Position numbers and translations under genes: made by a program. From the NCBI GenBank assembly GCA_945833925.1, contig CAMAFX010000017.1, positions 1-38,228 on the forward strand: DNA of 38,228 nt, written 5' to 3'. The number at the start of each line of letters is the position of its first letter. Position 1 is the first letter of the stretch. Below the pieces are notes generated by a model. The model did not search any database. It saw nothing but the letters and a program-made list of their open reading frames with translations, and was not told the DNA's origin. The DNA is from an uncultured Prevotellaceae bacterium (GTDB taxonomy: Bacteria; Bacteroidota; Bacteroidia; Bacteroidales; Bacteroidaceae). Shown here piece by piece: positions 1 through 38,228 of this stretch.

Positions 1-1714
1 AGATAATCTTGCCGAGGAACTCAGGACGCTGGCTGATCTCGTAAATCTTCTTGATGAGACCCTGACCTGCACCGTCAGCTGGGTGAGCCTTACCTGTGTA
101 GAGGAACTGTACAGGATAGTTAGGATTGTTGACAATCTTAGCAAGACGCTCAAGGTCGGTGAAGAGAAGGTGTGCACGCTTGTAAGTAGCGAAACGACGA
201 CCGAAACCGATAAGAAGAGCGTTAGGATTAATCTTCTCCATCAAAGAAACAACGCGTGAAGGATCACCCTGGTTCTTCAACCAGCTGTCACGGAACTGCT
301 CACGAATGTAGTCAACGAGTTTAGTCTTGAGAGCCATACGAGTCTTCCAAACCTCGTCGTCGCTTACATTGTAAATAGCGTGCCAGATTTCCTCGTTCGA
401 CTGATCAAACAAATGGTTAGCATCGAAGTGCTTAGCATAGAGTTTGCGCCACTCGTTAGCACACCATGTTGGGAAGTGAACACCATTAGTTACATAACCA
501 ACGTGGCTCTCTTCTGGGTAATAACCTGGCCAGATACCAGCAAACATCTTCTTACTTACCTCACCGTGCAACCAGCTTACACCGTTAACCTCCTGTGAAG
601 TATTGCAAGCGAATGTAGACATACAGAAACGCTCGCTGTGATCTTCTGGATTCATACGACCCATACCGATGAACTCATCCCAAGAAATACCGAGGAGCTG
701 TGGATAGCCACTCATATACTTAGAGAAGAGACCCTCGTCGAAGTAGTCGTGACCAGCAGGTACTGGAGTGTGAACAGTATAGAGAGAACTTGCACGTACG
801 AGCTCCATTGCCTGGTTAAAGCTGTAACCCTCCTTAACGAGGTCAACAAGACGCTGAACATTGCAGAGAGCTGCGTGACCCTCGTTGCAGTGGTAAACAT
901 CCTTCTTGATGCCGAGCTGCTTCAACAGAAGCACACCACCGATACCGAGAAGAATCTCCTGCTTCAAACGGTTTTCCCAGTCACCACCATAGAGAGCGTG
1001 AGTGATTGAACGGTCGAACTCTGAGTTCATGTCGTTGTCTGTATCAAGGAGATACAACTTGACACGACCTACATTTACGCGCCATACAAGTGCATGTACG
1101 TGGTAGTTCATATAAGGTACGTCTACAACCATTGGTGTACCGTCCTCGTTGAACTGCTGCTCGATAGGAAGAGAACCGAAGTTCTGTGCCTCGTAGTTAG
1201 CAATCTGCTGACCGTCCATTGACAGGGTCTGTGTGAAGTAACCAAAACGATAGAGGAAACCGACAGCGCACATGTCAACGTTGCTATCAGAAGCCTCCTT
1301 GATGTAGTCACCGGCAAGAATACCAAGACCACCAGAGTAAATCTTCAATGTCTGGTTCAGACCATACTCCATACAAAGGTAAGCAACGCTTGCACGCTTC
1401 TTGTCGGGCTCAACGTCCATGTAAGCACGGAACTGCTTATAAACAGTGTCCATCTTCTTCAAGAGAGCCTTGTCCTTTGCCATCTGCTCCAACTTGTCGT
1501 GGTTGATGCGTTCGAGCAGCATTACTGGATTCTGGTGTACCTCCTCGAAGAGTTCTTCATCAAGATTACGGAACAAACTGCGTGCGTCATGATTCCATGC
1601 CCACCACATGTTGTGAGCCAACTCTTCAAGTTTGTTCAGTTCTTCAGGAATATTACTTTTCACTGTAATGGGGCGAAAGTTTACCTGATTACTGTTACTA
1701 GCTTTAATTTTCAT
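1..1714 (-). CDS. glgP: Alpha-glucan (glycogen) phosphorylase, GT35 family, 3' end beyond window
   Basis: This gene is open from the left edge of the window to an ATG at 1714, so about 571 N-terminal residues are visible. It begins [18 protein letters not shown] and continues into the DUF3417-type N-terminal region ([16 protein letters not shown]). It then shows phosphorylase hallmarks such as [44 protein letters not shown] and [11 protein letters not shown]. The family releases glucose 1-phosphate from alpha-1,4-glucans with a PLP cofactor in the cytoplasm; the PLP lysine should lie in the missing part. It starts 58 bases after the glycogen synthase stop codon on the same strand, so the two probably form a glycogen turnover operon. 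The product is well supported; only the C-terminus is unknown. Confidence 0.93.
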
Positions 1715-1772
1715 AAAACAATTATTAATTGATAATGTATTGTATTTATATTAGTTTTGTCTGGTTGTCTTA

Positions 1773-3449
1773 TTAGTTGTTTACCAGGAACATGCGAGCT
1801 TCCTTATTGTTTATTGCAATGCCGTAAGCATCATAATAATACTGAATGAAGTTCTTCCAGAGAGCCTTCTCACTAAGAGCATATGCAGCCTTGCGTGCAG
1901 CATCGGTCTCCTTCTTGTTCATCGATGCCATCTTCAGGATAGCGTCCTTAACACCGTCGCAAACCTCGTCGTGATTATAGTCGTTGCGCTCGATCACCTC
2001 TACCCCATCCTCGATGTGGCTCTGACCGCCCTTAACCTTATTTGCCCACATACCGAAACCGCTGAGCGAAGTGGTGATACAAGGCACCTTGAACGCAACG
2101 CTTTCAAGTGGTGTGTATCCCCAAGGCTCGTAGTACGATGGGTAAGCACTAAGGTCGTTACCTATCAACAAGTCATAATAATGCATATTGAAAATACCGT
2201 CGTTACCATCGAGATAGCAAGGCACGAATATTACCTTTACACGGCTGTTGCTATCATTGTTCATGCCGAACCAGCGGAGAGTGTCTATTACTCTGTCACC
2301 GTCCCACTGATGAAGGTTGTGTGTTATGAAAGGAGCATCAAGAGGAGTAGTAAACTCGATACCCTCGGCAAGACGATCCTTCAAATCCTGACGTGGACCA
2401 ACCTGCCAACCAGGAACCTCGATGAATGCAACAACGTCGCGGTCAAGAGCGGGATCCTCATTCAGACGATGCAGAGCATCAATAAAGACATCAATACCCT
2501 TGTTCTTAAACTCGTAGCGACCACTGGTGGCAACAATCAATGCCTCGTCTGTCAACTGAGCGCCAGTAAGTGCATTTGCCACCTCAAGCAACTTGGCACG
2601 AGCCATCTTGCGCTTCTTTGTGAACTGTGCAGCCTTAGGAACAAAGTCAGCCTCGAAACCATTCATAAGCACTGCGTCGCACTTCTTGTCCAGAAGTTCC
2701 TCGCACTCAAAAGCGGTAACGTCGCTTACGGTTGTAAAGCAATCAACATTATGGGCTGTCTGGCGCTCGATGGAATGCTTAGCCTCCATATTGAGTTCCT
2801 GAGCCATTTGATTACCATTATAATTATTAAGATATTGATAGAGAGGCTTGTTATTACCGCAGATGCTGCGGCCGATGCTGGTTGCATGCGTAGTAAAGAT
2901 GGTTGCTATCTGGGGAAGAGTGTCCTTGATGTAAAGTGCACCAAGACCAGTCATCCATTCGTGAGCCTGATAAACAACGTTGGTATATTTCTTGCTAAGA
3001 TAATAATGATAGAAGCTTTCCACTACCCTTCCAGCAGCATAACTGAACATTGAAGCTTCGTCGTAATCGCCATAAGCATGCAATGAATCCACATGGAACT
3101 TTGTGTACATCTTGGCGTATATATCATTCTTAACTGCAAAGTATGGTGTGAAATCTACAAGGATTACGATGGGGCGACCTGGGATATTCCAGCGACCAAC
3201 CCTAACGTGCAGTTCCTGCGACTCTGCTTCCTTTATCCATTCCTTGAACAGTTTTTTATCCTCGATGAAAAGTGAATTTTCCTTGCTAATCCAGAAGTCT
3301 GGACCAATGAAGACTACCTTATCTGTAAGTACATCCTGAAGTGTTTTTGCTCGAGTAGAAAGAACGGTGTAAATACCGCCTACCTTATTACAAACTTCCC
3401 AACTTGACTCAAAAATAAAGTCGGGCATCAACTGTTCATTTTTCATCAA
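1773..3449 (-). CDS. Glycogen synthase, eukaryote-like GT3 family
   Basis: The 558-residue protein would extend alpha-1,4-glucan chains from a nucleotide sugar (UDP-glucose in GT3 enzymes). The N-terminus has SSWEVCNKVGGIYTVLSTRA, the sugar-nucleotide glycine loop. The second Rossmann half carries YPSYYEPWGYTPLES at about residues 436-450, which resembles the fungal and animal glycogen synthase signature rather than bacterial GlgA (GT5). There is no signal peptide, so it is cytoplasmic. The start is MMKNEQLM, where several nearby Met codons are possible. The phosphorylase gene follows 58 bases downstream. A TAACTTTG -7 box lies about 40 bases upstream. Family assignment rests on the motif and on the known presence of GT3 synthases in Bacteroidetes. 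Confidence 0.93.
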   Translation of the reverse strand: MMKNEQLMPDFIFESSWEVCNKVGGIYTVLSTRAKTLQDVLTDKVVFIGPDFWISKENSLFIEDKKLFKEWIKEAESQELHVRVGRWNIPGRPIVILVDFTPYFAVKNDIYAKMYTKFHVDSLHAYGDYDEASMFSYAAGRVVESFYHYYLSKKYTNVVYQAHEWMTGLGALYIKDTLPQIATIFTTHATSIGRSICGNNKPLYQYLNNYNGNQMAQELNMEAKHSIERQTAHNVDCFTTVSDVTAFECEELLDKKCDAVLMNGFEADFVPKAAQFTKKRKMARAKLLEVANALTGAQLTDEALIVATSGRYEFKNKGIDVFIDALHRLNEDPALDRDVVAFIEVPGWQVGPRQDLKDRLAEGIEFTTPLDAPFITHNLHQWDGDRVIDTLRWFGMNNDSNSRVKVIFVPCYLDGNDGIFNMHYYDLLIGNDLSAYPSYYEPWGYTPLESVAFKVPCITTSLSGFGMWANKVKGGQSHIEDGVEVIERNDYNHDEVCDGVKDAILKMASMNKKETDAARKAAYALSEKALWKNFIQYYYDAYGIAINNKEARMFLVNN

Positions 3450-3488
3450 TTATCAATCTTAATTATCAATATACCTTAAAAAGTTGCA

Positions 3489-3496
3489 CAAAGTTA
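3489..3496 (-). promoter_or_regulatory. Putative -7 box of glycogen synthase promoter
   Basis: The minus strand reads TAACTTTG, which fits the Bacteroidetes -7 consensus TAnnTTTG, about 40 bases before the glycogen synthase start. I see no good TTTG -33 box at the expected 19-21 base distance, so this is only moderately supported. Confidence 0.4.
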
Positions 3497-3571
3497 CATA
3501 TAATTGTATACATAAAATCTAAATTATATTATTTTTTTCCATATATAAGACATTTATTGATTAAAATCAAG

Positions 3572-3579
3572 TATCTTTG
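3572..3579 (+). promoter_or_regulatory. Putative -7 box for the small secreted protein gene
   Basis: TATCTTTG on the plus strand fits TAnnTTTG and lies 40 bases before the ATG at 3620. The -33 element is poor (a TTTATTG at 3553-3559 is too close). Confidence 0.45.
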
Positions 3580-3619
3580 TGGTGATTTAAAACAAGACTA
3601 CTTTTTAACGAACTAATCA

Positions 3620-4042
3620 ATGAAAATGAAACTTTTAACCACGATTATATGTATGCTTGCTGTCAACAGTGCATTTGCTCAAACTCCGTGGAAATGCAAG
3701 TTAACGTGTGAGGAAGTTAAGGGCACTCTGCAGATGGACCTTTACGAAGAAAGCATCGACGTTCCTGGAATGGACATGTTCGGCCCGATGAATGGCTATC
3801 TGAGTGGAAAGAACGGCAGCGTGTACGGAACATGGATGATAACCAGTTTCAAAATCAAGAACGACAAGGAAGCCAGCATCCGCCTGTCCAACGACCTTGG
3901 CTCGGACACGCAGGAATGCGAATTGGTGGCTTTGACCGACAGCACATTCAAGATGGAACTAAAAGGTGGCGTAGTAATAAAAAAGGTAGTCAACAAGAAA
4001 TTGGTAAAACTACCACATACACTAATCTTTCAAAAGAAATAG
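3620..4042 (+). CDS. Small secreted or periplasmic protein, unknown function
   Basis: The 140-residue protein begins with a clear signal peptide (MKMKLLTTIICMLAVNSAFA, cleavage expected before QTPW). The mature part, about 120 residues, looks beta-rich. It has a repeated pattern of short polar strands (LTCEEVKGTLQMDLYEES, GSVYGTWMITSFKIKND, ELVALTDSTFKMELKGG) and two Cys residues. This resembles small lipocalin-like or META-like secreted barrels, but I do not recognise the family. It stands alone, divergent from glycogen synthase, with its own -7 box. The gene is believable because of the signal peptide, the promoter and its codon use. No function can be assigned. Confidence 0.8.
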   Translation: MKMKLLTTIICMLAVNSAFAQTPWKCKLTCEEVKGTLQMDLYEESIDVPGMDMFGPMNGYLSGKNGSVYGTWMITSFKIKNDKEASIRLSNDLGSDTQECELVALTDSTFKMELKGGVVIKKVVNKKLVKLPHTLIFQKK

Positions 4043-4126
4043 CCATCAATAACCCCCTCACTAATTATAAATAAATTGATTTATATCAATAAAAGTAATA
4101 AATTATAAGAAAATTCCAATATATTG

Positions 4127-4157
4127 CTTGCAGATAAAGTAAAAAGAGATAAATTTG
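4127..4157 (+). promoter_or_regulatory. Promoter of candidate small RNA
   Basis: CTTG at 4127-4130 is followed, after 19 bases, by TAAATTTG at 4150-4157. This is a good match to the Bacteroidetes sigma factor consensus. Transcription would start near 4163. No convincing protein gene follows; instead there is a short hairpin and a U-rich tail. Confidence 0.6.
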
Positions 4158-4162
4158 CATCG

Positions 4163-4230
4163 TGTTTTTCATGGTATTAGATTTAAGGTTAACGAAGTTA
4201 GGTTGTCGGGAGACAACCTTCTTTTATTTT
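4163..4230 (+). ncRNA. Candidate small RNA of about 70 nt ending in an intrinsic terminator
   Basis: A promoter-like site directly upstream predicts a start near 4163. The transcript would contain ATGGTATTAGATTTAAGG from 4171 and end with a perfect 7-bp hairpin, GGTTGTC-GGGA-GACAACC (4201-4218), followed by TTCTTTTATTTT. The hairpin and U-rich tract fit an intrinsic terminator. A 55-codon frame starts at 4171, but its codons 11-16 are the hairpin, so translation beyond it seems unlikely. I have a vague memory of similar sequence in other Bacteroidales intergenic regions, but cannot confirm it. Alternatives are a leader with an attenuator or a leader peptide. Confidence 0.5.
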
Positions 4231-4497
4231 ATACCCTCATCCCCATTGTCTTGGAGTAAGCACAAACATCAGGACAACCCAGCCTTCCGTCATTACGCTG
4301 TACATCGTTTATACAAAAATCAAATAAATGTAAACTAATTTTAAACAAGCGCAAGGCTTCTCTCCCACCCTTCATTCAATGTTATAAGAAATGACGAATG
4401 AAGAATGTAAACGCTAAAACCTGAATTCTAATATTTCTCTTTCAGTCCTGTTTCTCAAGCAGTTAGCACAAAAAGAAATATTCTACACCATTTTTCT

Positions 4498-4583
4498 TTT
4501 TTTTTCGCAGCAGAAAAAAAAATTTTCCGTAGCGGAAAAAAGATTTTTCTGCTGCGGAAAAAAAGATTTTCCGCTACGGAAAC
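4498..4583. repeat. Array of four 22-bp A/T-flanked palindromic units
   Basis: Four 9-base GC-rich cores start at 4505, 4527, 4549 and 4571, exactly 22 bases apart: TCGCAGCAG, CCGTAGCGG, CTGCTGCGG and CCGCTACGG. Each has a T-tract on its left and an A-tract on its right, so each unit is itself an imperfect palindrome, with centres at 4509, 4531, 4553 and 4575. Core 2 is the exact reverse complement of core 4, and core 1 matches the reverse complement of core 3 at 8 of 9 bases. It lies between convergent transcription units. A related array is at 36310-36500. Function is unknown. Confidence 0.8.
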
Positions 4584-4716
4584 TATGCATTTCACGCTGA
4601 GTCACCTGTCTATTCCTGCACAACAATCCAACGAAACATTTCCGTGCCCTACAAACAACACTGTACTTGTAAACAGATTTCACAACAGGATAAGAAAACA
4701 ATGTAGAATGAAGACC

Positions 4717-4751
4717 AAAAAAAAGATGACCACACAAAAAGCGTGATCATC
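4717..4751 (-). terminator. Intrinsic terminator of the tRNA operon
   Basis: On the minus strand GATGATCACGC, a TTTTT loop and GTGTGGTCATC form an 11-bp stem (4725-4751, two G-U pairs), followed by eight T residues (4724-4717). It lies 30 bases after the last tRNA. Confidence 0.85.
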
Positions 4752-4781
4752 TGTTTAATCTTGTTTTATTCAACTGGAAAG

Positions 4782-4865
4782 TGACGAGGATGGGACTCGA
4801 ACCCACACGACACAATTGTCACTACCACCTCAAAGTAGCGCGTCTACCAATTCCGCCACCTCGCC
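4782..4865 (-). tRNA. tRNA-Leu (GAG)
   Basis: The 84-nt gene folds as a class II tRNA. The acceptor stem is GGCGAGG with CCTCGTC, the D-arm has GGCGGAATTGGTAGAC, and the anticodon loop TTGAGGT sits within CTACT/GGTAG. There is a variable arm and a GTTCGAGTC T-loop. The anticodon is GAG and the discriminator base is A. CCA is not encoded. It is the third gene of the Gly-Leu-Leu cluster. Confidence 0.95.
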
Positions 4866-4888
4866 GACATAATGCCTGATAAGCTTAG

Positions 4889-4970
4889 TGCCCAAGACAG
4901 GACTCGAACCTGCACGTCTTGCGACACACGCACCTGAAACGTGCGCGTCTACCAATTCCGCCACTTGGGC
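4889..4970 (-). tRNA. tRNA-Leu (CAG)
   Basis: This 82-nt class II tRNA has acceptor strands GCCCAAG and CTTGGGC. The anticodon loop is TTCAGGT (anticodon CAG), the T-loop GTTCGAGTC, and the discriminator A. It lies 23 bases from the next tRNA-Leu and 7 bases from tRNA-Gly, so the three are cotranscribed. Confidence 0.95.
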
Positions 4971-4977
4971 TTTTAAG

Positions 4978-5050
4978 AGCGGAAAACGAGACTCGAACTC
5001 GCGACCCCAACCTTGGCAAGGTTGTGCTCTACCAACTGAGCTATTTCCGC
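4978..5050 (-). tRNA. tRNA-Gly (GCC)
   Basis: The 73-nt gene has acceptor strands GCGGAAA and TTTCCGC. The D-arm is TAGCTCAGTTGGTAGAGCA, the anticodon loop TTGCCAA lies between CAACC and GGTTG, and the discriminator is U, as expected for glycine tRNAs. It is first in the cluster. Confidence 0.96.
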
Positions 5051-5148
5051 AATTATTACGATGTATCGATTAAAACAACACATCATACCTACTTATCATT
5101 CCAGTCAAATAATTCAAAGAACTTTGCAATATTTCTCAATTGCGAGTG

Positions 5149-5180
5149 CAAAGGTACAGCATTTTTTTCGATTGTACAAA
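5149..5180 (-). promoter_or_regulatory. Promoter of the Gly-Leu-Leu tRNA operon
   Basis: On the minus strand TTTG (5180-5177), a 20-base spacer and TACCTTTG (5156-5149) match the Bacteroidetes consensus exactly. The tRNA-Gly 5' end lies about 98 bases downstream, leaving a leader to be processed. Confidence 0.85.
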
Positions 5181-5209
5181 CAAAAAGCAAAAAAAATACG
5201 CACTTTTTA

Positions 5210-6361
5210 TCAATCCATCCTGTCTCTATAATCCTCGTACGTATAAGAGCGTAGAATTTCAAGTTTTCCATCAAGACGTTCAATAGCAATGCTGGGATGA
5301 TTGATGCCATTGAACATTGTCGTCTTTACCGTTGTATAGTGAATCATGTCTTCAAGATATATGACCTCGCCTATCTGTAGTTCGTGGTCAAAACGCCACG
5401 AGCGCATATAGTCGCCACTAAGACAGCTGTTACCTCCCAAACGATAGACAAACGGTTCCTTCGGAGCATCCTCATCCTCTATGGTTTCGGCTCCACGAAC
5501 TTTTGGCCAGTATGGCATCTCCAGACAATCGGGCATATGGCATGTGAAACTGACATCGAGAATGGCAGTCTTGATGCCGTGATTGGCAACTATATCTACG
5601 ACACTTGCAGCAAGAGCACCAGTCTGCCATGCAAACGCACTTCCTGGCTCGAGAATTATCTTAAGATTTTGATGACGCTCGCGCAGTGACCTGATGGCGC
5701 CTATCAGTTTTTTCACTTCATAGCCTTGACGTGTCATGAGATGACCACCGCCAAGATTAAGCCATTTCAGGCTTGGTAACCACCTGCCGAACTTCTCTTC
5801 AACATAGACAAGTGTATCAACAAGATCCTGAGCACTGCTCTCGCAATGGCAATGACAATGGAAACCTTCAATCTCGGAAGGCAAAACATCAGGAAGGTCG
5901 CACGACAACACACCGAATCGGCTGCCCGGAGCACACGGATCGTACAGGGCTGTTTCAATAGCACTATGTTCGGGATTGATGCGCAGTCCCATGCTTACCA
6001 TCTTGGTAGGATTGGCAACATTGTACTCTGACGCCATTCCCTTAAAACGCTCGAACTGGCTCAGCGAATTGAAAGTTACGTGACTGCTACATGAAAGAAT
6101 AGCAGGAAACTCCTTCTCCGTATATGCCGGAGAATAAGTATGAGCAGGCGAACCGAACTCTTCGAATGCAAGGCGCGCCTCGTAGAGGGAACTGGCCGTT
6201 GTATGACTGATATACTCGCGGAAGATGGGAAAAGTCTTCCAAAGCGCAAACGCCTTGAATGCAAGAATAATCTCCGCCCCACTCTGTTCTGCCACACTCT
6301 TAACCAAAGAAAGGTTGCGACGCAGCAACCTCTCTTCCAATATATACACTGGTGTATTCAC
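5210..6361 (-). CDS. nspC: Carboxynorspermidine decarboxylase
   Basis: This 383-residue, PLP-dependent, fold-III (alanine racemase-like) decarboxylase converts carboxynorspermidine or carboxyspermidine to norspermidine or spermidine. The N-terminal segment AEIILAFKAFALW places the PLP lysine at K36. Further family marks are PGSRFGV, FHCHCHCE, LNLGGGHLMTRQGYE, LEPGSAFAW, DVSFTCHMPDCLEMPYWP and YRLGGNSCLSGD. The last is the C-terminal active-site cysteine region. Its length fits the family. The usual partner, carboxynorspermidine dehydrogenase, is not in this window. It starts 31 bases after the PCMD-like gene on the same strand and has no obvious promoter of its own, so the two may share a transcript. 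Confidence 0.92.
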   Translation of the reverse strand: MNTPVYILEERLLRRNLSLVKSVAEQSGAEIILAFKAFALWKTFPIFREYISHTTASSLYEARLAFEEFGSPAHTYSPAYTEKEFPAILSCSSHVTFNSLSQFERFKGMASEYNVANPTKMVSMGLRINPEHSAIETALYDPCAPGSRFGVLSCDLPDVLPSEIEGFHCHCHCESSAQDLVDTLVYVEEKFGRWLPSLKWLNLGGGHLMTRQGYEVKKLIGAIRSLRERHQNLKIILEPGSAFAWQTGALAASVVDIVANHGIKTAILDVSFTCHMPDCLEMPYWPKVRGAETIEDEDAPKEPFVYRLGGNSCLSGDYMRSWRFDHELQIGEVIYLEDMIHYTTVKTTMFNGINHPSIAIERLDGKLEILRSYTYEDYRDRMD

Positions 6362-6392
6362 TTATATACCTTATAAAATAAAATAATCAGAA

Positions 6393-7352
6393 TTAATACA
6401 CGAACTTAACATTATCAATGTACAATGTGTTGCCAGGACTACCTATGTAAGCACCGCCGTGACTCGAATCGAACTTCACAACAACATGAGTCGGTTCAGT
6501 GTCTGCATCAGCCCAACCTTCCTCGATAATCTTCACGTTCTTACCCTTGCTGTTGAGGGCATAGTATACGTTGTCGCCGGTTATGAGACCCATGTACGAC
6601 TTGTAGAAAGGCTCGCCGGTTATGTCGCCATAATGGATTGGGAAAGACTGCTTCTCCTTCCAGTCGGTTGTCTGCGTAAAACGGTAAGCCATGGTACCTA
6701 CACGAAGTGCATGAATATTTCCTTCGGAATCCTCCCAACGCTTCTGGAGAATACAGATTGCATCAGGATAGTCCTTTCCGGCAATTGTCTTGGTACGACT
6801 GAAACCTGTTTCGCGTATACGGTTTGGCTCACCCGTTGGTTCTGCCTTGTAGTCGAACATCAATGCTTTTGGACGCTTGGTGAAAGGAATTCCCATAGAC
6901 ATCTTGCTCATAGGATTGCTTGAACTGGTGATTGGCTCAATCATCTTGCCCGTATAGAGCGAACCGGCTGCAAGAACTGTGATGTTGACGATGCCGAGTG
7001 CCTTGCACTTCTCGATGTGGGTGGTAAGTTTTGCGCACGAACCACCGTTGTGGCTTGCTTTGAAAACACTGGTGTTGGTCTTCACGATACCGCAAACCTT
7101 TGCATAAACATTACTAGTTGCCCAAGGTGAACCACCCTGATTGGTGTAGGCAACATTTCCTTCTATCGTACTTGTCGGACCGACTTCCATGAGGGTTTTC
7201 TTCTGACCGCCCATAATCGCACTCTCCTTCAAGTTGCGAGTAATCCACTTCTCGAAATCGCCGTACTTTATCAGTTGCTCGTCCTGAGCCATACCGTTTG
7301 CGCATACCATGCACATTGCCAGAGCGCAAACCATCTTCTTCAAATTCATCAT
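6393..7352 (-). CDS. Secreted PCMD-like (putative carbohydrate metabolism) protein
   Basis: The 319-residue protein has a signal peptide (MMNLKKMVCALAMCMVCANGMAQ, cleavage expected before DEQL). The mature part resembles the Bacteroidetes PCMD domain. It has GDFEKW near the start, GGSPWATSNVYAK, a Thr-rich AKLTTH segment, LAAGSLYTGKM, GIPFTKRPKALMFDYK, the DAICILQKRWED strand and a C-terminal GNTLYIDNVKFVY. Such domains are beta-sandwich, galactose-binding-like folds found in secreted or surface proteins; no enzyme activity is established. It precedes nspC by 31 bases. Upstream, TAAATTTG (7412-7405) is a likely -7 box. Family call is by eye; the secreted location is secure. Confidence 0.7.
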   Translation of the reverse strand: MMNLKKMVCALAMCMVCANGMAQDEQLIKYGDFEKWITRNLKESAIMGGQKKTLMEVGPTSTIEGNVAYTNQGGSPWATSNVYAKVCGIVKTNTSVFKASHNGGSCAKLTTHIEKCKALGIVNITVLAAGSLYTGKMIEPITSSSNPMSKMSMGIPFTKRPKALMFDYKAEPTGEPNRIRETGFSRTKTIAGKDYPDAICILQKRWEDSEGNIHALRVGTMAYRFTQTTDWKEKQSFPIHYGDITGEPFYKSYMGLITGDNVYYALNSKGKNVKIIEEGWADADTEPTHVVVKFDSSHGGAYIGSPGNTLYIDNVKFVY

Positions 7353-7404
7353 TTATAAATAGATTAAAATAATTCGAAATTATATATCACCTTAAAAACG
7401 GATG

Positions 7405-7412
7405 CAAATTTA
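7405..7412 (-). promoter_or_regulatory. Putative -7 box for the PCMD-like gene and nspC
   Basis: The minus strand reads TAAATTTG, 53 bases before the PCMD-like start. Its -33 region is T-rich without a clear TTTG. Confidence 0.5.
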
Positions 7413-7462
7413 CATAATTTCCAAAAATATTAAAATATAAATCGGTAAAAACAGCAAGATGT

Positions 7463-7494
7463 TTTGGTACAAATAAAGAAAAAGAGTAATTTTG
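7463..7494 (+). promoter_or_regulatory. Promoter of fbp
   Basis: TTTG (7463-7466), a 20-base spacer and TAATTTTG (7487-7494) match the consensus exactly. Transcription would start near 7500, downstream of the TTG codon at 7464. The longer reading of fbp is therefore unlikely and the ATG at 7539 is favoured. Confidence 0.85.
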
Positions 7495-7538
7495 TAAGAC
7501 TAATACGAAAAATAGGACACTACACAATCAACACGACG

Positions 7539-9518
7539 ATGAAGATAACAGAGGAACAAGTCAATGCCGACATGAGAGTGCTGCAACTCCTCTCGCAGAC
7601 ATTTCCCACACCGGAATCTGCAAGTACAGAAATCATCAACCTAAAAGCAATACTTAATCTGCCTAAAGGAACCGAACACTTTATGGCAGACATACACGGA
7701 GAACACGAAGCTTTTCTGCACATTCTAAGAAATGCATCGGGAAACATCAAGAGAAAGGTCAACGAACTGTATGCCGATAAACTATCTACTGACGAAATCA
7801 GAGAGTTGTGCACTCTGATTTACTATCCAGAAAAGAAACTCGAGATTATAAAGTCGGAGGAGGAAAACATGGAGAACTTCTACTCTACCACCCTCAAACG
7901 GCTGATTCCCGTATGTCAGTCAGTCAGTGCGAAATATACACGAAGCAAGGTAAGAAAGGCTTTGCCGAAGGAATACGCATACATCATTGAGGAACTCCTG
8001 CACGAGAGTCCCACCGACTACAACAAACAGGCATATTGGGATTCCATTCTGGAGAGCATCATGTCTACCGGACAGAGCGACTCGTTCATCATAGCCATCT
8101 GCTACGTGATACAACAGTTGTCGGTAGAGCAACTGCACATTCTGGGCGACGTATTCGACCGAGGTCCAGGTGCGCACATCATCATGGACCGACTGCTCGA
8201 CTACCACAATTTCGACTTCCAGTGGGGCAACCATGATGCCCTATGGATGGGTGCTGCTATCGGAAATGACGCCTGTATAGCAAACGTACTGAGACTGTCG
8301 CTGAGATTTGCCAACATGGCAACGCTCGAGGATGGATATGGCATAAACCTTCTGCCACTCGCCACCTTCGCAATGGAGACATACAAGAACGACCCTTGCA
8401 CTCTCTTCATGCCAAAGATTGAAGACAAAGAGAGTTCTATAAGCAAAAAGCAGATACACCTTATTGCCCAGATGCACAAGGCAATCAGCATCATACAGTT
8501 CAAGTTGGAAGGAATACTCATCGACCAAAGACCGGAATGGGAGATGAAAGATCGCAAGATACTGAACCTTGTCGACTTTGCCAACAACACGATTACTATC
8601 GCAGGAACTGTTCATCCTTTGCTTGACACAAACTTCCCAACAATCAATCCTTCAGCACCATACGAGTTGACGGAGGAAGAACAGAAACTGATTGAGCAAC
8701 TTCATCACTCATTCAGAATCAGCGCAAAATTACAGAAGCATATCAAATGCATTCTTCAACATGGATGTATGTATGCCATATGCAACAGCAACCTGCTATT
8801 CCACGCCTCTGTTCCGATGAATATGGACGGAACACTGCGCGAGGTTGACCTTATGGGCAAGAAGTACTCTGGCAGACAATTAATGCACAAGATCGGCATG
8901 ATAGTACGCTCTGCCTTCAACACTGACACACCAAAATTGAAAAGACAGTTTGCAAAGGACTATTTCTGGTACTTATGGTGTGGCACCAACTCGCCATTGT
9001 TCGACAAATCGAAAATGACAACCTTCGAACGGTATTTTATAGCAGACAAGTCAACACATGTAGAGGAAAAGGGTGCATACTACCTATTGAGAGACAACGC
9101 ATCCATTTGCGACAAGATACTTGACGCATTTGAGGTCGGCGGGGAACATCGGCACATCATCAACGGACACGTACCAGTTCACGTATCAGACGGAGAAAAT
9201 CCCATAAAGGCTGACGGAAGACTGATGGTCATCGATGGAGGTTTTGCAGAAGCATATCACCACACAACCGGCATAGCAGGTTACACGCTTGTGTTCCACA
9301 GCCGAGGCTTTGAACTCATTCAGCACGAGCCATTCAAGAACACCAAGGAGGCAATAAAGCAAGGAACCGACATCAAGTCGAGCAAGCAGATTGTCGAAAT
9401 GACAGGCAAACGAATGATGGTGAGAGATACCGACAAGGGACACCAGTTGATGGAGCAGATAAAGGAACTCGAGGAACTTCTCTACGCTTATCGCCACGGA
9501 CTAATCAGAAAATTTTAG
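7539..9518 (+). CDS. fbp: Fructose-1,6-bisphosphatase, class III
   Basis: This enzyme hydrolyses fructose 1,6-bisphosphate in gluconeogenesis. From the ATG at 7539 it has 659 residues, close to the Bacillus class III enzyme. It contains the calcineurin-type metal-binding motifs MADIHGEHEAFLHIL, LGDVFDRGPGAHI, WGNHDALWMG and NGHVPVHV, a set typical of class III FBPases. The frame stays open upstream to a TTG at 7464, but the promoter overlaps that extension, so the shorter start is chosen. The gene is monocistronic: it has its own promoter, and a hairpin terminator at 9615 separates it from convergent aspS. It fits the glycogen and gluconeogenic theme of the left part of the window. Confidence 0.96.
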   Translation: MKITEEQVNADMRVLQLLSQTFPTPESASTEIINLKAILNLPKGTEHFMADIHGEHEAFLHILRNASGNIKRKVNELYADKLSTDEIRELCTLIYYPEKKLEIIKSEEENMENFYSTTLKRLIPVCQSVSAKYTRSKVRKALPKEYAYIIEELLHESPTDYNKQAYWDSILESIMSTGQSDSFIIAICYVIQQLSVEQLHILGDVFDRGPGAHIIMDRLLDYHNFDFQWGNHDALWMGAAIGNDACIANVLRLSLRFANMATLEDGYGINLLPLATFAMETYKNDPCTLFMPKIEDKESSISKKQIHLIAQMHKAISIIQFKLEGILIDQRPEWEMKDRKILNLVDFANNTITIAGTVHPLLDTNFPTINPSAPYELTEEEQKLIEQLHHSFRISAKLQKHIKCILQHGCMYAICNSNLLFHASVPMNMDGTLREVDLMGKKYSGRQLMHKIGMIVRSAFNTDTPKLKRQFAKDYFWYLWCGTNSPLFDKSKMTTFERYFIADKSTHVEEKGAYYLLRDNASICDKILDAFEVGGEHRHIINGHVPVHVSDGENPIKADGRLMVIDGGFAEAYHHTTGIAGYTLVFHSRGFELIQHEPFKNTKEAIKQGTDIKSSKQIVEMTGKRMMVRDTDKGHQLMEQIKELEELLYAYRHGLIRKF

Positions 9519-9614
9519 CACCGCCAAGGACACGTGAATACAAGAACACAGGAATTTTGGGGCAAAAAAGCAACAAAAAGAATAACAAACAAACATAAGG
9601 AATACCAAGAAAAG

Positions 9615-9658
9615 AAAAACACCTTGCTGAACTGCAAGGCGTTTTTCTTTTTTTTTAT
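9615..9658. terminator. Bidirectional terminator between fbp and aspS
   Basis: AAAAACACCTTGC (9615-9627), a TGAACT loop and GCAAGGCGTTTTT (9634-9646) form a 13-bp stem with one A-C mismatch. It has T residues on the fbp side to 9656 and an A-tract on the other side, so it can end both convergent transcripts. The aspS stop codon lies inside its T-tract. Confidence 0.85.
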
Positions 9659-11454
9659 TTCTCTTCTGCTGGCAGTGCAACCTGCAGACAAAGTTCGTCA
9701 AGTTGACTTTGGTCGATGAAACCTGGCGCATCGAGCATAACGTCGCGGCCGCTGTTGTTCTTTGGGAATGCAATACAGTCGCGAATACTGTCGAGTTCTG
9801 CAAACAGGCTGACGAAACGGTCGAGACCGTAAGCCAAACCTCCGTGAGGTGGTGCTCCATACTTGAACGCATTCATCAGGAAGCCAAACTTCTGCTGTGC
9901 CTGCTCTGGTGTGAAACCAAGAATCTCAAAAATCTTCTGCTGTAGTTTGGCGTCGTGAATACGAATACTACCACCACCAACTTCAACACCATTGACAACC
10001 ATATCGTAGGCATTTGCACGAACGCTTGCAGGATCGGTGTCGAGCAATGGAATATCCTCTGGCTTTGGAGATGTGAAAGGATGATGCATTGCCATCAGGC
10101 GCTGCTCCTCATCACTCCACTCATACATTGGGAAGTCAATAACCCACAGACAAGAGTACTTGCTCTTGTCACGGAGACCCATGCGAGAACCCATCTCAAG
10201 ACGCAACTCGCATAGTTGCTTACGCACCTTCATGGCATCAGAGCCACTCAAAATAAGAATCAAGTCGCCTGCCTTGGCATTCATCTTGTTCTTCAGAACC
10301 TCAAGAGTCTCGGGGGTGTAAAACTTGTCCACACTGCTCTTGACAGAACCGTCTTCCTGAACACGTGCATAGACAAGACCCTTGGCACCAATCTGAGGAC
10401 GCTTTACAAAGTCTGTCAACTGGTCAATCTGTTTGCGGGTATAAACAGCCTGACCCTCGCAGCAGATGGCACCAATGTATGCTGCTTCATCGAACACCGT
10501 GAAACCAGCCGGGAAGATGCTTTCAACAATCTCGCGCGAAGCATTGTCTGGCTGATTGTTCTTCAACTCAACAAATGTCATGCCGAAACGTGTATCTGGC
10601 TTGTCAGAACCATAGTTCTTCATAGCATCAGCCCATGTCATGCGTGGCAGTGCAGGAATATCGATTCCCTTGATAGCCTTGAAGAGGTGACGGCTCATGC
10701 CCTCGAACATCTGAAGGATATCTTCCTGCTCAACATACGACATCTCACAATCAATCTGCGTAAACTCTGGCTGACGGTCGGCACGTAAATCCTCGTCGCG
10801 GAAACACTTGACAATCTGGAAATATCTGTCCATTCCAGCAACCATAAGTAACTGCTTGAGAGTCTGTGGACTCTGAGGAAGGGCATAGAACTGACCTGGA
10901 TTCATACGACTTGGAACGACAAAGTCGCGAGCACCCTCAGGAGTTGAATTGACAAGAATTGGTGTTTCTATCTCAAGGAATCCCTGCTCGTCAAGATAAC
11001 GACGAACCTCGAACGCAAACTTATGACGTAATTCAAGATTCTGACGTACACATGAGCGGCGAATATCCAGATAACGATACTTCATACGTATGTCATCGCC
11101 ACCATCACTGTTGTCCTCAATTGTAAATGGAGGTGTAATGCTCTCATTAAGTATGTTTAGAGTCTTTACGAGAATCTCGATGTCTCCAGTCGGAATGTTA
11201 GGATTCTTGTTACTGCGCTCACTGACCTCGCCTATTACCTGAATGACCCATTCACGACCAAGCTTATTAGCCTGTTCGCATAGTGACGCGTCATGCTCCT
11301 CGTTGAATACAAGCTGGGTAATACCATAGCGATCGCGAAGATCAACAAAGGTCATGCCACCAAACTTACGAGTACGCTGCACCCAACCAGCCAAAGTGAC
11401 TGTTGTACCAGCATCGCTCAAACGCAATTCACCGTTTGTTTTTGTTCTGTACAT
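9655..11454 (-). CDS. aspS: Aspartyl-tRNA synthetase
   Basis: The 599-residue protein charges tRNA with aspartate. It has the N-terminal OB-fold anticodon domain ([20 protein letters not shown]) and class II motif 1 around the [20 protein letters not shown] region. The flipping loop [11 protein letters not shown] and motif 2 [18 protein letters not shown] follow. A bacterial GAD insertion domain comes next, then motif 3 [13 protein letters not shown] near the C-terminus. Length matches bacterial AspRS. A TAACTTTG -7 box lies 29 bases upstream. The stop codon lies in the terminator shared with fbp. Whether it is discriminating (Asp only) or also charges tRNA-Asn is not decided here. Confidence 0.97.
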
Positions 11455-11482
11455 TTTATCTTGATGTTTTATAAATTATTGG

Positions 11483-11490
11483 CAAAGTTA
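11483..11490 (-). promoter_or_regulatory. Putative -7 box of aspS
   Basis: The minus strand reads TAACTTTG, 29 bases before the aspS ATG. The -33 region overlaps the hairpin at 11498-11524 and lacks a clear TTTG. Confidence 0.55.
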
Positions 11491-11524
11491 CAAAAAATTA
11501 TTCATTCGTGAATACGAATAATAA
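11491..11524 (-). terminator. Probable terminator of the Bat-PAP2 operon
   Basis: TTATT(C)ATTCGT, a GAAT loop and ACGAATAATAA form an 11-bp stem with one bulge (11498-11524). On the minus strand six T residues follow (11497-11492). It lies 12 bases after the PAP2 stop codon. The stem is AT-rich, so strength is uncertain, and it overlaps the aspS promoter region. Confidence 0.5.
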
Positions 11525-11535
11525 ATTATTCTCTA

Positions 11536-12234
11536 TCAATTATTCAACGAGTAAATGAGAGCCACGAATAATGCTACTATCAACGTACCGTAGAACACCA
11601 GTGGAATAAGATGGGTGTCATCCTTTAGTATTCCGCTCTGCGTATACGTACTACTGTAATATTTTTGCTGGTCGGACATTCTGGAAAAGATATACATATA
11701 CAATGCATATGACAACGCACCACACAAAACACCCCATATTGCTCCGCATAAGATGTCACCAGGATAATGCACGCCAAGGTAAATGCGTGAATAGGATGTG
11801 AACATAGCATAAAGGAACATGGTGAAGGTGACCCAGCCATAGCGCATTATCAGGCTGATAAGGGTAAACAGGGCAAAAGTATTGGCTGCATGGGATGAAA
11901 TGAAACCATAGGTTCCACCTCTGTAATCATTAACAACATGAACCAAGTCCGCCAGAACAGGGTCGTGCGAAGGTCGCAGCCTATGGAACATTGGTTTAAA
12001 CACGCTGCTTGCCCCCTGATCGGCAAGGACGATGGCAAGGACTATAATACACACAATGAGAGCAAGTTGACGTATGTTTGTGTTTCGCATCAAGACAACA
12101 AACAATGACAAGAAATAAACCACCCATGTTCCTGTCTTGGTGATAGTCATCCAGAATCCATCCCAAAAGACAGAATCACTACCATTCAAAGCAAGCAGAA
12201 GTTGCTGGTCAAAATGCAATAATGCGTCTAACAT
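11536..12234 (-). CDS. PAP2-family membrane phosphatase
   Basis: The 232-residue protein has about five to six hydrophobic segments and all three lipid-phosphatase motifs. These are K80 to R87-P88 (KPMFHRLRP), SSHA at 113-116, and SRIYLGVHYPGD at 149-160 with the catalytic H156 and D160. The second motif is SSHA rather than PSGH. Family members remove phosphate from undecaprenyl pyrophosphate, phosphatidylglycerol phosphate or lipid A at the outer face of the inner membrane; the substrate here is unknown. A C-terminal hydrophobic helix (HLIPLVFYGTLIVALFVALI) follows the catalytic region. It starts 29 bases after batE with no visible promoter, so it is probably the last gene of the Bat operon. 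Confidence 0.9.
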   Translation of the reverse strand: MLDALLHFDQQLLLALNGSDSVFWDGFWMTITKTGTWVVYFLSLFVVLMRNTNIRQLALIVCIIVLAIVLADQGASSVFKPMFHRLRPSHDPVLADLVHVVNDYRGGTYGFISSHAANTFALFTLISLIMRYGWVTFTMFLYAMFTSYSRIYLGVHYPGDILCGAIWGVLCGALSYALYMYIFSRMSDQQKYYSSTYTQSGILKDDTHLIPLVFYGTLIVALFVALIYSLNN

Positions 12235-12263
12235 CTCTCTTTCTATATATTATAAATAAGGTA

Positions 12264-13130
12264 TTATATTTTCTCTATCGATGAAGTGGGTACCCAACCT
12301 TCCTTGCCATCGGAGAGTCTTATCTGGCACCAATCTTTCATTGTCATATCAATGATTTCAAGGAAAGTTCCCGAATGCAACAGGAACAAGTCTGTTCCTG
12401 CATCGGCAGGAGTGCTCTTGACAACAACAGAGTTCTGCATTACAATGGCTGTATCTCGATTTTCCTTTCGTGTTTTCTGCTGATATGCAAACACATTGCT
12501 AAATACTGTAAGGAAGCAAAGCAATATGGCACCGTAGAAACCTGACTTCCTGACCACAATATTGGGCGAGAGGAAGAACAGGAGAAAACCTGCCAGTGCA
12601 AGGGCAAAACATACAATGCCTACCCACACCCATGCTGTAACACTCATCATATTTAATAAAGAATGATACCAGCGCGAGAAGAAGATCTCCTCCTCCGGCA
12701 CAATCTTGTCTATCGTCTTGGTACGTGCCAACTGAAGATTGAAACGAATGTCGCTGTCGCCCGGACTAAGAAGCAGAGCACGCTCGTACCAGAGAATAGA
12801 GTTTGCGATATCGTCTAATCTATAATAGCAGTTGCCGAGGTTATAATAGATATCGGAACTCTCCCCCTTCACTGTCAGTTGCTTGTACACATCAATTGCT
12901 TCTGCATACTTCTCTGATGAGTAAAGTTTGTCGGCCTTGTTTTTTAGATTCTCCGCAGAAACTGCATTGTCATGCGTAGCAGCCGAACTGGAACTCTTTA
13001 CAGTCTTGTCCTGCTTATCCGACTGGACTACAGCAGAATCTTGCACATTGGATGTTATGCTGTCCGTCTGTGAATATGCATCAAACGAGAACAACAAGAA
13101 AGATAATATGTAAACTAAACGTGTTTTCAT
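12264..13130 (-). CDS. batE: BatE, TPR and SH3-like membrane protein
   Basis: The 288-residue protein has a signal peptide (MKTRLVYILSFLLFSFDAYS) and a Ser/Asp-rich linker. TPR repeats span about residues 60-130 (YAEAIDVYKQL, SDIYYNLGNCYYRLDD, SILWYERALLLSPGD). Two membrane helices follow near 163-185 and 195-215, then a C-terminal bacterial SH3-like domain (KSTPADAGTDLFLLHSGT, WCQIRLSDGKEGWVP). This layout is that of BatE in the Bacteroides aerotolerance operon, whose biochemical role is not settled. Its ATG overlaps the end of batD by 4 bases, indicating translational coupling. Confidence 0.88.
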   Translation of the reverse strand: MKTRLVYILSFLLFSFDAYSQTDSITSNVQDSAVVQSDKQDKTVKSSSSAATHDNAVSAENLKNKADKLYSSEKYAEAIDVYKQLTVKGESSDIYYNLGNCYYRLDDIANSILWYERALLLSPGDSDIRFNLQLARTKTIDKIVPEEEIFFSRWYHSLLNMMSVTAWVWVGIVCFALALAGFLLFFLSPNIVVRKSGFYGAILLCFLTVFSNVFAYQQKTRKENRDTAIVMQNSVVVKSTPADAGTDLFLLHSGTFLEIIDMTMKDWCQIRLSDGKEGWVPTSSIEKI

Positions 13131-14992
13131 TTCTTTATAGTTTCATCTAATTGGTTTATGACCTCTATAGCACTGTTAAAGAGATGTTCCATATTTGTCG
13201 CAGGATCACCTGGTGCAAATCTTGCAAACTCACACTCGCCCAGCACACTCATAAACTTGCTGGTAACATCTTCGTCAACTCCCCTGCCCTGCAACATCTC
13301 GCTAACATTGTCTTTGTTCAAATCTGCAAGAGGAAGATTCAACTTGTCTGCCAGGTATCCCCAAAGAGCGCGCATCACCTCGTCATAGAATTCTGCCGAG
13401 TTACCAGATTTCATCAGTTTGGAAGCAACTTTCAATCGTTTAGTTGCTCCCTTGCCAGCCTTGCGACCACGCTGACGGCTGATGTCGGAATTGGCTTTTG
13501 CTTGACGACGGAAAACAACGAGAATCACAAAGAATATTATCAAAAGTAACAGATAACTCAAAATATGTGTCATGCTTCCCCAAGCATCCTCACCAGGCTC
13601 TGTAATCTTAGCATCGCCCTGTTTGATATAACGAATATCGTTACCCAACTGTTGTAGTTCCTCCTGCTTTACTACCTTTGATGGTGCATCGATGCCCTTG
13701 GCAACTACCAGATTAAAGTTGCTGGTACTGACTGTCTTGTAAGATTTGCTTTCTGTATCAAAATAACAGAACTCTACAGCAGGAATCTCATATTTGCCAC
13801 CATGATGTGGAACTGCTACACACTCCCACGACACCTTGCCACTGGTGCCCGATGTTGTCAATTTCAAACTTTCCGTCTGCTTAGGGTCATATTGCTCAAA
13901 ATCCTTTGGCCAGTTAACTACAGGAGCATTGATAAGTTTCATATTACCTGTACCGTTGACCGTAAGAACAAGTGTAGTTGCATCGTTGGCATCAATCTGT
14001 TCAGGTATGAGTTTGCCGGTGATGGAGAAGTTGTGACCTACCGCACCACAGAAATTCGCAGGCTTGGCAGGTAGTGGATCTACTTGAATCTCTACTGCAG
14101 GAGCCTTTACTATCTTCTTGACTCTCTGCGTAATGGTTCCACCGCCAAAGAAAACATCAAATGGATCTGCACTTCTGTCCTGTGTTACCACGTCAGCCTC
14201 GTAGTCGATGGCAGGAATATGAAGTTTTCCTGATTTCTGAGGAAAGACCACATACTGACGCCAAACGACGGTTCCGTAATTCTTGTCACCAACACGTTCC
14301 ATGTGGAAGGAGCGTTGCTGAGGAAGTTCAATCTCTTGTGTATGAAAGCCGTCCAGTTGAGGCATCTCACCTGCCAACTGCTCGACAGTAACAAGAGAAT
14401 ACAACTTGTAAGTCAGGAGGATTGCCTCCTGTTCGAAAACATGCTTCTTACTTGCCGTTACGGTGAAATACAAATCCTTTGGACCTATCTTCTCAGCAGA
14501 ACTTGGGGTGTGCATGCGATTGTAGCCACCCGAACCGCCACCTTGCTGACCGTAACCTCCCTGACCGCCTCCGCCTTGCTGACTATTGGAAGAAGAGTTA
14601 CCGCTGGAAGGGAGAACTTCTATCTTGGCAGAGTTACTGCGCACCTTCTGTCCACCAGAATTAACGTATGCTGATGGCAGCGTGAAGGTACCAGCCTGGT
14701 TTGGACTCAAAGTATAAGAAAATGTCGTGCTTGAACTCTGAGAGGTCTTGCCGTTCCTTATACTTATACTGCTACTGGTACTGACACTCGGACCAAACAA
14801 GACATCAAATCCAGTAAACTCGCCGTCCAGTTGGATACGGTCAAACTCTGTAGTATTGAGCACATACGAAACCCTTATTCGCTGGCCCACCTCTGCCTGA
14901 GAAGGTGCCTTTAATGTCATCTTCTGTGCCAATACCGGTAACGATAAAAGAGCACACAACAAGACTGAGTATATTTTTTTGTACATCGTCAT
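13127..14992 (-). CDS. batD: BatD, oxygen tolerance protein
   Basis: The 621-residue protein has a signal peptide (ending PVLAQ) and a large periplasmic region of Ig-like beta domains. It begins with LKAPSQAEVGQRIRVSYVLN and has a Gly/Gln-rich linker near residues 135-155. A transmembrane helix lies near 474-494 (ILSYLLLLIIFFVILVVF), followed by a basic cytoplasmic tail of about 127 residues with ALWGYLADKLNLP. This is the BatD (oxygen tolerance, PF13584-type) architecture. It probably sits in the inner membrane with the VWA proteins BatA and BatB. It follows batC by 34 bases and overlaps batE by 4 bases. MTM gives two possible starts two codons apart. Confidence 0.9.
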   Translation of the reverse strand: MTMYKKIYSVLLCALLSLPVLAQKMTLKAPSQAEVGQRIRVSYVLNTTEFDRIQLDGEFTGFDVLFGPSVSTSSSISIRNGKTSQSSSTTFSYTLSPNQAGTFTLPSAYVNSGGQKVRSNSAKIEVLPSSGNSSSNSQQGGGGQGGYGQQGGGSGGYNRMHTPSSAEKIGPKDLYFTVTASKKHVFEQEAILLTYKLYSLVTVEQLAGEMPQLDGFHTQEIELPQQRSFHMERVGDKNYGTVVWRQYVVFPQKSGKLHIPAIDYEADVVTQDRSADPFDVFFGGGTITQRVKKIVKAPAVEIQVDPLPAKPANFCGAVGHNFSITGKLIPEQIDANDATTLVLTVNGTGNMKLINAPVVNWPKDFEQYDPKQTESLKLTTSGTSGKVSWECVAVPHHGGKYEIPAVEFCYFDTESKSYKTVSTSNFNLVVAKGIDAPSKVVKQEELQQLGNDIRYIKQGDAKITEPGEDAWGSMTHILSYLLLLIIFFVILVVFRRQAKANSDISRQRGRKAGKGATKRLKVASKLMKSGNSAEFYDEVMRALWGYLADKLNLPLADLNKDNVSEMLQGRGVDEDVTSKFMSVLGECEFARFAPGDPATNMEHLFNSAIEVINQLDETIKK

Positions 14993-15026
14993 AAGATATA
15001 TGTTCAGATATTAACTGGCTGAAAGT

Positions 15027-15824
15027 TTACCAATTCTTAATGATTCGTCGATTCTGTGAGTTCGACTTCCTGTCCTCAAGACTCTGGTTATATTTATTTA
15101 TACGCTCCTGAGTTCTTCTCTCGTTCTGCATAGCTGCATTCAGCATCTGTTCAGCAGCATCCTTGCTTATTTCATTTGGCTTTTGCTTCTGCTGGTCTTG
15201 CTGAGCATCCTCATTCTGTTTCTGTTCATCCGACTTGTCACCCTTGTCACTCTGCTGCTGCTCGTCTTTGTTCTGATTGCCATTCTGGTCCTGCTGTTTG
15301 TTCTTGTTGTCGTTCTGATCTTGATTCTGGTCATCCTGATTCTGCTGATTATCCTGACCGTTACCATCCTGATTGTTCTCGTCATTTTTCAACTGATACT
15401 GGCATAGGGCAAGATTATAGCGTGACTCGTCATCAGACGGATTGTTGCGGAGTGCCTCCTTGTAGCATTCGATTGCCTGGGCAAACTGCTTGTCACCTTG
15501 AAGAAGTACACCCATATTATGACAGATATGTGAGATGCGAAGGGGATTCTGCTCATTCTGTTTTGCCAACTTGAACTCTTCGAGCGCAACACTGTCCTTT
15601 CCTTGCAGTATCAACGCATCTCCCTTGTTGTAATGGGCACGTGCACAGGTTGAATCGACAGACAACGCCTTCTGATACTCTGTAACGGCATTATCCAATG
15701 AAGTTGTATCATTCTGAGCCTGTCTGTAGTAGCGATTACCACGTCGTATATAATCGCGTTCGCTGTTGGTATGACACGATGTCAACAGTGCCAAAATGCA
15801 TAAAAGAAAGTATATCTGTTTCAT
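15027..15824 (-). CDS. batC: BatC, TPR lipoprotein with Asn/Gln/Asp-rich tail
   Basis: I place the start at 15824 (265 residues) rather than at an upstream in-frame ATG at 15905. This start gives a lipoprotein signal, MKQIYFLLCILALLTSC, with Cys17 as the lipidation site, and leaves 13 bases after the batB stop instead of a 68-base overlap. TPR repeats occupy about residues 27-150 (NAVTEYQKALSVDSTCARAH, AIECYKEALRNNPSDDESRY). A low-complexity run rich in Q, N, D and K follows (about 155-215), then a short basic tail. The layout is that of BatC. The tail may be a flexible linker. Confidence 0.88.
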   Translation of the reverse strand: MKQIYFLLCILALLTSCHTNSERDYIRRGNRYYRQAQNDTTSLDNAVTEYQKALSVDSTCARAHYNKGDALILQGKDSVALEEFKLAKQNEQNPLRISHICHNMGVLLQGDKQFAQAIECYKEALRNNPSDDESRYNLALCQYQLKNDENNQDGNGQDNQQNQDDQNQDQNDNKNKQQDQNGNQNKDEQQQSDKGDKSDEQKQNEDAQQDQQKQKPNEISKDAAEQMLNAAMQNERRTQERINKYNQSLEDRKSNSQNRRIIKNW

Positions 15825-15837
15825 ATTGTATCTATCA

Positions 15838-16863
15838 CTATTTATCCTTAAAGATAGTAATTCGCTTGAACATATGATTCTCGCGTGCAAGAATGCATAC
15901 GTCAAGAACGAGAAGAATCAAGCCAATAATAAGGAATAACTGGAACTTCTCATTGTATTCACTATAAGAGACAGCAGCAAGTTTTGTCTTTGCCAACTTG
16001 TCTATTTCCTTATTTAAGGCCTCCTGTGCAGAACTACTGTTGTCAACATATATATAAGTTCCCTTGCCTGCCTTGGCTATTTCCATACACATTTGCTCGT
16101 TCAAGCAACTCTTAACATAATTGCCTTCATTGTCTAGCATATACTGAGTACTGCCACTGACTGGAATATGCGCACCGTTAGGACTTCCGACTCCAAGAAC
16201 AAAAACGTGGATGCCAGACTCCGCAGCCTGCTTTGCCGCTTCTATCGCTCCTCCTTCATTGTCCTCGCCATCTGTAATAATAAATATGGCACGATTAACA
16301 TCATCACGTTTTGTAAAACTACGCTGGCAAAGGTCTATCGCCCTTGCTATATCCGTGCCTTGCAATGTTACCATCTCTGGACCAATCTGGTCAAGGAACA
16401 TCTTGGCACTAACAAAGTCGCTGGTGATTGGCAACTGAATGAATGCCTCGCCAGCAAAGATCACCAAACCAATCTGATCGTTGGTCATCTCGTTAATCAT
16501 ATTGGCAGCCAAGCGCTTTGACTTATTCAAACGAGATGGATGAACATCCTGCGCCATCATTGAGTTACTAACGTCGAGAGCAACCATTGCCTCTATTCCA
16601 TAGCGCTCGTGCTCGGATTGTTTTGTTCCATTCTGAGGACGTGCAAGGGCAAGTATAAACATTGCCAGCGCACACTGGCACAGCCAGAATTTCAGTTCCG
16701 GGCGCAATAGCGATACATCATGAAAGAGTTGCTTTACTAACTCAGGATCACCATACTTGACAATCTTTTTACGTCGATTAAACAAAGCAAAATAGTGAAG
16801 TAATGCAAAAAGCACCAACACACCGAGTAAATATAGATATATAGGATTTGCGAATCTAAACAT
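15838..16863 (-). CDS. batB: BatB, VWA-domain membrane protein
   Basis: The 341-residue protein has two N-terminal membrane helices (about 6-26 and 57-76) and the conserved ALARPQ turn. A von Willebrand A domain follows, with a MIDAS motif DVSNS (D97, S99, S101), a supporting Thr in TLQGTD and Asp in TDGED. A C-terminal helix (FQLFLIIGLILLVLDVCIL) completes it. The VWA domain would face the periplasm and bind a partner through a divalent metal. It lies between batA (41 bases) and batC (13 bases). Its sequence is related to batA, suggesting an old duplication. Confidence 0.92.
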   Translation of the reverse strand: MFRFANPIYLYLLGVLVLFALLHYFALFNRRKKIVKYGDPELVKQLFHDVSLLRPELKFWLCQCALAMFILALARPQNGTKQSEHERYGIEAMVALDVSNSMMAQDVHPSRLNKSKRLAANMINEMTNDQIGLVIFAGEAFIQLPITSDFVSAKMFLDQIGPEMVTLQGTDIARAIDLCQRSFTKRDDVNRAIFIITDGEDNEGGAIEAAKQAAESGIHVFVLGVGSPNGAHIPVSGSTQYMLDNEGNYVKSCLNEQMCMEIAKAGKGTYIYVDNSSSAQEALNKEIDKLAKTKLAAVSYSEYNEKFQLFLIIGLILLVLDVCILARENHMFKRITIFKDK

Positions 16864-16904
16864 TGATATAAGATATTTTATACCTGATTGTACATATATA
16901 TATA

Positions 16905-17903
16905 TTACGGAAGTTTGTTAAGGACAGTTGAACGCAAGAATAATTCTGCAAGCAACGCCAACACAGCAATCAGCAAATAAACGAAAAACTCCTCGCTATG
17001 GGTATTGTATTTATTTACCAACATCTTGGTCTTTTCCAACTTATCAATCTCCTTATATACCTCATGAAGACTCTCGTTGTTGGTGGCGCGGTAGAAAACG
17101 CCGTCCGTAGTACGTGCTATTGTCTTAAGTGTCTTTGTATCTATCTCGACAGGCATATTGAAATACTGTGTATAACCTCCCACCTTCATCGGATAGCGAG
17201 CAGTGCCATTCGTTCCGACACCAATGGTGTAGACTCGCACATTATATTTCTTTGCAATATCAGCAGCCGTAAAAGGTGAAATTTCGCCTCGGTTGTTTGA
17301 ACCATCGGTAAGCATGATAACAACTTTGCTTTTTGCCTTGCTGTCCTTTAGGCGACTAACGGAATTTGCAATGCCCATACCAATGGCAGTGCCATCGCTG
17401 ATAAGGCCAGTCTCTGCCATATCGCATTCCATCTTGTCAAGAAGGTTTAGCAATACGGCATGATCGGTTGTCATAGGACACTGAGTGTACGATTCGCCTG
17501 CAAAAATTGTCAAACCAATATTATCATTCGGACGTCCGTTTATAAATTCAACAGCCACTTCCTTGGCAGCCTCAATACGATTAGGCTTCAGGTCCTCTGC
17601 CAACATACTGGTGCTGACATCCATACAGAGCATGATGTCAATACCCTCTATGTTTTTCTCGCTCCATTCGTCAGTACTTTGAGGACGTGCCAGCGCACAT
17701 ACGGCAGCAACAAAGCAAATGATACGCAAAAGAAAAGGTCCATGCACAAGGTATTCCTTCCATGTGTGATGCTTATATCGGAATGCTTCAACGCTACTGA
17801 CCTGCATTACAGGATCAATACGGCGATGCATTACTATATACCATATGATATAAGGTATAACGAGTAATAGTAATAAAAAATATAATGGATTTGCAAAACT
17901 CAT
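16905..17903 (-). CDS. batA: BatA, VWA-domain membrane protein
   Basis: The 332-residue protein begins with MSFANPLYFLLLLLVIPYII, a membrane helix, followed by a second helix with ALARPQ at 70-75. The VWA domain carries an intact MIDAS, DVSTS (D95, S97, S99), with SDGTAIG and MLTDGSNN. A C-terminal helix (EFFVYLLIAVLALLAELFL) follows. This is the BatA/BatB family of the aerotolerance operon. It starts 72 bases after the BatD-like gene and precedes batB by 41 bases. The paired VWA proteins probably form an envelope complex acted on by the MoxR ATPase. Confidence 0.92.
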   Translation of the reverse strand: MSFANPLYFLLLLLVIPYIIWYIVMHRRIDPVMQVSSVEAFRYKHHTWKEYLVHGPFLLRIICFVAAVCALARPQSTDEWSEKNIEGIDIMLCMDVSTSMLAEDLKPNRIEAAKEVAVEFINGRPNDNIGLTIFAGESYTQCPMTTDHAVLLNLLDKMECDMAETGLISDGTAIGMGIANSVSRLKDSKAKSKVVIMLTDGSNNRGEISPFTAADIAKKYNVRVYTIGVGTNGTARYPMKVGGYTQYFNMPVEIDTKTLKTIARTTDGVFYRATNNESLHEVYKEIDKLEKTKMLVNKYNTHSEEFFVYLLIAVLALLAELFLRSTVLNKLP

Positions 17904-17975
17904 AATGAAGTTTCTATTTATTCAGAATCTACAACGCTCAATATGTAACTGCTCTTAAAATATACATTAATCAAT

Positions 17976-19058
17976 TCAACTTAGAAGGTCAATGAGACGC
18001 ATAACAATAAGAACAACAATTCCAACGACAGAAATAGTAGAGATACCTATCAGTATTCTTAGTGTCCACTTCATACCTAGGCTACGCATCTCTTCTGGAG
18101 TATACTCTGGTTCTTCTGCCTTTGCATTTGGATCAACCTCCAACTTGGTTTGGTTAATGTAGTCAATTGCAGTTACCAAGTTTGCATCATTCTCATTAAT
18201 GAGAGTTGTAAACTTGGCAAACTTAACCAAATCAGCCGTTTGAAACAACTTGCGAAGTTCATCAAGAGCCTCCTCGTTATTCTCAGCAGTCAGTCTCTCG
18301 ATAATTTCGCCAGATGTCATGTCCATAGCACGGAATCCGTAACGATCCTGGATGTATGTTCTAAGAGTATCTGTCAACTGAGTATAGTATTCCTTACTAT
18401 CATCGGACGCCCAGGTCTTTTCCTCCTTTATACGCTCTATCTCACTCATAGCCACCTGATGGGGAGGCAACTTGACTTTATGACGAATAATACGAATGAT
18501 TGGATTGCCTTGTTTGAGCCAAACAAGCATAGCGAAAGTGATAATCAGCAGAACTATAATAAGAAGAGAACCATATACAATACTCTTCCAGTCATCCCAC
18601 GAGAATGGGGCGTCCTCTATTCCCTTTGTACCAAAATATTCTTCAAGATGTATTGTGTCTACAGGAACCGTATAAACCTGTAGAGCCAACGACTTGGATT
18701 TATAATGCGTTGTATCAACAATAACTTCCAGAGGTGGCAGATAATACAATGCAGAATCAAACGAGGTTATTATATAACGTTGGGTCAACAGCATCCGCTT
18801 GTTATCGTTAAGCATCTGCGTGTCGGGGTCGTACACTTTTACGACCTCCACTCCGGGCACCAACTGAGAACGCTCGCTCAATGCTGGCAAGACAGGATGT
18901 TGATTGCTGTTGCATGTCACGTCCAATGTTAGTCCGGTTTGCTGTCCAATAAACATTTGGAGCGAATCAATCCTTATATCAACCGTCACCTGTGCCACAG
19001 CCGAAGCAGGCAACAGAGCAAACAACAATATATAAATGAATCTATTATAAAATTTCAT
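17976..19058 (-). CDS. Bat-operon membrane protein (BatD/DUF4381-like)
   Basis: The 360-residue protein has a signal peptide (LLFALLPASAVAQ) and a periplasmic beta domain of about 135 residues. A transmembrane helix spans 160-180, followed by a cytoplasmic helical domain (EYYTQLTDTLRTYIQDRYGF, AMDMTSGEII). A final helix lies at about 335-357. The order (beta domain, helix, helical domain with YGFRAMDMTSGEI) recalls the shorter BatD-like or DUF4381 proteins found between the DUF58 gene and batA. It lies 53 bases after the DUF58 gene. Its role is inferred only from position. Confidence 0.75.
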   Translation of the reverse strand: MKFYNRFIYILLFALLPASAVAQVTVDIRIDSLQMFIGQQTGLTLDVTCNSNQHPVLPALSERSQLVPGVEVVKVYDPDTQMLNDNKRMLLTQRYIITSFDSALYYLPPLEVIVDTTHYKSKSLALQVYTVPVDTIHLEEYFGTKGIEDAPFSWDDWKSIVYGSLLIIVLLIITFAMLVWLKQGNPIIRIIRHKVKLPPHQVAMSEIERIKEEKTWASDDSKEYYTQLTDTLRTYIQDRYGFRAMDMTSGEIIERLTAENNEEALDELRKLFQTADLVKFAKFTTLINENDANLVTAIDYINQTKLEVDPNAKAEEPEYTPEEMRSLGMKWTLRILIGISTISVVGIVVLIVMRLIDLLS

Positions 19059-19111
19059 TCACCTAACAAATTATTCTTATTTGTGCATCTTAGAATCAAG
19101 AGAGTAAGGAT

Positions 19112-19981
19112 TCAGCCTCGCTGAGCAAACAAACTACGTAAGGCAACAACATAGTCCTGGTCCGTACGAACACTGACAGAGTCAACATTGCTTCGGGTCA
19201 GAGTGTCACGCAACGTATTCTGACGTTCACGCCACCATGCGGCCTGAGCATTGCGAACTTCGCGACTACTTGTATCTAAATACCTTTCAAAACCGCTTTC
19301 AGCATCACGAACCTTTATCAGACCGACATTAGGGAGTTCCTCTATTCTACGGTCATAAACCTGTATTGCTACAACATCGTGTTTTCTGTTTGCCACGGTC
19401 AATGGAGTGCGGAAGTCCTTGCTACACATGAAATCGCTCAACACGAAAGCGGTACATCGACGCTTTATAACCTGGGAGAGGTATTCTACTGCGTATCCGA
19501 TATCTGTCTTCTGACTTTCTGGTTTGAAATCAAGAAGTTCACGGATGATAAACAATATATGTTTTCGTCCCTTCTTGGGTGGTATGAACTTCTCAATCTT
19601 GTCACTGAAGAAGATGACTCCAATCTTATCGTTGTTCTGAATGGCGCTGAATGCCAATGTAGCGGCAATCTCGGTCACCATATCACGTTTCATTTGAACA
19701 GACGTTCCAAAATTCAAACTTCCACTTACGTCAACAAGAAGCATTACTGTCAGTTCTCGCTCTTCTTCAAAAACCTTGATGTATGGCTTGTTGAAACGAG
19801 CCGTCACGTTCCACTCTATATCACGTATGTCGTCGCCGTACTGATACTCGCGCACTTCACTAAAAGCCATTCCACGTCCTTTGAATGCGGAATGATACTC
19901 TCCGGCAAAGATGTTATTTGACAGTCCTCGAGTTTTAATCTCTATCTGTCTTACGCGTTTTAATATATCAGAAGTTTCCAC
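19112..19981 (-). CDS. DUF58-domain protein of the Bat operon
   Basis: The 289-residue protein has no signal peptide. It carries the DUF58 signature FKGRGMAFSEVREYQYGD followed by DIRDIEWNVTARFNKPYIK, then a VWA-like domain with LLVDVSGSL (a DxSxS MIDAS-like motif). DUF58 proteins are almost always paired with MoxR AAA ATPases and VWA proteins, as here. They are thought to act in a chaperone-like metal or complex assembly system at the membrane. It starts 96 bases after moxR. Function beyond the association is unproven. Confidence 0.92.
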   Translation of the reverse strand: METSDILKRVRQIEIKTRGLSNNIFAGEYHSAFKGRGMAFSEVREYQYGDDIRDIEWNVTARFNKPYIKVFEEERELTVMLLVDVSGSLNFGTSVQMKRDMVTEIAATLAFSAIQNNDKIGVIFFSDKIEKFIPPKKGRKHILFIIRELLDFKPESQKTDIGYAVEYLSQVIKRRCTAFVLSDFMCSKDFRTPLTVANRKHDVVAIQVYDRRIEELPNVGLIKVRDAESGFERYLDTSSREVRNAQAAWWRERQNTLRDTLTRSNVDSVSVRTDQDYVVALRSLFAQRG

Positions 19982-20077
19982 TATTAGTAATTACAATTAT
20001 AAAAAACTCTGCAAATTATATAATTTCGCAAGTTAGTATATTAATGGATGGTATATCAACACCTATCAAGATACATA

Positions 20078-21076
20078 TTAGGGCACCTCAACCTTGTTGA
20101 TAATCTGACTGATAATATCCTCGGAAGTAACATTGTTTGCTTCCGCTTCATAACTAAGACCAATACGATGACGCATTACATCGTATGCTACGGCACGAAT
20201 ATCCTCTGGAATGACATAGCCACGACGCTTGATAAATGCATATGCACGAGCAGCGAGAGCCAAGTTGATACTTGCACGTGGAGAGCAACCGAACTCAATG
20301 TAGTTCTTTATTTCCTTCAAGCCATACTTCTCGGGATAACGAGTTGAAAATACAATGTCTACAATGTACTGCTCAATCTTCTCATCAAGATATACCTGCT
20401 TAACAACCTCACGAGCTTCAACAATATCCTTTGTTGAAAGAATTGGACGAACCTCCTTCTTAATATCGCCATTGATATTACAGCGGATAATACGCTTCTC
20501 ATCCTCCAACTTAGGATAATCGATAACAACCTTGAGCATAAAACGGTCAACCTGGGCTTCTGGCAATGGATATGTACCCTCCTGCTCGACGGGATTCTGG
20601 GTTGCAAGTACAAGGAAAGGATTAGAAAGTTGATAAGTACTCTTACCGATTGTCACCTGACGCTCCTGCATGGCTTCGAGAAGTGCACTTTGCACTTTGG
20701 CTGGTGCACGGTTAATTTCATCCGCCAATACAAAGTTTGCAAAGACCGGTCCTTGTTCAACAATGAACTTCTCGTCCTTCTGGCTGTAAATCATTGTACC
20801 AATGACATCGGCAGGAAGCAAATCTGGAGTAAACTGTATTCTACTAAACTGTGCATCAACTAACTGGCTCAATGTTTTGATTGCAAGAGTCTTGGCAAGT
20901 CCAGGAACACCCTCCAACAACACATGACCATCACTTAGCAAACCAATGATTAATGATTCCACCAAATGCTTCTGACCAACGATGACCTGATTCATTCCTG
21001 TTACCAAGTTAGTAACAAACGCACTTTGTCTTTCTATTCGCTCATTCAATTCACGAATATCAATAGATTCTGCCAT
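20078..21076 (-). CDS. MoxR-family AAA+ ATPase
   Basis: The 332-residue protein is a cytoplasmic AAA+ ATPase. Walker A is GVPGLAKT at residues 56-63, with the Ala-for-Gly form usual in MoxR. Walker B is VLADEINRAPAKVQSALLEA, sensor 1 is LATQNP, followed by EQEGTYPLPEAQVDRFML, and the C-terminal lid has GCSPRASINLALAARAYAF. MoxR proteins work as chaperones for VWA-domain partners. It is the first gene of the Bat operon and has a consensus promoter about 93 bases upstream. Confidence 0.95.
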   Translation of the reverse strand: MAESIDIRELNERIERQSAFVTNLVTGMNQVIVGQKHLVESLIIGLLSDGHVLLEGVPGLAKTLAIKTLSQLVDAQFSRIQFTPDLLPADVIGTMIYSQKDEKFIVEQGPVFANFVLADEINRAPAKVQSALLEAMQERQVTIGKSTYQLSNPFLVLATQNPVEQEGTYPLPEAQVDRFMLKVVIDYPKLEDEKRIIRCNINGDIKKEVRPILSTKDIVEAREVVKQVYLDEKIEQYIVDIVFSTRYPEKYGLKEIKNYIEFGCSPRASINLALAARAYAFIKRRGYVIPEDIRAVAYDVMRHRIGLSYEAEANNVTSEDIISQIINKVEVP

Positions 21077-21168
21077 AATTATTTAATATTTTATTTATTT
21101 CAAGTCTTAAATATGACGGATGCAACACTCCGTTTACAAATTGTTAACGCAATTGTTCATTCATTCTG

Positions 21169-21200
21169 CAAATATACTGATTTTATTTATCTCGACCAAA
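21169..21200 (-). promoter_or_regulatory. Promoter of the Bat operon
   Basis: On the minus strand TTTG (21200-21197), a 20-base spacer and TATATTTG (21176-21169) match the consensus exactly. The leader before the moxR ATG would be about 87 bases. Confidence 0.85.
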
Positions 21201-21315
21201 AAACAAACAATCTAACAACGCGCTTTTAAATAAACTTAAAATACATTTAAGAGTATTTAAACATTTGCATCTCAATTTAAGCGAACAAAAAATGCGAGCA
21301 CTGTACTAATACTAT

Positions 21316-21344
21316 AAAAAAAGAGTCTGGTTTTCCAGACTCTT
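21316..21344 (-). terminator. Terminator after the HU-LysM gene
   Basis: AAGAGTCTGG and CCAGACTCTT form a perfect 10-bp stem with a 4-base loop (21321-21344), followed on the minus strand by a run of T residues. It separates the HU-LysM unit from the Bat operon promoter. Confidence 0.9.
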
Positions 21345-21374
21345 GTAATTAATATATGATACGATGGCGTCAAA

Positions 21375-23132
21375 CTACTTTTTCTCTAATTCGGGCATCT
21401 TCAGTACTTGACCGACCTCAATATGATCGGGATTAGTTATATTATTTAATTTCATAATATACTCGGTATACTCCATACTGCCAAATTCCTTTCTTGCTAT
21501 CGAGAACAAGCCTTCACCAGACTCAACGACATGTGTTCCTCGCACACCAACAATCTGATACTTCGCCCCCCTTACTTGAGGAAATTTCGTGGTATTGTCT
21601 GAGGAAACACTATCGGACGAAGGAGTATTTACAGACTCGCTCTTACCTGTCGTTTGCCTTGTGGCCGGAGTTGAGACCTGCGTAGTTTTCTGCGACGCAC
21701 TTTTCGTTGTCATTTGCGAAGTGCCTGGCTTTGTATTTTGCACAGAAACATTCCTGTTCTGTTCTTTTATCTTAGACTGACCTGCAGATACCGTACGCAA
21801 AGCATTATTCTGTTGAATCTTTGATGTTTCAACTTTTTCCTTTGAAGGCACACCACCTGCTGTTTCATCCTCACCAATCTTGTTTTGTGATGGTTCTAAC
21901 GGACTATTGTTCTGTACACTGTCCTTTACCGATGAGGCAGGAGAAGCGGTCTCTGACTGTGCAGACACTTTAACGCCAGAAGTAGTTCCAACAGAAGTTT
22001 CCTTTTCAGAAACATCTTCGCTGTCATTTTTCATTGCGGCTGCATACTCACATGATGAGCACAACCAATGATGAGAACCTGCGTAATAACTCAATCCCGC
22101 AACGAAAAGCAAGAATATAGCACCTGCCATCTTTTTTAACAGATGAAACGTGTCGCTTGACGTGGCGTTTGCCTGCTTGCTGTCAACAGGCAACGATACT
22201 TCGCTTTTAGTCTCTTCAGCGGTATCAGTGGTGTCAGTGGTATCTGAATTGTCTGTATTTACATTTTGGTTGGAAAGGTGAAGTCGCTGCTGCTGGGTGT
22301 CAGTGGTATCTGAATTGTCTGTATGTACTTTGGAATCACCCTCTATGGCATTCTCTACATCAACAGAGTTCTCATTCTCAATATCATTGTCAGTATGAGC
22401 AGAATCAACTGTTACATCTGATTCTTCAGTAACAGCATCCTGTGGCATTGCATCTTCATCTGATGTGCCAGAAGCAGCAACTTCAGACTCATCATCTGAC
22501 GCTCCCTCAACAGTAGGAACATCTTCTGTGACAACTGTATCCACGCCATCTTCTACAACGACAGGATTTGTGTCATCTTCAGTAACAGTAGGATTCACGT
22601 CATCATCAGCAACGACAGGCTGTTTATCTTCTTCCACAATCTCAGAAGAGCCTATATCAACAGAACGTCTGTCAGAATCACCTTCCTCTTTACTTTCTAT
22701 AGAAGGAACGTCTGCCACATTTTCTAAAATCTCGTCTTCAACGCCGTCACTTGTGTCATCATCTGTGTTGTCAGTGGTGTCAATATACTCCATCGCACTT
22801 AAATCGACCCCGTCATTCAGTATAATTGTTTCAAATTCAGCAAAAGGACGATTTACGTAATCACGAATAGTAGAGTCTGGAGTATAGGTCACCTTACTGT
22901 GCCCCTCAATATGAATTCGTTCACCTGTATTCACGTTGACACTATCTCGTCCGCTAACCTCCACAATCTTGAAAGTACCAAGTCCTTTTACCTTAACAAT
23001 TCTGTCTTGTTGCAGAAACTGCTCTATAGTCTGAAAGAACTCACGAACAAAGGAATCACTATCCTTTTTTGATAGTCCACTGCGTGCAGAAACACCATTG
23101 GAAAGATCTTGAAAAAGTATTTTTTCGTCCAT
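21375..23132 (-). CDS. Membrane protein with HU-type DNA-binding domain and LysM domain
   Basis: The 585-residue protein has an HU/IHF-like domain at residues 1-95, with the signature KGLGTFKIVEVSGRDSVNVN and TYTPDSTIRDYVN. A very acidic Asp/Glu/Ser/Thr linker covers about 105-310. KKM then precedes one transmembrane helix (about 335-352, AGAIFLLFVAGLSYYAG). A Ser/Thr/Lys/Gln-rich segment follows, and a LysM domain at about 533-581 (THVVESGEGLFSIARKEFG, IEVGQVLKMP). There is no N-terminal signal, and positive charges before the helix predict HU inside and LysM in the periplasm. It follows a stand-alone HU gene by 5 bases. A link between DNA and peptidoglycan is an inference. Confidence 0.88.
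   Translation of the reverse strand: MDEKILFQDLSNGVSARSGLSKKDSDSFVREFFQTIEQFLQQDRIVKVKGLGTFKIVEVSGRDSVNVNTGERIHIEGHSKVTYTPDSTIRDYVNRPFAEFETIILNDGVDLSAMEYIDTTDNTDDDTSDGVEDEILENVADVPSIESKEEGDSDRRSVDIGSSEIVEEDKQPVVADDDVNPTVTEDDTNPVVVEDGVDTVVTEDVPTVEGASDDESEVAASGTSDEDAMPQDAVTEESDVTVDSAHTDNDIENENSVDVENAIEGDSKVHTDNSDTTDTQQQRLHLSNQNVNTDNSDTTDTTDTAEETKSEVSLPVDSKQANATSSDTFHLLKKMAGAIFLLFVAGLSYYAGSHHWLCSSCEYAAAMKNDSEDVSEKETSVGTTSGVKVSAQSETASPASSVKDSVQNNSPLEPSQNKIGEDETAGGVPSKEKVETSKIQQNNALRTVSAGQSKIKEQNRNVSVQNTKPGTSQMTTKSASQKTTQVSTPATRQTTGKSESVNTPSSDSVSSDNTTKFPQVRGAKYQIVGVRGTHVVESGEGLFSIARKEFGSMEYTEYIMKLNNITNPDHIEVGQVLKMPELEKK
22230..22324. repeat. 29-bp direct repeat within the HU-LysM linker
   Basis: The sequence GGTGTCAGTGGTATCTGAAT and the next nine bases occur at 22230-22258 and again, identical, at 22296-22324. 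The copies are 66 bases (22 codons) apart, in frame, and encode TDNSDTTDT segments of the acidic linker. This suggests recent expansion by slippage or recombination. Confidence 0.85.
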
Positions 23133-23137
23133 AGCGC

Positions 23138-23410
23138 TTATTTCAACTTATCTTTAATGGTGCTACTTGGTTTAAACTTAATCTCCATTTTCGGCGGTAT
23201 AAGCATTCTCTGTCGCGTTGAAGGATTGACAACGACGTGCTCCAGTTTCTTCTTGACCTCAAATGTTCCAAACCCCTGCAAACTAATTTGGTTGTCTTCA
23301 CCCAATTGATGAGACATTTCTGTGACAACAGCAGTTATGAGTGTGGTAGCCTCTTTTGTGCTATAACCAGTACGACGAGAGAGTTCTGCTATAAATTCCT
23401 TGTTGTTCAT
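23138..23410 (-). CDS. HU-family DNA-binding protein
   Basis: The 90-residue protein is a standard HU/IHF subunit. It has MNNKEFIAELSRRTGYSTKE, the SLQGFGTFEVKKK turn, the beta-arm region with NPSTRQRMLIPPKM and the C-terminal FKPSSTIKDKL. It bends and compacts DNA as a dimer. It starts 32 bases after the rimO stop and ends 5 bases before the HU-LysM start, so all three are probably cotranscribed. The tight pairing makes heterodimers between this protein and the membrane HU domain conceivable. Confidence 0.95.
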   Translation of the reverse strand: MNNKEFIAELSRRTGYSTKEATTLITAVVTEMSHQLGEDNQISLQGFGTFEVKKKLEHVVVNPSTRQRMLIPPKMEIKFKPSSTIKDKLK

Positions 23411-23442
23411 ATCTCAAGATAAAGTTTGTCAATCAAATACGT

Positions 23443-24744
23443 TTACTTTACTACAGTTCCATAGAGGTCAAAATCATCCGCACTGTCTATCTTAACATTA
23501 TAAAACTGACCAATCTCCAAGTCCGGAGAAACAGTACTTATCAAAACCTCGGGATCAACCTCTGGCGAATCAAATTCTGTGCGTCCAATATAATACTCTC
23601 CCTCTACCCTGTCGATTATGACTTTCATAACAAGCCCAATCTTCTTCTCCTGAATATCACTTGAGATTCGTTGCTGTATACGCATGAGTTTGCTTAAGCG
23701 AGCATCTTTGATTTCGGCAGGAACATCATCGTCATAATGTTCTGCAGCATACGTACCGTCTTCTTCGCTATACGCAAAAGCACCCATACGTTCAAACTTT
23801 GCCCACTTCACGAAGTCAACGAGTTCGTCAAACTCCTCATCTGTCTCGCCAGGGAAGCCTACCATCAATGTAGTACGAATTTCAATGCCAGGAACCTCCT
23901 TGCGAATCGTCTTTATCAGATTGCGTGTTTCCTGCGCTGTAATATTACGACGCATTCTACTTAGAACGCCATCAGATATATGTTGTAAGGCAATATCCAG
24001 ATAACGACACACATTGCTGTGCTTACGCATAACATGCAAGAGGTCCATTGGGAAGTCTGTTGGATACGCATAATGCAAACGAATCCATTCTACGCCAGGG
24101 ATTGAAGCAATTCTATCTATCAATTCCGCAATTGCTCTGCGATGATAGATGTCAAGTCCGTAATATGTAAGTTCCTGGGCTATCACCTGGAACTCCTTGA
24201 CACCACGAGACACCAATCTGCGCACCTCATCCTCAATATCCTCTATCTCACGACTTTTATGCTTTCCTGTGATAATTGGTATAGCACAATAAGCACATCC
24301 TCTGTTACAGCCATCAGATATCTTCAAATATGCATAATGCTGTGGAGTTGTGAGGTATCTTTCGTTATGTATCTCATTATTATAGGTATGTCCTAACTCA
24401 GTCAGGAGTTCAGTCCAATCAAATTTGCCATAGAAATGGTCTACCTCGGGAATTTCCGAAATCAAATCTCCAAGATAGCGCTCTGATAGGCAGCCCATGA
24501 CATATAACTTCTCAAGTTTCCCTTGAGTCTTTCGCTGCCCCATCTCAAGAATCATGTTGATGCTTTCTTCCTTTGCATCGCCAATAAAACCGCATGTATT
24601 CACAACGCAGATCTCTCCCTTTGGATTGTCGATGTCATGCGTGACATTATATCCCAAGGCAGCCAGTTGCGTTATGAGGCGTTCCGAATCTACCAGATTC
24701 TTGGAACATCCCAACGTTATTATATCGACTGTTTTCTTTTTCAT
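23443..24744 (-). CDS. rimO: Ribosomal protein S12 methylthiotransferase RimO
   Basis: This radical SAM enzyme adds a methylthio group to an aspartate of ribosomal protein S12. From the ATG at 24744 it has 433 residues. A longer in-frame start at 24783 adds 13 residues, but MKKKTVDIITLGCSKN is the usual family start. The N-terminal domain has GCSKN, VNTCGF and MGCLSERY (second Fe-S cluster cysteines). The radical SAM motif CNRGCAYC follows, and the C-terminal TRAM domain ends with DSADDFDLYGTVVK. It lies 135 bases after ftsY; I see no strong promoter in that gap. Confidence 0.95.
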   Translation of the reverse strand: MKKKTVDIITLGCSKNLVDSERLITQLAALGYNVTHDIDNPKGEICVVNTCGFIGDAKEESINMILEMGQRKTQGKLEKLYVMGCLSERYLGDLISEIPEVDHFYGKFDWTELLTELGHTYNNEIHNERYLTTPQHYAYLKISDGCNRGCAYCAIPIITGKHKSREIEDIEDEVRRLVSRGVKEFQVIAQELTYYGLDIYHRRAIAELIDRIASIPGVEWIRLHYAYPTDFPMDLLHVMRKHSNVCRYLDIALQHISDGVLSRMRRNITAQETRNLIKTIRKEVPGIEIRTTLMVGFPGETDEEFDELVDFVKWAKFERMGAFAYSEEDGTYAAEHYDDDVPAEIKDARLSKLMRIQQRISSDIQEKKIGLVMKVIIDRVEGEYYIGRTEFDSPEVDPEVLISTVSPDLEIGQFYNVKIDSADDFDLYGTVVK

Positions 24745-24879
24745 GCTTATCGCAAATACTTCTTTCAATGTAATACCTTTCACCCATCAATGAAGAAAGT
24801 TACATCACAATCATGCTAAAGTAAATTTATCTTGTCTGAATTGAAAGACACAACCTTTTACGACACAATTGTAAAAAAA

Positions 24880-25836
24880 CTATTCTATCTTAAAAAGAGA
24901 ATCGACGAACTCTCTTCGATTGAATGGCTGAAGATCTTCCATGCCTTCACCAAGACCGATGTAGCGAACAGGAATCTTAAACTGATCACTGATGCCAATT
25001 ACAACACCACCTTTGGCAGTACCGTCGAGTTTGGTAATAGCCATACTTGTAACCTGAGTAGCCTGTGTAAACTGCTTAGCCTGTTCGAATGCATTTTGAC
25101 CTGTACTTCCATCAAGAACCAGCATAACGTCATGAGGTGCATCAGGTACAACCTTTTGCATTACTCGTTTAATCTTCGAGAGTTCATCCATCAAACCCTT
25201 CTTGTTATGCAATCTACCAGCAGTATCTATAATTACAACATCAACATCATTTGCAACAGCACTATTAAGAGTGTCGAATGCAACGCTGGCAGGGTCGCTT
25301 CCCATCTGCTGCTTGATGACATTAACGCCGACACGCTCACCCCATATCTCGATTTGCTCTATGGCAGCGGCACGGAATGTATCTGCAGCGCCAAGACACA
25401 CCTTAAGACCTGCTTTCTTGAACTGGTATGCAAGTTTACCAATAGTAGTGGTTTTACCTACTCCATTTACACCAACAACCATAATAACATATGGCTTCTT
25501 GTCTTTGGGAATAACAAAACCTTCCGTGTCTTCTGTGTTATTTTCCGTAAGAAGAGAGGCAATCTCGTCTCTCAAAATAGAATTAAGTTCTGCCGTACTT
25601 ACATATTTATCTCTAGAAACACGGCTTTCAATACGCTCAATAATGTTCAATGTTGTGTCAACACCAACATCACTTGTTACGAGCACCTCCTCAAGATTAT
25701 CAAGTACATCATCGTCAACCTTTGATTTTCCTGCAATAGCACGACTTATCTTTGAGAAGAAACTTTCTTTGGTCTTCTCAAGGCCTTTATCCAACGTCTC
25801 CTTTTTTTCTTTACTAAAAAAACTAAAGAATCCCAT
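24880..25836 (-). CDS. ftsY: Signal recognition particle receptor FtsY
   Basis: The 318-residue GTPase delivers SRP-ribosome complexes to the inner membrane. It has a short N-domain with a lysine-rich start (MGFFSFFSKEKKE), without the long acidic A-domain of E. coli. The G-domain carries P-loop GVNGVGKTTT (122-131), the LGAADTFRAAAIEQ insertion-box region, DTAGRLHNK (G3), TKLDGTAKGG (G4) and GLGEGMEDLQPF. A TATCTTTG -7 box lies about 47 bases upstream, after a terminator that ends the ribosomal protein unit. Confidence 0.97.
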   Translation of the reverse strand: MGFFSFFSKEKKETLDKGLEKTKESFFSKISRAIAGKSKVDDDVLDNLEEVLVTSDVGVDTTLNIIERIESRVSRDKYVSTAELNSILRDEIASLLTENNTEDTEGFVIPKDKKPYVIMVVGVNGVGKTTTIGKLAYQFKKAGLKVCLGAADTFRAAAIEQIEIWGERVGVNVIKQQMGSDPASVAFDTLNSAVANDVDVVIIDTAGRLHNKKGLMDELSKIKRVMQKVVPDAPHDVMLVLDGSTGQNAFEQAKQFTQATQVTSMAITKLDGTAKGGVVIGISDQFKIPVRYIGLGEGMEDLQPFNRREFVDSLFKIE

Positions 25837-25882
25837 ATTTGCAAACTATAATATTCTATATAAGGTTTATCTATTCAGACTA

Positions 25883-25890
25883 CAAAGATA
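25883..25890 (-). promoter_or_regulatory. Putative -7 box of ftsY
   Basis: The minus strand reads TATCTTTG, about 47 bases before the ftsY start. No clear TTTG lies 20 bases further upstream. Confidence 0.5.
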
Positions 25891-26084
25891 ACACAAGAAA
25901 TTCATTTTCTGCGATGAAACCAACAAAAATACATTTCAAACGCTTGTTTTTAACTAAAAGAATAACATTAAGTACAAATATTGTAGATGAGAAGCATTGT
26001 ATTTATAACTTAGAAGAATACATCAAGAAATGAAAACAATCCGAAATTACAACGCAGACGATACTAACCGAAACGCATAAAAAC

Positions 26085-26117
26085 AAAAAAAAGAGAATCA
26101 CATAAAAGTGACTCTCT
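26085..26117 (-). terminator. Terminator of the rpmB-rpmG-DUF4295 operon
   Basis: On the minus strand AGAGAGTCAC, a TTTTAT loop and GTGATTCTCT form a 10-bp stem with one G-T pair (26117-26092), followed by T residues (26091-26085). It lies about 48 bases after the DUF4295 stop. Confidence 0.85.
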
Positions 26118-26164
26118 TGATAATATTTCACAAAAGTGAATGTTACATTTCAAACAACAAGTGA

Positions 26165-26323
26165 TTAGTTCTTAAAGAAGTCTTTAACTGCCTCGTTTGG
26201 AACCATCTGCTCGTCAAATGAGTAAGAACCAGTCTCTGGATTCTTAACCATCTTGATAACTTTGGTATATGAACGGCCATCAGTCTTGCCAGTCTGCAAG
26301 GTAGCCACAGTTTTCTTTGCCAT
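26165..26323 (-). CDS. DUF4295 small protein, probable Bacteroidetes ribosomal protein
   Basis: This 52-residue gene begins MAKKTVATLQTGKTDGRSYT and ends with NEAVKDFFKN. It is basic at the N-terminus and sits 12 bases after rpmG in the same operon, just before the terminator. Small proteins of this type accompany rpmB and rpmG throughout Bacteroidetes. From memory, a Bacteroidetes-specific large-subunit protein (called bL38) was seen in a Flavobacterium ribosome structure. Size and position fit, but I cannot confirm that it is this family. The N-terminal MAKK start, the spacing and the sharing of a promoter and terminator with L28 and L33 make a ribosomal role likely. Confidence 0.88.
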   Translation of the reverse strand: MAKKTVATLQTGKTDGRSYTKVIKMVKNPETGSYSFDEQMVPNEAVKDFFKN

Positions 26324-26335
26324 AGTACTTCCTTA

Positions 26336-26524
26336 TTATTTAATTTCCTTGTGAACAGTCATTCTCTTGAGGATTGGATTGTACTTCTTCAATTCCAAAC
26401 GCTCGGGAGTATTCTTTCTATTCTTTGTTGTGATGTAACGTGATGTGCCGGGCAGACCACTCTGCTTCATCTCTGTGCATTCCAGAATTACCTGAATTCT
26501 GTTGCCTTTAACCTTCTTTGCCAT
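26336..26524 (-). CDS. rpmG: 50S ribosomal protein L33
   Basis: The 62-residue protein has the L33 pattern: [34 protein letters not shown] and the basic tail. Only one Cys remains (C16), so it is the form without the zinc-ribbon cysteines. It lies 19 bases after rpmB and 12 bases before the DUF4295 gene. Confidence 0.96.
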
Positions 26525-26543
26525 AGCGTGTTTCTCCTCTTAA

Positions 26544-26804
26544 TTAACCAATTACTCTAATATTCTTCCAATCACAATAGCCCTTGGCAACAGCCTGCTT
26601 CAAAGCAGCGTCAAGACCCATTTTGTTGATGACACGAAGACCATTAGCAGAAATGCTCAATGAAATCCAGCAGTCCTGTTCAACGTAGTAGAACTTCTTG
26701 TTGAAGAGGTTCACATCGAAGTGACGCTTAGTGTGTCTTTTAGAGTGGGAAACGTTGCAGCCAATCATGGCCTTCTTTCCGGTAATTTGACAAATCTTAG
26801 CCAT
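26544..26804 (-). CDS. rpmB: 50S ribosomal protein L28
   Basis: The 86-residue protein begins [20 protein letters not shown] and continues with [18 protein letters not shown], then [17 protein letters not shown]. This is the L28 pattern with the usual length for Bacteroidetes. It is the first gene of the rpmB-rpmG-DUF4295 operon, with a consensus promoter starting 53 bases upstream. Confidence 0.97.
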
Positions 26805-26856
26805 TTCTCTCTTTTCTTTCTTTAGTTACTTTCAATAACTTCTTTCAAACAGCGTG

Positions 26857-26888
26857 CAAAATTACTATTTATTTTTCACACAACCAAA
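26857..26888 (-). promoter_or_regulatory. Promoter of the rpmB operon
   Basis: On the minus strand TTTG (26888-26885), a 20-base spacer and TAATTTTG (26864-26857) match the consensus exactly. The leader before rpmB would be about 45 bases. Confidence 0.85.
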
Positions 26889-26912
26889 CAAATCGGCAAA
26901 AAAGATTTGATT

Positions 26913-27947
26913 TTATTGATTTAATACGGTCACGCGACTATATGCCGGCTGATCTATAGAGCAAAAATCCTTGTCCTTGAACTTATAGTAACCGGTTATT
27001 CCTATCATGGCAGCGTTGTCGGTAGTGAAACTGAACTTTGGTATGAAAATTTTCCATCCATAACGTTTTGCGTAATCGTGGAAAGCATTCCTGAGACCAT
27101 TATTCGCAGACACACCTCCAGCAACAGCAACCTGTTTAATGTTCAAATCCTTTGCTGCCAGTCTCAACTTTTTCATAAGGATATCTACCACTGTCTTTTC
27201 CAGCGATGCTGCGAGATCCTCCTTATGGTGCTCTATAAAATCAGGATCCTCTTTCAGCCAATCGCGGAGGCTGTACAAGAAAGACGTCTTCAAACCGGAG
27301 AAACTGTAATCATACCCTTTAATATTAGGCTTGGAGAACTGGTACGCATCTGGATTGCCTTGTCTTGCAAGCCTGTCAATAATTGGTCCACCTGGATACC
27401 CGAGTCCCATAACTTTGCTGCACTTGTCTATACATTCTCCTGCTGCGTCGTCTATGGTTTGACCTATCACCTTCATATCATTGTACGCATTAACAAGTAC
27501 TATCTGAGAATTACCTCCGCTCACCAACAAGCACAAGAACGGAAATGTAGGCTGATTATTATCCTCCTCATTTTCCTTGATGAAATGGGCCAAAACATGT
27601 CCTTGAAGATGGTTGACATCAATCATAGGAATACCCAGTGAAGCAGCAAGTCCTTTTGCAAATGACACACCCACATGCAACGAGCCAAGCAGACCAGGTC
27701 CGCGCGTAAAGGCTATAGCAGAAAGTTGTTCACGTTCCACTCCTGCCTTCTTCAATGCTTGGTCGACAACAGGAACTATATTCTGCTGATGAGCACGGCT
27801 TGCCAACTCAGGAACAACACCGCCATAAGCCTCATGAACAGCCTGCGAGGCAGTCACATTACTTAGAAGAACGCTGTTGCGCAACACTGCGGCCGAAGTA
27901 TCATCGCAACTACTTTCTATACTTAAAATAATTATATTCTCTACCAT
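26913..27947 (-). CDS. tsaD: tRNA N6-adenosine threonylcarbamoyltransferase TsaD
   Basis: The 344-residue protein transfers the threonylcarbamoyl group to A37 of tRNAs that read ANN codons. It has the ASKHA fold start LSIESSCDDTSAAV and the metal-binding HLQGHVLAH (H113 and H117). It also has LVSGGNSQI, GQTIDDAAGECIDKCSKVMGL, YPGGPIIDRLA, VAGGVSANNGLR and the third metal ligand region FTTDNAAMIG. Length and motifs are those of a complete family member. It starts 13 bases after map. The partners tsaB, tsaC and tsaE are not in this window. Confidence 0.97.
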   Translation of the reverse strand: MVENIIILSIESSCDDTSAAVLRNSVLLSNVTASQAVHEAYGGVVPELASRAHQQNIVPVVDQALKKAGVEREQLSAIAFTRGPGLLGSLHVGVSFAKGLAASLGIPMIDVNHLQGHVLAHFIKENEEDNNQPTFPFLCLLVSGGNSQIVLVNAYNDMKVIGQTIDDAAGECIDKCSKVMGLGYPGGPIIDRLARQGNPDAYQFSKPNIKGYDYSFSGLKTSFLYSLRDWLKEDPDFIEHHKEDLAASLEKTVVDILMKKLRLAAKDLNIKQVAVAGGVSANNGLRNAFHDYAKRYGWKIFIPKFSFTTDNAAMIGITGYYKFKDKDFCSIDQPAYSRVTVLNQ

Positions 27948-27960
27948 AAACTTGCTAATA

Positions 27961-28842
27961 TTAGTGAGTAATTATCTCCACTCCATTTTCCGTCATGAGA
28001 TAAGTATGTTCCCACTGTGCACTTGGGAGTCCATCCTCAGTGAGAACAATCCAGCCAGTCTCATCCTCCTCGTCTTCGCAAATATCAGGATCACCCATAT
28101 TAATCATCGGTTCTATGGTGAACGTCATTCCCGGAACCAAGAGCATTCCTGTACCAGGCTTTCCAACGTGCTCCACTTCTGGATCCTCATGAAACTCCAC
28201 GCCCACGCCATGTCCGCAATATTCCCTTACCACACTAAAACCATTCTTATGAGCATGTTTAGAAATAGCAGAGCCGAGGTCACCCACGCACACATACGGT
28301 TCGGAACATACCTTTTCACCAATCTTTAGACATTCCCATGCCACATCCACCAATTTCTGGTTTTCCGCATCTGTCTTTCCAATGACAAACATTCGGCTTG
28401 CGTCTGCATAGTATCCATCAACGATGGTAGTGACATCGACATTGACAATATCACCTTCTTCAAGAATTTCCCAATCACAAGGAATTCCATGACATACCAC
28501 ATCGTTAACACTAGTACAACAACTCTTTGGAAAACCGAAATAGTTCAATGGTGCAGGAGTTCCTCCATGCTCCACAGTAAAGTCGTGTACAAGTTTATCA
28601 ATTTCAAGCGTAGACATACCCTCACGTATATGTTCTGACACATAATCCAAAACATCAGTATTGAGGACACCCGCTTTACGGATGCCCTCAATCTGCTGAG
28701 GAGTTTTTATCAGTTTTCTCGTCGGAACTAAGATACCCTTTTCCTGAGCCTCAAGAATCTTGAGGTCCATCTCGGTTGGTTCAACACCGGGCAATAGTTT
28801 CCATCTTGATTTAATCTTCTTTTTAGACTTTTTCTGGTTCAT
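27961..28842 (-). CDS. map: Methionine aminopeptidase type I, with basic N-terminal extension
   Basis: The 293-residue enzyme removes the initiator methionine. The five metal ligands can be placed at D136 (VNVDVT), D147 (GYYADASR), H211 (CGHGVG), E244 (FTIEPMI) and E278 (AQWEHT). The spacing is close to the E. coli enzyme, and H119 is the substrate-binding histidine. About 40 extra residues precede the catalytic domain. They begin with a lysine-rich segment (MNQKKSKKKIKSRWK) that could contact the ribosome. A short acidic insert (EDEED) lies near residue 258. Its ATG overlaps the stop codon of the transporter gene by one base (TAATG), with GGAGGAA just upstream. Confidence 0.95.
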   Translation of the reverse strand: MNQKKSKKKIKSRWKLLPGVEPTEMDLKILEAQEKGILVPTRKLIKTPQQIEGIRKAGVLNTDVLDYVSEHIREGMSTLEIDKLVHDFTVEHGGTPAPLNYFGFPKSCCTSVNDVVCHGIPCDWEILEEGDIVNVDVTTIVDGYYADASRMFVIGKTDAENQKLVDVAWECLKIGEKVCSEPYVCVGDLGSAISKHAHKNGFSVVREYCGHGVGVEFHEDPEVEHVGKPGTGMLLVPGMTFTIEPMINMGDPDICEDEEDETGWIVLTEDGLPSAQWEHTYLMTENGVEIITH

Positions 28843-30536
28843 TATTCCTCCATTCTTCTTTCACGTGTAGCTTGAACAACATTCATAACGTAGTCGCCCA
28901 ACTTCTCACATTCAGATATCAAATCAATATAGAATACACCTATCTGATAATCGTATACCTTATTGTTAATATCAGCCATATTCTGATTCTTCAACTGATT
29001 ACGATAGTTGTTAATCTCGTGCTCAATGTTGACACTGACATTTATGTCAACAAACTGATGTTCTCCTCTACTGATAACCTTATTCATCTGAACAATGGCA
29101 TTCTCTGTGAGACTCATCATATTGTGAATATGTTCATACTGCGACTCCGTGAAGTCCTCGTTTGCATAGTTGCGACGACGGTTGAGAGTACGGCCAAGGT
29201 TGTAACATGAATCACCAATACTTTCCAATTCACTGACCTCTCTGAGCATTCTCTGAATAGAGCCCTTAGACTCAGCACTCAGTCTACCCTCGCTCACCTT
29301 ATTTAAATAATTAGCAATCTCCAACTCCATATTGTCGGTGATACTCTCATACTTCTCGATTCGAGAGAACAATTTATTGAAATCCTCATCTTTTTCGGTG
29401 TGAAGCAATTCGCGCACAAAACCAAACATCCTCAAGCAACGTTCGCCAAAAAGGTTGATTTCTTTCTGAGCCTCCAGGATGCTCAACTCTGATGTACTCA
29501 GCAAACCAGCACTGATAAACTTGAGACGTCCTTCTTCTTCCTCGCCACCCTTCTTGTCTGGGATGACAAAAGTTACGACCTTTTCCAATGGCTTCACGAA
29601 CCATATAAGTATAAGAACGTTAACAACATTAAAAGTTGTATGGAAAGCAGCAAGAACTACAGTAAGCAAGTTCTTATCCAACGACTCGCTATATGGGTCT
29701 ACACCAACAACATTGCAAATGCCATCAACGAAATAAGGGAAGATGCATAAAATCCAGCATACGCCAAACAAGTTGAATATCAAGTGAGCCATAGCGGCAC
29801 GTCTTGCCTGAGTCGATGCAGACAAGGCTACAACATTTGAAGTAATAGTGGTACCGATATTCTCACCCATGACCAATGCAATACCCATGTGAATATCAAG
29901 AACACCTGTCGAGCAAAGAGTCATTGTGATAGCCATAATAGCTGCAGAACTCTGCACGCAGCAAGTCAGCAAACCTCCAACCAAGAGGTAAAGCAAGTAA
30001 CTGCCATATCCCCACGAACTGGTAGACTTAAAGAAACTTGTTACTGCCTCTACTTGGTCAAGCTTCATTTCTGCTGCATTGATTTTCAGAGTCGTAAGAC
30101 CGAGAAGCATCAATGCGAGACCCATAATGAACTCACCAAGGTTTATGTTCTTTTTGCTATAGATAAATATAATAGCAACAAATATCGCAGAGTAGACAAG
30201 GATGCGCATGTCAAAGTTTCCTCCGAGCACCATAATCCACGCTGTAAAAGTCGTACCAATGTTGGCACCCATAATTACGGAGATCGCCTGAGCCAACGAC
30301 AACAGTCCAGCAGACACGAAACTCACAGTCATGACTGTTGTTGCAGTAGAAGACTGAATTGCGGCAGTGATAAACGAGCCAGTCAGAAGACCAGTAAAGC
30401 GGTTTGTGGTCATTGTACCGAGAACGTTACGAAGACTTGCGCCAGCCATTTTCTGAACACCCTCACTCATCACCTTCATACCATACATCAGCATAGCAAC
30501 GGAACCGATGAGCGTCAAGACATGCAATAAATCCAT
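28842..30536 (-). CDS. Na+/phosphate cotransporter family protein with PhoU-like C-terminus
   Basis: The 564-residue membrane protein has the duplicated NptA/NaPi-II core. QSSTATTVM lies at 61-69 and QSSAAIMAI at 195-203, with matching GANIGTT (90-96) and GENIGTT (224-230). About eight hydrophobic helices cover residues 1-310. The soluble C-terminal part (about 345-564) is helical and PhoU-like (VSELESIGDSCYNLGRTLNR, ISECEKLGDYVMNVVQ). It would import phosphate with sodium, or act as a regulator or channel. It lies 111 bases after ilvA without a clear promoter in the gap. Translational coupling to map is likely. Confidence 0.92.
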   Translation of the reverse strand: MDLLHVLTLIGSVAMLMYGMKVMSEGVQKMAGASLRNVLGTMTTNRFTGLLTGSFITAAIQSSTATTVMTVSFVSAGLLSLAQAISVIMGANIGTTFTAWIMVLGGNFDMRILVYSAIFVAIIFIYSKKNINLGEFIMGLALMLLGLTTLKINAAEMKLDQVEAVTSFFKSTSSWGYGSYLLYLLVGGLLTCCVQSSAAIMAITMTLCSTGVLDIHMGIALVMGENIGTTITSNVVALSASTQARRAAMAHLIFNLFGVCWILCIFPYFVDGICNVVGVDPYSESLDKNLLTVVLAAFHTTFNVVNVLILIWFVKPLEKVVTFVIPDKKGGEEEEGRLKFISAGLLSTSELSILEAQKEINLFGERCLRMFGFVRELLHTEKDEDFNKLFSRIEKYESITDNMELEIANYLNKVSEGRLSAESKGSIQRMLREVSELESIGDSCYNLGRTLNRRRNYANEDFTESQYEHIHNMMSLTENAIVQMNKVISRGEHQFVDINVSVNIEHEINNYRNQLKNQNMADINNKVYDYQIGVFYIDLISECEKLGDYVMNVVQATRERRMEE

Positions 30537-30647
30537 AATATAAATAATTTGAGCAGTTGTATAAACGACTAATTTCTAATAATTTTCAATCTTTCATCAA
30601 AGCAAAACACCAAATATTGCAAGAGTCGCAGCAAGAAACGAATGATT

Positions 30648-31838
30648 CTAAATCAATCTAAAACCTTTCTCGCTCAGTGTCTCCTGAATAAGTTTTATAT
30701 GTTCGTGATTTCTTGTTTCTACACGTATGCGCAACTGACAACTGTTTACCACATGACTCTCATCTGCGTGTTCGTGATGAACACTCGTTACGTTGCCACC
30801 AAGACCAGCCACAATTTGGCTCACTTCGACCAACTGACCAGGCTTGTCTTCCAACTCAACGACAAAAGTCCATGCCCTGCCACTCTTTGCCAGACCACGA
30901 TTCATCACACGGCTCAATATCGTCACGTCTATATTTCCTCCGCTGACAATACATATGGTCTTCTTTCCTGCTATGGGAACCTTGTCAAACATTGCCGCAG
31001 CGACGCTGACTGCACCTGCACCCTCACTGATAAGCTTGTGCTGCTCAACAAGTGCCAGGATAGCTGCGCATATCTCGTCTTCGCTAACAGTGACAATACC
31101 ATCAAGGTAGTGCTCGCAGATATCAAATGTAAGATTTCCAGGCTCCTTAACCGCAATGCCGTCAGCGATGGTACTAACATTTGTGAGACGTTCTATATGA
31201 TGATGATCATGGCTCTTGAGCATACTTGGAGCACCATCAGCCTGAACGCCATATACCTTTACCTTGGGATTGAGTTGTTTCACGCCATAAGCCACGCCGC
31301 TTGCCAAGCCACCTCCACCAATGGGAACTATTACAGCCTCTACATCGGGCAGTTGCTCCAAAAGTTCAAGTCCTATTGTTCCCTGTCCTGCAATGACATG
31401 CTCGTCATTGAAGGGATGCACAAACGTAAGCCCTTGCTCATCGCGAAGTTCAAGAGCCTTTCTGTAAGCATCGTCATAAACTCCTGGAACCAGACATATC
31501 TCCGCACCGAGGGAGCGTGTTGCCTCTACCTTACTAATAGGTGCACCTTCTGGTAGGCAAATCAGAGAACGAATACCATTTGTTGATGCTCCGAGAGCTA
31601 CGCCTTGAGCATGATTGCCTGCAGAACATGCTATCACACCCCTTTTCTTTTCCTCGTCGCTCAACTGGCTAATCTTGAAACAAGCCCCTCTAACCTTGAA
31701 ACTACCTGTTACCTGCAGATTTTCCGGCTTAAGGAATATTTCCGATTTAAGGTTAAGTTTTGGAGCTGCTATGAGGTCTGTTCTGCGAACAGTATTCTGC
31801 AGAACATATCGTGCTTTATAAAAATTTTCTAAATTCAT
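30648..31838 (-). CDS. ilvA: Threonine ammonia-lyase with C-terminal ACT domain
   Basis: The 396-residue PLP enzyme converts threonine to 2-oxobutanoate and ammonia, the first step to isoleucine. Visible motifs are LQVTGSFKVRGA with PLP lysine K48, ACSAGNHAQGVALGA, the phosphate-binding VPIGGGGLASG and VSGGNIDVT near the end of the fold II domain. The last 75-80 residues (VVELEDKPGQLVEVSQIVAG) form an ACT-like regulatory domain. This is the medium, about 400-residue form. Biosynthetic or catabolic use cannot be told from sequence alone. No other ilv genes are present. Confidence 0.93.
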   Translation of the reverse strand: MNLENFYKARYVLQNTVRRTDLIAAPKLNLKSEIFLKPENLQVTGSFKVRGACFKISQLSDEEKKRGVIACSAGNHAQGVALGASTNGIRSLICLPEGAPISKVEATRSLGAEICLVPGVYDDAYRKALELRDEQGLTFVHPFNDEHVIAGQGTIGLELLEQLPDVEAVIVPIGGGGLASGVAYGVKQLNPKVKVYGVQADGAPSMLKSHDHHHIERLTNVSTIADGIAVKEPGNLTFDICEHYLDGIVTVSEDEICAAILALVEQHKLISEGAGAVSVAAAMFDKVPIAGKKTICIVSGGNIDVTILSRVMNRGLAKSGRAWTFVVELEDKPGQLVEVSQIVAGLGGNVTSVHHEHADESHVVNSCQLRIRVETRNHEHIKLIQETLSEKGFRLI

Positions 31839-31923
31839 GTCAGACAGATTTTATGCTAAGGCTTTTTTACGATATGACAACATCTCCAACGAATAATGAT
31901 TAGCCATACGTAATAAATCGAAT

Positions 31924-31955
31924 GCAAATTTGCTAAAAAAAATACAAAATAACAA
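31924..31955 (-). promoter_or_regulatory. Possible ilvA promoter
   Basis: On the minus strand TTG (31955-31953), 21 bases and CAAATTTG (31931-31924) resemble the consensus with one mismatch in the -7 box. It lies about 85 bases before the ilvA ATG and is the best match I see in the 254-base gap. Confidence 0.3.
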
Positions 31956-32000
31956 GGAAAAATGTTAAAGAGTAATTAACAAACCCATTTTTAAGCATAT

Positions 32001-32035
32001 TTTGTATCTGCCATAAAAATATATTAGTAAATTTG
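32001..32035 (+). promoter_or_regulatory. Putative promoter of the secreted TPR protein gene
   Basis: TTTG (32001-32004), 23 bases and TAAATTTG (32028-32035) fit the consensus apart from a long spacer. The ATG follows about 57 bases after the -7 box. Confidence 0.5.
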
Positions 32036-32092
32036 CAGTAATATTCGTGCTATACTACAATACAGAACAAATTAACAAATATAAAATACAAA

Positions 32093-33523
32093 ATGAAAAT
32101 CAAATCATTTATTCTTGCCATTGCGCTCGGAGCTACATCGTTGACAGCAATGGCCCAGTTTGAGGGTACCGACATCAACGACCGCGCTGAGTACTCGTTC
32201 AAGAAAGCAGGCATTGCAGAGGCCGACATCAACGACAGTATCCAGATTGCACGCGGATACGTTTCAATGTTCCAGCAGTCTATCCAGAATCAGGACTATA
32301 AGGATGCCTATATCAATTGGAAGTGGCTCATTAACAACACCCCATTCATAAACAACGGTATCTATGCAGGTAACGCTCCATTCATGTTCTATCAGCTTAT
32401 CAACCAGGAACAGGATGCGAACCAGAAGTTGGCTTACTTCAACGACATGATGAAAATGTTCGACCTTCGTCTTGCACGTCTCGACTCTATCAACTCTTTC
32501 AATAAGATAAAGAACACAAAGGGCGATGTACTTGCCGTACGAGCAGATTACTACAACTACACAGCACCTACCATCGGCCAGGCTTGTGGCTACAACTTCA
32601 AGACACACTACGGCAACTACGCTGACGCTATCAAGGAAATCAAGGACAATGGTGGTCGCGATGTCGAGGGTACCGTTCTCCAGAACTTCATCCTTATCAG
32701 CAACGCATATTTCCAGCAGGTGCCAAGCCATCGTGAGCAGTACATGCAGGACTACCTTGATGCAAAGGACGCATGCGAAAAGATGCTCCAACTTGCCAAG
32801 GAGGCAGAGGCAGAAGGCGACACAGCAAAAGCCAAGCAGCTTGTTGCCAAGTACGACGCACCTCTTGCACAGATCGAGACCACATTTGCTACCAGCGGAG
32901 CCGCAGAGCGCGAGCAGGTTATAGCATTGTACGAGAAGACAATTGAGCAGAAGAAGGACGACGTCAACTATCTCCGCAGTGCCATGACACTTATGGCAAA
33001 TGCAGACTGCGACGATGCAGACATCTACTACAAGGCTGCAGAATATGCATATGCAATCGAGCCTACATTCGAGAGTGCCATTGGTCTTGGCCAGTACGAG
33101 CAGAAGAACGGCAACATGCCTAAGATGATGGAATACTACAACAAGGCTATCGAACTCTGTGCCAACGACAACACACGTGGTTCCATCTGCCTCCGCATTG
33201 CAAGTGGTCTCCGCAAGAGCAAGCAGTATACAGGTGCATTGACCTACCTCGACAAGGCACAGGCATACAATGCCGACCTCGCAGGCAAGGCACTCATTCA
33301 GCAGGCTACAGTATACACACAGCTCGGTCAGTACAATGATGCCATGAATTCTGCACGCAAGGCAATGAGTGCAGACATTACCGTAAGCGGTACTGCAGAC
33401 CGTCTCATCGCAAGCATTCAGAAGGCACAGGCTAACCAGGCTGCCAATGCAAAGGCTAAGGCAGAGTACGATGCTTACCTTGCAAAGAAGAAGGCAGAGG
33501 CAGACTTCTGGAGTGGCAAATAA
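32093..33523 (+). CDS. Secreted TPR-repeat protein, probably highly expressed
   Basis: The 476-residue protein has a signal peptide (MKIKSFILAIALGATSLTAMA, then QFEGTD). The mature part is mostly helical, with TPR-like repeats, strongest at about 310-430 (ADIYYKAAEYAYAIEPTFES, MPKMMEYYNKAIELCANDNT, QYTGALTYLDKAQAYNADLA). It ends in an Ala/Lys-rich helix (NAKAKAEYDAYLAKKKAEAD). Codon use differs from its neighbours: preferred codons ending in C dominate (AAC, GAC, TAC), as in highly expressed Bacteroidetes genes. It has its own promoter-like site and a strong terminator, so it is monocistronic. Homologues are usually hypothetical TPR proteins; a partner-binding role in the periplasm or at the outer membrane is inferred. 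Confidence 0.85.
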   Translation: MKIKSFILAIALGATSLTAMAQFEGTDINDRAEYSFKKAGIAEADINDSIQIARGYVSMFQQSIQNQDYKDAYINWKWLINNTPFINNGIYAGNAPFMFYQLINQEQDANQKLAYFNDMMKMFDLRLARLDSINSFNKIKNTKGDVLAVRADYYNYTAPTIGQACGYNFKTHYGNYADAIKEIKDNGGRDVEGTVLQNFILISNAYFQQVPSHREQYMQDYLDAKDACEKMLQLAKEAEAEGDTAKAKQLVAKYDAPLAQIETTFATSGAAEREQVIALYEKTIEQKKDDVNYLRSAMTLMANADCDDADIYYKAAEYAYAIEPTFESAIGLGQYEQKNGNMPKMMEYYNKAIELCANDNTRGSICLRIASGLRKSKQYTGALTYLDKAQAYNADLAGKALIQQATVYTQLGQYNDAMNSARKAMSADITVSGTADRLIASIQKAQANQAANAKAKAEYDAYLAKKKAEADFWSGK

Positions 33524-33546
33524 CACATTATTTACATAAAGCACAG

Positions 33547-33581
33547 AAAAAGAACGGAGTTGACTACTCCGTTCTTTTTTT
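33547..33581 (+). terminator. Terminator of the secreted TPR protein gene
   Basis: AAAAAGAACGGAGT and ACTCCGTTCTTTTT form a perfect 14-bp stem with a TGACT loop (33547-33579) and a following T-tract. It lies 23 bases after the stop codon. Confidence 0.92.
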
Positions 33582-33635
33582 ATTCTATTGCACAAATAAA
33601 ATCGTCATCAACTGTTTATTTATAAATATATTTTG

Positions 33636-33643
33636 TAATTTTG
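33636..33643 (+). promoter_or_regulatory. Putative -7 box of the YggS-family gene
   Basis: TAATTTTG lies 86 bases before the ATG at 33730. The -33 region has TGTTTA rather than TTTG. Confidence 0.45.
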
Positions 33644-33729
33644 TATACAGAACCCTCTATCGTGAACATATTGCCAACAATGGAGGAATACACATTATAT
33701 ATATAACGCGCGCGTAAAACAACTACACA

Positions 33730-34398
33730 ATGTCCATTCAGAGCAAGATAAACGAGATTAAATCTACCCTGCCCGACAACGTCAGACTGGTAGCAGTCAG
33801 CAAGTACCACCCTGCAGAAATGATAAAGGAAGCGTACGACGGAGGGCAAAGAGTTTTCGGAGAAAGCCATGTGCAGGAAGTCCTGCAAAAAGTAAACGTA
33901 CTGCCGAAGGACATCGAATGGCACTTCATCGGCCATCTGCAAACCAACAAGGTCAAGCAACTGTTGCCCCACGTCAGCATGATACATTCAGTTGACAGTC
34001 TCAAACTCATCAAGGAGATTGAAAAACAAGCCGAAAAGATAGAAAAAGAAGTAAATATACTGCTTCAGTTGCACGTAGCCCAGGAAGAAACAAAATTTGG
34101 ATGGACAATTGACGAAGCCGAGGATTTGCTGGCAAGCAACGTACTGGCAGACTTCCCACACATTCATGTCGTTGGCATAATGTGTATGGCAAGCAATGTT
34201 GACAACGAGAAACAGATAGCAGATGAATTTGAGACTGCAAGAATGTTCTTTACCCATGCCAAGGAAGTATATTTCAAGGACAAACCAGAATTCAGGGAGT
34301 GCTCTATGGGAATGAGCGACGATTATCCAATCGCAATCGAGCACGGAAGCACACTAATAAGGGTCGGAAGCAAAATTTTTGGTCAAAGAGTGTATTAA
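33730..34398 (+). CDS. YggS/PLPBP-family PLP homeostasis protein
   Basis: The 222-residue protein is the single-domain, alanine racemase-like barrel of the YggS/PROSC family. The PLP lysine is K25 in LVAVSKYHPAE. Other marks are FGESHVQEVLQK, WHFIGHLQTNKVKQLLP, IHSVDSLKL, FGWTIDEAE, GIMCMAS, the C-terminal SMGMSDDYPIAIEHGST and RVGSKIFG. The family binds PLP and balances B6 and amino acid pools without known enzyme activity. It ends about 12 bases before the -33 box of the acyl-CoA ligase promoter, so the two plus-strand genes are probably separate units. Confidence 0.95.
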   Translation: MSIQSKINEIKSTLPDNVRLVAVSKYHPAEMIKEAYDGGQRVFGESHVQEVLQKVNVLPKDIEWHFIGHLQTNKVKQLLPHVSMIHSVDSLKLIKEIEKQAEKIEKEVNILLQLHVAQEETKFGWTIDEAEDLLASNVLADFPHIHVVGIMCMASNVDNEKQIADEFETARMFFTHAKEVYFKDKPEFRECSMGMSDDYPIAIEHGSTLIRVGSKIFGQRVY

Positions 34399-34410
34399 AA
34401 CAAGAATTTA

Positions 34411-34442
34411 TTTGTTTTTTTGCACAAAACGTCGTACCTTTG
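34411..34442 (+). promoter_or_regulatory. Promoter of the acyl-CoA ligase gene
   Basis: TTTG (34411-34414), a 20-base spacer and TACCTTTG (34435-34442) match the consensus exactly, 54 bases before the ATG. Confidence 0.88.
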
Positions 34443-34496
34443 TGCAATAATTAGGAACTATCAAACAAATACTCACCAACAAACAATAAAAAGGTT

Positions 34497-36164
34497 ATGG
34501 AAATAAAGAGTTTTAACCTAATGATTGCCGATAGTATCAAGACACACTGGGACCTCCCTTCAATGTCGGACTACGGCGTTTATACCTACCAGTACAAAGA
34601 CGTTGCACGCGTCATCGAGAAGATGCACATCATCTTTGAAGAGTGTGGCATTCAAAAAGGTGATCGTATTGCCCTTTGCGGTCGCAACCAGGCTCGCTGG
34701 GGAGCAGCGTTCTTCTCAGTTCTCACCTATGGTGCTGTTGCAGTGCCAATTCTGAACGAGTTCCACCCAACTCAGATTCAGGACATCATCAACCATAGCG
34801 AGACAAAACTTCTCTTTGTTACAGACCAGATTTTTGGCAATCTTGACTTTGAGGCAATGCCAACCCTTGAAGGATGCATCTCATTTACAGACTACAGCCT
34901 TCTTGCAAGTCGCAACGAGAAGCTCACTTTTGCTCGCGAGAACCTCAACCGTCTCTTCGGCGAGAAATATCCAACCAACTTCCGCAAGCAGCACATCAAC
35001 TACCACGTTGACCAGCCCGAGGAACTTGCTATCATCAACTACACCAGCGGTACCACCAGCAACTCTAAGGGAGTAATGATTCCTTACCGTGCCATCTGGA
35101 GCAACCTGGACTTTGCAAATACCGTGCTTAGCTCTAAATTGAAGATTGGTGACACCATACTCAGCATGTTGCCAATGGCACACGAATACGGATTGGCATT
35201 TGAATTCATCTACGAATTCTGGTTTGGTGTTCACATCTACTTCCTTACAAAGATGCCAAGTCCAGTCGTTCTGCTCAAGGCACTGGCAGACATCAAGCCA
35301 GCGATTCTCATCTGTGTACCTCTCATCATCGAGAAGGTTGTTCGCAAGAGCGTTCTGCCAAAGATTCAGGATCCCAAGGTCAAGCTCATGCTCAATGTCC
35401 CCATTATTGGCGACAGGATAAAGAAAAAGATCTGCGAAGGCATGCGTCAGGCATTCGGCGGTCGCTTCTACGAGGTCATCGTTGGTGGTGCAGCATTCAA
35501 TCAGGAGATTGAAACACTTCTCAAGGATGTTGGCTTCAACTATACCGTAGGATACGGTGCAACTGAGTGTGCACCAATCATCTGCTACGAAGACTGGAAG
35601 AAGTTCAAGAAAGGTAGTTGCGGAAAGGCTGCCAAGAACATGGAAGTCCGTATTGACAGTGCAGACCCACAGAACATCGCAGGTGAGATTCTTGCCAAGG
35701 GACCAAACGTCATGCTTGGATACTACAAGAATGACGAAGCTACTGCAGCAGCAATTGACAAGGACGGCTGGTATCACACCGGTGACCTCGGCATTATGGA
35801 CGCAGAAGGCAACGTGTTCATCAAGGGTCGTTGCAAGACTATGCTTTTGGGTGCAAACGGTCAGAACGTATATCCAGAGGAGATTGAGGACAAACTTAGC
35901 AACGTCATGTTGGTCAACGAATGTCTAGTCATCCAGAAAGAAGAAAAGTTCTACGGTCTTGTCTACCCAGACATGGAGCAGGCTGCCAAGCTAAACCTTG
36001 GCAAATCAGAGCTCGAAGCAATTATGGAGCAGAACAGAAAAGAACTCAATGCTACCCTACCCAACTACTGTCAACTTGCAGGAATCCGTTTAATCGACAA
36101 GGAATTCGAGAAGACTCCTAAGAAATCTATCAAGCGTTTCATGTACACCGACTATCCAGTATGA
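34497..36164 (+). CDS. Long-chain fatty acid-CoA ligase (AMP-binding family)
   Basis: The 555-residue adenylating enzyme would activate a fatty acid or related acid to its CoA thioester using ATP. It has the P-loop YTSGTTSNSKGV at 182-193, LPMAHEYGLAFEF, the YGATECAPI motif, GWYHTGDLG and KGRCKTMLLGANGQNVYPEEIE. A C-terminal lysine (TPKKSIKRF) sits where the catalytic lysine is expected. The N-terminal region is shorter than in FadD-type enzymes. Codons are of the highly expressed type. It has its own promoter and terminator. The actual acid substrate cannot be read from sequence. Confidence 0.92.
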   Translation: MEIKSFNLMIADSIKTHWDLPSMSDYGVYTYQYKDVARVIEKMHIIFEECGIQKGDRIALCGRNQARWGAAFFSVLTYGAVAVPILNEFHPTQIQDIINHSETKLLFVTDQIFGNLDFEAMPTLEGCISFTDYSLLASRNEKLTFARENLNRLFGEKYPTNFRKQHINYHVDQPEELAIINYTSGTTSNSKGVMIPYRAIWSNLDFANTVLSSKLKIGDTILSMLPMAHEYGLAFEFIYEFWFGVHIYFLTKMPSPVVLLKALADIKPAILICVPLIIEKVVRKSVLPKIQDPKVKLMLNVPIIGDRIKKKICEGMRQAFGGRFYEVIVGGAAFNQEIETLLKDVGFNYTVGYGATECAPIICYEDWKKFKKGSCGKAAKNMEVRIDSADPQNIAGEILAKGPNVMLGYYKNDEATAAAIDKDGWYHTGDLGIMDAEGNVFIKGRCKTMLLGANGQNVYPEEIEDKLSNVMLVNECLVIQKEEKFYGLVYPDMEQAAKLNLGKSELEAIMEQNRKELNATLPNYCQLAGIRLIDKEFEKTPKKSIKRFMYTDYPV

Positions 36165-36210
36165 TAGGAGCTACACAACAAAAGAATTAGTGTTTTCTTC
36201 AAATACAAGC

Positions 36211-36248
36211 AAAGCCTCGAAGCCAATATGCTTCGGGGCTTTATTTTT
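36211..36248 (+). terminator. Terminator of the acyl-CoA ligase gene
   Basis: AAAGCCTCGAAGC, a CAATAT loop and GCTTCGGGGCTTT form a 13-bp stem with one G-T pair (36211-36242). The tail is TTATTTTT. It lies 46 bases after the stop codon. Confidence 0.9.
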
Positions 36249-36309
36249 CATAATCAGTCTCGTCACCATCACGTCACGTAGAATATTCAGCGACTCCACA
36301 TTAAGAACA

Positions 36310-36500
36310 TATTCACACAACATGAAAAGTTAAATTCACTGTATGAAGAAATAAATTCTCACATCATGAATTTTTTTTTCGCTACAAGAAAAGAAATTTC
36401 TTGCACCATGAAAAAAAATTTTTCGTCGCGTGAAATTTTTTTTTTGTCGCGTGAAAAAATTCTCGCAGTATGAGAAAAAAGGTTTCATTACTGCGTGAAT
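36310..36500. repeat. Array of about nine 21-22-bp A/T-flanked palindromic units
   Basis: Imperfect palindromes of the form TTC-core-GAA are centred at about 36319, 36341, 36363, 36384, 36405, 36428, 36449, 36468 and 36491, a mean period near 21.6 bases. Cores vary (for example ACTGTA, GCTACAA, TTGCACCAT, GTCGCGT twice, TCGCAGTATGA). A- and T-tracts separate the cores from about 36371 on. The last two units share GCAGTA and TACTGC in inverted orientation. The array fills most of the 349-base gap between the convergent acyl-CoA ligase and GH123-like genes, and its last unit ends 14 bases before the latter's stop. It resembles the array at 4498-4583. Confidence 0.75.
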
Positions 36501-36513
36501 CTAAAGATGAGGG

Positions 36514-38217
36514 TTAACGATTAAGCAACTCTTCAACCAAATTTACTTGTTTTATAAGTTGAGAAGATTCTTTTGGAGCTCCATTGGAGATGTCATAAAG
36601 TATTGCATCAATCTTCTCATTTGCATTGCTTTGAGACTTCACAATACAGAGTTTCTCATATTGCTGTATGCCCTCAAGCAAACGTTCGTGACGCATGCTA
36701 CTGCGAACGCCTGGGTAGAAAAAGTACGTATCGCCTGGTGCAAACAGGAAGAAGCGACTATCTGTAAGCGGGCTGTCCGTCCAGTTCAGCCAGCTCCAAT
36801 GAAGCCATCCGTCAAAGCCAGCGGCAAAACAGTAGAGAGGAATCCATGCCGCATCCACAGGATTGCTATTGCTGAACATACCCGGATTGGCATCTGTGCA
36901 ACAGGTATAAACCGTACTCTTAAAGCCCGCGTCTTTGCGGGTTTTCACCTCATCCTTAGTAAAAAGTTGTCCGTAAGCAACCGAATAGTCGTACAATTTG
37001 TCGCATAACTCATTATGAATATTGCCTGCCAATGCCATTTTCATGCCAGGCACCGCCTCCTGAGCTATCTTGTAAGCATTCAGCATGTCTTTCAGTCCAC
37101 GTTCGTCCATTGCAATACAAGTCTTTTCAAACCATCCTTTCTCTCTGAGATGCTTGGCAAAATCTTTGAGAAATGCTGTCCACAATTCCTTGTATGAGTC
37201 ATCTGTTGTCGTTGCATGAAGTGTATTATATACAGAAGTTTTCTCATCAAAATAACGGAAGTTCATGTCCCAGGGAATCATAGAATAACAATCAATCTGC
37301 TCATCTATGCCACACTCTGCCATAAAATTAACCCATCTGTCGAAAACGGTGTAGTCGAAAGTCCATCCACCACCAATATTGCGGACAGTCTGAACCATCG
37401 GTTCAAATTTGTCGTTGGACTGCCTGCCCCATGGTTCATAGAACAATATGGTGCTAACCACCTTTTGTCCCATACGAGCCAGTTCACGCATGTATGGCCT
37501 AAGCAGTTTCAGATGAGCCTTGCTCCACGGCTCTACATTGTAGTACCTACTCACGCTGTATGGTTGTTGCCAAAGGTCAAGGTGAAATCTGTAATCCGCA
37601 GGCTCTGGCAATTGCTTGTTGAGGACAACAACGTTAATATTCAGCATCTTTTTCATACCATTATTGCCAGACACAACAACACTAACCGGATATGTTCCTG
37701 GCTTGCAACGACGGTCTACATCTACAGAAAACCAGAACGGACGTACTTCACAAGTATCAACAACAAGCTGTACACCATCCTTTGTAAGAGGATTGTCTAT
37801 TACTTCTGCAACTGTCCAAGGAACAAGATTATCAGGATGTTCTCCGCATCTGTCGAACGAGTCCGTCAGTACGTAACGCATCCAAGACACATGAGCATTC
37901 AGTGAACTTTTACATTTCGCCACCTTCAAAGTCAACAATTCATCCTTCACATCCTTTGTGTAAAGCAAGCCTCGCATGCCTATTCGCTCTCCACCCCACA
38001 CATAAATAGTAGTATCGGAGCATTCTTCTATATCAGGCAGTCTGTGTCTGACTAAAGAAACATCCTTGTCGGTCCAGCTGACGTGAATGCCACTTTCTAT
38101 GTTCGTCCACCTTTCATCGTAAAAGCGTATTGAATCCGTTGGTTCTACATACACCTTAGCAGAAAGAATCAATGGCATAAATCCCAGCAGCAATAACATA
38201 TTACAGAATTGTCTCAT
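36514..38217 (-). CDS. Secreted GH123/DUF4091-type glycoside hydrolase
   Basis: The 567-residue protein has a signal peptide (MLLLLGFMPLILSA). A beta-sandwich N-terminal part (about 20-200, ending with NVVVLNKQLPEP) precedes a catalytic barrel typical of DUF4091 and GH123. That barrel has FHLDLWQQPYSVSRYY, STILFYEPWGRQ and CIAMDERGLKDML with an adjacent Asp-Glu pair (D371-E372). GYWLHWSW-like and FLFAPGDTYFFYPG segments follow. In characterised GH123 enzymes such a pair is the catalytic pair of beta-N-acetylgalactosaminidases with substrate-assisted hydrolysis. It is probably periplasmic. No sus-type transporter genes lie beside it within the window. Exact specificity is inferred. Confidence 0.82.
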   Translation of the reverse strand: MRQFCNMLLLLGFMPLILSAKVYVEPTDSIRFYDERWTNIESGIHVSWTDKDVSLVRHRLPDIEECSDTTIYVWGGERIGMRGLLYTKDVKDELLTLKVAKCKSSLNAHVSWMRYVLTDSFDRCGEHPDNLVPWTVAEVIDNPLTKDGVQLVVDTCEVRPFWFSVDVDRRCKPGTYPVSVVVSGNNGMKKMLNINVVVLNKQLPEPADYRFHLDLWQQPYSVSRYYNVEPWSKAHLKLLRPYMRELARMGQKVVSTILFYEPWGRQSNDKFEPMVQTVRNIGGGWTFDYTVFDRWVNFMAECGIDEQIDCYSMIPWDMNFRYFDEKTSVYNTLHATTTDDSYKELWTAFLKDFAKHLREKGWFEKTCIAMDERGLKDMLNAYKIAQEAVPGMKMALAGNIHNELCDKLYDYSVAYGQLFTKDEVKTRKDAGFKSTVYTCCTDANPGMFSNSNPVDAAWIPLYCFAAGFDGWLHWSWLNWTDSPLTDSRFFLFAPGDTYFFYPGVRSSMRHERLLEGIQQYEKLCIVKSQSNANEKIDAILYDISNGAPKESSQLIKQVNLVEELLNR

Positions 38218-38228
38218 GATATTATATA

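Follow-up and report, generated by a model that had tools for sequence, protein, structure and literature searches.

A conserved HU–membrane helix–LysM protein and its partner HU in Bacteroidales and Balneolaceae: a candidate link between chromosome and cell wall

The attachment of the bacterial chromosome to the envelope is mostly attributed to indirect links (transertion, Noc, ParA–HubP), and a gene of an uncultured Prevotellaceae bacterium raises the question of whether a more direct one exists: a subunit with HU on one side of the membrane and a domain of wall-binding type on the other would constitute a direct physical link. The gene occupies positions 21375..23132 on the minus strand of the window (the whole stretch of 38,228 nucleotides analysed here; GenBank assembly GCA_945833925.1, contig CAMAFX010000017.1), and all window features given below lie on that strand. 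A sequence-only reading had proposed that its 585-residue product, hereafter the tether, joins the nucleoid to the wall.

The architecture behind that proposal, namely HU, an acidic linker, one predicted membrane helix and a C-terminal LysM domain, is borne out by Pfam, AlphaFold2 and hydrophobicity. The HU domain (residues 1–95, 22848..23132) is delimited by tether alignment A1, AlphaFold2 and fold matches to HU structures, and belongs to the HU/IHF fold family by its match to Bac_DNA_binding (PF00216; residues 9–94, 62.8 bits against a Pfam cut-off of 22.4); its net charge is 0. A segment conserved in alignment A1, NRPFAEFETIILNDGVD (residues 94–110, 22803..22853), adjoins it. The linker (residues 96–325, 22158..22847) is predicted from composition and AlphaFold2 to be disordered and cytoplasmic, and is indeed very acidic (69 D+E versus 8 K+R, net charge −61), although its length is 230 residues and not the 200 first given. 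Within it the stretch TDNSDTTDT is duplicated (from residues 270 and 292 onward; window 22221–22325). In the predicted membrane helix (residues 328–353, 22074..22151; hydrophobicity and AlphaFold2), K333–K334 precede the hydrophobic core and supply the positive charges noted on its N-terminal side. A Ser/Thr-rich segment follows (residues 356–520, 21573..22067), disordered and periplasmic as predicted from composition and AlphaFold2, and leads to the LysM domain with its flanking strands (residues 521–584, 21381..21572), which Pfam PF01476 matches over residues 534–580 (28.7 bits, cut-off 20.9). The AlphaFold2 model shows an HU fold at 1–98, a single helix at 328–353 and a LysM fold at 525–584, with pLDDT mostly 87–95 in ten-residue blocks of the domain cores (76–80 at the ends of HU, 76 at the helix end) and below 50 for 331 of the 585 residues, mainly in both linkers.

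The same architecture recurs across Bacteroidales. Genome matches, which mostly reflect the HU end of the protein, with the architecture itself verified only in fetched loci, were obtained at E ≤1e-20 in 103 of the 151 genomes of the window's own GTDB family, and in 143 at E 1e-3, where weak HU or LysM matches are included; an alignment of relatives matched 44 of the 295 genomes of the order, from 15 families, at E ≤1e-20. Beyond the order, a sample of 395 genomes from the phylum has its matches at E ≤1e-12 in a single family of another class (f24), identified as Balneolaceae because the L062 protein is identical to one of Fodinibius halophilus and the named neighbours in the matches are mostly Fodinibius or Balneolaceae. 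ORFs were extracted from 131 loci, which are best matches and not a random sample, many sharing a genus; 124 carried an HU match and 114 encoded a complete HU, hydrophobic segment and LysM (L023, L056 and L129 with more than one hydrophobic window). These 114 tethers, the window's included, are all distinct in sequence and come from Bacteroidales and Balneolaceae. The ten set aside comprise a duplicate of the window (L002), five loci cut by a contig end (L033, L039, L040, L051, L054), a 263-residue frame that stops within the helix region and has no LysM (L049), two frames with LysM below the profile threshold and LysM-like ends visible by eye (L078, L081), and a short frame of 147 residues (L125). 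A chance or chimeric ORF was rejected, since the same domain order is found in 114 distinct complete ORFs. Some Prevotella have two tandem tether-type HU domains (P0063; L054:4992-5783), preceded in L054 by a separate partner HU gene.

Considering the topology, no N-terminal signal peptide is evident, since the twelve most hydrophobic 19-residue windows of the tether all begin at residues 326–339, as the sequence-only reading had assumed. Its placement of HU in the cytoplasm and LysM in the periplasm is likewise the predicted one: of the 114 tethers, 80 have a higher juxtamembrane charge on the HU side, 17 a lower one and 17 the same on both sides. The opposite orientation, with HU outside on extracellular DNA and LysM inside, might draw on HU proteins being described outside cells (PMC9445418); we consider it highly improbable, given the lack of an evident signal peptide, the charge bias (80 versus 17) and the fact that LysM inside would face no wall to bind.

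Tethers have a median length of 425 residues (n=114) and differ most between the domains. The cytoplasmic linker spans 31–500 residues (median 139) and has a negative net charge in 113 of 114, the segment from helix to LysM spans 21–167 residues (n=114), and the median net charge of the HU domain is 0 (n=114). Compared with the window, 51 relatives (L003–L060) have median identities of 53% in HU, 54% in the partner HU described below, 37% in LysM and 26–28% in linkers and helix, and 15 residues are invariant in a 47-row tether alignment (F33, V46, K47, G52, F54, K55, R62, G70, R72, I75, P85, N94, P96, F97 and F100). Long disordered linkers would suit cleavage, and the protein could then be a membrane-held regulator, its HU part freed by proteolysis or acting on local transcription while LysM senses the state of the wall. 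Such a role appears improbable to us, since linker length varies from 31 to 500 residues and HU is a weakly specific DNA binder.

A further feature is the gene that precedes the tether. As originally observed, a stand-alone HU gene lies 5 bases ahead: its stop codon, TAA, reaches 23138, and the ATG of the tether starts at 23132. This partner gene (23138..23410; ORF, Pfam and partner profile) encodes 90 residues with the arm VVVNPSTRQRMLIPPK. By a profile built from partner HUs, a partner gene lies directly upstream on the same strand in 112 of the 114 tethers, at spacings from a 37-base overlap to a 65-base gap; the two genes overlap in 68 pairs (by 4 or 8 bases in 47), and some overlaps (e.g. 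that of 37 bases) may be start-codon artefacts, as ORF starts were assigned mechanically. The remaining two tethers (L112 and L115), which belong to different families, form a single reading frame with their partner HU; both fusions sit after FtsY- and RimO-like genes, like the window pair, and the protein collection groups 103 sequences of the L112 type into one cluster (P0242). A 465-residue chain with partner and tether fused and both arms present (P0244) was considered as another natural fusion and set aside as evidence: it is known from one sequence, on a contig of 2,514 bases, and its unfused counterpart, the tether P0268 (97% identity), has 1,043 members, so that a frameshift error may be involved. 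It was used solely as a chain for folding, and the fused pair model superposes on single-chain IHF, i.e. a joint two-HU dimer fold is predicted. The predicted pair is like IHF/HU heterodimers in having two different HU-fold subunits, and unlike them in that one subunit carries a linker, a membrane helix and LysM and has an arm without the tip proline.

In agreement, in an HU tree of 66 domains, which covers 32 pairs out of the 114 together with two further HU genes from the window's genome and bears a warning of few columns, one branch sets apart 32 of 32 tether HUs and a second branch 32 of 32 partner HUs (98/94 support). Each group includes both Bacteroidales and Balneolaceae, and the genome's two other HU genes fall outside both. 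Considering that separate tether and partner groups span both lineages, the pair is likely to be old and inherited together. The suggestion that membrane HU and neighbouring HU form mixed dimers therefore gains support from the pairing in 114 of 114, the two fusions, the predicted two-HU dimer fold and the shared degeneration of arms considered below. Alternatively, the tether alone might form a homodimer that binds DNA and wall, the upstream HU being an ordinary free HU that is merely co-transcribed. HU homodimers are common, and the tandem tether-type HU domains in one chain of some Prevotella fit such an arrangement; we nevertheless hold it to be unlikely, as it accounts poorly for the universal pairing, the fusions, the co-degeneration and the separation of the partner group from two other HU genes of the same genome.

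The arms bear on whether the pair would grip DNA. The arm-tip proline of HU/IHF intercalates into DNA. In the window tether a gapless alignment to solved HU/IHF chains puts Val67 at this position (arm tip RDSVNVNTGER, residues 62–72, 22917..22949), so that the tether departs from canonical DNA-bending HU/IHF; the partner HU keeps the proline. Valine occupies the tip in 70 of 91 Bacteroidales tethers, isoleucine in 10, proline in 2 and glutamate in 1, and in 8 the arm is lost; L112 and L115 are counted among the arm-lost because the P of the former belongs to its fused partner HU and the T of the latter to a shortened arm. Balneolaceae tethers keep the tip proline in 23 of 23. Partner net charge has a median of +5 in 89 non-Balneolaceae pairs and −3 in 23 Balneolaceae pairs, and is zero or negative in 28 of 112.

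Arm loss was compared over the 114 tethers and five extra loci, in which the tether likewise shows a hydrophobic segment and has a LysM-like C-terminal stretch; L112–L131 had been picked for a split or weak HU match and L159–L163 for a poor tether match, that is, on the tether and not on the partner. The arm is lost or degenerate in 13 tethers, which fall in four lineages (f76, f125, f70 and f1/g13) and so are not independent of each other; Fisher values for this comparison treat them as more independent than they are. Their partners are without the tip proline in 6 cases and without the basic residue after the P-P motif in 8, with either change in 9 of 13. Among the partners of the 106 armed tethers, none is without the tip proline or the basic residue (L016 and L123 read by eye). 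The predicted DNA-side features of tether and partner are lost together, as would be expected if both proteins serve one binding site, and arm loss in both suggests that the unit is kept for more than DNA bending alone. In eight arm-less tether HUs (L113, L114, L116, L117, L122, L126, L159 and L160) the beta-arm is deleted or a stub, and core, helix and LysM are kept.

These losses bear on another possibility, that the tether HU no longer binds DNA and has become a protein-binding dimerisation module, the pair acting as an envelope scaffold. CCDC81-type HU domains have been proposed as modules of this kind. The neutral charge of the tether HU, its replaced tip proline, the neutral or acidic partners (28 of 112) and the lineages (f76, f125, f70, f1/g13) in which arms and partner DNA-side residues are gone while helix and LysM stay would all be accommodated. 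We regard this scaffold as a doubtful but serious contender, given that most relatives retain a strongly conserved arm (R62, G70 and R72 are invariant in 47 tether rows), that the tip proline is retained in Balneolaceae (23 of 23), and that partners of armed tethers retain tip proline and basic residue in 106 of 106. Moreover, a passage in PMC8854993, citing Thakur 2021, states that E. coli HU without its arm retains DNA binding, at a lower affinity, so that on this account arm loss need not abolish DNA binding.

On the wall side, LysM is nearest by sequence to PDB 4uz2 (50 bits), its AlphaFold2 model (m6d94390768a4, residues 525–584) superposes on the Kbp-based sensor 7vcm with an rmsd of 1.0 over 53 residues, and structure comparison also matches the LysM of contractile injection system baseplates. 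Since this fold is common to potassium-binding Kbp, injection-system baseplates and wall enzymes, the modelled domain is likely to bind peptidoglycan, with its ligand not certain.

The general idea of such a tether is less new than the sequence-only reading held. HubP/FimV of Vibrio, Shewanella and Pseudomonas is a known LysM–membrane–acidic tether, and shares with the present protein a periplasmic LysM, one membrane helix and a long, acidic, variable cytoplasmic region (predicted in our case); it differs in its opposite domain order, with a signal peptide and an N-terminal LysM, in having a C-terminal TPR (FimV) domain instead of HU, and in that DNA is held only through ParA1. Membership of HubP/FimV was rejected on account of the reversed order and the absence of the defining FimV/TPR domain, for which Pfam and NCBIfam gave no match in the window protein up to E 1. 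According to passages in PMC12918733 and PMC8789113, the LysM of P. putida FimV binds peptidoglycan and is needed for placement, and V. cholerae HubP positions the chromosome 1 origin via ParA1; P. putida FimV is reported there to have no role in chromosome segregation, and on that account a shared design alone is no proof of a chromosome role.

The HU-CCDC81-SPOR proteins of Bacteroidota (PF18174/PF18175 and PF05036) share the same logic, with N-terminal HU-type domains, a hydrophobic segment and a C-terminal wall-type domain, and are distinguished by divergent HU domains and by SPOR in place of LysM. The window protein is not one of them, as the defining domains are absent: PF18175 scores 12.9 bits against a cut-off of 35, and Pfam gave no match up to E 1 to PF18174 or to a C-terminal SPOR, LysM standing there instead. 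A predicted chromosome-partition role is said to have been assigned to HU-CCDC81-SPOR proteins by Burroughs et al. in 2017. In genomes of the order PF18175 is matched in 96 of 99 at E 1e-3 and above cut-off in 82 of 99, the weaker matches including ordinary HU genes. The window's own genome has such a gene (L156:1783-3057; G000 contig C43), whose product combines HU-CCDC81_bac_1 and bac_2 with a hydrophobic segment around residue 220 and a SPOR domain at the C-terminus; judged by predicted domains, one cell encodes two different HU proteins with wall-type domains. The small protein encoded right after it starts, as seen by eye, with a zinc-ribbon-like CxxC and also contains an FHA-like stretch (L156:3105-3641). 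A fourth HU gene of this genome (L158:26-307; G000 contig C51) has the arm tip ARNISKNTTLIVPAH, with Ile at the HU proline position. Database names on relatives, 'HU family DNA-binding protein' or 'LysM domain-containing protein' (e.g. P0122, Fodinibius halophilus), are names only, without function or pairing. Among the matches listed for open-licence literature, titles and abstract openings held no mention of an HU–membrane–LysM protein (Burroughs et al. 2017 may mention the architecture), and the protein is conserved and under-described.

We suggest, with a probability of about 0.5, that the tether is the wall-anchored member of a dedicated HU heterodimer, the soluble member being encoded 5 bases upstream; the pair would keep chromosomal DNA at the inner membrane, and LysM would bind peptidoglycan. 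We infer that the partner would bring the main DNA-gripping, proline-tipped arm and, in Bacteroidales, most of the positive charge, with the tether contributing the anchor and one half of the HU body; the acidic linker would bridge the gap to the membrane and, we propose, prevent the chain from adhering to DNA. The original nucleoid-to-wall idea, on which the pair would bind both DNA and wall and so tether the one to the other, is plausible, and its strongest element is the suggestion of mixed dimers. Neutral HU charge, Val or Ile at the tip in 80 of 91 Bacteroidales tethers and arm loss in at least four lineages argue against a simple DNA-holding reading. More tentatively, and with somewhat less than even confidence, the pair, as an ancient heterodimer with one envelope-built subunit, may be a direct chromosome-to-wall bracket of Bacteroidales and Balneolaceae, apart from the HU-CCDC81-SPOR protein of the same cells, the LysM bracket acting along the wall and the SPOR bracket at the septum. 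The tether is common in the window's own family and the two-gene unit should be easily deleted; if the pair works as proposed, nucleoid-to-wall attachment would be testable by one deletion and two domain removals, with the natural arm-less lineages as ready-made comparisons.

The gene neighbourhood beyond the pair is less fixed than the pair itself. Upstream is a gene (23443..24783; translation and synteny), kept in many relatives, whose product we take to be RimO-like; of the 112 tethers preceded by 900 nt or more of sequence, at least 63 have RimO just upstream (overlapping genes uncounted), and none of the 23 Balneolaceae loci does. Downstream is a gene for what is presumably a MoxR-like ATPase (20078..21076; translation and synteny), and MoxR is found within 1500 nt downstream in at least 61 of the 114 tether loci, many of which end sooner. 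In the window, that gene opens a same-strand series after the tether (17976–21076) whose members we presume to be MoxR, DUF58 and BatA-like.
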